Positions 1 through 64,000 of a stretch of DNA of 64,000 nucleotides are shown here, one piece after another (position 1 is the first letter of the stretch; each line of letters opens with the position of its first letter). The notes under the pieces were generated by a model. It was not told the origin of the DNA. It made no database searches and saw only the letters and a list, made by a program, of their open reading frames with translations. The stretch comes from Bacteroidales bacterium (GTDB taxonomy: Bacteria; Bacteroidota; Bacteroidia; Bacteroidales; UBA3663): positions 51,294 through 115,293 of the forward strand of contig JAILKE010000014.1 in NCBI GenBank assembly GCA_024694125.1. Reading direction: 5' to 3'. The position numbers and the translations under genes were made by a program.

Positions 1-31
1 CACTTTCCTTGGGGGTTGACGGATTTTTTAG

Positions 32-39
32 TATCTTTG
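32..39 (+). promoter_or_regulatory. Bacteroidetes-type -7 promoter element TATCTTTG upstream of the LiaF-like gene
   Basis: Matches TAnnTTTG; implies an approximately 280-nt leader before the ATG at 331. Confidence 0.5.
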
Positions 40-330
40 CAGTGTCAAACCAATGTCTATATTTATGCTGTGAAAGGTTAGGGCATAAATATTGAAGTGA
101 TACTACTGCTAAAACTGAGACTTTTATTTACTTTCAAAAATTCGGTCGATATTCATGTGTATGGTCGTTGAACTGCAGCCTGAGTTCGTGAAGTAGCGGC
201 CACAATGTCAGTCCCTGGGTTAGAGGGGCGGACGTCGATTGGATTTACAGAAGAGTACTTGAGGAGTATCTCTCATTTGTCAAACATTTTAATCGGGGAA
301 ACTAAATGATTGCCCCACGGAATTTGTTCA

Positions 331-909
331 ATGATGCGTACTGTTTTTGCTCTTTTTGTGTTGTCGGTTGGGTTGATGCTGCTGTTCCGAGAGTGCGGCG
401 CACATTCTTTTGACTGGTTCTTCAACCAGGAGTGGAGTCGTTATCTGACTCCGGGATTGCTGATTATGATCGGATGTTGGCTCTTCAAGCATCGTAATCA
501 TCGCCGCTATGCCAATGGCGATTGCGGTTGTGACAAGGATTGTAAGGAGGAGGCCGAGCTCAACGATGTCATCGATGATAACGCCTATGTTAATGCGAGC
601 GTAATGATGTCTCGCAACCTGTACCGGATGGACGGTGAACGTTTCGCCGGCGGTAGGGTCAGCGCTCTGATGGGGCAGGCCAAGTTGGACTTGCGTCAGG
701 CTGAATTGCTGCCAGGCAGCACGCTGATCATCTCGGTTATGATGGGCAATGTGATGCTCTTCGTGCCACAAGGCGTGCATTTGGATATCCGTACATCGGC
801 GTCGATGTGCCAGATAGATAACCGGACGGTACAGAGTACCTCCGATACACCAGTTACGCTGCACTTGCGTGTCAACTGTATGATGGGCAAGGTAGTGCTA
901 CGGAATTGA
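331..909 (+). CDS. Membrane protein with LiaF-like C-terminal domain
   Basis: ORF 310-909 begins at TTG; ATG ATG at 331. N-terminal TM helices, C-terminal GRVSALMGQAKLDLRQAELLPGSTLIISVMMGNVMLFVP typical of LiaF-like domains. Confidence 0.7.
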   Translation: MMRTVFALFVLSVGLMLLFRECGAHSFDWFFNQEWSRYLTPGLLIMIGCWLFKHRNHRRYANGDCGCDKDCKEEAELNDVIDDNAYVNASVMMSRNLYRMDGERFAGGRVSALMGQAKLDLRQAELLPGSTLIISVMMGNVMLFVPQGVHLDIRTSASMCQIDNRTVQSTSDTPVTLHLRVNCMMGKVVLRN

Positions 910-971
910 CCTTTAATACTTTTTCCTCATTATCTATTAATGACCTTTAATACCAACTACTTACTACGAAG

Positions 972-999
972 GGGCATCCCGTGAGGATGCCCTTTTTTT
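972..999 (+). terminator. Rho-independent terminator
   Basis: gggcatcc / ggatgccc stem followed by T7. Confidence 0.85.
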
Positions 1000-1071
1000 G
1001 TTACGTGTTGGGGGGTATGCTATAAAATAGAGTTTCGCTGTTTTTCACTTGCGAAACTCTACTTCACATAG

Positions 1072-2361
1072 TTACATCTGCTCTAGTTCACGAGCGCGTT
1101 CAACTGAAATTCCAGACATCTCTCTTAGTTTTTCGAGCAATCGTCGATTTTTGTCCGATACCACACCATCTTCGACACATTCCTTGAATTCGGTCAGATA
1201 TTCTTGCTCTTCGGCCGAAAGTCCGTTGGATGACAATGAGGCTTCAAGTGTAGCGGCACGTTCTTCGGTGATACCAAGTTTATCTCTTAACTTATCAAGT
1301 AATCGACGCTCACGCGGCCCTATTTCTCCGTCCGCAAGGCAACTCTTAACTTCGGTCAGATATTCTTGCTCTTCGGCCGAGAGTCCGTTGGAAGACAATG
1401 AATCTTCGAGTGCTGCGGCACGTTCTTCGGTGATACCGAGTTTATCTCTTAACTTATCAAGCAATCGCCGCTCACGCGGCCCTATTTCTCCGTCTGCAAG
1501 GCAACTCTTGACTTCGCTCAGATATTCTTGTTCAGTATTAGACAGATTATTAATACAATCGTCAATATCTTCCGCTGTGTCCAATTCTTCAATATAAGCA
1601 ATGCTTCCTATCTGATTTGCATTGATTCCTGATAAATGTAATATACAATCATTTGCAAAGTTCCAGCTATCAGAACATACATCCTCATCAATATATTCTA
1701 CTTCTTCTTCCTTCTTAAATCCATTTACAAGTCCTTTTATATTGATGATTTTTTCAATTTTGGCAATGATTGGCTTTTCATTAACGTTGTCTATTTCGTT
1801 TTTGGAGACTAATTCTTCCGAAGAATCATCGATTGAAATATCATCGTTTAGGCCGCCAATGTTGTCTACGAATACTTTCATGCCTGTGTATGCGGAACCT
1901 GAGTGGAGAACACCTTTTACTATGACTTTTTTTTCATGGCGAAGAACTTTCTCTACACGGAAACTGAATTTCTTATTTTCTTCCTCATCCTCCTCATCAT
2001 TTTCTTCCACATCTTCTTCGTGCCCCTTCGCACTCCAGGTGTGACCACAATTTGGACAAGTGAATTCGAAATCCATATCTAAAAAGTTGCCTTCTATCGC
2101 GTCACCTGCTTTGTCTATACCTTTGCCTATGAATGTGTTTGTTAAAGCTGCTGTTGCAGCTCCTGCTAAGCCTCCGATTACTGTCCCCACTACGGGAACA
2201 GCACTGCCAACCGCGGCACCGGAGGCTATCATTGCTGCATAATTGGCACCACCTACCAGACCTTTTGTTCCGACTCGTGTTGCTTGGTTAGCCAAAGATC
2301 GGTCAACCTTACCTTCTACCTTGTTGCCACATATTGGGCATACTTTAATTGGATTTTTCAT
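1072..2361 (-). CDS. Zinc-ribbon, glycine-zipper protein with three C-terminal 54-aa TerB-like helical repeats
   Basis: CPICGNK...CPNCGHTW zinc ribbons; repeated EEQEYLTEVKSCLADGEIGPRERRLLDKLRDKLGITEERAAALE. Confidence 0.65.
   Translation of the reverse strand: MKNPIKVCPICGNKVEGKVDRSLANQATRVGTKGLVGGANYAAMIASGAAVGSAVPVVGTVIGGLAGAATAALTNTFIGKGIDKAGDAIEGNFLDMDFEFTCPNCGHTWSAKGHEEDVEENDEEDEEENKKFSFRVEKVLRHEKKVIVKGVLHSGSAYTGMKVFVDNIGGLNDDISIDDSSEELVSKNEIDNVNEKPIIAKIEKIINIKGLVNGFKKEEEVEYIDEDVCSDSWNFANDCILHLSGINANQIGSIAYIEELDTAEDIDDCINNLSNTEQEYLSEVKSCLADGEIGPRERRLLDKLRDKLGITEERAAALEDSLSSNGLSAEEQEYLTEVKSCLADGEIGPRERRLLDKLRDKLGITEERAATLEASLSSNGLSAEEQEYLTEFKECVEDGVVSDKNRRLLEKLREMSGISVERARELEQM
1075..1560 (-). 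repeat. Three tandem 162-bp coding repeats
   Basis: cagatattcttg recurs at 1195, 1357 and 1519 (period 162 bp = 54 aa). Confidence 0.85.
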
Positions 2362-2770
2362 TTTTATCGTTGTTTTTAATTAGACCTTCTATATCTTTCT
2401 CTTTGTAATCGCCGAACCATATTCTGAGGCGCTCTTTGGCTTGCTCTTGTATGGCAGGAGTTACGCTCATGGCAACAGTAGCCAGACAGGCTCCCAGTGC
2501 CGCCATGTCATCTGTGAAGCCCACAATCGGTACAGGGTCAGGCAGCAGGTCGATGGGTAGGATGAAGTATCCCAGTGCTCCGTAGATGATGCCCTTGTGT
2601 ACGATTGAGGTCGTTTCTGCATTGGCTGTATAGTACAATACCAATGCGAGGTAGATGATCTTGATGCCGGCTTTTTTGGCTACACCGGCTACTTTATTCC
2701 AAAAACCCTCTTCACTATAGTGCTTTTGACTGTCTTGCAGAGTTTTTTCGTCAGGTTGTTTTTGTTCCAT
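2345..2770 (-). CDS. YkvA-like (DUF1232) membrane protein
   Basis: GALGYFILPIDLLPDPVPIVGFTDDMAALGA is the DUF1232 signature. Confidence 0.8.
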   Translation of the reverse strand: MEQKQPDEKTLQDSQKHYSEEGFWNKVAGVAKKAGIKIIYLALVLYYTANAETTSIVHKGIIYGALGYFILPIDLLPDPVPIVGFTDDMAALGACLATVAMSVTPAIQEQAKERLRIWFGDYKEKDIEGLIKNNDKNEKSN

Positions 2771-2772
2771 AA

Positions 2773-3027
2773 TTATTCAATTTTTTCACAATTCAGATAC
2801 ATGCTGTTCAATGCACCGGCCTTCTTCAGGTCCAGTCCATATACGCGCAAGAATGCTTCAGCAACCAGTTTGCCACCATCGGATAGTACAGGGTTGCTGA
2901 GGCTCTTTGTTACGACCTGTACACTCAATCCAGGCTCTACAAATACGCCGTTGGTATTAGTTCTGCACTTGGTGGTAATTCGATATATTGGCATAAGAAC
3001 ATAAAGTGATGCCTCCTGGATTCTCAA
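2773..3027 (-). CDS. Small conserved hypothetical protein (DUF6140-like)
   Basis: 84-aa ORF directly upstream of the YkvA gene on the same strand. Confidence 0.45.
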   Translation of the reverse strand: MRIQEASLYVLMPIYRITTKCRTNTNGVFVEPGLSVQVVTKSLSNPVLSDGGKLVAEAFLRVYGLDLKKAGALNSMYLNCEKIE

Positions 3028-3054
3028 ATTTGGCCGATATTAGAATAAGACATA

Positions 3055-3322
3055 AAAAAAGACGTGGAATCTTGTTTCACGTCCTTCTTAGTTGGCATCT
3101 GGTAAAGCCTTGCAGTAAAGAAAATAGAAACATTGACTCCACGCCCGACCCAATATGTAAACAGATACCATACCCATACGGGGACAGCATCCGGCATACA
3201 CGAGCCGAACGAGAAGTGTTTGTCATCTATCCAACTGCTAAAATTTACCAGATTTTACTAAGTGGACAGCGAAAAACGCCTTCTTATTGTCGCTAAGGAT
3301 AGGTGTGAACCGCCCTTAGACG
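3055..3322 (-). ncRNA. Probable structured small RNA, possibly 6S-like
   Basis: Minus strand: TATCTTTG promoter near 3330, terminator hairpin GACGTGAAAC..GATTCCACGTC plus T-run at 3050-3083, long-range pairing 3087-3092/3257-3262 and 3097-3106/3244-3253; no convincing ORF. Confidence 0.6.
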
Positions 3323-3557
3323 CGACAAAGATAATAAAAAAAATATTCTTGGAACTCAAAAATCTTAAAATAATTAATTTTTGAGCCTTTTTTCATTGCG
3401 TTTTTTGTAATAATACAAAGTATCAGCATATTTGGAAGTCTAATTTCGGACTAAATATCAGGTACATTGCACAACTATCTCTATGTATGGCAATCCATCC
3501 TTATCGCTACTCAATCCCTATTGTCAGCGGGGCAGGAGCGATGGGGCTGCATAGGTT

Positions 3558-3605
3558 CAGCGTAAGTGCAGAGTAAGTGAAATGTCTTACGCTGCACTTA
3601 CGCTG
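3558..3605. repeat. Perfect 14-bp inverted repeat (REP-like hairpin)
   Basis: cagcgtaagtgcag (3558-3571) and ctgcacttacgctg (3592-3605), with further cttacgctgc copies nearby. Confidence 0.7.
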
Positions 3606-3828
3606 GTCTTACGCTGCGGCAGTCTTGCCCTTGACGGAACAGAAGCTTTCGGGTAGGGTCGAGCTACACGTTTCGGCCTGTCATTTACCTCGGAAAATCG
3701 AGCTATGATGCTCTCAGAGAACAGAAACTGCCGTCATTGAGATTTTTTTTGGTCAATAATTTGCAAATGTCGAATATTTTTGTGAATTTTGCAGCATATT
3801 TGAGCTAAACCAACATAACGGCGGAGAG

Positions 3829-4464
3829 ATGAAGTTGCTCTCAGTCATTGTCCCACTTAAATACTTCCGTACAGACATGAGCGATCAATTACAGCCAATA
3901 ATAGTCATATATTTCGTTGTCATCAATGTGGTGACTTTCATCGTTTATGGTATCGACAAGTGGAAAGCCCGGCATGATCAGTGGCGCATACCGGAGGCAA
4001 TCCTGCTCGGTCTGGCCTTCATCGGAGGCAGTATCGGGGCGTGTATGGGCATGCACGTATGGCATCACAAGACACTGCGTAAGCGGTTCCAGTACGGTGT
4101 GCCCCTCATCCTGTTGATCCAGATCGCACTCATCCTGTTCGTGTCGTGCCGCTGTCGGCAGGTGGCGGAACTGCCCGTGTCAGCCGATGCCCATCGGTAT
4201 GAGCCGGAACACTCGGCAGATGTGTTCCTCCTGATGTATGACAAGGAGGTAGGCAAGCAACCCCTGCTGAAGGCCATCGAGCAGTATCATTGCGCGATAG
4301 TCTATGACTACCATACCATCAACGGCATGGCGCTGAAGAAACCTGCGGACAAGACGCTCGAGGAGACGATGCAGTTCTTCCGCCAGGTCAAGGGTGTCCT
4401 GTCCGTCGAATATGACCATATATACCGCCTGGACGACCCGGTGGTACGTACGGTAACAGAATGA
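3829..4464 (+). CDS. DUF1294 membrane protein with extra C-terminal domain (start may be ATG 3877)
   Basis: YGIDKWKARHDQWRIPEAILLGLAFIGGSIGACMGMHVWHHKTLRKRF. Confidence 0.75.
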   Translation: MKLLSVIVPLKYFRTDMSDQLQPIIVIYFVVINVVTFIVYGIDKWKARHDQWRIPEAILLGLAFIGGSIGACMGMHVWHHKTLRKRFQYGVPLILLIQIALILFVSCRCRQVAELPVSADAHRYEPEHSADVFLLMYDKEVGKQPLLKAIEQYHCAIVYDYHTINGMALKKPADKTLEETMQFFRQVKGVLSVEYDHIYRLDDPVVRTVTE

Positions 4465-4505
4465 GCCATATTCCCTAAACGACAATTTATAGAAGTACCC
4501 ATAAA

Positions 4506-4540
4506 AAGGGGGATGAGTCCTGTTCAGGATTCACCCCCTA
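4506..4540. terminator. Hairpin terminator between convergent genes
   Basis: gggggatgagtcctg ttcaggattcaccccc. Confidence 0.7.
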
Positions 4541-4619
4541 ATTCATTGTCGCATTACCATTTGGGTGGCCCGTATCAGTTAGAGAGGGTTTAGGGAAATG
4601 CGATATAGAGCGTTGAAAA

Positions 4620-5027
4620 TCAATATTCCATTGCAGCAGGAAGCTTTTTGGCCTGAGCAATCATCTTCTCGACTTCGGTGACCGATGGAACGCGCTGTAC
4701 CAGATGCTTCTGGGCATTGACCTCCTCGAGTTTGGCCTGGAGGTTGGCAGGTACACGGTGCTGCAGTTCCTTCACGGTATCGACCCCAGAGGCCTCGAGC
4801 AACTCCGAGAACTGTGGACCCACGCCGTTGATGCGCATCAGGTCAACATGATTGGTCCAGGTGAGAATCAGTTTGGGCGAGATGCCAGTCTCGTTGGCCA
4901 AAGCGGTACGGCCAGCTGGTTTGGCACATTTGGCCAATAAATCGTCAGTACTCTTGATGCCGGCGGCAATCAGTTTCTGCGCATAAGCCTCGCCTATGCC
5001 TTCGATTTCAACAATCTTGTAATTCAT
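4620..5027 (-). CDS. DUF4332 (helix-hairpin-helix-like) protein
   Basis: MNYKIVEIEGIGEAYAQKLIAAGIKSTDDLLAKCA; ATG at 5027. Confidence 0.75.
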   Translation of the reverse strand: MNYKIVEIEGIGEAYAQKLIAAGIKSTDDLLAKCAKPAGRTALANETGISPKLILTWTNHVDLMRINGVGPQFSELLEASGVDTVKELQHRVPANLQAKLEEVNAQKHLVQRVPSVTEVEKMIAQAKKLPAAMEY

Positions 5028-5354
5028 AGTTTGTAGTTTTAAATGGATAAAAAATGTAGGTAAATAGTATAATGGACCTGTTCCAAAGTCCGCCACAAAT
5101 ATAGGGTAAATCTCTCGAAAAACAAAATATTCTCTCCGTTTTTTTGCATTTATACTCAATTATTGCTATGGGGTAATTGTTTTTGGGCCAATTATGTGCA
5201 ATGTTGTCCAGGTATGAGCGGGACGCTGGTACCGGATGTCGGGCATAGGGGACAATGACCGATGGAGGGGGGTGGAGCATCGGACAAGATTCAGCCCCGC
5301 TCCCAATGGATGGGGACGGGGCTGAAAGATGATGAATAGAGTGTGCTATATGCC

Positions 5355-8300
5355 TCACTGGACGACGCACTCGGAGCTGGCGGTGTTGCCCGATATCTGG
5401 TTGTCGTACATCGCCTCGGCGTGAATGGCAGGCAGATAATACTTGCCGGCATAGGTGGCCGAGAGAGTTACCTCGATAGTGACGGATGCGCCCCGTTTCA
5501 GTCGGTCAATGTAGGAGAGGAGGCGGTCATCGCGTTGGTCCTGATAGCTGACACCGTCGTTGGGCTTGGAGGATAGAATCTCCCATCCGGCAGGGACGAT
5601 GTGCGTGACAGCTACGTTGTCCACGTTGTCCTGAGTCTTGTTTCTGACTGTGAGGACGGCCTGGAACGTGGTGCTCTGCTGCAGAGAGGCTGGGTCGATG
5701 CTGCGCCTGTTCTGGTCCATGTAGAGAATGGTGAGTTCCAGACCATTGCTCGATGCAGGGACGAGAGACTGCGAAGCCATGCCCTGGGTGGTGAGGTTGA
5801 GGTAGAGCGTGCCGTTCTTGTCACGGTTGGTCACCTCGATCTTGGCCTTGGGCTGTTCTACCTCTGTCTGGGTGGTCCATGCGAACTTCCTGCTGTCAAT
5901 GTCGCCGATGAGCTTGCCGTTGACCTTGGCCTGGAAGTTCAGACCGGTGCTCTGCTTGGAGTGCTTGTAGTAGTGCGACAGGGCGATGAGCGACATGGCA
6001 CAGTCGCTGGTTGACAGCCAGCGGTTGCTCATCAGTCGGGAGCGCAGAGACTCGGCACACTCCAGTGCCTTGGTGTCCGACACCAGGTCGAGCGCCATCA
6101 GGTGTGCAGCCTCGGCGTCGAACCAGTGGTAGTAGTGGTTGCCGGTTCCGCTCAGCAGCAACTTCTGGCTGATGTCCTTGCGACCGCTCAGGGCATAGGC
6201 GCTGGCGAGCAGGTCATTGGCGGTGCGGCTCAGTTCGGTAGCATGTTCCAACATACGGTTCATGGCGCCCAACTGGCTGGACTGGGCATTGGCCAGGACG
6301 TAGAGCAGATAGGCATTCTCCTCGCCATTGAACTTAGGTTCCCAGCTGTTGGCCTGCTTGTTGACATAGGTCTTGAGGCGGTTCAGCATGTCCGTCTGTA
6401 CGAAGTATCCGCGTGCAGCAGCCTCGGTGAGGAAGTGCAGCACGTAGCCCGATACCCATGCGTTGCTGTTGCGGGACGATGGCCAGTAGGCAATGCCGCC
6501 ATCGGGCGTCTGGTAGGAGCCGATGCGGCGTATGCAGTACTTGACGTTATCCTCCACCTCGTTGGCTTCTTTCAATGACAGGTCGGCGAACTCGGCCAGA
6601 TACAGCTGCGGGAAGGCCTTGGAGACGGTCTGTTCGGCACAGCCGTGTGGATAGGCCAGCAACTGATTGATGCGGCAGGTCATGTTGAGCGGTTGTATGG
6701 CCGACAGTTCGGTGAGCAGCTTGTAGTCGCTGTTGCCCGGCAACGTGATGTCCGTCTGGTAGGACTGGCCTGGGGCAATCTTTACCTCGGTGGTCTGGCT
6801 CATAGGGATAGAGACTGCGCGCATATCAATCTGTGCCGTGTAGTCGGCACGTTCGCCGCCAGCCGAGGCCTGAAGGGAGACAGTGCTCATGCCGGCATAC
6901 TCGCCGGCACGGATGCGGAACTGGACGGTCTGGTCACCCGCAGCGTCGAACTGCAGTGTCTGGACCTTGTCGCCCACCACCTGCAGGCCGTCGGCAGCGG
7001 ATAGTTGGACACGGACCTTGCCCAGAGCCTTGGTGGCAAAGACAGTGGCAGCTACCGTCATCTCGTCGTTCACGCCTATCTGTCGTGGCATGGTGCCTAT
7101 CAGCATCAATGGACGACGCACCAGGACCGACTTGTCCGTATGACCGTATGCCTGACCGTCGCCAGCTACGACCATGACGCGTACGCGGCCGTTGTAGTTA
7201 GGTACGTTGACGGAGTGGGTGCGTTTCTCGCCCTTCTTGAGTTCGAACGGACCGGCGAAGTGTACCATCGGGGTGAAGCGATTGACTATGGCCTTGGGCG
7301 CATTGTTGAGCGCCTCGTCACCACCGATGCTGAAGAACTGTTCGATGCGGCCGCCGTAGGCACCGCTCACCAGTTGGTACATGTCCCAGAAGCGTACGCC
7401 CAGCGCCTCGCGGGCATTGAACAGCGACCAGGCATCGGGCGTCTTGAAGTGCGTCAGGTCGAGCAGACCTTCATCGACGATGGCCAGTGTGTAGCCCATA
7501 GGACGGCCCGACTGTTCGCTGACGGTAACCTGGCAGGTGCTCTCCGAGCGGAACTCGTCGTCGCACTTGACCACAGGTTGCAGGTGGCTGGCAGCCGATG
7601 TGACGGTGACCGGAGTGATGCCGTACATGCGTATAGGCATGTCGTTGAGGGTCTGGTTGTAGGGCTGTACGAGCGATACGGCCAGATAGACGTTGGGCAT
7701 CATCTGCTCCGTCACATCGAGCAGTATCTCGGTCTGTCCCTTCTGGCACGGATAGGTACGGAGTGATAGTATCTGCGAACCGTTGCAGATGCTCACTATG
7801 GCACGGCTGCCGGCTTCGGACGGTACGGAGAGGTGGATCTTGTCGCCGGGAGCATATTCCTTGCGGTCAGTAGAGAGGGTGAGCTGCGTAGCGTTCTCGC
7901 CGTTCTCGCTGCTGCGGCGTGACGTCATCCACGGCCAGTCGAAGTAACTGAGCACGCCGGTGGAGTGGTGGCTCTCCTGGTCCTGTGCCACGATGAGGTA
8001 GGTACCCCATTTCTGTTCTGCGATGTTCATGCTGAACGTGGCCTTGCCTTCGCTGTCGGTCGTAACCGTCAGGTCACGGAAAGGAGTGTGGTGCTCCGAC
8101 TTGGTGTAGCCCGCCAGGTCATCGCGTGTCGAGCTCCACCACCAGTACCAGTTGACCTTGTATATCTGTACGTCGATGCGCACGTTGGCCTGGGGTTGTC
8201 CATCCTTGTCAACACTGATCACCGAGTAGGTGTGATTCTTGTCCGTATCGAGTTGGGTCTGCTTGGTCTGCTGTGGCGCCTTGATACCGACGAAACGGCG

Positions 8301-10802
8301 ATACGGTGCAATCTGAGCCTGGGTGACGTCGGTGCTGAATTCGCCCGATGGTTCGTACACATGGGTGACCAGGTTGCAGCGCAGCATGCCCGGGGCATTG
8401 TCCTTGTCGATGTTGAACTGGATGTTGGTGGCAGCCTTGCCGCTCTCGCTCACTGTGCCCTTGCTTATCTCCTGTTCGGCTGTCTCGAACGATTTGGTCG
8501 GGTCGTCGAACGTGTATCCTTTCAGCGTGGGCCAGGAGGTCTTGCTCTGCACGATGGTGGCCGATATGTCGTATTTCAGCCCGCCCGCCTTCTGTCCGTT
8601 GAGCCACTCGGTGTAGAGCTGGGAGTGGTTGTCGCCCTTGGTGAGGGCGCCCTCGGGCAGGGTGAGGTCTATCTTGAGGCGGTTAGGCTTGATGGCCTCG
8701 ATGCGGAGGCTCTTCTCGAAGTTGACGCCACCTACGTTGATCTGGGCGTTCCACACGCCAGTAGGCGCATCGGCATCGGTCGCTACGTTGAAGGCATAGG
8801 TGCCCAGCGTGCCCGATGTGAGGGTCTGTGTGTGGACCAACTGACCCAGCGGATTGGTCAGGCGTAGGGTGACGGGATGGCCCTCGGGCAGAGTGCGCTT
8901 GCGGTCATTGAGCATGAAACCTATATGTAGCGTATCGCCTGGACGCCACACGCCACGTTCGCCGTATATGTAGCCCTTCAGTCCGCGCTGTATGCTCTGG
9001 CCCGATACGTCGAAGGTACTGGTCGATAGTGACTCGTTGTCCGTTATCTTGAGGTACGATACATCGTTGCCCAATGTGGCGACTATGTACGATGGTTGGC
9101 CAGCCTTGACGTCATAATGCAGTTGGGCAATGCCGTCTGCGTTGGTACGGGCAGTGGCGACGAGCTGCTGCTGGTGGTTGTAGGCCTTGATGTCGGTGTC
9201 GGCCAGTGGCAGGGCATCGGGCAGATTGACAGCCACGATGCTGATGTTCTGGTCGGTACCCCGCTGTGCAGTCAGACCGATGTTGGTGGCCAGTACGTTG
9301 CGCGCCACGATGCGGTCTTCGTAGTAATATGGGGTGGAGGGGTCCTTGCGCTTCTGGTAGTAGTTGTCCACCCACCATTGGTGTTTGTCGTGGCCCATGC
9401 CGGTGTAGTAGTAGGTCGTGTAGTCGAAGGTGCGGTTCTGCGACTCGAGCAGACGGGCATCCTCCTGGGCCAACTCCTGGCGGGACAGGGCAGGCAGCGA
9501 GTCGCTGGGCCATACCGACAGTCGGGCATCGAGGCTCAATTCGATGCGGTACATGGCGCCTGGTTCCACCTGGAACTGCTTCGACAGGTCGATGGCATAG
9601 GTGTGCCAGGTAGTGAGGTCAATGTCGGGCTGATCGATGTAGAAGGTGGTGGCAGCCACTGGACGGGCGGCATAGCACAGTCCTTCGTACGAATCGAGGT
9701 TGCCCTGCTGCATCATCGTGCCCATCATATTGGCAAATACCTTATAGACCAGGACGCGCACGCCACGCATGTAGATGCTGCGGAAGGGCACCAGTATCTG
9801 GTCAGACTGTGGTACGATGGTGCCGTCGCTCACGAACTCCACTTCGGGCTTGTTCGTCTTGATGGAGATCTCCTGTCTGTATGGTTCACCCAGCACGACT
9901 TGGTTGTGGCTGCGCAGAGACTTGTCCACGACCAGGGTGACCTGCTTGCCTGCCTGCATGTTGGCATAGGCTCGCACCACGTTGCCCTCCACGACCAGTT
10001 CAGTAGGGGTGCCGTCGATGTAGATCAGTCCCTTGTGGTCTTGTTTGGTATCGAGCGCCTTGTTGAAGGTGACCTCGATGTAGTGGCGGTCATCGGTCTT
10101 GCTGATCGCCTTGATGACCTTGAAGGAATGGAAGGACGGGAGTGAGACGTCGGTGAGCAACTTCTCCTCCAGACCGAGCGAGGCATCGGCTACGGACTGT
10201 ATGTTGAGGTTTATGTCCTTGTCCGGCTTGATGCCCAGCATCACCTGGTGGCTGGTGCCCTGGTCCGAGTGCGTCCAGTTGGTGGTGCACTTGTGGCTGA
10301 ATTGGACGTGCTTCTCGACTACTTCGGGTTTCTCGTTGTCGGCAGTGTTTATGGTGACCAATATCTGGTAGCCATCTTCGCCCTCAGTGAGGGTCTTGAC
10401 ATTGGCACTGAGCGCAAAGGGCAGTGTGTTGAACTGGAACGAGAATGGCTCCTTGGCCTCGAAGATGCGGTCTGTGCGGACCTTCGCCGTGTATTGGGTA
10501 TTGCGCTCCATTTCGTTGGTTGGACGGAAGGTCAATGTCCTGGCATCGGCCATGACGAACTTGCCATCCACCTTGGGCGAGATTTGCATCAAGTCGGCTG
10601 GCTGATACTTGTCCAGCACCTCCTGTGGGATGTCGGACGAAAAGAGAACACGCACTTCGCCCTGACGTGACAGCGAACCGCCGGAATAGGCGGAAATGTG
10701 TTCGTCGTAAGTGGGTGTGCCTGCTGTGTCACCGCCGCTGGAGCATTGGACGCACAACCAGGCTACCATCATGAATAGAAATAGTCGAATGTACTTTTTC
10801 AT
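5355..10802 (-). CDS. Bacterial alpha-2-macroglobulin family lipoprotein
   Basis: MKKYIRLFLFMMVAWLCVQCSS lipobox; MG2-type architecture; thioester motif YPHGCAEQ; adjacent to pbpC. Confidence 0.9.
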   Translation of the reverse strand: MKKYIRLFLFMMVAWLCVQCSSGGDTAGTPTYDEHISAYSGGSLSRQGEVRVLFSSDIPQEVLDKYQPADLMQISPKVDGKFVMADARTLTFRPTNEMERNTQYTAKVRTDRIFEAKEPFSFQFNTLPFALSANVKTLTEGEDGYQILVTINTADNEKPEVVEKHVQFSHKCTTNWTHSDQGTSHQVMLGIKPDKDINLNIQSVADASLGLEEKLLTDVSLPSFHSFKVIKAISKTDDRHYIEVTFNKALDTKQDHKGLIYIDGTPTELVVEGNVVRAYANMQAGKQVTLVVDKSLRSHNQVVLGEPYRQEISIKTNKPEVEFVSDGTIVPQSDQILVPFRSIYMRGVRVLVYKVFANMMGTMMQQGNLDSYEGLCYAARPVAATTFYIDQPDIDLTTWHTYAIDLSKQFQVEPGAMYRIELSLDARLSVWPSDSLPALSRQELAQEDARLLESQNRTFDYTTYYYTGMGHDKHQWWVDNYYQKRKDPSTPYYYEDRIVARNVLATNIGLTAQRGTDQNISIVAVNLPDALPLADTDIKAYNHQQQLVATARTNADGIAQLHYDVKAGQPSYIVATLGNDVSYLKITDNESLSTSTFDVSGQSIQRGLKGYIYGERGVWRPGDTLHIGFMLNDRKRTLPEGHPVTLRLTNPLGQLVHTQTLTSGTLGTYAFNVATDADAPTGVWNAQINVGGVNFEKSLRIEAIKPNRLKIDLTLPEGALTKGDNHSQLYTEWLNGQKAGGLKYDISATIVQSKTSWPTLKGYTFDDPTKSFETAEQEISKGTVSESGKAATNIQFNIDKDNAPGMLRCNLVTHVYEPSGEFSTDVTQAQIAPYRRFVGIKAPQQTKQTQLDTDKNHTYSVISVDKDGQPQANVRIDVQIYKVNWYWWWSSTRDDLAGYTKSEHHTPFRDLTVTTDSEGKATFSMNIAEQKWGTYLIVAQDQESHHSTGVLSYFDWPWMTSRRSSENGENATQLTLSTDRKEYAPGDKIHLSVPSEAGSRAIVSICNGSQILSLRTYPCQKGQTEILLDVTEQMMPNVYLAVSLVQPYNQTLNDMPIRMYGITPVTVTSAASHLQPVVKCDDEFRSESTCQVTVSEQSGRPMGYTLAIVDEGLLDLTHFKTPDAWSLFNAREALGVRFWDMYQLVSGAYGGRIEQFFSIGGDEALNNAPKAIVNRFTPMVHFAGPFELKKGEKRTHSVNVPNYNGRVRVMVVAGDGQAYGHTDKSVLVRRPLMLIGTMPRQIGVNDEMTVAATVFATKALGKVRVQLSAADGLQVVGDKVQTLQFDAAGDQTVQFRIRAGEYAGMSTVSLQASAGGERADYTAQIDMRAVSIPMSQTTEVKIAPGQSYQTDITLPGNSDYKLLTELSAIQPLNMTCRINQLLAYPHGCAEQTVSKAFPQLYLAEFADLSLKEANEVEDNVKYCIRRIGSYQTPDGGIAYWPSSRNSNAWVSGYVLHFLTEAAARGYFVQTDMLNRLKTYVNKQANSWEPKFNGEENAYLLYVLANAQSSQLGAMNRMLEHATELSRTANDLLASAYALSGRKDISQKLLLSGTGNHYYHWFDAEAAHLMALDLVSDTKALECAESLRSRLMSNRWLSTSDCAMSLIALSHYYKHSKQSTGLNFQAKVNGKLIGDIDSRKFAWTTQTEVEQPKAKIEVTNRDKNGTLYLNLTTQGMASQSLVPASSNGLELTILYMDQNRRSIDPASLQQSTTFQAVLTVRNKTQDNVDNVAVTHIVPAGWEILSSKPNDGVSYQDQRDDRLLSYIDRLKRGASVTIEVTLSATYAGKYYLPAIHAEAMYDNQISGNTASSECVVQ

Positions 10803-10975
10803 AATCTGGGGAATATGTTGTTTAAATATTTTTAGGCAGATAAAAGAAGTTATAGACGATAATTGGACAACTTGCAATATTCAATTGTGTTTGCATCATA
10901 TTCAATTGCGCCGTTCCATTAGTCGTTTGTAACTTTAACCTCCCTCCCTATGCAGGGAGGGTCGGGGAGGGTCTT

Positions 10976-13300
10976 TTACTTCACCTCGAACCTGATTACC
11001 TTTCTGTTGCCCTGGTTATCGACCAGAGTGAGCCAATGTTCGCCGATGTCCGGGGCACAGGCAATGGAGTGATTTCCGTGGGTCTGTCCGATGTATTGGT
11101 CATCAATATGCCAGTAGAGCGTAGCCTCGGGGTCGCGGCAGGCGGCCTTCATGACGACCTTCTCGCTCTTGCCGCCGAAGTTGCGCGGTACGACCAATAT
11201 GGAGTTGTGTTCGGGCGTGATGATCGAGAACTGCTCGCGCGTGGTACTGAGGCAATCAGGTCGCATGGGAGGCAGTTTGCGGTAGGTCGTCGAGTGTCCC
11301 GCGTAGTAATACTCCTGGGTGGGAGGCAGGACGAAGCGCGACTCTGTGAGGATGCGGCTCACTGCCTCGCCCGCACTGTTGACCTGCCAGGCTCCATCGG
11401 CCGAGAGATGCACATACTGGCAGTAGGGACAAACTGCCGAGCCGATACATTGGCGTGGAATCATCTCGTTGTCGGTATCGGCGCAGATGCTGGATGCGAT
11501 GTGTCCGCTGTGCCGGCATATCCGTGCCGCCTGCATGTCCGCTGCCGGTTGTTCGAACCAGGGAGAGTCATCGAGCATGGTGAAGGCGTCGAACATCAGT
11601 GGGGCGGCGTAGCCCACACCGGTCAGACCTGCACGCCCCTCGCCGGATGAGTTGCCCACCCATACACCCACCGTGTAGCGTGATGTGGTGCCTATGGCCC
11701 AACCGTCGCGTGCACCCCAGCTGGTGCCGGTCTTCCAGGCTACTTGTTTCATCGAGCGGAAGTTGTACCAGTCAGCCTCTTCCTCGGGTCTGTTGAGCGC
11801 GCTCATGGCTTGGTAGGCGAACCAGATGGCGGAGGCTGATATGCGCGACGTGCCGTTGGGGCGCGACGTTGCTTGTGGGATGGGGGTGAGGCGCAATGGG
11901 TGCAGGTCTCGGTCATCGTATGTATGCCCCCCGGTATTGTAGTGATTCAGTCGGCGGGTCAGTGAGGCATACATACCCGTCATGTCCCACAGGGTACCTT
12001 CGGCTCCTCCCAGTATGAGCGATGCACCATAGTGGGCTGCGTCGTAGTGTAGGGTGGTCATGCCCAACCATCGGAGCACTGTCATGAATCGCTCCGTACC
12101 ATATTGAGCCAACATACGCACCAACGGAACATTGAGCGACCGGGTCACAGCCTCGTCAGCATGTACGATGCCGGAGAATGTCTTGCTGTAGTTACTGGGG
12201 GTGAAGCCGTTGATGTTGAGCGGTGTGTCGGCCACTATGAGTCGAGGCGTGATGTCACCGCTGCTCATCATGGCAGCGTACAGGAACGGTTTCAGCAGAC
12301 TGCCCGTGCTGCGTTCGCTGATGATGTTATCGACCTGCGAAGTGGCTGTCTGCTGTGTACTGTTGCCCACGTATGCCAGGACCTCTCCACTCTCTGCGTC
12401 GGCCACTATCAGTGCGATGTCACTGATGTAGTTGGCCTTGTAACGATGCGAGTATCGGTCTGCCATCTGTTGCAACTGCATCTGCAGTCCCAGGTCGATG
12501 GTGCTGCGCACGGTCTCTCCATCATGCTTGACTGCCAGGCGGGTTAGCAGGTGTGGTGCTCGGTTCGGTATGGGCAATGGTTGGTCGGGCAGAGGTTCGC
12601 TCAGTGCCAGGCTGTATTCTTCGGCGGTCAATGTGCCATCTTCGTGCAACAGCCGCAGCAGGGTATCACGTTTGCGGCGCAGCGCTTCGCGGTTGCGGCT
12701 CAGGTGTATCAGTGCAGGTGAATTGGGCAATACAGCCAGTGTGGCATTCTCTGCCCACGACAATTGGCTGGCACTACGGCCGAAGTATCGCCACGCTGCT
12801 GCATCAATGCCCACCGTGTTACCTCCGAATGGCGCGTGCGAGGCATACATGCGCAGAATCTCCTCCTTGCTGTACGTCAGTTCGATGTCCACTGCCCACA
12901 GGGCTTCGAGCATCTTCTGCCACAGGGTACGGTCCTGATTGCCTCGTGCCATGCGTGCCAACTGCATCGTGATGGTACTGCCGCCCTCGGCAATATGCCG
13001 GTGGGAGATGTTGCTCTTGATGGCTCGTATTATAGCGATGGGATCGATGCCTGGATGGTAATAGAATCGCTGGTCTTCGTAAGCGATGATGCAACGGGAG
13101 AACTTGTCGGTTATGCTGTCGGATTCGGGGAAGCGCCATTGTTCGTCGGTAGCTATGCGTGCTCCCACCAGTGCGCCGTTCCTGTCGGTCACTACTGTCG
13201 ATGTGGGACTGTCGAATAACGGGCGCGGCACCCACAGATGCAGTGCCGTCAGCATGGCTGCTATGACCAACAGTGCCAACCAATAAGGTTTGCGTTTCAT
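10976..13300 (-). CDS. pbpC: Penicillin-binding protein 1C
   Basis: Glycosyltransferase motifs EDQRFYYHPGID and GGSTITMQLARM; transpeptidase STGSLLKPFLYA and KTGTSWGARD; C-terminal PBP_C-like domain. Confidence 0.92.
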   Translation of the reverse strand: MKRKPYWLALLVIAAMLTALHLWVPRPLFDSPTSTVVTDRNGALVGARIATDEQWRFPESDSITDKFSRCIIAYEDQRFYYHPGIDPIAIIRAIKSNISHRHIAEGGSTITMQLARMARGNQDRTLWQKMLEALWAVDIELTYSKEEILRMYASHAPFGGNTVGIDAAAWRYFGRSASQLSWAENATLAVLPNSPALIHLSRNREALRRKRDTLLRLLHEDGTLTAEEYSLALSEPLPDQPLPIPNRAPHLLTRLAVKHDGETVRSTIDLGLQMQLQQMADRYSHRYKANYISDIALIVADAESGEVLAYVGNSTQQTATSQVDNIISERSTGSLLKPFLYAAMMSSGDITPRLIVADTPLNINGFTPSNYSKTFSGIVHADEAVTRSLNVPLVRMLAQYGTERFMTVLRWLGMTTLHYDAAHYGASLILGGAEGTLWDMTGMYASLTRRLNHYNTGGHTYDDRDLHPLRLTPIPQATSRPNGTSRISASAIWFAYQAMSALNRPEEEADWYNFRSMKQVAWKTGTSWGARDGWAIGTTSRYTVGVWVGNSSGEGRAGLTGVGYAAPLMFDAFTMLDDSPWFEQPAADMQAARICRHSGHIASSICADTDNEMIPRQCIGSAVCPYCQYVHLSADGAWQVNSAGEAVSRILTESRFVLPPTQEYYYAGHSTTYRKLPPMRPDCLSTTREQFSIITPEHNSILVVPRNFGGKSEKVVMKAACRDPEATLYWHIDDQYIGQTHGNHSIACAPDIGEHWLTLVDNQGNRKVIRFEVK

Positions 13301-13505
13301 ATTTACCGATGTCAATGTTGCAAGGGCTGTTGTTGCGCCCCTCTACGTGTTAAGTGTTATTATATCGTTTTTCGTTGTTGCAAGTATATGTATTTTTTCT
13401 CAATTATGGGCCAATATCCTCAAATATTTTTTCTGTTGTCCGATTAAAGTCTATCCCCAGTCTGATAAAGTCAGTTGTAATTGCCAAATTTTAAACTTAA
13501 AATAA

Positions 13506-13535
13506 CAATCCCCGGTGTGAATGCACCGGGGATTG
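13506..13535. terminator. Hairpin terminator
   Basis: caatccccggtg tgaatg caccggggattg. Confidence 0.75.
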
Positions 13536-13596
13536 TTATAAATATTTTGAACAGGTCAATTGACTGTTGGAATCGGGTCAATTGTCCATGGATTCA

Positions 13597-15030
13597 TTAG
13601 ACTTCTACCTTCTTGTAGCTTGGAACGAGAGCCTTCATGATAGACCATGCGATGATGTAGGCTACTGCGCAGATGCAGAAGACAATCATGTATGAGGCAG
13701 GCTTGCCTTCGAAGCCCATGAAGGTGAAGGCTGAACCCTGACCCTCGGCATAGGTGAAGAGCATACCTGAACCCTTGTTGATGAGGAATGAACCTACACC
13801 ACCAGCCATACCGCCGATACCAGTGATGGTAGCAACTGCAGACTTAGGGAACATATCACCGATGGTAGAGAAGAGGTTGGCTGACCAAGCCTGGTGACCT
13901 GCGCCTACCAGACCGATGACGATAGCTGGCCACCATGCTGAGTATTCGCCCAGAGGCTGTGCCAATACGCATACCAGTGGCATGAAGGCGATGAACATCA
14001 TAGCCAACATACGGCCTGAATATGGTTCCATACCCTTCTTCTCGACGAAGTAAGTAGGCAACTTGCAGATGTAGATTGACAGGAAGGTTACGATAGCATA
14101 CAGGGTCATGATGAGCATCATACCTGTACCGGTCGAAGCCTTGTAGCCATATACGTCCTGGAAGTAACCAGGAGCCCAGAAGAGGAAGAACCACCATACA
14201 CCATCGGTAAAGAACTTACCAGTGATGAATGACCAGGTCTGCTTGTAGGTGAATGCCTTGAACAGAGAGATTGGCTTCTCCTCGGTATTGGCAGACGCGT
14301 TGTTGGCCTCGGCTGCATCGTCCTGATGGATATACTCGAGCTCCTCCTTGTTGACGTGAGCGCTCTTCTCAGGAGCATCGTACCACTTAACGAAGAAGCC
14401 CATCCAGATGAAGCCCAGAGCACCGATAATGATGAATGCCATCTCCCAGCCAAATGCCTTGGCCAACGGTGGAATCATCAATGGAGCTGCGAGAGCGCCT
14501 ACAGATGCACCTGCATTGAAGATAGAGGTAGCATACGAACGGTCCTTCTTAGGGAAGTACTCAGCAGTTACCTTGATAGCTGCAGGGAAGTTTCCAGCTT
14601 CGCCCAAGCCCAGGATGGCACGGCAAACGAGGAACATAGCTACACCTACAGTAGGAACGCCGATGGCAAGGGCCGAAGCCTTGTCCAGGTCGCGCATTGC
14701 TTCGATAGTGCCTGCGCCGGTAGCCAATGCGGTACCGATACCGCACAGAGCGTGGAGACATGCACCAAGGCTCCATACGCCGATAGCCCACAGATAACCC
14801 TTCTTGGTGCCCATCCAATCGACGAACTTGCCGGCAAACAACATGCAGACAGCGTAGAAGATTGAGAAGTAAGCGGTGATTGTACCATAATCATCATCAT
14901 TCCAGTGGAAATCAGGATAGATGAACTCTTTAGCAGTTAATGATAATACCTGACGATCGAGGTAGTTGACGGTTGTTGCCACGAAGAGCAATCCGCACAT
15001 CCACCAACGCCAATTAGTCATTTTGTTCAT
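13597..15030 (-). CDS. exuT: MFS hexuronate transporter (ExuT family)
   Basis: MTNWRWWMCGLLFVATTVNYLDRQVLSL; 12-TM MFS in a uronate gene cluster; ATG at 15030. Confidence 0.85.
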   Translation of the reverse strand: MNKMTNWRWWMCGLLFVATTVNYLDRQVLSLTAKEFIYPDFHWNDDDYGTITAYFSIFYAVCMLFAGKFVDWMGTKKGYLWAIGVWSLGACLHALCGIGTALATGAGTIEAMRDLDKASALAIGVPTVGVAMFLVCRAILGLGEAGNFPAAIKVTAEYFPKKDRSYATSIFNAGASVGALAAPLMIPPLAKAFGWEMAFIIIGALGFIWMGFFVKWYDAPEKSAHVNKEELEYIHQDDAAEANNASANTEEKPISLFKAFTYKQTWSFITGKFFTDGVWWFFLFWAPGYFQDVYGYKASTGTGMMLIMTLYAIVTFLSIYICKLPTYFVEKKGMEPYSGRMLAMMFIAFMPLVCVLAQPLGEYSAWWPAIVIGLVGAGHQAWSANLFSTIGDMFPKSAVATITGIGGMAGGVGSFLINKGSGMLFTYAEGQGSAFTFMGFEGKPASYMIVFCICAVAYIIAWSIMKALVPSYKKVEV

Positions 15031-15102
15031 GGATAATAGTATAAAATTAAAATAAAACATCATTTCATGGAAAATGAAACCATGAAATGATGTATAAATA
15101 AA

Positions 15103-15771
15103 TTATTTCTTGAACGATGCGATGGCGTCGAAGCACTCCTTGCACTTGGCAGAGATAGCCTTCCAGTCGCCAGCTGCTACGGTCTCCTTAGGGAAGAGCT
15201 TAGAGCCCATGCCTACGCAATAGACACCAGCCTTGAACCACTTCTCGAGGTTCTCTGCCTCAGGAGCAACACCGCCAGTAACCATGATCTTTGACCAAGG
15301 CATTGGAGCCATCAAGCCCTTTACGAGGTTTGGACCAACTACGTCGCCAGGGAATACCTTGGTGAAGTCGCAGCCTACCTCCTGAGCCTTGCCGATCTCT
15401 GATGGTGTGAGACAGCCTGGGCAGTATGTTACGCAACGACGGTTGCAGACTACTGCAACGTCTGGGTTGAACAATGGACCAACGACGAAGTTAGCACCCA
15501 ACTGGATATAGAGAGCTGCTGTAGGAGCATCTACTACTGAACCGATACCGAGGGCCAATTCTGGGCACTCCTTGGCAACCCACTTTGAGAGTTCGCCGAA
15601 TACCTCGTGTGCGAAGTCACCGCGGTTAGTGAACTCGAAAGCGCGTACACCACCGTCGTAACATGCCTTAATCACATTCTTGCATACCTCAACGTCTTTG
15701 TTGTAGAAGACAGGTACCATAGGTGCAGCCTTGATCTTGGCCATCACCTCAAATTTATCAAATTTACTCAT
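15103..15771 (-). CDS. eda: 2-keto-3-deoxy-6-phosphogluconate aldolase
   Basis: [19 protein letters not shown]...[10 protein letters not shown]...[10 protein letters not shown]. Confidence 0.88.
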
Positions 15772-15781
15772 AATATTAAGT

Positions 15782-15809
15782 ACAAAGGGACTAAGTACAA
15801 AGTACAAAG
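15782..15809. repeat. Left arm of imperfect 28-bp inverted repeat flanking the four-helix gene, within GTACAAA tandem repeats
   Basis: acaaagggactaagtacaaagtacaaag; its reverse complement matches 16214-16241 at 24/28. Confidence 0.7.
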
Positions 15810-15838
15810 TACAAAGGGTTACCCGCTGGCTTTGTACA

Positions 15839-16204
15839 TTAGTTCTTTTGATTGATATTTTTTCTAGTTGAAACAATTGCTTTTACTGTGATTTTGAGTA
15901 ACTCAGTACACTCGCGAGTTATATCTTCCATTCTTTCAGGAGGTAACATCCCGCATTCGGTTATAAGTTCTAACCAGTGCAATGTTTCATCCAGTTCTTC
16001 CTCTACCATTTTTAATTTGTTCAAGAAGTCTTTGTCTGACTTCGCGATACATGCCGCTCTGTAATTGGCGGAAGGAGAGGTGCCAGAACGGACTATTTGA
16101 CGAGCAATCGCCATAGCTGCTATTGAGTGAGGCAAGGCATCTACCATATGAATAATGCGGATTGCAAATTCTTTGTGCCTTTTCCTCAAATCTAGCTCTT
16201 GCAT
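15839..16204 (-). CDS. Four-helix-bundle protein (23S rRNA IVP / Avd-fold family)
   Basis: [75 protein letters not shown]. Confidence 0.85.
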
Positions 16205-16213
16205 TGGTCGGTC

Positions 16214-16241
16214 CTTTGTCCTTGGTACTTAGTTACTTTGT
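16214..16241. repeat. Right arm of imperfect 28-bp inverted repeat
   Basis: ctttgtccttggtacttagttactttgt. Confidence 0.7.
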
Positions 16242-16250
16242 CACTTGATT

Positions 16251-17276
16251 TTATCGTTGTACACGGCCGTTGGCGTTGCCACCAGCAAGGCTCATAACCT
16301 CATCCTCAGATACGAGGTTGAAGTCACCGTTGACGGTGTGCTTCAGGGCAGAAGCTGCAACAGCGAACTCGAGGGCCGCAGCCTGGTCAGTTGGGTACTT
16401 GAGCATACCGTGGATCAAGCCACCAGAGAAAGAGTCACCACCACCGACGCGGTCGATGATTGGGTTGATCTCATAACGCTTAGACTGATAGAACTCCTTG
16501 CCGTTGTAGATCAGGGCCTTCCAGCCATTGTGGGTAGCGCTGAATGACTCACGGAGAGTAGATACTACATACTTGAAGCCGAACTCCTTGGCCATAGCCT
16601 TGAAGATGCCCTCGTAGCCGGCAGCATTGGTCTCGCCACCTTCGACGTTAGCATCAGGCTTGAAGCCGAGGCAGAGCTCAGCATCCTCCTCGTTGCCGAT
16701 ACATACGTCAACATACTTCATCAATGGACGCATGATAGAGATAGCCTTCTCTGAGGTCCACAGCTTCTTGCGGAAGTTCAGGTCAACTGAAACAGTTACG
16801 CCATGACGCTTAGCAGCCTCGCAAGCCAGCTTGGTGAGCTCAGCAGCCTTGTCCGAGATAGCTGGGGTGATGCCTGACCAGTGGAACCAGTCAGCACCCT
16901 CCATGATTGCATCAAAGTCGAAATCAGAAGGATCAGCCTCGGCGATAGAAGAATGAGCGCGGTCGTAGATGACCTTAGATGGACGCATAGAGGCGCCAGT
17001 CTCACAGTAGTAGAGACCTACACGGTCGCCACCACGGGCAATGAAGTCGGTCTTGACACCATAACGGCGCAGAGCATTGACAGCGATCTGTCCAATCTCG
17101 TGCTTAGGCAACTTCGATACGAAGTAAGCCTCGTGACCATAATTAGCGCAACTAACAGCGACATTAGCCTCGCCACCGCCAGGGATGATGCGCAGGATGT
17201 CTGACTGAATGAAACGGTCATTGCCGTTAGGAGAAAGGCGAAGCATGATCTCGCCAAGGGTGATGATTTTTCCCAT
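16251..17276 (-). CDS. kdgK: 2-keto-3-deoxygluconate kinase (PfkB family)
   Basis: MGKIITLGEIMLRLSPNGNDRF...DRVGGGDSFSGGLI. Confidence 0.9.
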   Translation of the reverse strand: MGKIITLGEIMLRLSPNGNDRFIQSDILRIIPGGGEANVAVSCANYGHEAYFVSKLPKHEIGQIAVNALRRYGVKTDFIARGGDRVGLYYCETGASMRPSKVIYDRAHSSIAEADPSDFDFDAIMEGADWFHWSGITPAISDKAAELTKLACEAAKRHGVTVSVDLNFRKKLWTSEKAISIMRPLMKYVDVCIGNEEDAELCLGFKPDANVEGGETNAAGYEGIFKAMAKEFGFKYVVSTLRESFSATHNGWKALIYNGKEFYQSKRYEINPIIDRVGGGDSFSGGLIHGMLKYPTDQAAALEFAVAASALKHTVNGDFNLVSEDEVMSLAGGNANGRVQR

Positions 17277-17510
17277 AATTAATTATTTAAGTAAGTTGTT
17301 TTGTATTTTCACAAACATTGTAATGAGAGAGTAGTACTTGACCCGAAGTAGTGGTCGGAATAGTGATTGCTTGTCGGGTCGATGCATACCATAACAGGCT
17401 GACGACGGACGTCAGTCATTTTTAGTGCAAAGGGCTCTCTTTAATTACGCGTTTTAATTAATGTACAGGCGTGCGCGCCTTGTGAGACGCACAGCCTGTT
17501 GAAATTTGCC

Positions 17511-18929
17511 TTATTTGAACTTGAAGAAGCTCTTTGCGTTGTTGTAGCAGATGTCTTCAATCATCTGGTTAACACGCTCAGCCTCGTAGCCAGTGTATGG
17601 GATGAGACCGTCCTCGATGTCCTGGCCAACCAGGTTACAGAGGGTGCGACGGAAGTACTCATGACGTGGGTAAGAGAGGAATGAGCGGCTGTCGGTGAGC
17701 ATACCGACGAAGCGAGAGAGCAGACCGAGCAGAGAGAGCGCATTCATCTGCTTCTCCATACCGTCCTTCTGATCCAGGAACCACCAGCCAGAACCGAACT
17801 GGATCTTGCCAGCTACGCTGCCATCCTGGAAGTTGCCCAACATGGTGGCGATAACCTCGTTGGCACATGGGTTGAGGTTGTAGAGGATGGTCTTGGCCAA
17901 TTTGCCTTCAGAGTTGAGCTCGTCCAGGAAGTGGCTCATAGCCTTGGCAGTGGTGAACTCGCCGATAGAGTCGAAGCCAGTGTCGGCACCGAGTTTGGCG
18001 AACATCTTGCTGTTGTTGTTGCGGATAGCGCCGTAGTGGTACTGCTGGGTCCAACCTGCGTTGAAGTCCATGATGCCCTGCTCGTGCATGTAGGCATGCT
18101 TGTACTTGCGCTGCTCCTCGACGCTGAGGGTCTTGCCAGCCAGAGCCTTGTCCAGGATAGCATCGATCTCAGCCTCGGTGTATGGCTCGTCATAGAACTC
18201 CTCGATACCGTGGTCAGAGAGACGGCAGCCCAATGATGCGAAGAAGTCATGACGCTTCTGCAGAGCATTGACCAGGTCGGCGAACTTCTTGATCTCGACA
18301 CCGCTTACAGACGAGAGCTTCTCGATATAAGCCTTCCATGTGGCAGCCTCGATGTTCATGCCAGCGTCAGGACGCCAGGTAGGCAGCATCTGAGTCTTGG
18401 CCGATGGGTCGGCTGCTACAGCCTTGTGGTATTCGAGCGAATCGGCAGGATCGTCGGTGGTGCAGACAGTCTCAACGTTGTAGAATTCCATCAATCCGCG
18501 TGGGCAGAACTTAGGATCGTTGTTGATGAGGTCGTTACACTTGTCGTAGATCTCGCGAGCAGTCTGAGGGTTCAGTCGCTTGTCGATGCCGAAAGCAGTC
18601 TTGAGCTCGAGGTGGGTCCAGTGATACAATGGGTTGCGGAAAGTGTAAGGCACAGTTTCAGCCCACTTCTCGAACTTCTCCCAGTCAGTGGTGTCGGCAC
18701 CAGTGCAGTAGCGCTCATCTATACCGTTAGAACGCATAGCACGCCATTTGTAATGGTCGCCCATCAGCCAGATCTGCGCAATCGATTCGAATTTCTTGTT
18801 CTCTGCTACCATCTTAGGGATGAGGTGGCAGTGATAATCGATGATAGGCATCTTCTTGGCATGCTCGTGATACAACTTCTGTGCAGTTTCAGTCTGCAAC
18901 AGGAAGTTTTCGTCCATAAATTCTTTCAT
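17511..18929 (-). CDS. uxaC: Glucuronate isomerase
   Basis: MKEFMDENFLLQTETAQKLYHEHAKKMPIIDYHCHLIPKMVAENKKFESIAQIWLMGDHYKWRAMRSNG. Confidence 0.95.
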   Translation of the reverse strand: MKEFMDENFLLQTETAQKLYHEHAKKMPIIDYHCHLIPKMVAENKKFESIAQIWLMGDHYKWRAMRSNGIDERYCTGADTTDWEKFEKWAETVPYTFRNPLYHWTHLELKTAFGIDKRLNPQTAREIYDKCNDLINNDPKFCPRGLMEFYNVETVCTTDDPADSLEYHKAVAADPSAKTQMLPTWRPDAGMNIEAATWKAYIEKLSSVSGVEIKKFADLVNALQKRHDFFASLGCRLSDHGIEEFYDEPYTEAEIDAILDKALAGKTLSVEEQRKYKHAYMHEQGIMDFNAGWTQQYHYGAIRNNNSKMFAKLGADTGFDSIGEFTTAKAMSHFLDELNSEGKLAKTILYNLNPCANEVIATMLGNFQDGSVAGKIQFGSGWWFLDQKDGMEKQMNALSLLGLLSRFVGMLTDSRSFLSYPRHEYFRRTLCNLVGQDIEDGLIPYTGYEAERVNQMIEDICYNNAKSFFKFK

Positions 18930-19106
18930 TTCACTTAGAGTTTATTTTGTTATTTTTTTGGTTTATAAGATTAAAGTTTTGCTTCAGCATACAAATTCAG
19001 TTGAAATGTGTCTGAATTTTTTGAATTTTTATGGTGCGAAGATACGTTTTTTTTCAATTCCTTACAAAAAAATGATGTTTTTTTTTTGAAAAGCAAATAT
19101 AATTAG

Positions 19107-19114
19107 TATCTTTG
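19107..19114 (+). promoter_or_regulatory. -7 element TATCTTTG for uxaB
   Basis: TAnnTTTG with an upstream TTTG-like element about 18 bp away, before the uxaB ATG. Confidence 0.6.
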
Positions 19115-19205
19115 CAGTCGAAAATCAACCGAAATCAATCATTTTTTGTAAGTTAGTAGATACTATTTTAGCAAATAAGAATACTCAACTTTTAATTATT
19201 ATTTC

Positions 19206-20687
19206 ATGAAAGCTCTTAACAAACAAACTGCGCCTAAAAGCGTAGCCCCCGAGCGAATTATTCAGTTCGGCGAGGGTAATTTCCTGCGTGCATTTATCGA
19301 TTGGATCATCTGGAACATGAACAAGAAGACTGACTTCAACGCCAGCGTCGTTGTCGTACAGCCTATCGAGAAGGGTATGGTCGAGTGGCTCAATGGCCAG
19401 GACTGCCTCTATCACGTCAATCTGCAGGGTCGTCAGGACGGTCAGCCAGTAGATCAGCTGGACCGTATCGACGTCATCAGCCGTGCTCTCAATCCTTACT
19501 CACAGAATGCAGCCTTCATGGCTCTGGCCGAGCAGCCAGACATCCGCTTCGTCATCTCCAACACAACCGAGGCTGGTATCACATTCGACCCAAGCTGCAA
19601 GTTCACTGATGCTCCTGCTTCATCATATCCAGGCAAGCTCACCCAGTTGCTGTATCGTCGTTTCAAGACCTTCAACGGTGATCCTAAGAAGGGCTTGATC
19701 CTGATGCCATGTGAGTTGATCTTCCTCAATGGTCATCACCTCAAGGAGTGCATCGAGCAGTATATCGAGCTCTGGAAGGAGGACTTCGGCAAGGACTATG
19801 AGAAGTTCAAGAACTGGTTCCTCAAGTACAACTACGTATGTGCTACCCTCGTTGACCGCATCGTGCCAGGTTTCCCACGCAAGGACATCGCCAAGTTGCA
19901 GAAGCGTGCCGGTTATGCCGATAACCTGATGGTACAGGCCGAGATCTTCCACCTGTGGGTTATCGAGAAGCCATCCAACATGTCTATCGCAGCTCTCCGC
20001 AAGGAGTTCCCAGCTGACAAGGCTGGTCTGCACGTCCTGATTGCCGAGAGCGAGAAGCCATACCACGCACGTAAGGTGACCCTGCTCAACGGTCCTCACA
20101 CCGTACTGTCGCCAGTTGCATACCTGAGCGGTATCAACATTGTACGTGACGCTTGCCACCACGCAGTCGTAGGCAAGTACATCAAGAAGGTACAGTTCGA
20201 CGAGTTGATGCAGACTCTGGACCTGCCTATGGAGGAGTTGAAGAAGTTCGGTGCCGACGTACTCGAGCGCTTCGACAACCCATACGTCGATCACCAGGTA
20301 ACGAGCATCATGCTCAACAGCTTCCCTAAGTTCGAGACTCGCGACCTGCCAGGTCTCAAGATTTATCTGGAGCGCAAGGGCGAGTTGCCTAAGGGCCTCG
20401 TGCTCGGTCTGGCAGCCATCATTACCTACTACAAGGGTGGCACACGTGCCGATGGCGCACCTATCCAGCCTAACGACGCACAGGAGATCATGGATCGCCT
20501 GACACAGCTCTGGGCTACTGGCGATACCCGCAAGGTTGCTGAGGGCGTACTCGGTGCTACCGACGTCATCTGGAAGGAGTCTAAGCAGAACCTCAACGAG
20601 ATTCCTGGCTTGACCGATATGGTTACAGACTTCCTCAACCAGATTCAGTCTAAGGGCATGCTCGAGACTGTCAAGGGCATCCTCTAA
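19206..20687 (+). CDS. uxaB: Tagaturonate reductase (altronate oxidoreductase)
   Basis: MKALNKQTAPKSVAPERIIQFGEGNFLRAFIDWIIWNMNKKTDFNASVVVVQP. Confidence 0.93.
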   Translation: MKALNKQTAPKSVAPERIIQFGEGNFLRAFIDWIIWNMNKKTDFNASVVVVQPIEKGMVEWLNGQDCLYHVNLQGRQDGQPVDQLDRIDVISRALNPYSQNAAFMALAEQPDIRFVISNTTEAGITFDPSCKFTDAPASSYPGKLTQLLYRRFKTFNGDPKKGLILMPCELIFLNGHHLKECIEQYIELWKEDFGKDYEKFKNWFLKYNYVCATLVDRIVPGFPRKDIAKLQKRAGYADNLMVQAEIFHLWVIEKPSNMSIAALRKEFPADKAGLHVLIAESEKPYHARKVTLLNGPHTVLSPVAYLSGINIVRDACHHAVVGKYIKKVQFDELMQTLDLPMEELKKFGADVLERFDNPYVDHQVTSIMLNSFPKFETRDLPGLKIYLERKGELPKGLVLGLAAIITYYKGGTRADGAPIQPNDAQEIMDRLTQLWATGDTRKVAEGVLGATDVIWKESKQNLNEIPGLTDMVTDFLNQIQSKGMLETVKGIL

Positions 20688-20768
20688 TCAGCGATTCATC
20701 ACATAAAGTAATTAACGCCTGGAGACGGGACTCCCGCTTCGGGCGTTAATTGATTTACAACTACAACT

Positions 20769-22274
20769 ATGAAACAATTTCTAAAGATTAACCCAGATGA
20801 CAATGTGTTCGTGGCTTTGGCTCCGTTGGCCAAGGGTACGACGCTCGATGTAGAAGGCCAGCAGGTGACCCTCGTCACCGACGTGCCGGCTGGACATAAA
20901 TGTGCGCTCAAGGACCTTGCCGAGGGCGAGAATATCATCAAGTACGGCTTCCCTATCGGCCATGCCCGTCATGCCATTCCCATGGGCAGTTTCCTCAATC
21001 ACGAGGATATCAAGACCAACCTCTCCGGTACGCTCGATTACAGTGGCATCCAGCTCAAGGGCCTGACACAGCAGCAGCCCAGCGGCAAGCAGTACACCTT
21101 CCAGGGTTTCAAGCGTCCTGATGGTCAGGTCGGTATCCGCAACGAGGTGTGGGTCATCCCTACCGTAGGTTGCGTCAATGGCATCATCAAGCAGATCGTC
21201 GAGCAGACCCGTGCAGCCTTTGCCGGACAGATGGGTACGGTCGATGGCATCTTCGACTTCCCACACAACTATGGTTGCTCACAGCTCAGTGAGGACCACG
21301 AGAATACCAAGAAGGTGCTCCGCGACATGGTGCTGCATCCCAATGCAGGCGGTATCCTGGTTGTAGGTCTGGGTTGCGAGAACAACCAGCCTAAGGTCTT
21401 CGAGGAGTTCTGCAAGGGCTACGACCCCGATCGTGTCAAGTTCATGGTCTGCCAGGAGGTAGAGGGTGATGAGGTTGAGTACGGCGTCAAGATGCTCACC
21501 GAGATTGTCAAGCACGCACAGACATTCCAGCGCGAGGAGTGCCCAGCGTCGGCACTGCGCATCGGTCTGAAGTGTGGCGGTTCGGACGGTTTCTCGGGCA
21601 TCACAGGCAATCCGTTGCTGGGAGCCTTCTCCGACTTCCTGTGCGAGACACAGGGCGGTACCACCATTCTGACCGAGGTGCCCGAGATGTTCGGTGCCGA
21701 GACCATCCTGATGGAGCGTTGCGGCAACAAGGCGTTGCTGGACCAGACCATCTCGCTCATCAATAACTTCAAGAACTACTTCCTCTCGCACGGTGAACCT
21801 TGTGGCGAGAACCCAAGTCCAGGCAACAAGGCTGGCGGTATCTCTACGCTCGAGGAGAAAGCCCTGGGTTGTACCCAGAAGTCGGGCAAGAGCGTCGTCT
21901 GTGGCGTGATGGAGTATGGCGAGCGTCTGCAGCACAATGGTTTGAACCTGCTCTCTGCTCCGGGCAATGACCTGGTGGCAGCCACAGCACTGGCAGCAGC
22001 AGGTTGCCAGATGGTACTCTTCACCACGGGTCGTGGTACGCCGTTCGGCACCTTCGTTCCTACCATGAAGGTGAGCACCAACAGCGGTTTGGCTCAGCGC
22101 AAACCTACATGGATTGACTTCAATGCCGGTGTGCTGGTCGAGGACCAGAGCATGGACGAGACGCTCCAGGCCTTTATCGCCAAGGTGCTCAGTGTCGCTT
22201 CGGGCGAGCTGACCAACAACGAGAAGGCTGGCATCCACGAGATTTCCATCTTCAAGAACGGTGTGACGCTGTAA
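20769..22274 (+). CDS. uxaA: Altronate dehydratase
   Basis: SAF-like N-terminus plus FQGFKRPDGQVGIRNEVWVIPTVGCVN...LKCGGSDGFSGITGNP. Confidence 0.95.
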   Translation: MKQFLKINPDDNVFVALAPLAKGTTLDVEGQQVTLVTDVPAGHKCALKDLAEGENIIKYGFPIGHARHAIPMGSFLNHEDIKTNLSGTLDYSGIQLKGLTQQQPSGKQYTFQGFKRPDGQVGIRNEVWVIPTVGCVNGIIKQIVEQTRAAFAGQMGTVDGIFDFPHNYGCSQLSEDHENTKKVLRDMVLHPNAGGILVVGLGCENNQPKVFEEFCKGYDPDRVKFMVCQEVEGDEVEYGVKMLTEIVKHAQTFQREECPASALRIGLKCGGSDGFSGITGNPLLGAFSDFLCETQGGTTILTEVPEMFGAETILMERCGNKALLDQTISLINNFKNYFLSHGEPCGENPSPGNKAGGISTLEEKALGCTQKSGKSVVCGVMEYGERLQHNGLNLLSAPGNDLVAATALAAAGCQMVLFTTGRGTPFGTFVPTMKVSTNSGLAQRKPTWIDFNAGVLVEDQSMDETLQAFIAKVLSVASGELTNNEKAGIHEISIFKNGVTL

Positions 22275-22298
22275 GGCAGTACAGCACCAGATATATAC

Positions 22299-22346
22299 AA
22301 TCCACCCGCAGTACTCAGTATAGTGTACTGCGGGTGGATTCTTTTT
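22299..22346 (+). terminator. Rho-independent terminator after uxaA
   Basis: 16-bp perfect stem aatccacccgcagtac/gtactgcgggtggatt plus T-run. Confidence 0.9.
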
Positions 22347-22434
22347 TATGGCCGATGACCGGAGCCGGTGATGATGGGCGGGATGGACGTTGATCGTTTC
22401 GTTTGCTCCCGTCGGTCAAATAGTCTGATTGATG

Positions 22435-23577
22435 TTATTCCGGGAGGAGGTTGTCGTTGCCCTCTCCAGCTACGAAGAGTTCGTAGGCATTGAGGTAGAG
22501 CAGAACCTGATTGACCGTATTGCCGGTCAGGTTGATGGTGCCGGTACGGGTTACCGTTTCAATTTCCTCGGCAGGGGTGATGACCATGACATTGTCCATA
22601 TAGGTAGTATCTTTAGACCAGATAGAGTACTCAATTTCAATCTTACATTCACCTGGAATGGTAAATAGTTGGATAGGCAGTATTCCGCCATTGTCCATAG
22701 TGTCGGTGAGTTGCGTCATTGTCGTGGATACGGCTATGACGTCTTCGTAGTTTTCAAATATGTTTATTGTCCCTGTCTCTCCATAATACTCGAGAGCGTT
22801 TTCCAGGCTTCCATATTCTGTTAACCAATTCGTATATTTTCTTTCGCCGAGTGAGTCTTTCATAACCTCTTCCAGTTTGGTTATATACTCGGAATATGAA
22901 ATCCAAGAGCCGATTGTATCACTTATGCCTTCCGTGCTATAGACTCCTTGTTGCGCTGGGTAAAGGTATATGTTCTTGATATAATAATCGTAGGTTTCAT
23001 CCAGCCCCATAGCATTGAATTGCACCATTGCAGTTATGTGGCGGAATGTGAGAGGTACTGTACCGAGATCACTTTTGTCTCGAGTCAGTTTGTTGTGCGC
23101 TATCAATACGTCTTTTGACATATTTTCGTAGAAAGTCATATTGATAGGCAAAATGTTTGGTACAACGAAATCGTAGTCGGTGGTGTCGAGGCTTATACTA
23201 AAGGCAAAAGGACTTGAATCCTCAATTGTGTGGTAGTTGTCATAGAGTGCTGTGACGTACACGGTGTCCTCTATGTCGTCTGGCCAATTACATTCTCCAT
23301 TCAGCTCAAGGTTCCCGTCCGTACAGGTCGCATATCCATGGAACAGTTCTGTAGAATCTGTCCAGACGTACATCCATACTACACCATTGATTTCGGAGTT
23401 CTCTTCTATGTATATGCTGGAACGGGTGCCCTCTACGTCAGCTGTGAAGGACATAGGGGTTCTGTTGCTGTTGCTGTCAGGGGTGGACGGAGACAGGTTG
23501 TCGTCGTCCTTGCAGCCGGTCAGGCTGAGTGAGCCGGCCATCAGGCCGCACATGCACCAAGTGATATATTTTTTCAT
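22435..23577 (-). CDS. Fimbrillin-like lipoprotein
   Basis: Lipobox MKKYITWCMCGLMAGSLSLTGCKDDD; fimbrillin-like PMSFTADVEGTRSSIYIEENSEINGVVWMYVWTDST. Confidence 0.6.
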   Translation of the reverse strand: MKKYITWCMCGLMAGSLSLTGCKDDDNLSPSTPDSNSNRTPMSFTADVEGTRSSIYIEENSEINGVVWMYVWTDSTELFHGYATCTDGNLELNGECNWPDDIEDTVYVTALYDNYHTIEDSSPFAFSISLDTTDYDFVVPNILPINMTFYENMSKDVLIAHNKLTRDKSDLGTVPLTFRHITAMVQFNAMGLDETYDYYIKNIYLYPAQQGVYSTEGISDTIGSWISYSEYITKLEEVMKDSLGERKYTNWLTEYGSLENALEYYGETGTINIFENYEDVIAVSTTMTQLTDTMDNGGILPIQLFTIPGECKIEIEYSIWSKDTTYMDNVMVITPAEEIETVTRTGTINLTGNTVNQVLLYLNAYELFVAGEGNDNLLPE

Positions 23578-25310
23578 CGACTGATAGTTTTCTTGTTGTT
23601 CTTGATATATAGACTGCTCTTGGGGAGGGTGGTGAGGACGTTGCCGTTCAGGTCGTACACGGGTACCTCCATATCGGTGTCATCGTCCAGAGCCTCAATG
23701 CCCGTCACGTCGAAGTTGTCTATGATCAGACCGATACGTGCCGGCGGGGCAGACATCGGCTGAGTGTAGGCTATGTATGCACGGTATGGAGCCGTGGTAG
23801 TGGTTGCTATGGAGCTCCACAGTGCATTGCTGGATAGATAATAGGTGATTTGGTTGCTGATATTTAGAGAACCACCTGTCATGGTGCCGCCAGTCTTCCA
23901 GTTGGTTGCTATGGATGCAGAGGTAATCTCGTTTGACAGCGTGTATGTATAGTCATAGTCGGAGTCGATGGAGAGTTCCTTTATGGTATATCCTGATTTC
24001 ATACGCAGGAATGCTGGTGTCCCAGGGGGCAGGGTATCCACTTCCTGTAGATAGATTACATAGAATTCATAGCCACTGACATCGTTTGACATCACCCCCA
24101 TCTCTTTGACGGAATACATATCGAAATAATCAACGCTATTTATACCATACGGCAGACAGATGGAGTGCCATTTGTGGTCTGAGTTTATGTCGCGGGAATA
24201 TGATATGGATGAGGCGGTAGGTGTCTCACTGCCGTCGTAGGGGATGCTGTCAGTCAGTATTATTTTATCGTAGTATCCAGTCTCTGCATTGATTGGATTG
24301 ACGTACAGACCACATTCCAGCTTAGATACAGGTATCGAATCACCCACGCTGGCTCGGCTGGGAAGGGGATATGAGGAATTTTTGATACTCTGATACCAGA
24401 CGGTATCTGTTTTGCTGCCATTCAGCAGGTAGCAGATGCGGCCAGATTTTATGTCGGAAGTTGATACACCGATAGCAACAGGGTCACTGATGGTTTTGCC
24501 AGTGTAACTTGCGCTGTTGTCGTAATAGGAGTTGGTAACCGTCTGGGTTTGATTACAGATGGCGGAGGAGTTCGATTTGTCCATCATGTAGGGATTGATG
24601 TCGATGGCAAGGCACGAAGTGATGGTGCCGTCGCTCATGCCTGCTATGCCACCGCAATAGGTGGCGGAGTCTGCCCATCCTACATTACAATCGTAGGCAC
24701 AGTTGCTGACGGTCGAGGTCGCGTCTATGTAACCGGCTATACCGCCAGTACAACTACCTACAGAGTCTGCCGAAGCCAGCATGCCGTTGCCGTAGGAGTA
24801 GCAGCGGTTCACCACACTGTTGTTCATCAGGCGACCAGCGATGCCGCCCGAGAACCACGAAGCCTTGAATCCACAGCAATCCATGGTCAGGTTGCTGATG
24901 TTGCCCCCACTCACGTAGCCGAACAGTCCGGCATCGGTCGAGATGGAATCGTGGTTGTAGAACAATCCCGTAATCTTATGGTCATTACCTATGAATGTGC
25001 CCTTGAATGGATGCTCCTCTGTCCCGATAGGGTCCCATTTCTTGCAAGATGATCTGTAATATGTACCTCCAGTCATGAAGTCGGAAACGAAGTCATCATC
25101 CCCTGCTTTAATATCTTTGAGCAGTTCTGCCTTTAGGTTCTCTGAGAGTTCTCCACTGTTAACCTGATCGCGCAGCCACTGCAGTTCTTCGAACGACGTA
25201 ATCTGGTAGCATCCATCTACGATGGAAGGTTCGGTCTGTGCCATGGCGCTGTTGCCCAACATGCAACCCAGCACAACGATCAGTGCGCTAAGAATTTTGT
25301 GCTTTAACAT
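23574..25310 (-). CDS. Secreted GLUG-motif surface protein
   Basis: Signal peptide; GLFGYVSGGNISNLTMDCCGFKASWFSGGIAGRLMNNSVVNRCYSYG... repeats; C-terminal VYDLNGNVLTTLPKSSLYIKNNKKTI. Confidence 0.7.
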   Translation of the reverse strand: MLKHKILSALIVVLGCMLGNSAMAQTEPSIVDGCYQITSFEELQWLRDQVNSGELSENLKAELLKDIKAGDDDFVSDFMTGGTYYRSSCKKWDPIGTEEHPFKGTFIGNDHKITGLFYNHDSISTDAGLFGYVSGGNISNLTMDCCGFKASWFSGGIAGRLMNNSVVNRCYSYGNGMLASADSVGSCTGGIAGYIDATSTVSNCAYDCNVGWADSATYCGGIAGMSDGTITSCLAIDINPYMMDKSNSSAICNQTQTVTNSYYDNSASYTGKTISDPVAIGVSTSDIKSGRICYLLNGSKTDTVWYQSIKNSSYPLPSRASVGDSIPVSKLECGLYVNPINAETGYYDKIILTDSIPYDGSETPTASSISYSRDINSDHKWHSICLPYGINSVDYFDMYSVKEMGVMSNDVSGYEFYVIYLQEVDTLPPGTPAFLRMKSGYTIKELSIDSDYDYTYTLSNEITSASIATNWKTGGTMTGGSLNISNQITYYLSSNALWSSIATTTTAPYRAYIAYTQPMSAPPARIGLIIDNFDVTGIEALDDDTDMEVPVYDLNGNVLTTLPKSSLYIKNNKKTISR

Positions 25311-25728
25311 ATCGTCAATTTATTTTGTTATCTTTTGGGGATAAATCATTACCTATTCACTGTCGGGACATAGTCCCATTTATAGTCAAATATACTGCAA
25401 ATATAAAACACTTTTTGCATATAGCGAAAAAAAGTGTAAAAAAACGCATAGAAAAGTGCGATTTTTTACCTATATCCTTAATTTATTGGGTTGTTAGGTG
25501 TCAAAATCGCAACATAAATACCTAGGGAATTCCGCCATATCACAATATAATGCTCTGTAATAAATTAGTTCAATTATGGAATATCCTTTTCTTTAATTAA
25601 AGAATCCTGCATTTCAAACCCTATACATCTAAATTTTGGATATTGCATCATTAAAAAATTAAAGCGAATATAAGATAAATACAAAAGGTGAAAAGCGGTT
25701 TGAAAGGGTTATTTACAATACTTATAAT

Positions 25729-25761
25729 CATGCCCCGAACTTTAACTAAGTTCGGGGCATG
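25729..25761. terminator. Hairpin terminator downstream of the split LRR gene
   Basis: 14-bp perfect stem catgccccgaactt/aagttcggggcatg. Confidence 0.85.
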
Positions 25762-25851
25762 ATCATTGTCGTTTTAGTATCACAATTTGGTTCCATCTAT
25801 ATTATCAAGACTATTTAATTGTCAATACTTCGAACTATTCAGATTTATTGC

Positions 25852-26808
25852 TTAACGTATTACCAATTTCTTTCCGTCACAAACATAAATGCCCGGTTTT
25901 AAATTGTCTGAAGTCATATGGATTCCATCTAATCTATAAATGGACTTTTCTTTTTTACCACCTGTATTTGAGATACTGAGAATATCTGTAGTTTCTTCTT
26001 CATCTTCACCTATTAGATAGCGTATAGTCGGAGCGTAATATGGGACAGAAGTTCCATCTCGGTTTTCAATACGAAGAAACCATCTTTGAGGTTTAAGAGA
26101 TCCGGCTTCACTTGCAGCTCTACTAAGACCACCTATAGAATTTAGTGCATAATAATTATTCCCATACATCTCCTTCCCTGAGATTCCTTCATAGGTGCCT
26201 ACAAACGTAAATATCTGCTTCGTAGAAGAGCAATTAATACTATCTCTTTTGGCCGCATGTATAGTTGCATTATTTAAGTTCAAAGTTAAAGTAGTTTGTT
26301 TAGAAGGTTTTATGATATAAGGGAAATTAGCCTCTGTGCTACCCGATTTCAAAATTACGAATTCAATAGTTAAACTATCTAAATTCCCATCACCATTATT
26401 ATCCCACTGGTGAGTGTCAATCAGTTCTCCTATTTTAACGCCTTGGGCTGTGAGAGAATCTACAGGAATAGAAAATGGTACATACAAGGGATGCCAATTC
26501 CCAATTCTGGAGAAGTTGCGTTTGTAAAGAAGATTAGCTGTTGTGTCTGTCGATAGAGTATATCTTTCTCCATCATTAATTTCAATTACAGCAGGTATTT
26601 CAATAATTTTTTTGAAAAGCTCCCAATAGTTCGCATTTTCGTATGCTGATTTGCTGCCTTTGGGAACATATAGAGTTGAACCTCCTCCAGAAGAAGCTTT
26701 TGCCCCTATTGTGGGAGGTATAGATTTTAAGATAATTACCGAATCTGGACAACAAATACTAAAGATATTTTCGCTAATATTTGTAACGCTATTTGGGATG
26801 GTGACATT
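25852..26808 (-). pseudogene. 3' fragment of prophage-interrupted BspA-like LRR_5 surface protein gene
   Basis: Open frame from the AAT codon at 26808 to the stop at 25852: NVTIPNSVTNISENIF...GSTLYVPKGSKSAYENANYWELFKKIIEI...GIYVCDGKKLVIR. Confidence 0.9.
26804..26808. repeat. Target-site duplication ACATT, low-coordinate copy
   Basis: Identical to 63091-63095; removing one copy restores the host ORF. Confidence 0.9.
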
Positions 26809-26818
26809 TATAATCCGT

Positions 26819-26875
26819 AAAACGAAACGTTGCTGATTTTTTAATCGAAGCGTATATTTTCACAAAACGAAACGT
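26819..26875 (+). repeat. Right-end transposase binding-site array (three sites)
   Basis: AAAACGAAACGT at 26819 and 26864 and a related AATCGAAGCGT at 26843; spacing about 22-23 bp. Confidence 0.7.
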
Positions 26876-26941
26876 ATCTTTCGTCGCCACCCCTTGATAA
26901 TACCCCGTAAAGTTCAAAATGAACCTTACGGGGTATTTGCT

Positions 26942-28243
26942 TTAAGTGAATATGTATTTTGTTCGACCTTTTCCAAATGTTTCCGTTTTAATTGTCGTCT
27001 CAAACGGGAACCCGTCCGGCACTTGAGCTATTTGAGCTAGAATATTCTTCATCTCTTCGCTATTTGTGAAAAATTTCTTTGGTTCTCCATTAACCTCAAT
27101 AGAAATAATGCAGCGGTCTTCTCCCTGATCAGTCTTGATTCCGGTCTCAAAATCTTTTACCACAATTGGAAGATTGACTAGTTCTCTAACACTGATAACT
27201 GCACCCGCGAAACGCTTTTTGCCATCTTCGGGTTTGTAGGATACGTTCAAATCTTTGAATGATTTCATATCTATACCTGTAATTTTTTGGAATAAGTTAT
27301 TGCAATCGGCATGCTTTGTCATGCCATAAAAACTTGCGATGAGCTCAGATCTTCGTTTACGGCTCAAGATGTCGTGCATGTGTTGAGCCATTCTCTTCTT
27401 AATACGTTTGCGTATTTTAACGTGAGTAGGATATATAACATAACCGAGAAAGTCGATTCCTTCCTCTATCGGGAAGATTCTTTCGTTCCCCTTCACTTTT
27501 AACTCAATAGAGGATATACGCTCATGTACTATATCTCTAATTGCCCATAACTGGTGCTTGTCAGGAGCAAGGACCACTCCGTCGTCACAGTATCTATAGA
27601 AATATCGAACACCGCATTCATCCTTCAGATAATGATCCAAATACGTCGACAAAAGCAGATTCCCTACACCTTGCGAACTGCGTAGCCCAAGTGATAGCCC
27701 ATGAGGCATTAAGCGGACAAAACCATCTAAAATTTTCAGAAGGGTTGGATCCTTAAATACTCTTTTAAGGCAATACATAGCGTACTCTTGATTGACGCTC
27801 TCATAAAATTTGGAAATATCGAATTTATAACAATATCGGGTACCAATCGGATCTTGCTGAATATCTCGACATATATATTTTAGCAGGTCATGCATACCTC
27901 TTCCTTTAATCGAGGCATTTGTCGTTCGAATAAATCTACGCCGAATATGTTTATCAACAACGGACATAATTGCATGTGCAGCTATCCGATCTCGCAATGG
28001 TAGTATTTGTATTTTCCTAGCTTTGCCCCCTTCAACAATCTCTTTCTCATAGAATGAACTGATTTTAAATGAGCCATTTTCTATCTCCGAAGACAATTCG
28101 GTAATTATATCTTCTTTGTGTGCCAAAAGATAAATGCCTTGCTGCGACTGTTTCCTTTCGGAGCCTCTTAACACCGAATCAAAAGAGAGTAGCATATTAT
28201 GATAATCGATGATTTCTTGGATTATATTACCATCTCTATGCAT
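26942..28243 (-). CDS. DGR reverse transcriptase
   Basis: YKFDISKFYESV, LGLRSSQGVGN (GxxxSQ), YRYCDDGVVL, IDFLGYVIYPTHVKIRKR; adjacent to TR/VR pair; extra C-terminal segment. Confidence 0.95.
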   Translation of the reverse strand: MHRDGNIIQEIIDYHNMLLSFDSVLRGSERKQSQQGIYLLAHKEDIITELSSEIENGSFKISSFYEKEIVEGGKARKIQILPLRDRIAAHAIMSVVDKHIRRRFIRTTNASIKGRGMHDLLKYICRDIQQDPIGTRYCYKFDISKFYESVNQEYAMYCLKRVFKDPTLLKILDGFVRLMPHGLSLGLRSSQGVGNLLLSTYLDHYLKDECGVRYFYRYCDDGVVLAPDKHQLWAIRDIVHERISSIELKVKGNERIFPIEEGIDFLGYVIYPTHVKIRKRIKKRMAQHMHDILSRKRRSELIASFYGMTKHADCNNLFQKITGIDMKSFKDLNVSYKPEDGKKRFAGAVISVRELVNLPIVVKDFETGIKTDQGEDRCIISIEVNGEPKKFFTNSEEMKNILAQIAQVPDGFPFETTIKTETFGKGRTKYIFT

Positions 28244-28440
28244 ATTGCATGATTTATAGAAGGTAAAGGCCTTCCGTCCTTCGGGCCTTACTTCTTCGAA
28301 TCCAATACGGACCTACCAAACTATACCCGATGCTTGATTTTTCACCTTTCCGGCTTACTCAACCGCTGCTGGTGAGGCTCGTTCCCTTCGGCACTACAGT
28401 AGAGACACGTCGCTTTTGTAGGAGGCCGATGTAAAGATGT

Positions 28441-28553
28441 CCAGACGAGAGCCGATGTTCGCGTTCGCATTCGATGGGTCGTTGTTCGCATTCGCACACG
28501 AAACGCCGCCATTCGCGTTCGCGTTATTGTACCCACGGGCAACCACACGGCTG
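28441..28553 (-). repeat. DGR template repeat (TR), 113 bp
   Basis: Minus strand CAGCCGTGTGGTTGCCCGTGGGTACAATAACGCGAACGCGAATGGCGG...CGGCTCTCGTCTGG; 101/113 identical to VR. Confidence 0.97.
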
Positions 28554-28620
28554 AAGGAAACTCTACCTACTATATTAACGGAAAAATTCAATAAAATTGT
28601 ACGGAAAATAAAAAAAATGA

Positions 28621-28672
28621 CCCGCTTCGCGGGAAATAAGTATGGCGTTCGAACATTGTCCGAACGCCATAC
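28621..28672 (-). terminator. Tandem hairpins after the fibre gene: 12-bp stem hairpin then a terminator with T-tract
   Basis: gtatggcgttcg...cgaacgccatac (28640-28672) and cccgc ttc gcggg (28621-28633) followed on the minus strand by a T-rich run. Confidence 0.8.
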
Positions 28673-28710
28673 AACGTTTTGTCGCTTCGCTCCCGCGTTG
28701 ACGCTTTCGT

Positions 28711-31700
28711 TTACGATATCTCGCTCAACGCTTTATACGACGCGACGCTTTGCGCTTTGACGATTTGTCCGCGGAAGGCCAGACGAGAGCCGACGCTCGC
28801 GCTCGCATACGATGGGTCGTAGTTCGCATGAGCACACGAAACGCCGCCATACGCGTGCGCGTAAGCGTACCCACGGGCAACCACACGGCTGGAACTACCA
28901 GAGTAATAATACAGGTCACAATAGCCGGTAGAGGAAGAACCTGTAGCGTTGCCAACAGGTATGACATCGCAATATTTACCATGATAGACACCTCCAATAT
29001 AAGTTCCGGAATTAGTTGATCCCTTCACATTTCGGACCGAGCCATCTGGCATCGTGATGCTCCACAGTCCTGCTCCTGATTGGTTTACCCGAACATTATC
29101 CACCCAATCGTATTTGCAGCCATAAATATCCTCGTAGCCTAAGCAATTGGTACTCTTAATGGACGAATAAACTGCAGTACCATAGGCATCGGTCGAACGA
29201 TAGAATGCGGTTCCTTCCGAGTCATAGCCGCCGACAGTAGTCCCATCTGTATTGACAGTGTCCTGCATGCCCAGCAATGCTGTCGCCCCTGTAGTTCGAC
29301 TGTTCGTATGCGCACCTGCGCCGCATTGCATCTGGGAATTTCGACGTCCATATTTTATATAGAATAGGTTGGCAATATCTCGATGCATCTCGTAGTCGAT
29401 TTGTTGCATGCCTCGTTGGGCGGAATAATCATTGAACGAGGTCCAGGACATATTGCCCAATGTATAATCTCCATTGGCGCAACTACGCAGTTTGTCATTC
29501 ACGACCACACTTCCGAAGACTGCGGTCAAACACTCTTCATGCTCTACCCAGTCAGGCTCCATATCCTCAATCTTGTCACTATTGCTCAATACCACATTAT
29601 CGAAATCCACGGCGGTCGATATCGTAAAATATAGGTACTTAGCGCCTGAAGGGACATCGCAGATCAGATACATGCCATTCTCGAACTTATTTGTGAGAGA
29701 ACTGGCCGTTACAGTGCTGAGAATACCGTCAGATTCATCAACAAAAAGAGAACATTCCAAAGATTCTCCGACTACAGTAGGGAACCTCACGTGGCTATGT
29801 TGACTCACATCAACGCGCAATACAGCATAGCCCGACTTGGCAGACAGACTGTCCTCAATTGTATCATGGTTGCGCAGTAAGATATATCCGTTCCGATATC
29901 CTGCTGTATCAGCTACGAGATCATCCCACGTCTTAACAGTACAATCAGGCGTCGATGGTCTTGACGTACCAAAACTATAGCAGCTATAGTGCTTGTGGTT
30001 CAGATAATCATTGATTCCTTTGAACCAATAATGGGGTTCGTACATCATAACGTCGCCCTCTGATGCATCCAGGTTAGCTGCTGTGGCAGAAGAAACATCC
30101 TCCGAATCCGCGTAGAAATTAGAGTCATCGTCATGAAGTTGGCAAATAGTAGCAACTCCAGCACCTGTTATTTTAGACAACACCCTGTGACGTGCCGACA
30201 AAATAGCATTGATATGAGCGCTTGGAACATAGTCATTACCGTATTTGTATCCGGTTTTGTTGTCCAGATTCGATACGTTGGCATCATCAGACACACTATC
30301 GTCGAACTCAACCATAGTATACTCCGGTTGAATAATATTAAGTTCCGGGAAGTGAGCCGAAGCTGTGGCGTATGTTTCGTCGTCCATATACTTGGTTAGG
30401 TGGACGGTGCCAACTAAAGCACAAGTCGTCGTCGTATTGCCTTCGCTATCGATACCACCCAAGTTCATGAACGAATTGAGCCATGTGCCATCATCTTCTC
30501 TGTCAATTCCAGTGACTCGCAGTCTCTCCAGGTTTGGGCATTGATTCTTGATTGTTTCCCAGTCCAAGCCAGGGCAATTGTCAAACACCATCGATACGAC
30601 ATTGGAATAGCCTGCAATATTCAGTCCCGACATCGTAAGTTTCGGCAAGTATTCCAGGTAGAGGTATTTTATTGTGTCGGGCAAGATGGCAGAAGTGACA
30701 GGCGCACCTTTAGCGAATATAACACTATACAGTCTCGTACCACCGCAATCGAGTGACTGTAGCTTTTGCTGCTGACTTAGATCCAGTTCCGTGGATGTGG
30801 TACTTCCTGTTCGGGCCTGTTGCTGCCCATTGAGGTTCAATACGCGCAATTGCTTACACCCCGACAGCATCATATACCAGCCCGTGCTGCCAGAGCCATT
30901 GGACGTCATCACGAACTCACGGAGATTAGAGCAGAACGAGAGATCCAGCGCATTCTTTATGTTATCACCAATTCCACTCATATCCAATGTGACCATCCTG
31001 CTGGCGCCATACATGCGTATCGGGTCATTGATTGTACGAGCACCGGAGATAGACATCACAGCCTCTGTGCCGGCCTCTACGACACCCGTATTATATTCAT
31101 TTGGGTTGTTGATGGTGCCATATCCATACGCATACTCCTCACTACCCACGATTCGAATAGTATTGGCTTCCTCGTCTGTCGTGCGGCTTACGTAACAATC
31201 GATGAGATCTGCGCGAAAATCAGCAGTACCATACTTGGCATCCAGCAATGCTGCTCTGTTAGTCCACAAGAATGTTCGGTGAGTCTCGCATGATCCTTTC
31301 AATGCATAGATGAACGGCCAGGTTCGGCCATAAGTCTCTTCGATAGCAGGAGTCACATACTTGAAGATTCCGCTCTTGTTGTACTGCCGCTTTGACCAAT
31401 TACCCATTTGTTCCTCGTCAAACATGGTCAATACTCTGTTGGTCGTCATCTTCGTTCGGAAGTTGGCTGCCGCAGTTTTAATATCTTCCATGCAATTTGC
31501 CAGCAGCATATTCCACAACCAGCTATCGTGACCCTCGAAGGCATACTTGGAAGCTTCTGCATCCCAAGTCTCTCTCTTCAACGTATAGTCATATTTCAAG
31601 AATGAATCATTGCGGCGTCCCAGGGCTGTATCACCGTCGTAATAGGTGATATACCATATTAGTCCATCCCAAGTACGAAGCAACATATTCTTGGCGCGCT

Positions 31701-34700
31701 GATCTACGCTCATGAAGTAATCAGTGAAGACATACCAAGTGCACAGATGCTGGCGGTCGAAATAGTCATCCAGTTCAGAAGCAAATTTTGAACTTACCCA
31801 TGTCGAGATATCATCTGCATCTGCTCCGGCTGGCACGCAATCACGTATCCAACCCCACAAGCGTTTGATTGCGGTTTCCTGCTCTGTCGTCCAAGAAGTG
31901 GTTGTAACATCTTCTGGATAGTTGAACTCGCAGGCAGCATCAAAATTAGCAGTCAGGTCTTCGTCGCTGTCGGATTGGAAAAGACATGGACGGGCTGTGT
32001 TGTTGAGAAACTCCAGAGTAATTGGGCATACAGGCTCAAATCCATCCACGCCTTCCATTCCGAAGAGTTTGCCACTCTTTGACTTCTCATTGTTGAAGTT
32101 GTACTGGCCATAATAGGTATTCTCGCCGTCATCCGTCTCACTACCGAAGATATCAATCGGGAATCCATCTATAGCAGACCGGACAGATATCGCGCTTAGG
32201 ACCTCGCCTCCGTTCTCATACTCATATTGCTGGGGCGGAGTCAACAGCCCTAGCTCCTTCATCACGTCGTTGTAAAGCTTAGCCACGCCGGTGTTGAGTG
32301 CCATTGATGAATCTGAGTAGTCGGCCTTCATACAGAAGACGTTGTTGGCGATGCTGGTAGGCCGCATTTTATACTTACGGTTTTCTTGAAGGCTTCCATC
32401 GACATACAGTGCCAATTGCTCTCCTCCCTTATTCATATAGATGCGGTAATTCTTGCGTGGATACTTGGTCGACGAGGTACCCTGTATGCGCACATAGCAA
32501 TCCTTCAGTACGAAGTCATACTCCGAACCCATTGGTGAATAGAAGTAGATATCGCACTCGAAATCTGTCTTCTTATTATTCGTCATATTGAGTTCATCGA
32601 GGCCTCCGGTTCGAACGAAGCGCATTACACCTCTACCTCGTTGACGCAATACATCTATATCGACTTCGTTCTGTCCGCCCATGACATCATTGTCGTCATA
32701 TAGTTCAAGCATCTCATCCGCATCTGTCCTGTCCACGATGTAATTCTCTAGGAGTTCGTCATCGCTCAGGCACCGATTGTATATACGGATGTTCCTCAGT
32801 TCCACATCAGCCTCGTCACTTTGTATGACGAGGTTTTGAGCATCACCCTGCATAAAACTGAAAGTGCGGTCATATAGGTCGGCACTTGATAGAACGCCAT
32901 TCAGGTATAGTTCCATCAGACGCGATTCACTACGTGGCTGTATGGCAAAGGCAACCTTCAGCCATTCGTTTGGAGCATATTTCGAAGACAACTCTATGTC
33001 ACGAGTTACTTCGTCTCCATCCTCATTGGTATAGGTCACTGAAGTGCCCGTCTTGAAGCTTGCCTCCTGAGTCGTGACCGACAGGCCCATTCCATTGTCT
33101 ATGCACGAGATTACATTATAGGATCGGTCTGCAACGTTGCTCACTTTGATCTCGAACTCGACAGTCAAGCCAGTCGATGCTGCGTCGGTTTCGAATGGTT
33201 TGTAATCCAGTTCCACCTTCGCCCCATTAGTTAGTTTCAGGCTAGAACCCGTCCATCCGTTCGAACTCCAATCGAAGCCCGTTAGAACGGCACTATAATC
33301 GCCAGAGGTCCACTCTGCTGGCGAGGACTCCCCATTACTGCGGCCATCGGCACTCCATTTCGCAACGAGACCGTACGTTGCTTCACTTATCTCCACACCG
33401 CCATCGACTACTTCTATGTTCAATGTTGCTACACTTTCCCCGACACCGATTGCAAGCAAGTAAGTCCCTTGCTCTGCAAAACGGTTAGTTATAGTCTGTA
33501 CTGTTCGTGGCGCGCTGAGGGTTGCAATGGTTACTCCATCTCTCAGGACGGTCACGGTAGCGGGCGTCTGAACTGGATCATAAGCAACAAAGCTTATCTC
33601 CATGCTACGATATTGCCCCACTGATATAGATGGAGTTTGTGACGGACCGAAGATACGTCCGTCGCTGTTCACTATCTTTAACCCTACGAAAGGAGCACCG
33701 CTGCCTTGTATGCAGAAGTCCATATATATACTCTCGCTCAACAATGTCAGACTCTCGCTGGCAGCCATCTCTGCGACCATCTGCAAGCTGTGTTTGCCGG
33801 CAGATAGGCCTGCCATACTTACAGAGAAACTTCCGTTGGTAGTACCAGAACGAGTAATGGTTTGGCTATCGGCTTGGACTCCGTCCAGATACAACGTCAC
33901 TACTTTGCTGCCAGTGCCCGTGATGGCAAAAGGAATGCTCAGATTCCCTTCGGCAGAATATCCTCCGTTGCTTAGTCCCGAGGCAATGCTATAGCTACTG
34001 GTCAGGGACAACGATACGACCTTGACACTGACGTATGCCTGTTTTCTTTGCTCCGTACCTGTTGTCGGATCTGTAGTCGTGGCAAGCACGTACACGTCAT
34101 TGGTTCCGGACAGCAGATAGTCGCTGAGGTTCAAAGTGTAGGAACCCTTACTGATATCCTGCAATGTATTTGTATATGCCACTGTTGTTCCTCGCTTCAC
34201 CGTGATGGTGATGGTGGCCTTTTGTCCTGTACTTTCGCCATTGGCGTCTCCACTGTTGTACTGATGGTCATACGAGTAGGTCAATACGGCACTGCTGCCT
34301 TCCTTTATTATGCTTTGGTCCACCGCGGCCGAGAGCACGACCTTAGTCGTCGAGCCTGACCCGCTGCCCCCGGAACCTGCTGGGATCTCGAAGCTCGTTA
34401 CCACACCACCCTGCTGGTTGGTAAGTGATACCGTCACGGTGTTACCATCCTCGCTTGTCTCCACATCGGAACCAGATATGGTATTGCCCGACAACTCGTT
34501 TAGTCGGCTTGCGACAGCCTTGTTTTGCACTGGATTAGTGCTTTCAGTATCCAGGCTTTCGTCCACTTGTACCTCCTCGATTACCAGATTGACATTACCG
34601 TCTTCGTCTGGATCAATGGTGGTCCCATTCAAGGTCAATGATTTGACAGTTCCAGCCCCGCCGAAGTCAACCCAGCTGGCAGTCTCCGTCCAGGTGGTTA

Positions 34701-35535
34701 GAGACGTTCCGACAAATTGCTTGGTCTCCCACTTACCCACGGTTGTCTCATACGTGATGCAGCATCCCTTGCAGCGTCGCTTCTCTTCTACTGCAGCTAT
34801 AGCCGTTGACAATGTATAATAACCGGACTCAAGTGGATACACGGTCGTGACGTTGATGGTGTTGCCGCCTCCGGAACTGCTCGCCTCCGTCAGTGTTGCA
34901 TCATCCTCGCTCCAGGCATACAGTGTCTCGCCCAACAGATAGATCTTATCCTTTAATATCTGGGTCCGATCTGCGGACATATACAGATCTGCAGTATCCC
35001 ATTCACCATAGTAAACATCTCCACTTTTAGCAGCGAAACAACCGGCAGATTGCAGGTAATAGATTCCATCAACGGACGGAGCGGTGCCGCTTTGCAGCGT
35101 TATCTCTCCTTCTACTATGCCGTCTATACGTGTTGTTGCACCTCGAGCACCGGCATTTGCCGTGACCTCATACTCTTCTGCTATTTGCTGGACCACTTCT
35201 GCAGCGGCAATGGCGTTCGTTGTCGCCGCATCGGCTTCATCCGCTGCTAGAGTAGCTGCATCCTTGGCCGCCACTGCGTCCGTTGCAGCTGCATCTGCCG
35301 CACTCGCCGCTGCAGACGCCTCTGCTGCAGCAGTATTGGCAACAGCAGCAGCCTCTGTTGCAGGCGCTCCGAGGAGTGACAATGGTGCCCGCACCACATC
35401 ATCTCCCCTCATAGCCGGCAGTGAATCTATACCGTCCAACGTGGACACTTCCTCAAGCGCATCGGCAGATTGGCTATTGGCCTCAATTTGATTGAGAACC
35501 TCTTCGATGATTGTAAGCTTCTCTTCGTCTGTCAT
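28711..35535 (-). CDS. DGR-diversified giant tail fibre/adhesin
   Basis: Ala-rich coiled-coil N-terminus, Ig-like segments, LamG-like, CotH-like and LRR-like regions, C-type-lectin-like C-terminus ending at VR. Confidence 0.9.
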   Translation of the reverse strand: MTDEEKLTIIEEVLNQIEANSQSADALEEVSTLDGIDSLPAMRGDDVVRAPLSLLGAPATEAAAVANTAAAEASAAASAADAAATDAVAAKDAATLAADEADAATTNAIAAAEVVQQIAEEYEVTANAGARGATTRIDGIVEGEITLQSGTAPSVDGIYYLQSAGCFAAKSGDVYYGEWDTADLYMSADRTQILKDKIYLLGETLYAWSEDDATLTEASSSGGGNTINVTTVYPLESGYYTLSTAIAAVEEKRRCKGCCITYETTVGKWETKQFVGTSLTTWTETASWVDFGGAGTVKSLTLNGTTIDPDEDGNVNLVIEEVQVDESLDTESTNPVQNKAVASRLNELSGNTISGSDVETSEDGNTVTVSLTNQQGGVVTSFEIPAGSGGSGSGSTTKVVLSAAVDQSIIKEGSSAVLTYSYDHQYNSGDANGESTGQKATITITVKRGTTVAYTNTLQDISKGSYTLNLSDYLLSGTNDVYVLATTTDPTTGTEQRKQAYVSVKVVSLSLTSSYSIASGLSNGGYSAEGNLSIPFAITGTGSKVVTLYLDGVQADSQTITRSGTTNGSFSVSMAGLSAGKHSLQMVAEMAASESLTLLSESIYMDFCIQGSGAPFVGLKIVNSDGRIFGPSQTPSISVGQYRSMEISFVAYDPVQTPATVTVLRDGVTIATLSAPRTVQTITNRFAEQGTYLLAIGVGESVATLNIEVVDGGVEISEATYGLVAKWSADGRSNGESSPAEWTSGDYSAVLTGFDWSSNGWTGSSLKLTNGAKVELDYKPFETDAASTGLTVEFEIKVSNVADRSYNVISCIDNGMGLSVTTQEASFKTGTSVTYTNEDGDEVTRDIELSSKYAPNEWLKVAFAIQPRSESRLMELYLNGVLSSADLYDRTFSFMQGDAQNLVIQSDEADVELRNIRIYNRCLSDDELLENYIVDRTDADEMLELYDDNDVMGGQNEVDIDVLRQRGRGVMRFVRTGGLDELNMTNNKKTDFECDIYFYSPMGSEYDFVLKDCYVRIQGTSSTKYPRKNYRIYMNKGGEQLALYVDGSLQENRKYKMRPTSIANNVFCMKADYSDSSMALNTGVAKLYNDVMKELGLLTPPQQYEYENGGEVLSAISVRSAIDGFPIDIFGSETDDGENTYYGQYNFNNEKSKSGKLFGMEGVDGFEPVCPITLEFLNNTARPCLFQSDSDEDLTANFDAACEFNYPEDVTTTSWTTEQETAIKRLWGWIRDCVPAGADADDISTWVSSKFASELDDYFDRQHLCTWYVFTDYFMSVDQRAKNMLLRTWDGLIWYITYYDGDTALGRRNDSFLKYDYTLKRETWDAEASKYAFEGHDSWLWNMLLANCMEDIKTAAANFRTKMTTNRVLTMFDEEQMGNWSKRQYNKSGIFKYVTPAIEETYGRTWPFIYALKGSCETHRTFLWTNRAALLDAKYGTADFRADLIDCYVSRTTDEEANTIRIVGSEEYAYGYGTINNPNEYNTGVVEAGTEAVMSISGARTINDPIRMYGASRMVTLDMSGIGDNIKNALDLSFCSNLREFVMTSNGSGSTGWYMMLSGCKQLRVLNLNGQQQARTGSTTSTELDLSQQQKLQSLDCGGTRLYSVIFAKGAPVTSAILPDTIKYLYLEYLPKLTMSGLNIAGYSNVVSMVFDNCPGLDWETIKNQCPNLERLRVTGIDREDDGTWLNSFMNLGGIDSEGNTTTTCALVGTVHLTKYMDDETYATASAHFPELNIIQPEYTMVEFDDSVSDDANVSNLDNKTGYKYGNDYVPSAHINAILSARHRVLSKITGAGVATICQLHDDDSNFYADSEDVSSATAANLDASEGDVMMYEPHYWFKGINDYLNHKHYSCYSFGTSRPSTPDCTVKTWDDLVADTAGYRNGYILLRNHDTIEDSLSAKSGYAVLRVDVSQHSHVRFPTVVGESLECSLFVDESDGILSTVTASSLTNKFENGMYLICDVPSGAKYLYFTISTAVDFDNVVLSNSDKIEDMEPDWVEHEECLTAVFGSVVVNDKLRSCANGDYTLGNMSWTSFNDYSAQRGMQQIDYEMHRDIANLFYIKYGRRNSQMQCGAGAHTNSRTTGATALLGMQDTVNTDGTTVGGYDSEGTAFYRSTDAYGTAVYSSIKSTNCLGYEDIYGCKYDWVDNVRVNQSGAGLWSITMPDGSVRNVKGSTNSGTYIGGVYHGKYCDVIPVGNATGSSSTGYCDLYYYSGSSSRVVARGYAYAHAYGGVSCAHANYDPSYASASVGSRLAFRGQIVKAQSVASYKALSEIS
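28779..28891 (-). repeat. DGR variable repeat (VR) in the C-terminus of the fibre gene
   Basis: 12 mismatches to TR over 113 bp; 11 at template A (coding strand), 1 at template G; encodes SRVVARGYAYAHAYGGVSCAHANYDPSYASASVGSRL. Confidence 0.97.
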
Positions 35536-35547
35536 AATCGTGATTTT

Positions 35548-37983
35548 TTATTCGTTTGATCCATTATATTGAACCCCGATAAGGATTCCATTCTGAAAAG
35601 TCAATGTATAGTCGGCAACTTCTATGGTCTGCGTTATGCCAGGTGATATATTTTCGCCGCTTTTCGAGCAGAATGATTCCGCTATGAGATTACCGCATAC
35701 TGTTACACCTCCATCAAAGAACCCAGCATAGGTTTCATCCAGGTTAGGAGTGTTTTGAGGGGTACTGTATCTGCTCGAAAACACTCCTGCTCCTCCCATA
35801 TTGCTGCCTGTCACCTTGATACCATATCGGCCTTGTGAGGCTGAGCTGAAGAAGATATCTACGACGCCTTCTGTGTCGACGGAAGGGAGACCTATCTGCA
35901 AGCTCTTGCTCACGCCTCCTAAATATGCTGCTTGTTCCCATTTCAACTCATTGTCGATGGTAAATCCTCCGATGGAGCCAGATGAGGCCTGCACTTCTCC
36001 TGTAAACTTGCCATTTGTTGCCTCTATGCTTCCATCCTCCAGGATCTTGAAATTGCCATTAGCAGTTACAAGTCCCTCCAATTGAATATTGGTCGCCTGA
36101 AGTTTTATAGTGCCATCATCGTTCACTCCCAACAGGGCAACAGTTCCATCCGAGTTCTGGACATATATACCTGCTCCCTCGGGTTTCACAAACAGTCCAG
36201 TCTCACTAAGTGCCGTCGCATTCTTATCAAAGACAGCCGCGCAAATCTTTACCAACCGTTCAGTCTGCTGGAACAGTGTGCGGTATTGATAGGCCAAAGC
36301 TTCGGTCTTGTCTGTACTTAGCACCAGCATATACAGGTATATATCTCCACTGAAGCTTAATTTAAAGTCTCCGGTACCGTTCCATAGGCCATTGCAGGTG
36401 AATTGTTCATAACCTTCAGTCACTGCAATTTCCTCTTCAACATTCATCGATGTGAAGTCTTCAAACCCTGTCGTATCAACATTCTCAAACGTCACGTTCA
36501 ATGTCCCAGCTGATGCGCATCGATAATAGAAACTCAGATAGACCGGTACTGGAGATTTAAGTCCATCTGATTGAGTTTCGATGGCAGGTTTGGTCCGGAG
36601 ATTATCATTCAGTTGCTGAATGAATTTATTTCGGATATGCACGACTTTTCGGCCCATGTCATTGACCACGACAGCACTGTTCCCCAGCTTGGACAGCACG
36701 TTATTATTTACCCAGATCCATTTGTTGCCGAGCAGATAGAATACCGCCTCGTTTTCGGTCCGCCAATTATCCATACCCGAGCCGAATGTGGCATTTGAGA
36801 GATACCCCTTGGCGTCCATCACATCTTGTCGCAATCCTTCGACCGAACTTTCAATCAATCCTTCAGTCGCTTCAAAGCGAGTTTTGACATCATCGCCATT
36901 CTCCAATAGAAATGAGCCTTTCAGATAAACATTGTCTGCATATAAGCCATCTCCCTGAGGTTGATTGTCTGCTGGGAACCAGTTATCCGATATGCCGTCC
37001 AAATTACCGAGACGGGCTCGGAGGCATCCATCCAGGCTGGTCGATTTAACTCCGTTCAATATATCCAGTCTCGGTTGACCGTCTTCCGTAGCTGACAGCA
37101 ACAGCAGATTCTGTCTCATGGCATTGGTCCGGCTTCCCATCAGCACACATTCATCACCTTCAGCTGGCACGCTTGTGCCGAATGCCTCTTTAGCCACAAC
37201 CACGGTATTGTCTGACTCTACGCTGGCAACCTCGACCCAATAGTCTTTCAATCCATTTCCTGACCATGTACTGCATCTTATCAAGTCACCCGGCAAGAAA
37301 CTGTTTGTTTCCTCAAAGACTATTTGATAGACCTCTTCTTGCTCAGTCACGGTTTTGATTCGTCCATTGGCGGCACTGACAACTATCGCACCACCGACAC
37401 TGCGAATTTTCTGTACGAGCAGTTCCATCACAGTCATGCTTTGGCGTACGGTCAGTTTATCGACAGTCAAACGGGCCTTGCCATTCTCATCCATCCACAT
37501 CCTGAATCCGCTACCGGTTAATCCGTCTATGAACTCTGATGCACTCCTTATGCCCGGATGCCTCACCTCATCTCTCTTCCGGACGGGTTGGTCTAACCAG
37601 TCAGAGAAGTCCTCTCCAGCCCAACACGTAGCATCGTCTGCTTCTGCCGCATGTGTCGCTTCATCGGCATTCATAGCATGCCCCGCCTCGTCAGCATAGC
37701 CGGACTTGATTTTTTCGTGGACTATTACTACGTCTTCGGCATCTTCTGGCGTCGTGACTTCTTCCAATGTTAGATATCCATCGGAATCTGTCCCAATCTT
37801 GTCCAATAGGGCTTTGTTCTCATGCGTATGACTGCTACCGTTATTACTTACGGCATCTCCTGTTGCAGCGACAGAGGAGCCTGAAGCGTTTGTCGTTGAT
37901 GTGCTGGAGGTCGCGAACCTGCGCCGTCTGCTTCTTGGCAACGCATCCTTCTGGGTTACCGTGATTACATACTTTTTGCTCAT
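35548..37983 (-). CDS. Phage tail tip/baseplate-type protein
   Basis: Position between fibre and tail-tip genes; repetitive fibre-like sequence. Confidence 0.6.
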   Translation of the reverse strand: MSKKYVITVTQKDALPRSRRRRFATSSTSTTNASGSSVAATGDAVSNNGSSHTHENKALLDKIGTDSDGYLTLEEVTTPEDAEDVVIVHEKIKSGYADEAGHAMNADEATHAAEADDATCWAGEDFSDWLDQPVRKRDEVRHPGIRSASEFIDGLTGSGFRMWMDENGKARLTVDKLTVRQSMTVMELLVQKIRSVGGAIVVSAANGRIKTVTEQEEVYQIVFEETNSFLPGDLIRCSTWSGNGLKDYWVEVASVESDNTVVVAKEAFGTSVPAEGDECVLMGSRTNAMRQNLLLLSATEDGQPRLDILNGVKSTSLDGCLRARLGNLDGISDNWFPADNQPQGDGLYADNVYLKGSFLLENGDDVKTRFEATEGLIESSVEGLRQDVMDAKGYLSNATFGSGMDNWRTENEAVFYLLGNKWIWVNNNVLSKLGNSAVVVNDMGRKVVHIRNKFIQQLNDNLRTKPAIETQSDGLKSPVPVYLSFYYRCASAGTLNVTFENVDTTGFEDFTSMNVEEEIAVTEGYEQFTCNGLWNGTGDFKLSFSGDIYLYMLVLSTDKTEALAYQYRTLFQQTERLVKICAAVFDKNATALSETGLFVKPEGAGIYVQNSDGTVALLGVNDDGTIKLQATNIQLEGLVTANGNFKILEDGSIEATNGKFTGEVQASSGSIGGFTIDNELKWEQAAYLGGVSKSLQIGLPSVDTEGVVDIFFSSASQGRYGIKVTGSNMGGAGVFSSRYSTPQNTPNLDETYAGFFDGGVTVCGNLIAESFCSKSGENISPGITQTIEVADYTLTFQNGILIGVQYNGSNE

Positions 37984-37987
37984 ATTG

Positions 37988-40201
37988 TTAATCTGATTCG
38001 TCCCACTCGTCTGGGCGCAGTTCTACAACATTTATTTCACAGGTTCCAGCCTGCAGGTCTTGTACCTCGCCAGCAAGGATAAATAGGCCTTGTTGGCTCG
38101 CCTCTGTGTAGAGGTACAGGCCGTTTGTCTCAAGCCTTGCAGTTCCCTGCAACTTAGCATGGCGGGTGGCATATTGGCTGTATATTGTGCCGAGCAGCAA
38201 CTTTTCACATTGACCGGTGCGCCCCGCCCGTTTTAGTTCTGACACCTGTTCTCCGGTAGAAGTGTTCAAGAATAGAGCTTTGCTGGTAGGGCATGGAGTC
38301 GCTGCAGTTCCGCACATCGTGGTCAGTTCTAATTCCTCTTTGGCGGCAGGGTTGATGTAACTGTTGTATTCCACATCGTCCATTTCTGCGTCCTCCATAT
38401 TCGGAGATACATTTACGACCTGCAGTTTCGGTGCTTTATACAGCATCCAGCGTATCTTGCTATATAGATCTTTTTTGTCTGCATTGGTGTACAGACTCTT
38501 CCACGTTGTCTCGCCGAAATCATACACCCAGAAGTCCATTCCTATCTCTACTTCAAGATATCCTCCCGTCGGAGGGTATGGCAGATACTGACCATCTCCT
38601 GTGTGGCTCTTGAAACTAGCCGATAGTGCCTCAGTCGAAAGGCCGATGAAGTGTCGGTTGGTTTTCCAGCCCAATGCGCCGCTCTTCTCGGATCTGTCTT
38701 CGGTATCATACCAGGACAACCAACAGTCTCCCATAGTCCCTTCTCCGCTTATCCATCGACCGACAGTATTCTTGTGCAGCCACCCTCTGTGATTGTCATT
38801 GGCGACCGACTCGTTATAGTAGTGGTACAAAGCATTTCCATCTGCATCTCTTAGGACCACTCGGGCGGGAATCATTACATATCCGTACCATACCTGAGCA
38901 TTTTTGAAGTTGCCCTCTTCATTTCCTTCGCTTGCTTCTGAGAATGGATTATACCTTGGATCAACCAGAAGTTCCTGTGTCAGCCGAAGCATATATGGGC
39001 TTGTCTGCCCCATCTTGGGTATATAGACTTGATGTGTGCGCATTAGGACTTGTTTTGTATTGCGGCTGATGGCTGCACCCAATGTTCTTAGCCAGCTTTT
39101 GCCATTTAGGTTAGCCAATGAGTCCGGCCCTAACGTACCTTGTTTGAGATAGCGCAACACGCCGTTTGATTCTTCACCACCGAGCATAGGCCGGATGTGA
39201 TAGTAATAGGCGTTGGCATTACGATAGGCCAATCCAGTCTCCTTATCGGTGGCAGAAGTATAGTAGATGACAAATGAGATGTTATAATCATCGCGTTCGA
39301 CGTCTTCATCGGCATAGCTTGGCAGCAGCACACAATAGTTATCCGTCGGGCCGTATGGCCAACTGAATACGTTACTCGGGCATTCCCATGGATATGTCAT
39401 CTCTCCGTCCAGCAGCTCAGCATTACTATAGGTTGACAGTGTTACCTTGGCATTGTTCAGTACTTTGTCCGACCCCATCATTTGATCTTCACCCTTCCAG
39501 TTGATTTCGTTAGTGACGCCGTTAGCATACTCTCCATGCAGATCATAGACATGGATTCCGCCACCTCTTTGTATGATACGCAAGGCCAATGGCTGCAGCA
39601 CCGCCTCCAGCGCATCCTTCATGCTGCTCAATTCTCCATCTTCGTCCTTGAAGTTATCACTACGGACCGACAGTGCAAATAAGCCGTTTCCTCCGCTTGT
39701 TGTCTTGAGCGACACGTTTCCGTATTCGATGCCACTGGTACTGATACCCGTAGCCTCCATGATATGTTCTATCAGGGAACTGAGTTCTTGCACCCCTGTC
39801 AGGTCATAGCGCAGACGCTCCAGGATCCCGAAGTCCGAGAAGACCAATTCTACCTCATATCCCTCTGTATAGGCATAGGGTTCCTCGTAGAACTCAGGGT
39901 CGAGGGTACCGCTCCAATACAGTGAGTCGTTGCAATACACATCCATGCGTATCTTGCCGACTTCAATGGTGTACAGATCTTCATAGGTTCTATCGCCTGG
40001 GCTGATCAGACGCAAGGTTGCGACACTGCCTTGTATCGGCTCGTATTTGTCTTTTTCAGCCCATTCTATTGTCAATGGTTCCTCTGCAGGGAAGTCCAGA
40101 CTTCCTACAGTGTATGCAGCATCCGCATCCTGCAGTATCCGCACTTCCCATTGTTTATTATCTTGGGAACCAAAACGTCCTCTATATCGTTCGTACATCA
40201 T
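37988..40201 (-). CDS. Phage tail protein (tail-tip/hub)
   Basis: Directly downstream of the tape measure gene. Confidence 0.6.
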   Translation of the reverse strand: MMYERYRGRFGSQDNKQWEVRILQDADAAYTVGSLDFPAEEPLTIEWAEKDKYEPIQGSVATLRLISPGDRTYEDLYTIEVGKIRMDVYCNDSLYWSGTLDPEFYEEPYAYTEGYEVELVFSDFGILERLRYDLTGVQELSSLIEHIMEATGISTSGIEYGNVSLKTTSGGNGLFALSVRSDNFKDEDGELSSMKDALEAVLQPLALRIIQRGGGIHVYDLHGEYANGVTNEINWKGEDQMMGSDKVLNNAKVTLSTYSNAELLDGEMTYPWECPSNVFSWPYGPTDNYCVLLPSYADEDVERDDYNISFVIYYTSATDKETGLAYRNANAYYYHIRPMLGGEESNGVLRYLKQGTLGPDSLANLNGKSWLRTLGAAISRNTKQVLMRTHQVYIPKMGQTSPYMLRLTQELLVDPRYNPFSEASEGNEEGNFKNAQVWYGYVMIPARVVLRDADGNALYHYYNESVANDNHRGWLHKNTVGRWISGEGTMGDCWLSWYDTEDRSEKSGALGWKTNRHFIGLSTEALSASFKSHTGDGQYLPYPPTGGYLEVEIGMDFWVYDFGETTWKSLYTNADKKDLYSKIRWMLYKAPKLQVVNVSPNMEDAEMDDVEYNSYINPAAKEELELTTMCGTAATPCPTSKALFLNTSTGEQVSELKRAGRTGQCEKLLLGTIYSQYATRHAKLQGTARLETNGLYLYTEASQQGLFILAGEVQDLQAGTCEINVVELRPDEWDESD

Positions 40202-40212
40202 GCCGTTTACTG

Positions 40213-43077
40213 TTATCCTCGTGATCTTAAATGTTCTTCTCTCTCCAGTACGCCTCGCAGGTATCGACCGCGCTGCTTGAACTCGACCCTACCGCTGACT
40301 CCTTCCGACGAAGAACCTATTATATCTTTCAATTTAGACAGAGGTGCCACGACCTCAGGGTTGTTCGACGCGCCGGAGTATTCGCCGAAGATGCCGAGAG
40401 TCGGGCCATAGGCCAGGCCACCATTGGCGAACTTGGGCAGGTTAGCAAGAGCAGCCAGCACGCTTGCTACAGCCGCGATTGCCAATATAGGGCCCACGTA
40501 TGGGATGCTTGCCTGACTGGATGCTGCTCCCGTTGCTGCCGCGGCAGCATTGGCAGTAGCCTGGTTCCGATGGGCGTCAATCAGGGCATCAATGGCGGGG
40601 ATGGCAGCGGCGATGGCTTGCATCAGATTAGCGCCCCAACTAAGCCAACTTGCGGCACTGCCTGAGACTGCTTGACCGAGATTCTGCATCACAGTTCCTA
40701 ACCCTTGCATTGCGTCGCGCGCCCCATTACCTGTCTGCGTAACCTGTTGGTTATTTTTGCTTGTCCCCAAGATGGCATCTCCTGTATCATCCCATTTCTT
40801 GCGTAGGGCGTTCAGCATCTTGATCTGTTTGTATATTGCCGTTCTCTGGTCCTCGGTTGCGGTTTCCAGCTTACGATTGTAGTAGTCCAGGGCATCAGCC
40901 AGCTGTCTATACGTCTCGATCTGTTCCGTCGGAAGCGGAGGATGTGCTGCGTCTTCTAATCCTGTTCGAAGGTCATTCAAACGGTTCAGTTCTTGCTCTA
41001 TTGCAGCAAGCTGCTCCTTTGATGCTGTTTGTCTTAACTGCTGCTGCAGGAGTATAGCATCATCTATGGCTTTGAGTGTATCCAACTCCTCGCTCTGCGC
41101 AGCTACCCGTATCTGGTCTTCGATTGCGGTTTTGGAAGCCTTCAACTGCTGCACCTTGACAGCCAGGGCGGATATCGCTTCCCGTTCGGCTGGATTGGTC
41201 TTCGCCAGCATTGCCTCATAATGCGCTATGGCAGCACTGAGTTCTTCTACAGTGTGTGGATCTTCAATGTTGACGGTCTCCTTCTCTTTAGGAGATTGAG
41301 TTTTGGCTGGTGATTTGATACCGGCCATTGTTTCCAGATGATCCTTACGCTTCTTCAGCTGCTCATTCATCTCTCGCAGGCGGCGTATCTCACCTATTTC
41401 CTCGGGAGCAAGGTCCAGCAGCCGTTTATGATTGGCTTCTATTGCTCGGCTTAATTCGGACAGAGTCATTTTCTCGACGGCAAGCGGGATAGACGTCTGA
41501 TGCGCTGTCTGGGACATATTAGCCATCTCCTTGCCAGCCTCTGCCATACTGTTGATGGCTTTCTCGTAGTTAGCCTCCAGTTCTTTGATCTCTCCGTTCA
41601 GCCTGTTCATCTCTTCCACCTGGGCGGCGATCTCCTTGCGCTTTTCTGCATCCTTTACTCCTCGGGCAGCAAGTCCTCCCTTGGTTATATCTTGCAACTC
41701 ATCACGGCGCAATTGCTTTGCAGCTATCTGGTTTGCCAGCACCTTCGCCTGTGCTTCATATCCCAATTGCTTGCAATATGTCTTGCTGTGAGCCACAAGT
41801 ATATTATACCATTCCGCAGCATTCCGATGGTATCCCATGGATTCGCCATACTTGCGGTTCATTTCTGAGACTGTCTTCGTTACGTCGCCGTTAGCATCTG
41901 TCAGGTTCTTCAAGTTGGAGATGTCTAACCAAATGGAGGCCTGTGCATCCCTGACCGAATCAGTAAAGGCAGTGGTTGACTCCTTGAGAATGTCAGTCTT
42001 GTCTGCTGCCTCCTCGGCTGCATCGCCCGAATCTGACAGCAGCCCTGCTAGCGCCGTTATTGCCAGGGCGACACCCATGGTCAGCGTCGCATATAGAGCA
42101 GTCACGGCGGCATTCAGTGCCCATGTGCTTACCGTCGTAGTCCCCATGCAAGCTGACAGCATGCGCTGAGCAGCAGTCTGTGCCTTTGTGTGCAGCGTCA
42201 TGAGTTTCGTCTTGAGTGTAGCTGTGGAGATAACCGTGCTGAAGGCTTTGACGGTTGAGACTATTTGACCTAATCCTGTTCCTATAGATGCGATAGTATC
42301 CATCAGACCTACAAAAGGGGCAAAGCTGACCGTGATCTCGCCGAGTGTTTCTTTCAGATCTTCGAATCTCTCCGCCATCTGGTGTGCCTTGCCGCTGTCT
42401 GTCTGAGCCAGAGCCTGGTTCATTCCTCCAACGCTGCTCTCTACAACCTCTGCCAGCGTTGCAACTCGTTCTTCCTCGCTGCCGAACTGCAGTATTTGCT
42501 TTTGTGTTTCATCGAACTTGTAGCCATAGCGGCTCAAGGCTTCGACCTGGCCCTCCATCACTTTGCCGAGCATAGCAGCTATTTGTGCGGCACTTTCTTG
42601 GCTCGCCTCCAGTCCATACTGTTGGGCCAGCATGTCATTCATTACTGGTATAAGTTGCTCCAGGCTCTCTTTTTTTCTCAGGTAGGTTGCCAATTCCTGC
42701 GCTCCTGCTATCTGGATATCGTCGCTGATTACGCCCAATTGCTGCTGAGCTTCAGCCAGTCTCAATATGCCCTGCACCTCGGACTCTGTGGCATCCATCG
42801 TATTGCGCATATTGTTAGCCAGCTTTTGGTTGGCAATTTCATGCTGACTGAATGCACGTATTCCTTCCGACATGGAGGATGATAGTTGCGAGACAGCATT
42901 GCGGAGCCCCTCTAGAGCCTGCATCGATTGGGACCAATTGACCATGGCTCCATTCAGATCATGCGCTTCTTTCTTTATATGCTGCAGAGCAGAGCGAAGT
43001 GACTCTGCTTCCACCTCGATCTGCTTAAATCCGCCTTCATCGCTGATTTTTATCGATAATTTGATTGTTTCTTGCAT
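40213..43077 (-). CDS. Tail tape measure protein
   Basis: 954 aa, coiled-coil, central hydrophobic segments, C-terminal FANGGLAYGPTLGIFGEYSGASNNPEVVAPLSKLK. Confidence 0.85.
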   Translation of the reverse strand: MQETIKLSIKISDEGGFKQIEVEAESLRSALQHIKKEAHDLNGAMVNWSQSMQALEGLRNAVSQLSSSMSEGIRAFSQHEIANQKLANNMRNTMDATESEVQGILRLAEAQQQLGVISDDIQIAGAQELATYLRKKESLEQLIPVMNDMLAQQYGLEASQESAAQIAAMLGKVMEGQVEALSRYGYKFDETQKQILQFGSEEERVATLAEVVESSVGGMNQALAQTDSGKAHQMAERFEDLKETLGEITVSFAPFVGLMDTIASIGTGLGQIVSTVKAFSTVISTATLKTKLMTLHTKAQTAAQRMLSACMGTTTVSTWALNAAVTALYATLTMGVALAITALAGLLSDSGDAAEEAADKTDILKESTTAFTDSVRDAQASIWLDISNLKNLTDANGDVTKTVSEMNRKYGESMGYHRNAAEWYNILVAHSKTYCKQLGYEAQAKVLANQIAAKQLRRDELQDITKGGLAARGVKDAEKRKEIAAQVEEMNRLNGEIKELEANYEKAINSMAEAGKEMANMSQTAHQTSIPLAVEKMTLSELSRAIEANHKRLLDLAPEEIGEIRRLREMNEQLKKRKDHLETMAGIKSPAKTQSPKEKETVNIEDPHTVEELSAAIAHYEAMLAKTNPAEREAISALAVKVQQLKASKTAIEDQIRVAAQSEELDTLKAIDDAILLQQQLRQTASKEQLAAIEQELNRLNDLRTGLEDAAHPPLPTEQIETYRQLADALDYYNRKLETATEDQRTAIYKQIKMLNALRKKWDDTGDAILGTSKNNQQVTQTGNGARDAMQGLGTVMQNLGQAVSGSAASWLSWGANLMQAIAAAIPAIDALIDAHRNQATANAAAAATGAASSQASIPYVGPILAIAAVASVLAALANLPKFANGGLAYGPTLGIFGEYSGASNNPEVVAPLSKLKDIIGSSSEGVSGRVEFKQRGRYLRGVLEREEHLRSRG

Positions 43078-43124
43078 ATTTCAGAATAATTATTTATATT
43101 TGCAGCATATTTATGTTTATTGCT

Positions 43125-43274
43125 ATGGAGAAGATTTATAAATTGATACAATGGCTGGTGGACTTTGCTCATGACTGCCCTGGCGCCTTTATCATCACTT
43201 GCCTCATAATGATTGTGGCCGTTATCTTCTTTTGGGCATTCATCAAGTTGATTGGCCCGGTCCGGAAGAGATAA
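43125..43274 (+). CDS. 49-aa single-pass membrane protein, counter-oriented to tail genes (candidate moron)
   Basis: ATG at 43125: MEKIYKLIQWLVDFAHDCPGAFIITCLIMIVAVIFFWAFIKLIGPVRKR; TATATTTG promoter element just upstream. Confidence 0.6.
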   Translation: MEKIYKLIQWLVDFAHDCPGAFIITCLIMIVAVIFFWAFIKLIGPVRKR

Positions 43275-43619
43275 CTATTTCAACCCATATTTCCGTCTGG
43301 CGGCTTCATATCGAGTTGTCACATCCTCGCTCTGCTTTTGCTTGGGCGAGTTTTTTTTGTCATTATCCCAGGGGAGGGGCAACACATCTCCTGCAGACAA
43401 GGTCTTCTTGCAGTGTGGCTGCAGCATGGCATGCATCAGAAGGCGCGTCTGTTCCCAACTCGCACGCGTGGCTTGCTCTTCTGTTTTACGCCACGTCTCA
43501 TAGATCTTGTTAAACTCCAGTGGGGTGCATGAGCAGAAGTCTTCCAAACTCATACCCAAACACCCCACTGCGATTCCTGTCAAAGTATCAATGTCGCAGG
43601 CTACTTCTGATTGCGAGTT
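43275..43619 (-). CDS. Tail assembly chaperone, frameshifted C-terminal part
   Basis: Open in the -1 frame from the slippery site (43619) to the stop; no in-frame ATG near its 5' end. Confidence 0.8.
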   Translation of the reverse strand, partial: NSQSEVACDIDTLTGIAVGCLGMSLEDFCSCTPLEFNKIYETWRKTEEQATRASWEQTRLLMHAMLQPHCKKTLSAGDVLPLPWDNDKKNSPKQKQSEDVTTRYEAARRKYGLK

Positions 43620-43897
43620 TTTTTTTCATCATCCTGATCGTTGAATAGGTTGATGGCATTTTGCACGTCTTGAGGTTCAAGGAAATCGGCAAAGTCCTCA
43701 AAACTCATATCAAATTGTACTCCATCAGCCTTCGATGCGCTGCATACACAGCACCACAGGAACAGCAGCAACGAGGTTACGTCTTCGACTTTGAGCTCGC
43801 TCACATCCTTACCCGTTTCTCTCTTGTAACGCACCATGGCTCCCATGGTCACTCTGCAGGGGTAGGTTTTACCTTGTATTGTTATTGTCTTCCTCAT
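43601..43897 (-). CDS. Tail assembly chaperone (zero-frame product)
   Basis: MRKTITIQGKTYPCRVTMGAMVRYKRETGKDVSE, between tail tube and tape measure genes. Confidence 0.8.
   Translation of the reverse strand: MRKTITIQGKTYPCRVTMGAMVRYKRETGKDVSELKVEDVTSLLLFLWCCVCSASKADGVQFDMSFEDFADFLEPQDVQNAINLFNDQDDEKKTRNQK
43619..43625 (-). promoter_or_regulatory. Programmed -1 frameshift slippery heptamer A_AAA_AAA
   Basis: Zero-frame codons GAA AAA AAA ACT; downstream ORF is in the -1 frame. Confidence 0.85.
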
Positions 43898-43900
43898 ACC

Positions 43901-44371
43901 TTATTCTCCTTGAGTCTCGGTTGTATCAGTCAGGCCATCGTTGACCTTCTCCACTGCGCCACTGTTCTCGAGAGTTATACTGTACTTCGAATCGTCACCA
44001 GCCTGGGCGTCAAGCTCCAGCGATGTGATGATGTACTGTCCCTTGTACCCTCCAGCGACCTTGCCGGTACGAGCACTACCATCTCGGAGCGAATAATGCG
44101 CCTCAATCGATTCTCCTGCCAACATCAATGCTTTTAGCTGATCATAGGTCGGAACTTCGGTCGTGCCATCTCGCAATACGCAGCCGTCAGCCGAGATATC
44201 TTCTGAAAAACTCTTTACAAACTTCTCTTTCCACTTACCGCTCGAGGCTTCTTTAGTGACTCGTTCTCCAGTTTCAACCTTGGTCGAGACCTTACATCCG
44301 GTCGAGAATCCGAGGGCATTGCCACCTACTGAGAGAATCAGGTCGGTGCCGTCTAAAACACTTTGTGCCAT
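43901..44371 (-). CDS. Major tail tube protein
   Basis: TDLILSVGGNALGFSTGCKVSTKVETGERVTKEASSGKWKEKFVKS; no sheath gene detected nearby. Confidence 0.75.
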   Translation of the reverse strand: MAQSVLDGTDLILSVGGNALGFSTGCKVSTKVETGERVTKEASSGKWKEKFVKSFSEDISADGCVLRDGTTEVPTYDQLKALMLAGESIEAHYSLRDGSARTGKVAGGYKGQYIITSLELDAQAGDDSKYSITLENSGAVEKVNDGLTDTTETQGE

Positions 44372-44408
44372 AGTTGTATCTTTTTTGTATTGTTTGTGAT
44401 ATATGTAA

Positions 44409-44897
44409 TTATCTTCGTCGCAACCACCATACAGCCATCAGCGCTAACAGAACTCCAGCACCCAACCATTTGAATCGAGTTTCAACGCCGTTCGAACAGC
44501 TTTGTACCTCTTCTTCAATCGCATCTTCATGAAGTCCTTCTGCGCGATTTGTGCAAGTCTCAGTGATGAGCCGCGTGTTGGCCGCAGCCTCTATCTCCAG
44601 CGAATTGCCTCGACGGCGTAAGGTTGCACGGATGCCATCTTGATCCCGCACATACGAGGCTCCTTCGGGCAGTTGTAGCACGCTGTCTATGTCAGCCGTC
44701 AGTTGGACCGTGCCTGGCATGACCTCCAAACGGCGTAGGGTTTGCTGGTATATCGTTTCCATCCTCACCCGGTTCTGTCGCTCCATCTTTCTGGAACTGC
44801 TGCAACTCCCGCAGCACAGGGCAGTCATCATGAAAATCACATGCACTGGCAGTATTGAGCGCCTTACGGAGGCGTACCATTTCTCTTCTTGTCGCAT
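44409..44897 (-). CDS. Putative o-spanin-like lipoprotein (Rz1-like), overlapping the upstream gene
   Basis: MTALCCGSCSSSRKMERQN lipobox-like; starts within the 3' part of 44692-45132 in another frame. Confidence 0.5.
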   Translation of the reverse strand: MRQEEKWYASVRRSILPVHVIFMMTALCCGSCSSSRKMERQNRVRMETIYQQTLRRLEVMPGTVQLTADIDSVLQLPEGASYVRDQDGIRATLRRRGNSLEIEAAANTRLITETCTNRAEGLHEDAIEEEVQSCSNGVETRFKWLGAGVLLALMAVWWLRRR

Positions 44898-45132
44898 TCA
44901 GTTCCTTTTTAAGGGGTTCAACGATATTGTCCATCAAGATGCGGGTGGCTTTCTCAGTGTTGGTTATCCTGACTGTATCAGCCTCCGCTTTGGCTCGGTC
45001 TGCTTGTGCTCGCGCTGCTTCTGCTTCGCCTTTAGCCTTCATGACCGTAGGCTTGAGTGTGATTAGAGCCACGATAGTAGCGACCAGACCACCGCCTAAC
45101 GACCAATTTAATATTTCACTGAGTTCCATCAC
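44692..45132 (-). CDS. Putative i-spanin-like protein (Rz-like)
   Basis: N-terminal TM helix (WSLGGGLVATIVALITL) plus coiled coil (KGEAEAARAQADRAKAEADTVR), next to endolysin. Confidence 0.55.
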   Translation of the reverse strand: MMELSEILNWSLGGGLVATIVALITLKPTVMKAKGEAEAARAQADRAKAEADTVRITNTEKATRILMDNIVEPLKKELNATRREMVRLRKALNTASACDFHDDCPVLRELQQFQKDGATEPGEDGNDIPANPTPFGGHARHGPTDG

Positions 45133-45150
45133 TGATCTTGTTTAATGACT

Positions 45151-45648
45151 TTATTTGATGCCTATCTCTTGGAGCCACTTTGGGACATTGAAACTCGGAC
45201 AGGCTTTAGCCGCCAGTTCGTTGTGCCCTACGATGGCCACATCTGGAAACTTGCGCCGAAAGTCCTTTACATACCGTTCCATGCTCTCCAGCTGGGCTGC
45301 TGTGCGGGTATCTTTCGGAGTCTTGCAGTCCTTCGATAGCCCGCCCACATACACGACGTGACGCGATGTGCTGTTATAACCTTTGGCGCCATTGGTTATC
45401 TCCCATGGATCCACATTGGCGTCTTCGTTGTTATTTACCAGACGCTCCACGCTGCCGTCCAGATGTATCATATCCGTATAGCCTACCTGCTTCCAGCCAC
45501 GCCCACCCTTGCTTACCGGGTCAGTGTGCCATGCTCTGATCTCGTCCGAGGTCACTTCACGGCCTTCGGGCGTGGCTGTGCAGTGTAGCACTAATCGTTG
45601 CAGCATGCTCATCATCAGGCAGTATAACCGCTTCTGATTACGCCGCAA
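45151..45648 (-). CDS. N-acetylmuramoyl-L-alanine amidase endolysin
   Basis: VLHCTATPEGREVTSDEIRAWHTDPVSKGGRGWKQVGYTDMI...VGHNELAAKACPSFNV. Confidence 0.93.
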   Translation of the reverse strand: MRRNQKRLYCLMMSMLQRLVLHCTATPEGREVTSDEIRAWHTDPVSKGGRGWKQVGYTDMIHLDGSVERLVNNNEDANVDPWEITNGAKGYNSTSRHVVYVGGLSKDCKTPKDTRTAAQLESMERYVKDFRRKFPDVAIVGHNELAAKACPSFNVPKWLQEIGIK

Positions 45649-46667
45649 GCATCTGCTTTCTTGGGTGCACAGATGAACATGTGACGGAAGTTGATGAGGT
45701 TGCGCTGGAACTGCGGATCATTACCGGCCTCACTGAAGTACATCTTGGTGGTTCCGGTTGCCTTGAATACTCGCTGTGTGAAGAATGCAAAGCTGACCTG
45801 ATACTGCCCAGTTGAGGCTGCCGTGCCGTAAGCGACCTTGACTCCGGCTGTGGTGTAGATTGGGTTGTTGGCAAACTCATAGACCTCAAAGCCGTACAGG
45901 TTGGCAATCTTTCCAGTAGTATAGTTGTAGTACTGGTCTGCAAACTTCTGATCCAGGAGCAACAGGTCGTTCACATGGTCACTGCACAGTACCAGTCGGC
46001 GGCCCTGGGTCGGCACCTTGTTCTTGTCAAAGATGGCCTTCAACTTGATGATATCATCTCGTGTCAGACGCTTGCGTCCAGACTCTCCGTCCTCATAGTC
46101 TCCGCTGGTTTCGATAACGTTGTTATCGGTGTTGTTGGCAGGGCACAGGTTCCAGGCTGCTCGCTGGAACTTAGCATCGTTGATGGCGTTGGCATGGCTT
46201 TCCTTGACTCGCTGCATCTTGTCGTAGCTCAGAGCATACAGTTCGTCATCTGTGACTGGTGTTACCTTTGTCTGGAACTTGTCGAGATTGAGGGTCTTGT
46301 CTGTGTCATCCAAAGCCTGGAGGGCAATGCCGTCCGATGTCATCGTATAGTTGACCAGTACGTCCGGATCTACGCCCACATCGACCAGATGTATCACATC
46401 ATTCTCGGCCAATGCACTCTGATCTGGAATGCCATCCAACCAGGTAGCCTCGAGACCCGCACGGAGGGACTTAATGAGTTCTCCTGTCCATACTTCGGTC
46501 AGTACACCTGCACGTAGGGTGCCGGCACCAGTGCCAGACAACATACTGAGGGCATTTGCGCCCAGGATTGAGAGACCGGCATCAACTCCGGTCACGGCGG
46601 CAAATGCTCCGCCAACCATACTGTTCAGGAGTATGCCCATGAACAGCGTCATAATGATTTTTGTCAT
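45615..46667 (-). CDS. Major capsid protein
   Basis: Position after protease/scaffold; AENDVIHLVDVGVDPDVLVNY...RLVLCSDHVNDLLL. Confidence 0.8.
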   Translation of the reverse strand: MTKIIMTLFMGILLNSMVGGAFAAVTGVDAGLSILGANALSMLSGTGAGTLRAGVLTEVWTGELIKSLRAGLEATWLDGIPDQSALAENDVIHLVDVGVDPDVLVNYTMTSDGIALQALDDTDKTLNLDKFQTKVTPVTDDELYALSYDKMQRVKESHANAINDAKFQRAAWNLCPANNTDNNVIETSGDYEDGESGRKRLTRDDIIKLKAIFDKNKVPTQGRRLVLCSDHVNDLLLLDQKFADQYYNYTTGKIANLYGFEVYEFANNPIYTTAGVKVAYGTAASTGQYQVSFAFFTQRVFKATGTTKMYFSEAGNDPQFQRNLINFRHMFICAPKKADACGVIRSGYTA

Positions 46668-46697
46668 CGTTCTCTTGTTTTTGGTTATTGTTTGTGA

Positions 46698-47648
46698 TTA
46701 CAATTCGCAGTCCACACCATACTCTGCCTTATACAGACGCTTGTACTCGGCGGGATCTTCGCTACGCAGCTCCATCAGCTTCTCCGATGGCACGTCGCTC
46801 AGTTTGGCATACGTCGATGGCTGCCCACCCTCGTGGGTATTGATCATGGCGCTGAGCTTCTGCTGTGGTTGCATGGCTCCGAGCACCTTGTTGAGTTCAT
46901 CCAGGCCTACGTTCTTGCCCAGGTTGACAAAGGTCTCCTTCTTCGCCTGATCGAGTCGATGGTCTGCCACTGCGCCATCCACCGCCTGCGTGATGGCTGC
47001 CAGGTTCATGGCATCCACCTGTGCCTTCAGTGACGCATTCGTCTCTCCCTGCTTCTTCAGGGTTGCTACCGCATTGCGGATAGCTGCCTCGTCTGCCGTT
47101 TCGGGCAATCCCAGCAGCAGAGCTAAAGTCTTCTGTTCCATTTCTTGTTTGTTTTGAAGTTGTTGTTTATTGGTTATCATAGGCAACTGGCACTCTCCGC
47201 CTTTGCCCAGTTCTATACACTTGCCGTCCTTATAGAGCCTGATGGCATCATCATTGGCTCCGATGTCCACCATTGATACTTCGAACAGCTTACATTTAGT
47301 AATCGTTGGCCGCGTTTGACCTTGCAGTAAGACAGCTGGATCTTCGCTCGTTTCGAGCACATCCAGACCGACGCTTGCCATGCGCAGACTGCCGAACTCA
47401 TACTGTTTCTTGCACCGCTTGCTCAGTTCGGTCGCTTCATCGAACACTGGTTCTCCGCTGATAGCGCCTTCCTCCACTTGAATGTCCTTCAGGAATCCTA
47501 TCACTTGTCCTCTCTCATGCATATAGAGTAGGACAGGGTTCTTCTGATACTGTTCGATGATCATACCTGCAGTCAGAACGCGACTGCCGTATGTGTTCAG
47601 ACCATCACTTGTAATCCTTATTCTTTTCATACGTTTGCATTTTTGCAA
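46698..47648 (-). CDS. Prohead protease with C-terminal scaffold region
   Basis: HK97-type protease-like N-terminus (PVLLYMHERGQVIGF...VSMVDIGAND) plus coiled C-terminus. Confidence 0.75.
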   Translation of the reverse strand: MQKCKRMKRIRITSDGLNTYGSRVLTAGMIIEQYQKNPVLLYMHERGQVIGFLKDIQVEEGAISGEPVFDEATELSKRCKKQYEFGSLRMASVGLDVLETSEDPAVLLQGQTRPTITKCKLFEVSMVDIGANDDAIRLYKDGKCIELGKGGECQLPMITNKQQLQNKQEMEQKTLALLLGLPETADEAAIRNAVATLKKQGETNASLKAQVDAMNLAAITQAVDGAVADHRLDQAKKETFVNLGKNVGLDELNKVLGAMQPQQKLSAMINTHEGGQPSTYAKLSDVPSEKLMELRSEDPAEYKRLYKAEYGVDCEL

Positions 47649-47852
47649 TTATTATTTCGCTGCAAAGATGCATCTTTTTTTCGCTATGTTCCAAATTAGT
47701 GAGAACTGCTTTCACACATCTCTGCAACCGTTTCACACTTTTTTTTGAGTCTGCCATAAATACCATATTTTTGCACTGAAATTCAGCTGTTCGAATGTAT
47801 CTGGCACTTGCCGTTACCTGCAGTTGGATCCAACTCTTTAACCACTCAAATC
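47649..47852. promoter_or_regulatory. Divergent late-gene promoter region
   Basis: + strand TATTTTTG at 47766-47773; minus-strand CATCTTTG near 47664-47671; duplicated TTTCACAC at 47710 and 47731. Confidence 0.55.
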
Positions 47853-48326
47853 ATGACAAAAGCAGAACTCGAAAAAAAGAAGTCTCTGGCCCGCGCACTC
47901 TTCATGTCGGGTATGGAGCAGACCGAGATAGCCGACAATACGGGCGTATCTCGTGTTACAATCAGTAAATGGGCAGCTGCCGATGGCTGGAAGGAGGTGC
48001 GCGCTGCCAAGAACATCACCCGTCCCGAATTGGTCAACAAGCTATTGCTCACCATAGACAATCTCATTGAGTCGGTCAACAAGTCCGAGGACCCGACCTT
48101 GATTGGATCTTTGGCAGATAAGTTGTCCAAACTCTCTGCTGTAGTGGAGAAGCTCGACAAGAAGGCCAACGTCATCGATGCCATTGATGTCTTCACGGCA
48201 TTCAACCGATGGATTCAGAACAAGGCCTGTTCGGACCCGGACATCACGCCCGAACTTATCAAGGCCATCAACCGTTATCAGAACGAGTTCCTGTTGGAGA
48301 AGATGTCTCCTGCCGCAGAATTGTAA
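47853..48326 (+). CDS. Small terminase subunit-like (HTH)
   Basis: MEQTEIADNTGVSRVTISKWAAADGWKEVR; directly before the large terminase. Confidence 0.75.
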   Translation: MTKAELEKKKSLARALFMSGMEQTEIADNTGVSRVTISKWAAADGWKEVRAAKNITRPELVNKLLLTIDNLIESVNKSEDPTLIGSLADKLSKLSAVVEKLDKKANVIDAIDVFTAFNRWIQNKACSDPDITPELIKAINRYQNEFLLEKMSPAAEL

Positions 48327-48338
48327 TTTTAAAAGCCT

Positions 48339-49895
48339 ATGACAATAGCCGAAGAAAAGCAACGCTGGGAGGAGTGGCAACGACATTGTCAGGAGATTCA
48401 GTCGCTTACTGCCACCTCTCAACTGCTCAAAGAGTCTCCGTCTCAAAAGGAGAAACGCATCCGACGTCTGCAGCGAGACTATGCTGCTTTCTGCGAATAT
48501 TACTTCCCGCACTTCCTCACTCTGCGTGACAAGGTGACGGGCGAACCTCTGCGTATCATACACAACGCACCTTTCCACAACCAGGCTGCACTCAAGGTCA
48601 AGAACTCTCCCAATCTGAAGGCCGTCTTCAAGTGGCCGCGCGGTCATGCCAAGTCCACTCACTTCGACATCTTCATCCCGCTTTGGCTCATGTTTCAGCC
48701 CAAGCGGCTCATCAACTTTATGGTAATTGTGGGCAAGTCCGAGGATTCTGCAGAACGTCTGTTGGGAGATATCCAGGCCGAGCTGCAGTTCAACAAGCGC
48801 ATCACGGATGATTTTGGCGATCAGGTATCTATGGGCGATTGGACCAGCGGTGAGTTTACTACTAAAGACGGTGTGAATTTCCTTGCCTGTGGACGTGGAC
48901 AGTCTCCTCGAGGTTTGCGCAAGCGTGAATCTCGCCCAGACTATATCGTAATTGACGACCTCGATGATGATGAGCTCTGCCGTAACGACCGCCGTGTCGA
49001 GGAATTGACCGCCTGGGTCAAGGAGGCTCTCTTCGGCGCACTCGATGTTGGTCGTGGTCGCTTCATTATGGTGGGCAATCTGATAAGCAAGACATCCGTC
49101 CTCGCCAACATCGCAGCTACCGAGGGTGTACATGTCTCCGAGATCCAAGCGGTTGACCGTGATGGCAATCCTGTATGGGCAGAGAAGTGGACCAAGGAGG
49201 AAGCTCAGGAATATGCCAAGTTCGTCGGCTATCGTGCTTGGCAGAAGGAGATGATGCACAACCCCATCAACGATGGATCCATTTTCCGTCATGAGTGGAT
49301 TAGATACAAGCCGGCTCTGCCTCTACGGAAGTACGAGCAGCTGGTATGTTACACGGACCCATCATTCAAGTCCACCACATCTAATGACTACAAGGCTTCT
49401 CGTCTATGGGGCAAGGTCGGCAACGAACTGCACCTCATCGATTGTTATGTCCGGCAGGACACCGTATCTGGTATGGTCCGATGGCTCTACAATCTCTACG
49501 AATCCATACCGGAGGGTGTCGTCGTCAACTTCTATATCGAGGCCAATTTTCTACAGGACATCATCCTCGATGAGTTTACTACCGAGGGCAATCTGAGGGG
49601 ATATCAGTTACCTATCATGCCCGACTACCGTAAGAAACCCGAGAAGATTCAGCGTATTGAGGCGGTCAGTCCTTTGTGGGAACGTGGGTTCGTGTTCTAC
49701 AACGAAAAAATTAAGGATACGGCCGATATGCAGGTAGGTATTGAGCAGACGCTTGCTCTCGAACGCGGCAGCAGGGTGCACGACGATGCCCCCGACGCCG
49801 ACGAGGGAGCCATTTACCTGCTGCAGAAGCGCAGCCGTATTTCCGAGTTCAAACCGAGGTTCGGTCGTCGGCCTACCTCTAAAAACATCTGGTAA
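48339..49895 (+). CDS. Terminase large subunit (Mu gp28-like)
   Basis: FKWPRGHAKSTHFDIFIPLWLMF, DYIVIDDLDDDEL. Confidence 0.88.
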   Translation: MTIAEEKQRWEEWQRHCQEIQSLTATSQLLKESPSQKEKRIRRLQRDYAAFCEYYFPHFLTLRDKVTGEPLRIIHNAPFHNQAALKVKNSPNLKAVFKWPRGHAKSTHFDIFIPLWLMFQPKRLINFMVIVGKSEDSAERLLGDIQAELQFNKRITDDFGDQVSMGDWTSGEFTTKDGVNFLACGRGQSPRGLRKRESRPDYIVIDDLDDDELCRNDRRVEELTAWVKEALFGALDVGRGRFIMVGNLISKTSVLANIAATEGVHVSEIQAVDRDGNPVWAEKWTKEEAQEYAKFVGYRAWQKEMMHNPINDGSIFRHEWIRYKPALPLRKYEQLVCYTDPSFKSTTSNDYKASRLWGKVGNELHLIDCYVRQDTVSGMVRWLYNLYESIPEGVVVNFYIEANFLQDIILDEFTTEGNLRGYQLPIMPDYRKKPEKIQRIEAVSPLWERGFVFYNEKIKDTADMQVGIEQTLALERGSRVHDDAPDADEGAIYLLQKRSRISEFKPRFGRRPTSKNIW

Positions 49896-49898
49896 TTT

Positions 49899-50129
49899 AT
49901 GATTCATTTAATCAAGCGACTTTGGTTCGCATTTCGTCTGCGTCGTGCCGTCCGCAAGGCAGACCGTGCTTCTCGACTCACTCACCGCAAGCACATGGTG
50001 ATCATGCTCAATGGCTCGGTTCGAGTCATCTCCAAACAGCAGCTCACGCACTTGATCAGGACGCATCGGTTCCGCCATGGTACCAAGGTGTCCGATATCG
50101 AGCAGCGTGCACTCTATATCACTCCATAA
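49899..50129 (+). CDS. Small phage protein
   Basis: Tightly packed between terminase and gp36-like genes. Confidence 0.5.
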   Translation: MIHLIKRLWFAFRLRRAVRKADRASRLTHRKHMVIMLNGSVRVISKQQLTHLIRTHRFRHGTKVSDIEQRALYITP

Positions 50130-50154
50130 GTAGTAACTCTTAATCTCCTGTATT

Positions 50155-50577
50155 ATGTTCCTATCTGACAATGATTATAAGGTCGTAATCGGCGAAACCG
50201 CGCTCCGCATCATTTCTCAGGTTTCCGATACCATCCGTACCGCCGCCGAGGCCGAAGCCCAGGAGGAAATATCCGGCTATCTGCGCCCGCGTTTCGACAC
50301 CGACGCCATCTTCTCCGCTACGGACGATGACCGTAATAAACTCATAGTTATGTACACGTGCGATATCGCTCTGTATCACATGTCGGCATCTATGCCCCAG
50401 CGTATGGGCATAGAGGTGCGCAAGGAGCGCTACGACCGCGCCATCAAGTGGCTCACCGATGTGCAGGCTGGGCGCATCGTTCCGAACCTGCCTGTGCCTA
50501 CTGACGAGGACGGCAACAGTACCGCTCCTGGCACTGTCGTTTATGGCTGTCAGTCCAAATTACATCACAACTGGTAA
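50155..50577 (+). CDS. Mu gp36-like protein (DUF1320)
   Basis: AEAQEEISGYLRPRFDTDAIF...LIVMYTCDIALYHMSA. Confidence 0.75.
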   Translation: MFLSDNDYKVVIGETALRIISQVSDTIRTAAEAEAQEEISGYLRPRFDTDAIFSATDDDRNKLIVMYTCDIALYHMSASMPQRMGIEVRKERYDRAIKWLTDVQAGRIVPNLPVPTDEDGNSTAPGTVVYGCQSKLHHNW

Positions 50578-50589
50578 TTCTTTTCGATT

Positions 50590-51894
50590 ATGGGTATCTT
50601 TAGTTATATCAAGGAGCGCCTGTCCGGTACCGACCGCACGCTCCATACGCAATACGGGGACTTTAACCTGGCCAAACGTGCCGATCGTCGCCGTCTCGTG
50701 CGCCAGACCATACAGTTGCAACGTACGACCGATGCATTGACTTCTCGCGACATCAAGGCATGGCGCCACGCCTGGCAGTTGGCCATCAATGTCGAGTCTC
50801 CCAACCGTTCTGCTCTGTATGACATCTACCGTGATGCCTCTATTGACCTGCATTTGTCCGGCTGTATCGGACAGCGCAAGGGATTCGTCATGGCTCGTTC
50901 TTTCGAGGTAATTGATGCCGATGGGAAGAAGAACGAGGAGGCCATGCACTATTTTGAACAGTCCTGGTTCAAGCTCTTTATGCGTTACGCTCTTGACAGC
51001 ATCTATTGGGGCCACTCTCTCATCGAACTCGGCGATGTCACCACCGATGGCGATGGCTGCATCTGCTATGACGGCGTGAAGCTCATCCCTCGCAAACATG
51101 TCATCCCCGAGTTCGGACGGGTCGTCATCAACGTCGGTGATGACTGTCATTCGGGCATTGACTATCGGCAGCCGCCTTATTCTGACTGGCTTATTGAGGT
51201 TGGCCAACCCGATGACCTCGGGCTCTACCTGAAGGCTGCTTCTCAGACCATACCCAAGAAGAACGCGCTGGCATTTTGGGATACCTTTGCAGAGATATTC
51301 GGCATGCCTATGCGCATTGCCCGCACCAACGTGCGCGATGATAAGGAGCTGGCCAAGATGGAGGAGATGATGTCTTCTATGGCCACGGAGTTCTGGGGCA
51401 TCTTCCAGGAGGGTACAGACATCGAGATCAAGGAGTCAACCAAGGGCGATGCGTTCAACGTCTATGACCGCCGTATCGACCGAGCCAACTCCGAACTGTC
51501 TAAACTCATTATCGGACAGACCATGACCATTGAGGACGGCTCTTCGCTCTCGCAGTCCGAAACTCACCTCGAAGTCTTCCAGAACCTCGTCGAGTCCGAT
51601 TGCGATATGCTGCGTGACGTTATCAACAACCAGCTCATCCCTCGCATGATTGCTCACGGATTCCCCGTGCAGGGCCTCCGGTTCGATTGGGACTACAGTA
51701 CGGACTACACGCCCGAACAGCAACGCAGTTACGAGGAACTGGTGGTCAACAACTACGAAGTGGATCCAAATTATTTTGCCGAGAAGTATGGCATGCCCGT
51801 GGGTGAACGACGCCAGATGCAGCCTATGCTGCCCGGCGCTCCTGATGACGACAAATCCAAGAAGCAGAAGAACGCTCACCCTTTTTTCGACTGA
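50590..51894 (+). CDS. Mu gp29-like portal protein (DUF935)
   Basis: LTSRDIKAWRHAWQLAINVESPNRSALYDIYRDASIDLHLSGCIGQRKGFVM. Confidence 0.88.
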   Translation: MGIFSYIKERLSGTDRTLHTQYGDFNLAKRADRRRLVRQTIQLQRTTDALTSRDIKAWRHAWQLAINVESPNRSALYDIYRDASIDLHLSGCIGQRKGFVMARSFEVIDADGKKNEEAMHYFEQSWFKLFMRYALDSIYWGHSLIELGDVTTDGDGCICYDGVKLIPRKHVIPEFGRVVINVGDDCHSGIDYRQPPYSDWLIEVGQPDDLGLYLKAASQTIPKKNALAFWDTFAEIFGMPMRIARTNVRDDKELAKMEEMMSSMATEFWGIFQEGTDIEIKESTKGDAFNVYDRRIDRANSELSKLIIGQTMTIEDGSSLSQSETHLEVFQNLVESDCDMLRDVINNQLIPRMIAHGFPVQGLRFDWDYSTDYTPEQQRSYEELVVNNYEVDPNYFAEKYGMPVGERRQMQPMLPGAPDDDKSKKQKNAHPFFD

Positions 51895-51950
51895 GCCCCT
51901 CCGATTACGAGGGGCTGCACCTCCGATACCAGTCTCTGTTATCCGAGGGC

Positions 51951-53291
51951 TTGGCACATTTGTCTTCTGATGATGATCCTGTCGAAAAGGGGCTGAAGGA
52001 CAAACTATCCTCTATGTTCTCCTCTATGATGCTGGCTTTGTTCCAGGAAAAGGGCGCCATGCTCCGTGTTCAGATCTTGCAGGAACCCGCTGCGCAGGAT
52101 TTCATCGAAGCGCATACTCAGGTCCTCGATAGTGCCATGCAGCATACTCCTCTCTCTGAGGGCATGCGCCGCCGCCTGTCTCGGTCTAACTACATCTTCT
52201 CCGGCATCAAGACATTCCACGAACTTAACGAGGCTTTCCCGTCTCTCGTCAATAAGGATGGCTCTCGTAAGCCGTTCGAACAGTTCTATAATGATGTTCG
52301 AAAGATTGATCAGACTTACAACCGCAACTATCTCCGTGCCGAATACAATTTCATCCAGGCATCTGCCGAGATGGCTGCCAAGTGGGAGAGGTTCCAGCAG
52401 GATGGTGACCGATATGACCTGCAGTACCGCACGGCCAATGATGGCAAGGTCCGTCCTGAACATGCGGAACTTCACGGCGTCACGCTGCCGCCTTCCGACC
52501 CTTTCTGGGAGTCCTATTATCCGCCCAATGGCTGGAATTGCCGATGCACGGTCGTACAGGTGCGCAAAGGCAAGTTCCCCACCACTCCCCATGACGAAGC
52601 CATGGAGCGTGGCGAGGTAGCACTGAAAAGAGACAAGAAAGGAATGTTCCGCTTCAATCCTGGCATAGAGCGTAAGTCTGTCCCAGACTATAACCCATAC
52701 ACCATTAGACGTTGTAAGGACTGCGATATAGCCCAAGGGAAGTTCAAAGCTGCTAAAACTATTGTAGATAGTGAACTCTGCGATGCCTGCGTGCTCGTGC
52801 GCTCTTGCTGGAAAAGTCACAAGGACTCCGAGCCGGAAACCTTTACCTCTTGTGAGACCAAGAACGGAAGTCTCAAAGTCAGTTCCAAGCATGGCAGCAA
52901 TGAGAAGAAGGAAAATGTCCGTATCGGTACCTATCTTGCAGAGAAGCACGGCTATGACATAACCCTTTTGGCAAGGTCAAACGATGCACCTTCTGCGGAC
53001 AGCTTCAATGCTACGTTGAATACAAACCAGGAATACAAGGTAAATACTTCTGCTACTCAGAGTTCTATCGATGGTTTATTACGGAAAGGAGCAAAACAAG
53101 CTCCAAGCATCGTACTGGTAGTAGAGTCTGGTATCTCTTTGGACGATTTATCTGAAACTATGAATGATAGAGTTCATAGGTCAAACAGTATTCAGAGCGT
53201 GACTGTTGTCATCGGCAATAAGGATCATACATACACCAGGGAGGATATCTTAAAGGGTGGATTTAAAATACAACAGGCTGACTTGGAATAA
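51951..53291 (+). CDS. MuF-like head morphogenesis protein fused to a CdiA-C-like nuclease domain
   Basis: MuF core AEYNFIQASAEMAAKWERF...LHGVTLPPSDPFWESYYPPNGWNCRCTVVQV; C-terminus NVRIGTYLAEKHGYDITLLAR...QEYKVNTSATQSSIDGLLRKGAKQAPSIVLVVESGIS. Confidence 0.8.
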   Translation: MAHLSSDDDPVEKGLKDKLSSMFSSMMLALFQEKGAMLRVQILQEPAAQDFIEAHTQVLDSAMQHTPLSEGMRRRLSRSNYIFSGIKTFHELNEAFPSLVNKDGSRKPFEQFYNDVRKIDQTYNRNYLRAEYNFIQASAEMAAKWERFQQDGDRYDLQYRTANDGKVRPEHAELHGVTLPPSDPFWESYYPPNGWNCRCTVVQVRKGKFPTTPHDEAMERGEVALKRDKKGMFRFNPGIERKSVPDYNPYTIRRCKDCDIAQGKFKAAKTIVDSELCDACVLVRSCWKSHKDSEPETFTSCETKNGSLKVSSKHGSNEKKENVRIGTYLAEKHGYDITLLARSNDAPSADSFNATLNTNQEYKVNTSATQSSIDGLLRKGAKQAPSIVLVVESGISLDDLSETMNDRVHRSNSIQSVTVVIGNKDHTYTREDILKGGFKIQQADLE

Positions 53292-53358
53292 CCAGTCAGC
53301 CTGAGGTCGGGGTTCAAACCCTTTCGGGAGAGAACCGCTCAAACCCTTTCGGGAGAGA
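53274..53358. repeat. 9-bp-stem hairpin at the MuF stop codon followed by two 20-bp direct repeats
   Basis: caggctgac/gtcagcctg (53274-53303); tcaaaccctttcgggagaga at 53314-53333 and 53339-53358. Confidence 0.8.
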
Positions 53359-53401
53359 GCCACTGCAAATATATATCAAACTTTTCAAACAACCAAATAT
53401 T

Positions 53402-53650
53402 ATGAAGAAAATCTTTAGTTTTTTGTCACAATCTAACCGCTTTTGGCATTTATTGGGCGGTTTTGGCGTCGCAATCATCACGTTGCATGCAGGTTACGCA
53501 ATCTACTCTGCCTTCGTGGCAGCCACTTGCCTGGAACTCAAGGACCATCTCTACCAACGTAAGGCTGACTGGATTGATTGGGTTCTCACCTTCGGCGGCG
53601 GATTGCTCGCAGCTTTGGTTATCTTGATCCTGAAGTACATCAATCTCTAA
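53402..53650 (+). CDS. Small two-TM membrane protein (holin-like or immunity candidate)
   Basis: 82 aa: FWHLLGGFGVAIITLHAGYAIYSAFVAATCLELKDHLYQRK...GGGLLAALVILIL. Confidence 0.5.
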   Translation: MKKIFSFLSQSNRFWHLLGGFGVAIITLHAGYAIYSAFVAATCLELKDHLYQRKADWIDWVLTFGGGLLAALVILILKYINL

Positions 53651-53661
53651 CAGTTAGCAAT

Positions 53662-54153
53662 ATGAATTATTCTAGAGTTTCTGGGCCAGCCGACGCTCCT
53701 TGCATTGAGTGTATCAATCCGGTACGTGGACGCTGGTGCATCCGCTGGGACTATCAACCCGACGCCGACAATTCGGCGCTGGCGTCTTACATAGAGTGCA
53801 CGCTGCAGCACAAGCCCTCTGCCTCCGAGGTCACTGACATCATTACTGCCTGGGTCAATCAGCAGGTGGATCAACGGATCTTGCAGGGGCTTACATTTGA
53901 GGGCTCCGTCGTTTGGCTCTCCATCGAGAATCAACTGAACTACAAGTCTGCTTACGACCTCGCAGTTCAGACCGAGGGAGAATCGCTGCCCGTTGTCATC
54001 AAGATGGGACCGGAGGAAGCACCGGTTTATCGGCAGTTCTCTGATCTTACCGATTTTTCCAGCTTCTATCATGATGTCGTCAACCATATCGAACGCAGCA
54101 TCGCATGGGGATGGGAGCAGAAGGACGCCATTGATACTACTCTATATACTTAG
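53662..54153 (+). CDS. Hypothetical phage protein
   Basis: MNYSRVSGPADAPCIECINPVRGRWCIRWDYQPD; likely ATG at 53662. Confidence 0.6.
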   Translation: MNYSRVSGPADAPCIECINPVRGRWCIRWDYQPDADNSALASYIECTLQHKPSASEVTDIITAWVNQQVDQRILQGLTFEGSVVWLSIENQLNYKSAYDLAVQTEGESLPVVIKMGPEEAPVYRQFSDLTDFSSFYHDVVNHIERSIAWGWEQKDAIDTTLYT

Positions 54154-54181
54154 CCTGTCTGCTATGCAGACCCCAAAAAAA

Positions 54182-54210
54182 GGAGCAGCCTTTCGGTTGC
54201 TCCTTTCTTT
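54182..54210. terminator. Bidirectional terminator between convergent phage operons
   Basis: ggagcagcc tttc ggttgctcc with T-rich tract on one side and A7 on the other. Confidence 0.9.
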
Positions 54211-54211
54211 A

Positions 54212-54616
54212 TTACTGGGGACGTATGCATTTATAACTGAACTCCTCAATGTTCTCTATGATCTCTTCGTGATTATGGTTGGTATAGGTGGCTGCCATGT
54301 CAAAAGAATAGAATTTTTCTCCACTCAATCCTGTCAGCGCCTTGGCGACCTTGTCCCCCAGTGACAGGCAGTCTGTATCTGTCCCATCCCAGTCTGTCAC
54401 TATGTGTATCTGTATTTTCGCCGAGCCTTTATACACCGTCCTCGACACATACGGCTGCCATGTGATTGGCATGAACTCTATGAAGGCTGCCGGGCGGGCC
54501 CAGGCCTCCTCTTGATCCAGGAACTCCACATTGCGGTTCCATAGGTCGATGTGCTGCAGTTCTGGCACCTCTGCCTGTAGCCGCTCCTTGATCTTGGCGT
54601 AAATTTCTTGTCTCAT
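54212..54616 (-). CDS. Mu gp37-like minor phage protein
   Basis: YAKIKERLQAEVPELQHIDLWNRNVEFLDQEEAWARPAAFIEF. Confidence 0.55.
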   Translation of the reverse strand: MRQEIYAKIKERLQAEVPELQHIDLWNRNVEFLDQEEAWARPAAFIEFMPITWQPYVSRTVYKGSAKIQIHIVTDWDGTDTDCLSLGDKVAKALTGLSGEKFYSFDMAATYTNHNHEEIIENIEEFSYKCIRPQ

Positions 54617-55170
54617 TGCTCTAACTTGTTTTTGAGGTTTTTAAAATATTCTGTCAGGTTCTCTTTGATTATCTCTTTAGCGGCTTCTTCCACCTCGGGC
54701 GATGCGCCCAGGAACCGCCGTCGGGGTATCTTCACCTTGCTACCTACTTTCATCAGTGCCATCAGCCGCCAGAACTCTGCCTCCGTACCGAGGCGTACTG
54801 TTCTTTTATCCTTGCGCAAACTGCCATCCTTGCGCCGTCCGAAACTGCCCGAAGCTTCGTAGTATTTGGCCCAGAAGAACCGTTTCATCTTCGCAGTAAC
54901 CGTTATCTCACCGCCTTCGTTATGTATGGCTGCATACGGGAGGGTGCTGCTGAAGGTGATACTGTCTGCATCCATCTTGCAACTGATGCTCTGTCTTAGC
55001 CTGCCTGTATCTACCAGCAGGTGCCCGTCCTGTCGTATAGGACTCCGGCGGCGCTCCCATGCTTCGCTGAAGAATGCCTCACGCTCGAAGTTCTTGTCGA
55101 ACTCGTCCGTCAGTTCCACCTCGATGTCTCGCAGCATCTGACGGATCAATCTGTTAAGTTCCTTCTCCAT
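54613..55170 (-). CDS. Phage virion morphogenesis protein (gpG-like)
   Basis: RRSPIRQDGHLLVDTGRLRQSI...LPYAAIHNEGGEITVTAKMKRFFWAKY. Confidence 0.8.
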   Translation of the reverse strand: MEKELNRLIRQMLRDIEVELTDEFDKNFEREAFFSEAWERRRSPIRQDGHLLVDTGRLRQSISCKMDADSITFSSTLPYAAIHNEGGEITVTAKMKRFFWAKYYEASGSFGRRKDGSLRKDKRTVRLGTEAEFWRLMALMKVGSKVKIPRRRFLGASPEVEEAAKEIIKENLTEYFKNLKNKLEQ

Positions 55171-55429
55171 CTCGATTATCTTTTGTCGGATTGTCGAAGT
55201 CCAGACACAACTGCACAGCACCAGGCAACTGTACCCTCGGCTCTTCCGAGACCTTGAGCATATTGTAGAACGTGCGTTCTGATATGCAGAACACTGGCCA
55301 TATCCAGTTGCGCCATATCGTGCGGTTCGGATAACCGAGTTTAGCCCAATGGTCGTAGATGCAGTTCACGTCGTGCACCCTCTTGGCGTAGCTCATCCCT
55401 TTTCTTTTGCTGGTATATCTGTCCTTCAT
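55154..55429 (-). CDS. Hypothetical phage early protein
   Basis: 91-aa ORF packed between neighbours. Confidence 0.5.
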   Translation of the reverse strand: MKDRYTSKRKGMSYAKRVHDVNCIYDHWAKLGYPNRTIWRNWIWPVFCISERTFYNMLKVSEEPRVQLPGAVQLCLDFDNPTKDNRDGEGT

Positions 55430-55510
55430 CGGTCCTTGTTCTTTATTATTCTTGTAGCAGTCGAGGTGCTACAGGCTTTTTCAGCCCGCAGCACCTCCGT
55501 TTCTAAGGTC

Positions 55511-55687
55511 TCATCGTGTCGGTGTCCATGGTACGACGGTCAGGTCCATTGTGCAGCTTACCACTACACGCCCCGACCCTTTGCACTGTGGACAGATCTC
55601 TTGTTCGCCGAGCACGTCCACGTAGCCCGAACCCTTACAGCGCCGGCACAGCGCTACTTTGGGTTGCTTGTTCACATGCAGTTTCAT
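55511..55687 (-). CDS. 58-aa DnaJ-type zinc-finger mini-protein, missed by the 60-aa ORF cutoff
   Basis: MKLHVNKQPKVALCRRCKGSGYVDVLGEQEICPQCKGSGRVVVSCTMDLTVVPWTPTR; two CxxCxGxG motifs. Confidence 0.7.
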   Translation of the reverse strand: MKLHVNKQPKVALCRRCKGSGYVDVLGEQEICPQCKGSGRVVVSCTMDLTVVPWTPTR

Positions 55688-56199
55688 GTCGTTTCCTCTT
55701 TTTTAGGTTCTACATAGAAGGTCTCGTCCTGAGCAACTTGGATGCCACACTTCGACATCTTCTCGCTCATACCTTCTTCTTCTCGGTCTGCCAGCAACTT
55801 GTCCTTGGCTATCTCGTCTGTCGTGCGGATGAAGTCCGGCAGGAACTCCTTGACCAGTTGCAGAGCACTTGCCCAGGTGAAGCCCTTCAAGGTCTTGAGC
55901 TTCGGTGTGCCGGTGCGGAACCCGATGGTGCCGTGTGCCATGTCCAGGCTCTTCTTCTTGCTGAATAGTTCTGCCTGGTTCTCGAGCGCGAAACTCTGCA
56001 GTACGTCGAACGAGGATGTCTTCTCTTCATCCAACTGTGACATCTGGGCAGCATACTTCTCTCTGATCTTAGCGCACTGCAACTCTATCTCTGCAGTGAT
56101 CTTGTCACTCTGTGCCGTAGCCTTGGCATACTGTGCGAAGGCTGCATCGGCTTGCTCACGGCTTACGCCGCTGATGATGGTTTTCTTTTGTCTTGCCAT
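55684..56199 (-). CDS. gam: Mu Gam-like host-nuclease inhibitor
   Basis: MARQKKTIISGVSREQADAAFAQYAKATAQSDKITAEIELQCAKIREKYAAQMSQL. Confidence 0.85.
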   Translation of the reverse strand: MARQKKTIISGVSREQADAAFAQYAKATAQSDKITAEIELQCAKIREKYAAQMSQLDEEKTSSFDVLQSFALENQAELFSKKKSLDMAHGTIGFRTGTPKLKTLKGFTWASALQLVKEFLPDFIRTTDEIAKDKLLADREEEGMSEKMSKCGIQVAQDETFYVEPKKEETT

Positions 56200-56248
56200 T
56201 TTTTTATTTGTTTTGAGGTTGTTATTATAATGGTGTTCTAATACCATT

Positions 56249-56419
56249 CTATTCTTCGTCGAACAGGGTCCCGATGTTTTCCTGTTCCCACCGTTCCTGC
56301 TGTACCCATTCTTCTATCCGGCTCAGCAGGTTCATCCAGTCACTGTGTGTGAGGTTCTGCCCCGTGGCAACATCTTGTATATGGTCCTTGATGCCTTCCA
56401 CTATGTAGTCTATCTTCAT
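56249..56419 (-). CDS. 56-aa hypothetical protein, missed by the ORF cutoff
   Basis: MKIDYIVEGIKDHIQDVATGQNLTHSDWMNLLSRIEEWVQQERWEQENIGTLFDEE; start overlaps the gemA stop. Confidence 0.6.
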   Translation of the reverse strand: MKIDYIVEGIKDHIQDVATGQNLTHSDWMNLLSRIEEWVQQERWEQENIGTLFDEE

Positions 56420-56883
56420 GACGGATTGCTGTTTTTCGTCGTCGGAACGACCATTACTACCGTAGGCCTGGTGCTTGGTGTATTATCGGGTTTGCGTTCC
56501 CAGCCTTTGCCCTTCAGGACTCTCAGTTTGAGGCTCAGACTTTCGAGCTCTTCGATGCTCAATCGGGCAAAGGCCTTTCCGGCTATCCTCGGTTGCTGAC
56601 AGAAGCTGTTGATCTGTGCCCAGTCCGTTGTATCTACGTGTAGCTGCTGCATTTGCTTCAGTACCTGACTGCGCAGCTTCTTGCGCTTCTCCACCATGCC
56701 CGTCAACTTTTCCAGGGCGAGGCAGCAGATGTTGTATTCTCCCGTGGTCAGTTCCTTCAGACTCGTAGCTCGCCCGTCTGTGCATTGCCAAATCAGGTTT
56801 CGTCGAAATTCCTCAGCATCTATTATTCCTGGTACCTTCTTGACCAGGGAGAAGAATCGGCTGTAATTATTGGGTTTATTCAT
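56416..56883 (-). CDS. GemA/Gp16-like regulatory protein (DUF1018)
   Basis: FRRNLIWQCTDGRATSLKELTTGEYNICCLALEKL. Confidence 0.75.
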   Translation of the reverse strand: MNKPNNYSRFFSLVKKVPGIIDAEEFRRNLIWQCTDGRATSLKELTTGEYNICCLALEKLTGMVEKRKKLRSQVLKQMQQLHVDTTDWAQINSFCQQPRIAGKAFARLSIEELESLSLKLRVLKGKGWERKPDNTPSTRPTVVMVVPTTKNSNPS

Positions 56884-57151
56884 AATCTTTGTCTTTTTCG
56901 CATCTTCTGATGCAGGGTTTCCACGCTATGGTTACTTCGGCACTCAGTTCTCCGTAACCCATACATATATCACACTGTTCCATGACCAGTTGCCCGGTGT
57001 GGGGATCCTCCACTACAACCTTGCCGCTGCCATTGCATCGAGGGCACAGGAAGGGCTCTTTTTTGACCACCTCGCGCGCCACCGTCCCGTCTCCCTGTAG
57101 TCGCAGCAACTTAGGTACGTCCAGTAACATGATGTCTTTCATTTTGCTCAT
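56876..57151 (-). CDS. Zinc-ribbon phage protein
   Basis: FLCPRCNGSGKVVVEDPHTGQLVMEQCDICMGYGEL. Confidence 0.6.
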   Translation of the reverse strand: MSKMKDIMLLDVPKLLRLQGDGTVAREVVKKEPFLCPRCNGSGKVVVEDPHTGQLVMEQCDICMGYGELSAEVTIAWKPCIRRCEKDKDYE

Positions 57152-57166
57152 CGTATTTTAATTGTT

Positions 57167-57790
57167 TTACAGGTTATTACTAGTTCTTATCACTCCCTCT
57201 TCCCATACGGTGTAATAGCTGCCTGGATCTCCGGTGAATCTGCCTTGACAGTATGCCTTGTATCCTGCCACTCTCACCTTGATGCCTGCCATGTATTTCA
57301 CTCTCATGGCGGATTTGCCCATCGGCTGGCCTTTGTACTCCTGGCTTATGAAGATGAAGCTCTTATGCTTGAATCTGTCCACCAGCGCCTTGGTTTCCTC
57401 GTACGACCATCCCGCATACTGGAAGGAATCGATGATTACGAAGTTGGCGCTCCTTTTTTTGGACAGCCGTTCGGTCAGTTCTTCCAGGGTGTCCTCCGTT
57501 ACCACTCTGAATCGTCCCTGCACATCGCTCATTCGGAATCTTTCCATTCTTTCCTGGAACGAGAGGTTGACGCCCTCTTCATAGCTCACGTATAGTACGT
57601 GCCCGTAGTTGCACAGTTCTTTGGCTAACTGCATCACGAAGCTGCTCTTGCCACTGGCCGATGGCCCACACACGAACCAGGTGTCATTGATTGTCGGTTC
57701 TCCGAATGGACCGCTCCATTTCGAATCCCAAGGCAGACATACCCATTGTTTCTGCGCTATCTCTTTCGGGCTGTATGCTCTCTTTGCCAT
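57167..57790 (-). CDS. RecA-like P-loop ATPase
   Basis: Walker A GPSASGKSS, Walker B NFVIIDSFQ. Confidence 0.8.
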   Translation of the reverse strand: MAKRAYSPKEIAQKQWVCLPWDSKWSGPFGEPTINDTWFVCGPSASGKSSFVMQLAKELCNYGHVLYVSYEEGVNLSFQERMERFRMSDVQGRFRVVTEDTLEELTERLSKKRSANFVIIDSFQYAGWSYEETKALVDRFKHKSFIFISQEYKGQPMGKSAMRVKYMAGIKVRVAGYKAYCQGRFTGDPGSYYTVWEEGVIRTSNNL

Positions 57791-57795
57791 GGCTC

Positions 57796-58665
57796 CTATG
57801 CTTTCAGTTTCTCAATCTCGGTATAAACTCTTCTCAGACCACCCATGCTGCGTCTTACTACCAAGGCTATATCTGTGCCCTCCGGCGCATTCACTTTGGC
57901 TACCACTCGGGCCTGCTCTGCCAGGAACTTCTCTCGTTCCTTACCGTCATCTGGAGTGACTTTCGAGTAGCGACTACCGAAACGGCTCAACATCTCTGCA
58001 TATCCGACCTTCTGTCGGTCTATCGAGCGGTCTATCTTGGCTTTCAGACCATCTGCTCCCATCATGTACCAGGCACAGCAGCGTTCGGTGGCATTCCACA
58101 GCGCCTTGAGTTCCAGGAAGGCCTCATTGCTCAGATCTCCGGCTTCATCCAGTATGATCAGCGGGTTCTCTATTGACCGCAGGTAATATACCAGGTCCTC
58201 ATAGATATCCACATACCACCCCGTGCAGCCGACGCCGAACTCCGATGCTATCTTCTTGACCAGGCGGGTCTTGGTCTTCACTTGACTGCAGTCGATATAG
58301 ATGGCATTGGCATGGCTTTGCACATAGTTGCGGGCTGTGAAGGTCTTCCCGATATTGGGCATGTCACACAGTATGCCGCTCAGACTTGACTGCTGCGCCA
58401 GCTCCAACTGTGCCGTGATGTACTGCCAGGTGGCAGTCTTGGCTGCCTTCCAGTCTATCTCGCCCTTCAGGTTCACTCCCAGGCGGCGGGCTATGCTTAT
58501 CCAGTTTGCATCACTCAGCACTCGCTCTATCTGCCCGTTCTTCAGCGCACTGTACACGCTGGTGGTTATACCCAGCGAGGCTGCATGCTTCGCATCACTC
58601 GGGTAATTCTCTCTGTTGGCTGCTATCGCAGCGGCAATCTTTTGTTTGTTCGATGTTGTAATCAT
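57796..58665 (-). CDS. MuB-like AAA+ DNA transposition protein
   Basis: N-terminal HTH-like region, P-loop MPNIGKT, PLIILDEAGDLSNEAF; adjacent to the MuA homologue. Confidence 0.88.
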   Translation of the reverse strand: MITTSNKQKIAAAIAANRENYPSDAKHAASLGITTSVYSALKNGQIERVLSDANWISIARRLGVNLKGEIDWKAAKTATWQYITAQLELAQQSSLSGILCDMPNIGKTFTARNYVQSHANAIYIDCSQVKTKTRLVKKIASEFGVGCTGWYVDIYEDLVYYLRSIENPLIILDEAGDLSNEAFLELKALWNATERCCAWYMMGADGLKAKIDRSIDRQKVGYAEMLSRFGSRYSKVTPDDGKEREKFLAEQARVVAKVNAPEGTDIALVVRRSMGGLRRVYTEIEKLKA

Positions 58666-58699
58666 AAGTTTGGTATTTTAATTGTGTTATAATGGGATT

Positions 58700-60703
58700 C
58701 TAAAAGTCTTGTAATGCCCGCGCTATGCTGTCTTCCGGTATTGAGGCATTTGTTTCCACCGTTGGTTCGGGCGGTTCTTGATACTCGACTGCCAGATCTT
58801 CGTCATCGACCTCTTCCGGATTGGACTTTGGCAGGATGCCGGCTCGGGTGATGGCGTTTTCTCTCACATACTTGCCGAACTTGGATATCTTCTTCTGCTG
58901 TTCTATGTAGGCAACCACATCTTCATCTGTCTGCTCGGCCATCACTCTGTTGTAGGTGGCCACACGTTCTACATGGTCTATGTATCGGTCGCCCTGGAAG
59001 AGATAGACGTCTGTCGGTTCCCCGTTCTCGTCTGGCAGATAGTAGGCTGTCACCTTATAGTTGTTCGGCATCAGCTTCTCCAGCACGCTCGTATCGCTCA
59101 GCCACCATTCACAGTAGGCAACCTGTACTGTCGAGTTCCTCTTGATGCTTGTTTCTACCCGCTCTCCGATGTATCGGCTCAATGTCAGCTTGTCCAGTGG
59201 CTTTAGGTTCGGGTTGATGTTGGCTTGCAGCACTTCCCATCTTGTCATGCCAGGATATTTCTTCTGATTAGGGTGCAGGCTGTGGTTCCACTCGTGATTG
59301 TCTCGTAGGTCATCAGCTATCAGTTCATCCCAACTGTAGTACTCTTTATCCTCGTATAGCTCGTTGGTTTCATCGCTGATCTTCTGGCTTTCGGTCCTCC
59401 ACTTGCCTTTGCCGTAGAATCGGCCTATCCCTTCATGGTTCTTGTGTATCACCGAGCGCTTTTTCGCGCCGTTCATGGCTTCGGCATATTTCTCTTGCGA
59501 GTTCTGCGGGGCGCAGAAGTGGACGAATGGGAACGCTACTCCAGCTTGCAGGAAGCCCTCCTTGTATTGCGTCATCAAATGGTTCTCTACCTCGATGCCG
59601 GCAGGCATTCCCCAGCCATTCCTCTCTATCAGCCGGAACATGTCGCGGAAGCAGTCCACTACCAGTCCCTCGTCTTTCTTCCTGGCATAACTGGCTCCGA
59701 GCACACACTGACTTACTACATCGTACGCATAGTAGGCATGGACGCGCTGCTTTGAGTCATTCAGCTTGCGGGTCAGGTCCACGTCATCCATGGTGATCTG
59801 ACTCAGCGAGTACTCGCCGGCATGGCGGTGTACGTGGGGCATCTGCTCGTGCATGAAGGTGGTGAAGCTCGACAGCGCATGCTCTATCAGCATCCGGTTC
59901 TTCGGCTTGTTCAGATAGTTGTTGATGGTTGATTCGCTCAGTACCATCGGTTCGCCGTTCTTGTCGCACCAGTCTTCTGGGTTGAGCAGCTCTCCTGTAT
60001 CTGGATCATACACCTCCAGTTCTCCGGTCACGAACTGATTGTACATCTCCGCCACCGATGTGTTCCATGGCTTGTTCGGGAGTATGGCAATACCCAGTAT
60101 CAGACGCTCTGTCTTTTGGTCCACCTTTCTGGCTGACTGATTGCCGTACTTGCCGCTTATCAGTGCCACATAGCCATTGCTCTTGTACTCATTGACCCTC
60201 TTCCGCAGTCGCAGACCGCTTGTCGGCAGTGTGTGTCCGTATTCCTTCTTCAAGATTTCGAGCACGGCGCCCATCTGGTCCCAGTTATACTTGCCGCCGA
60301 ATAGACGCTGCGCCGCCTGGGCTCTGTCATATAGCTTGATGCAGGTATTCAGCACCGAGGCATTCACCACGTACTCGTTCACCTTCTCTTCCGTGAGGTC
60401 TATGCCGGTCTTCGTCTTGTCGTAGAACCAAGCCACTGCCGATTGGTCTCTCTCGTAGTTCGAACAGATCCATCCCTTCAGCCTCTCTTGCATTCCTCCT
60501 GGATAGAGCGCCTCCACTTTCTTCTTATATCGGGCAGGCAAGCTATCTACGGCTACCAGAGCGATGTTGCCACGTCCGCCACCCTTCTGCACCACTTCGA
60601 TGCTGCCACGGTGCGCCAACTGCCTGTAGCATGCAGCGTTCATCACGCCGCCGCCCACCAGATCTGACTGACTGATACATAGCCGTTGTCCGTAGTATTC
60701 CAT
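58700..60703 (-). CDS. MuA-like DDE transposase
   Basis: Mu-type N-terminal DNA-binding regions; catalytic core with QITMDDVDLTRKL and NSQEKYAEAMNGAKKR. Confidence 0.9.
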   Translation of the reverse strand: MEYYGQRLCISQSDLVGGGVMNAACYRQLAHRGSIEVVQKGGGRGNIALVAVDSLPARYKKKVEALYPGGMQERLKGWICSNYERDQSAVAWFYDKTKTGIDLTEEKVNEYVVNASVLNTCIKLYDRAQAAQRLFGGKYNWDQMGAVLEILKKEYGHTLPTSGLRLRKRVNEYKSNGYVALISGKYGNQSARKVDQKTERLILGIAILPNKPWNTSVAEMYNQFVTGELEVYDPDTGELLNPEDWCDKNGEPMVLSESTINNYLNKPKNRMLIEHALSSFTTFMHEQMPHVHRHAGEYSLSQITMDDVDLTRKLNDSKQRVHAYYAYDVVSQCVLGASYARKKDEGLVVDCFRDMFRLIERNGWGMPAGIEVENHLMTQYKEGFLQAGVAFPFVHFCAPQNSQEKYAEAMNGAKKRSVIHKNHEGIGRFYGKGKWRTESQKISDETNELYEDKEYYSWDELIADDLRDNHEWNHSLHPNQKKYPGMTRWEVLQANINPNLKPLDKLTLSRYIGERVETSIKRNSTVQVAYCEWWLSDTSVLEKLMPNNYKVTAYYLPDENGEPTDVYLFQGDRYIDHVERVATYNRVMAEQTDEDVVAYIEQQKKISKFGKYVRENAITRAGILPKSNPEEVDDEDLAVEYQEPPEPTVETNASIPEDSIARALQDF

Positions 60704-60727
60704 TGTATTGTCTGCTTTAATTAGTTA

Positions 60728-60841
60728 TCAACTGTTCAATATCATATAGACTAACCCCGCCATCAGGTAGGCAGCCGTGAATGCCACATACAGCACTCCG
60801 AACCATCCCTCATCCTCCGGGTCTTTCCCTCGTCTTTTCAT
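60728..60841 (-). CDS. 37-aa membrane mini-protein
   Basis: MKRRGKDPEDEGWFGVLYVAFTAAYLMAGLVYMILNS; between transposase and early regulators. Confidence 0.5.
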   Translation of the reverse strand: MKRRGKDPEDEGWFGVLYVAFTAAYLMAGLVYMILNS

Positions 60842-60863
60842 AGCTTGTTGTTTTGGAGATGGG

Positions 60864-61250
60864 TTACTGCAGCAGCCCTGCCATACGGGCAGCCTCTCTC
60901 TGTATCTCGCTCAGGTCACTTACTCGGATATTGCTCCAGTGGGACTTGACTTCACCGCACTTCATCAGGTCGGCATCTCCCGTCGCTTTGCTCACTTCGA
61001 GCAGCACGTCATTGGGCCAATACTGCCGCATGTAGCCGTCGGCATCATGCACTGTCTCCATGCTGGGCTGCAGGGTCATCAGTATGCCGCCTTTCTCCAG
61101 CGCCAACTTCCGGATCCGTCTGCAGATGGGCATATCGTCAGCGAAACTCAATGCTCTCCACACACTCATTCTCGAGGTTCCGAAGGCCGTAATCAGCTCT
61201 TCTCGTATCTGACGCGTAACCTCAATCTGTTGTCTTGCTCTCATTGTCAT
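60864..61250 (-). CDS. Early phage protein, putative DNA-binding
   Basis: 128 aa: RQIREELITAFGTSRMSVWRALSFADDMPICRRIRKLAL (HTH-like). Confidence 0.55.
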   Translation of the reverse strand: MTMRARQQIEVTRQIREELITAFGTSRMSVWRALSFADDMPICRRIRKLALEKGGILMTLQPSMETVHDADGYMRQYWPNDVLLEVSKATGDADLMKCGEVKSHWSNIRVSDLSEIQREAARMAGLLQ

Positions 61251-61455
61251 TGTCTTTTGTTGTTGGATAAATCTTGTCTCCTATCTCCATGATGTCTTCC
61301 TCGACATCCATCAGGACTCTCATGCACTTCATTATCTGGCAGGCCTGGGGATTCTCATCTTCTTGAATCCGGTCCAACTCGTGCCAGACGAAATCTATAC
61401 GCCCCGCATTCCTCCAGAGTTTGCAGGCTGCACTCCTTAATTCGTTCTTTGACAT
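61222..61455 (-). CDS. Small early phage protein
   Basis: 77-aa ORF, first gene of the leftward early operon. Confidence 0.5.
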   Translation of the reverse strand: MSKNELRSAACKLWRNAGRIDFVWHELDRIQEDENPQACQIMKCMRVLMDVEEDIMEIGDKIYPTTKDNDNESKTTD

Positions 61456-61504
61456 ATACTTTAATTTTTAAAGGTTAAAATTTGGTCGTTTGATTTCTTT
61501 TCTC

Positions 61505-61532
61505 TATCTTTGCATCGATAGTTACAGGTAAC
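61505..61532 (+). promoter_or_regulatory. Repressor promoter TATCTTTG with overlapping operator-like palindrome
   Basis: TATCTTTG 61505-61512; GTTAC-AG-GTAAC 61521-61532. Confidence 0.6.
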
Positions 61533-61596
61533 GACGGTGCAAATATATAGAGTTTATTCTATATATCCAAATAAAATATTGAAAATTTTCGTTTTT

Positions 61597-62055
61597 ATGA
61601 GCAATTTTATAGAAAGACTTCAATTTTTCATGACAAAAGAAGGCATCAACGACAATCAAATGACTGTCGCTGCTGGGCTATCTGTAGGTTTGCTTGGCAA
61701 GGCGAAGCTTGCTGGAAAGGGGATGAGTTCTAATAATATTGAAAAAATTCTATTAGCATACCCCGATTTGTCCCCGGATTGGCTCTTAACTGGAAGGGGG
61801 GAAATGCTCAAAACGAATGGTACTTTGAGTAATACCCCCTCGTTATCTCAAAATGGAAACGCTTCTCCTATAGGTGGCAAAGATAATGAATTATCTCCAA
61901 ATAATCAAGAAAATTTAGAAATAAAATGTGATGCTTTTGCACCATTGTTCCAAATGATCCGAGAGAAAGATACTATCATACGCCAGCAGGCTGAGGAGAT
62001 TGGCCAGCTACGCGAGCGCTTATCTCATCTGGATCACACCTCTAAGTCACAATAA
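61597..62055 (+). CDS. HTH repressor (CI-like)
   Basis: MSNFIERLQFFMTKEGINDNQMTVAAGLSVGLLGKAKLAGKGMSSNNIEKILLAYPDLSPDWLLTGRGEML. Confidence 0.85.
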   Translation: MSNFIERLQFFMTKEGINDNQMTVAAGLSVGLLGKAKLAGKGMSSNNIEKILLAYPDLSPDWLLTGRGEMLKTNGTLSNTPSLSQNGNASPIGGKDNELSPNNQENLEIKCDAFAPLFQMIREKDTIIRQQAEEIGQLRERLSHLDHTSKSQ

Positions 62056-62082
62056 TTCATATTTCTACTGACGAAACTGATA

Positions 62083-62130
62083 TTTTCTCTCATATTTTCT
62101 ACTGTTTTCTACGAATTTCTCCCATTTTCT
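62083..62130. repeat. Helically phased (T/A)TTTCT array
   Basis: TTTTCT or ATTTCT at 62083, 62095, 62105, 62115, 62125. Confidence 0.7.
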
Positions 62131-62445
62131 CACCTTTATTTATATATTATGTGCAGATAGGCCAAAATGCGCCCATATCTGCTCCCTCAGCATATCCCTC
62201 TGGGTACCCACCTGGCAACCCCCTCGATACCCCCTCGGCACCCCTATGGCGCCCACCCACCCCTCCATGGCCTCATTAATTTTGCCCAATTTTGGTTAAA
62301 CTATTGATTTATAGGAATATAATAAAATACCACTTAAAATACATGGGTGCATTTTCCCCCATCCTATTATGCCGTTTTTTAAATTATGGTCTTTTTTTTG
62401 TATAGTTTCCCCCCCTCGTAGATACCCCCCTCAAACCATAGTTTT

Positions 62446-62504
62446 GTCACTCCAAACTTTTTATTTTGTCACTCCAAACTGTCACTCCAAATGTCACCCC
62501 AAAC
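62446..62504 (+). repeat. Four copies of GTCACTCCAAAC-like repeat
   Basis: Starts at 62446, 62468, 62481, 62493. Confidence 0.85.
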
Positions 62505-62886
62505 CCAAAAATTGCCCATTTTTCGACCTTTTTTGTCACATCGAGCTATGCCAGGACCATCAGCCTACCACCCCCTTTTTAACCCGTTTTTTTAAGTGTT
62601 ATCAACAGCCATCGTCTTGGTGTTGACCGCCATTCCAACAGCCTTCTATCAACCTTCTAACCACGTTCTATCATCCCTCCGACATCGCGTCTGCAGCTCC
62701 GTTTTCGCAATCACCCCACTATACCACACAATCCACTCCACAAACGCTCCTACCGCACTTTTCGTACCTCTGCGCCCCATCCATCCGGGCACAAAAAAAG
62801 GCCGCAGACACATAGTCCACGACCTCAATCTCCCGGCATTCGATTTCCACCGTTCTCGTTCTTCATCCGACCCTCAGCAGGGCCCA

Positions 62887-63081
62887 GTTAAACCTACTGG
62901 CGCTCGATGTTAAACCTATGTAAACTTACAGCCATTTCTCCGCTCCCAGATGTAAACCAAAATTAAACCAATGTAAACGTTTCGTTTTGTGGCTGTCACA
63001 CTTGCCCAAACATCATAACTCCCTGATATTCCGCTCACTACCCCCGATTTTCTCTCCCCCTCATTCTATACGCTTCATTTT
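62887..63081 (-). repeat. Left-end transposase-site region
   Basis: Inverted ACGTTTCGTTTTGTG 62977-62991 (15-bp match to the right end), terminal ACGCTTCATTTT 63070-63081, plus GTTAAACCTA x2 and ATGTAAAC x3. Confidence 0.7.
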
Positions 63082-63090
63082 CTGCCCTAT

Positions 63091-63095
63091 ACATT
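63091..63095. repeat. Target-site duplication ACATT, high-coordinate copy
   Basis: Identical to 26804-26808. Confidence 0.9.
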
Positions 63096-63959
63096 AGTCA
63101 GTTTGTTGCATTCTTTAAAAGCACTGGAAGAAATGGTTTTGCAGTCAGTATTAATTCTACACCTTATAATATTTGTGGATTTGGCCTTTATCAATGCAGC
63201 GTAAGGATTATCTTGACTGCCTAAATAAAGGGCATTGTTATATTCGTTATATTGAAGGTTATTACAACCTTCGAAAGCATTACTACATATGCATGTTATA
63301 TTGTTCGGAATGGAGATATTGGTTAAATCTGTGCAACCACTGAATGCTTCACTCAAAATACATTTGCAGTTTTCATTAATAACACAACTTGATATGTCTT
63401 TGGATTTGGCCTTTATCAAAACAACGTAAGGATTATCTTGGTTGCCTAAATATAGTGCATTGTTATACTCATTATATTGAAGTTTATCACATTTTTCAAA
63501 AATAGGTCCATCGCCGAAGGTTATTATACTATTCGGAATGGATATGCTCGTTAGACTGGAGCAGTAATTGAAAGCTCCAGTTCCAATATATCTCACACTG
63601 TCAGGAATGACTAAGCTTGTCAACGATTCACATTTATAAAAAGCATCCCAGTCAATGTATGTAATACTATTCGGAATAGTAATTCTTTTTAAAAAATGGC
63701 ATTGTCTAAATGCGCTCATTCCTATGTTTTTTACATCTTGTTGGATTCCATGACTATTTTTAACTGTAGATGGAATGATTATTGCAGTGTCACGGCGGGT
63801 GACTCCGCGTACTTCAACCTTATTTTCAGTTATCTTGAATTTCGTTTTGTTGTAACTGAAATGTAGGCCATTGAAAACAATATCTTCTTGCGAATATGCT
63901 GATTGGCATAAAAGCATTAATATAGACATAAAGAAAATGTTTAGTAAGGCTTGTTTCAT
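63091..63959 (-). pseudogene. 5' fragment of prophage-interrupted BspA-like LRR_5 surface protein gene
   Basis: Signal peptide and LRR_5 repeats (LKRITIPNSITYIDWDAFYKCESLTSLVIPDSVRYIGTGAF); stops at the prophage junction. Confidence 0.92.
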
Positions 63960-64000
63960 AGATGAAATTTGATTAGAAGATAATACATAAAATATTGATT

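Follow-up and report, generated by a model that had tools for sequence, protein, structure and literature searches.

The locus considered here raises the question of whether a reverse transcriptase (RT) gene and two similar repeats at one end of a prophage constitute a working diversity-generating retroelement (DGR), and how such an element could operate without its usual helper protein, Avd. The cassette was analyzed within a window of 64,000 nucleotides, that is, the whole stretch of DNA under study, which covers positions 51294-115293 of contig C78 in an assembly of 2.97 Mb and 102 contigs. With high confidence, it is best explained as an Avd-less DGR of the Bacteroidota-phage (hankyphage) type, located where the tail operon of a Mu-like prophage in a gut-type bacterium ends.

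The first line of evidence comes from the repeats. The template repeat (TR, 28441-28553, minus strand) and the variable repeat (VR, 28779-28891, minus strand) align without gaps along 113 bp and differ at 12 positions, of which 11 are a template A. Since only 25 of the 113 TR bases are A, the hypergeometric probability of finding at least 11 of 12 mismatches on this base is 8e-8. The remaining mismatch, a G>T change at TR position 28493, is silent (GCG>GCT). Codon-by-codon comparison showed that nine of the ten AAY codons in TR are altered in VR, together with one ATC>GTC change. As regards possible IMH/IMH* homing signals, TR/VR divergence begins directly after the common GGCTCTCGTCTGG, and two extra A mismatches occur past the repeat edge at 28440 and 28438, where homology fades. 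An earlier note on this DNA had reported the repeat coordinates, strand, length and mismatch counts, along with the adenine bias and the codon changes; realignment returned all of these values, and the codon changes were reproduced exactly. Its statement that a randomized AAY codon yields 15 amino acids and no stop also agrees with the genetic code, in which NNY codons encode 15 amino acids and include no stop codons. A search of the bacterium's own genome found no second VR.

The enzyme encoded beside the repeats points in the same direction. The RT has 433 aa (26942-28243, minus strand) and carries the catalytic motif YCDD and the GxxxSQ motif, both its reading frame and the latter motif having been correctly described before. 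The motif reads GLRSSQ, and its G, S and Q are invariant across 40 aligned sequences. The best PDB sequence match was 8ub7, a DGR RT (E 4e-24), and the AlphaFold model (pLDDT 85) gave the 8ub7 RNP as its top fold match, with a TM score of 0.89 on the target and an rmsd of 2.4. By sequence and predicted fold, the closest solved relative is the Bordetella BPP-1 DGR RT: residues 3-318 are 29% identical to BPP-1 bRT over nearly its full length, and about 100 extra residues lie beyond the aligned part. An origin from a group II intron, a retron or a defense (DRT) enzyme, next to an unrelated duplication with a chance A bias, would find some encouragement in weak matches to group II intron RT (72 bits), Drt3a (43 bits) and UG17 (88 bits). 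However, the first two NCBIfam matches fall far under their cut-offs of 300 and 200 bits, the retron RT model reaches 40 bits against a cut-off of 235, and the UG17 model also matches BPP-1 bRT at 100 bits. The earlier note had pointed to a group II intron or retron affiliation as the outcome that would speak against a DGR, and both models score far below cut-off. This origin is refuted by the PDB and fold matches, by an A bias that recurs in relatives, and by A-only VR change among them; it is considered extremely improbable.

The cassette occupies one end of a Mu-like transposable prophage of 36,282 bp (26809-63090). An exact 5-bp target duplication, ACATT, flanks it at 26804-26808 and 63091-63095, and the interrupted host gene is a BspA-type leucine-rich-repeat (LRR) gene whose flanks, when rejoined, restore a single in-frame BspA-type LRR protein (LTNV joined to TIPNSV). 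The ends of the prophage are therefore precise. Homologues of Mu portal, Mu F and Mu Gam are present, as are a phage transposase (phrog_310) and head and tail genes; Mu-type genes and a 5-bp target duplication, the two marks of a Mu-like transposable phage, thus occur together. Along the minus strand the order is target with VR, hairpins, TR, RT-3 RNA, RT and prophage end, the RT being the last gene before the end of the 36.3-kb element. An inverted match of 19/20 bases, which may be due to chance, links 26737-26756, in the host gene immediately beyond the end of the prophage, with 30256-30275 in the target gene.

The target gene (28711-35535, minus strand) encodes a tail protein of 2274 aa with a CotH-like domain and the VR at its C-terminus, about 22 codons separating the end of VR from the stop codon. 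A C-type lectin fold has been reported for the hankyphage target (PMC6199706); sequence searches with the VR domain studied here gave no PDB or Pfam match to such a fold. Two hairpins follow the gene. A 15-pair hairpin between the target stop codon and TR (28640-28672, minus strand) may serve as a terminator and/or a DGR stem-loop, and a short GC hairpin with a T run behind it (28621-28633, minus strand) is likely the terminator of the tail operon. The hairpin after VR was also considered as a conserved DGR signal; this was rejected because only part of the relatives have it, its distance varies among them, and it cannot be told apart from a terminator.

Comparison with relatives extends the evidence from anatomy to activity. 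Related loci were collected from bacterial genomes (60) and from IMG/VR (80); nearly all of their RTs show 57-74% identity, the lowest being 41%. TR/VR pairs were sought within the fetched flank with a scoring blind to base type and were present in 54/133 loci, the window included, which gave 49 unique pairs. Across these pairs, changes affected 38.5% of A sites, as against 0.9% of C, 0.3% of G and 3.7% of T sites, the T differences coming mostly from three related loci (L028, L096 and L139). A clear TR-like segment was found in 57 of the 75 other loci with enough upstream sequence. Five records of this kind were searched whole, and four of them contain a second copy, on the strand opposite to the TR and about 25 kb from it. 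This arrangement, in which TR and RT lie together and the VR is that distant, characterizes a subgroup of relatives (L004, L066, L089 and L112 with their records).

Among near-identical relatives, which have 0-1 differences over 1200 nt of RT and show no difference in the 300 nt before VR, the VR differs at 7-19 sites, every one of which is a template A. This is direct comparative evidence that DGRs of the family are active, in line with the read mapping by which hankyphage DGR activity was demonstrated (PMC12135933). Substitutions spread across all bases, which the earlier note had named as contrary evidence, are not what the relatives display: their VR changes concentrate at template A. The exact TR pattern had no match in IMG/VR, and so no sibling phage was at hand for VR comparison. 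A TR search in 15 genomes of the same genus recovered only the copy described here; a single distant DGR was present, in G013. A second, divergent DGR (L145:1-1835) lies in a genome of the host genus other than the one studied here; its RT is 44% identical and has the C-terminal domain discussed below.

Taken together, the A-specific TR/VR divergence, the BPP-1-like RT, the C-terminal VR in a tail protein and the A-only VR differences of relatives confirm the DGR interpretation proposed earlier, to which the present analysis adds the prophage context, the RT-3 RNA and an extra C-terminal domain of the RT. The cassette could instead be a formerly active one, now frozen in a defective prophage. 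Activity in this particular prophage is something we infer, the assembly is fragmented into 102 contigs, and one mismatch lies at a non-A base; the cassette could also be silenced without a visible lesion. Such decay is nevertheless unlikely, since an old silent pair would show changes at every base type, and since no damage is seen in the RT (with YCDD and GxxxSQ), the target, TR, the RT-3 RNA or either end of the prophage. The DGR of this prophage is probably an intact and working copy.

The 150-nt spacer between TR and RT provides a further conserved component. It matches the Rfam model RT-3 (RF03068) over its full length at 28282-28431 on the minus strand, with 128.5 bits against a gathering threshold of 40.5. 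The same RNA was found at the same place in 12/13 tested relatives, the divergent L060 giving no match, and also in hankyphage p00 and two further Bacteroides phages. Covariation is strong: an alignment of 37 spacers has 98% of its cells paired, a value that falls to about 50% when partners are shifted by one base, and 21/32 pairs have changed on both sides, compared with 11.9 +/- 1.8 in shuffles. When one spacer strand was folded with DNA parameters, the result was not unusual; the case for its structure comes from covariation. The spacer of BPP-1 is folded, and it both recruits bRT-Avd and provides the cDNA-priming adenine (PMC12875486); by analogy RT-3 should play the same part here. The Rfam title of RT-3 names no role, and a limited search found no literature tying it to DGRs, a link that is not claimed as new.

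The description of the DGR as complete holds for TR, VR, RT and target, all of which are present, and does not extend to an Avd gene, whose absence is normal for the lineage. No ORF for it exists between target and RT. Avd is essential in BPP-1 (PMC12875486), and an accessory-gene homologue is missing from about a quarter of DGRs (PMC7290462), so its absence does not decide DGR membership. Lineage 3 DGRs, as defined by Wu et al. 2018, have the order target-TR-RT and no avd (PMC7290462). Both features were found here, and by gene order and avd absence the element apparently belongs to the hankyphage or lineage 3 type.

The DGR might nonetheless depend on an Avd-like protein whose gene lies at another place in the prophage or in the host, the extra domain of the RT then having another role. 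Several observations bear on this. The host genome does contain a match to the bAvd model on another contig, but at 23 bits it is below the cut-off of 40. The same model found nothing in 20 related phage records, whereas the BPP-1 record scores 123 bits. The hankyphage literature does describe an accessory ORF in the vicinity of the RT (PMC12135933, PMC6199706), although the first report proposed it from isoelectric point and size only (PMC6199706), and neither of the two small ORFs tested beside the hankyphage cassette matches bAvd. Moreover, the homologue of the hankyphage post-RT ORF (DUF4376, 46% identical) sits here at 53578-54153, 25 kb from the RT. A separate Avd-like protein is thus a possible but rather doubtful requirement.

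The preferred candidate for this function is the fused C-terminal domain of the RT (residues 340-433; 26945-27226, minus strand), which overlaps phrog_19665. It can be recognized in nearly all intact relatives (one motif recovered it in 125/133 loci, L053 carrying a motif variant and the rest being frame-broken), and many of its alignment columns are invariant among relatives. Modelled alone (pLDDT 86), it shows an OB-like order of three strands, a helix and two strands. Its PDB fold matches are all weak (E 0.09-0.7) and include Teb1 OB-A, a telomerase-associated domain that was the best of them, PRD1 P12 and human SSB; among viral models, the matches were to RTs of other phages and to ssDNA-binding proteins of phages (E 2e-6 to 3e-3). 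The fold is probably OB/ssDNA-binding-like. Given that no Avd match was found and that the homologue of the hankyphage post-RT ORF is unlinked to the RT here, the chances that this domain takes Avd's part stand at about even.

LoVEphage was examined as a possible source of a stand-alone C-terminal domain. Its seemingly separate protein proved to belong to an RT gene that is divided among three frames, so it provides no evidence for a separate helper. When the RT domain and the SSB-like protein of LoVEphage were compared as profiles, no match resulted. In LoVEphage-type phages (L170:4802-6345 and L171:4802-6345), the DGR RT gene lies in three overlapping frames and adjoins a good TR/VR pair of 118 nt, 86% alike. 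Throughout the group this split RT may be broken, or else its gene may be read by frameshifting.

A mechanism can be outlined around what was observed, namely the anatomy, the A-only divergence, the structured spacer, the type of RT, the prophage context and the A-only VR change between near-identical relatives, and around the roles that we infer for the RT-3 spacer RNA and the RT C-terminal domain. TR would be transcribed along with the RT-3 RNA, which the RT would bind before beginning cDNA at the 3' end of TR, presumably primed there. The enzyme would then copy TR while misincorporating opposite A, and the resulting cDNA would replace VR by a presumed retrohoming step, so that the tail protein of 2274 aa would change at its C-terminal tip. 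This tip could vary at up to 10 Asn codons and one Ile codon, the Asn codons allowing in principle up to about 6e11 receptor-binding-tip variants (15^10), and the phage would presumably alter what its tail tip binds, and perhaps its host range. In a broader and evenly balanced proposal, DGRs of Bacteroidota phages would work by a variant mechanism: an OB-fold-like domain carried on the RT itself would stand in for the separate Avd protein, and RT-3, an orphan Rfam family, would be the spacer RNA that both recruits this RT and primes cDNA. The details of the cassette suggest how the Avd-less type works without the usual helper protein. Nearly every family member tested has RT-3 precisely in the interval from TR to RT, and this placement, together with a conserved nucleic-acid-binding-like domain where Avd is missing, opens the working of Avd-less DGRs to a simple genetic test.

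Among named systems, the cassette is a further well-preserved example of one already known from gut phages, and its closest named relative is the DGR of Bacteroides hankyphage p00 (BK010646). Both share the target-VR-TR-RT order, the RT-3 RNA and a Mu-like phage background; the hankyphage RT is 70% identical and has the same C-terminal domain, and its target is likewise a large CotH-type protein, 54% identical, while the DNA is only about 68% alike. Hankyphage p00 carries genes past the RT (DUF4376, thymidylate synthase and methyltransferase), whereas here the RT is last and DUF4376 lies elsewhere. The crAssphage LMMB DGR (lineage 3, Wu et al. 2018), likened here by its published description, also presents target-VR-TR-RT without avd (PMC7290462), but belongs to another phage group and has a 486-aa target. 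BPP-1 shares the A-specific TR/VR change, the C-terminal VR in a tail protein, the RT fold (TM 0.89) and a structured spacer between TR and RT, whose role was described in BPP-1 (PMC12875486). It differs in that Avd is encoded between VR and TR and in that its RT, 328 aa long and 29% identical, lacks the C-terminal domain.
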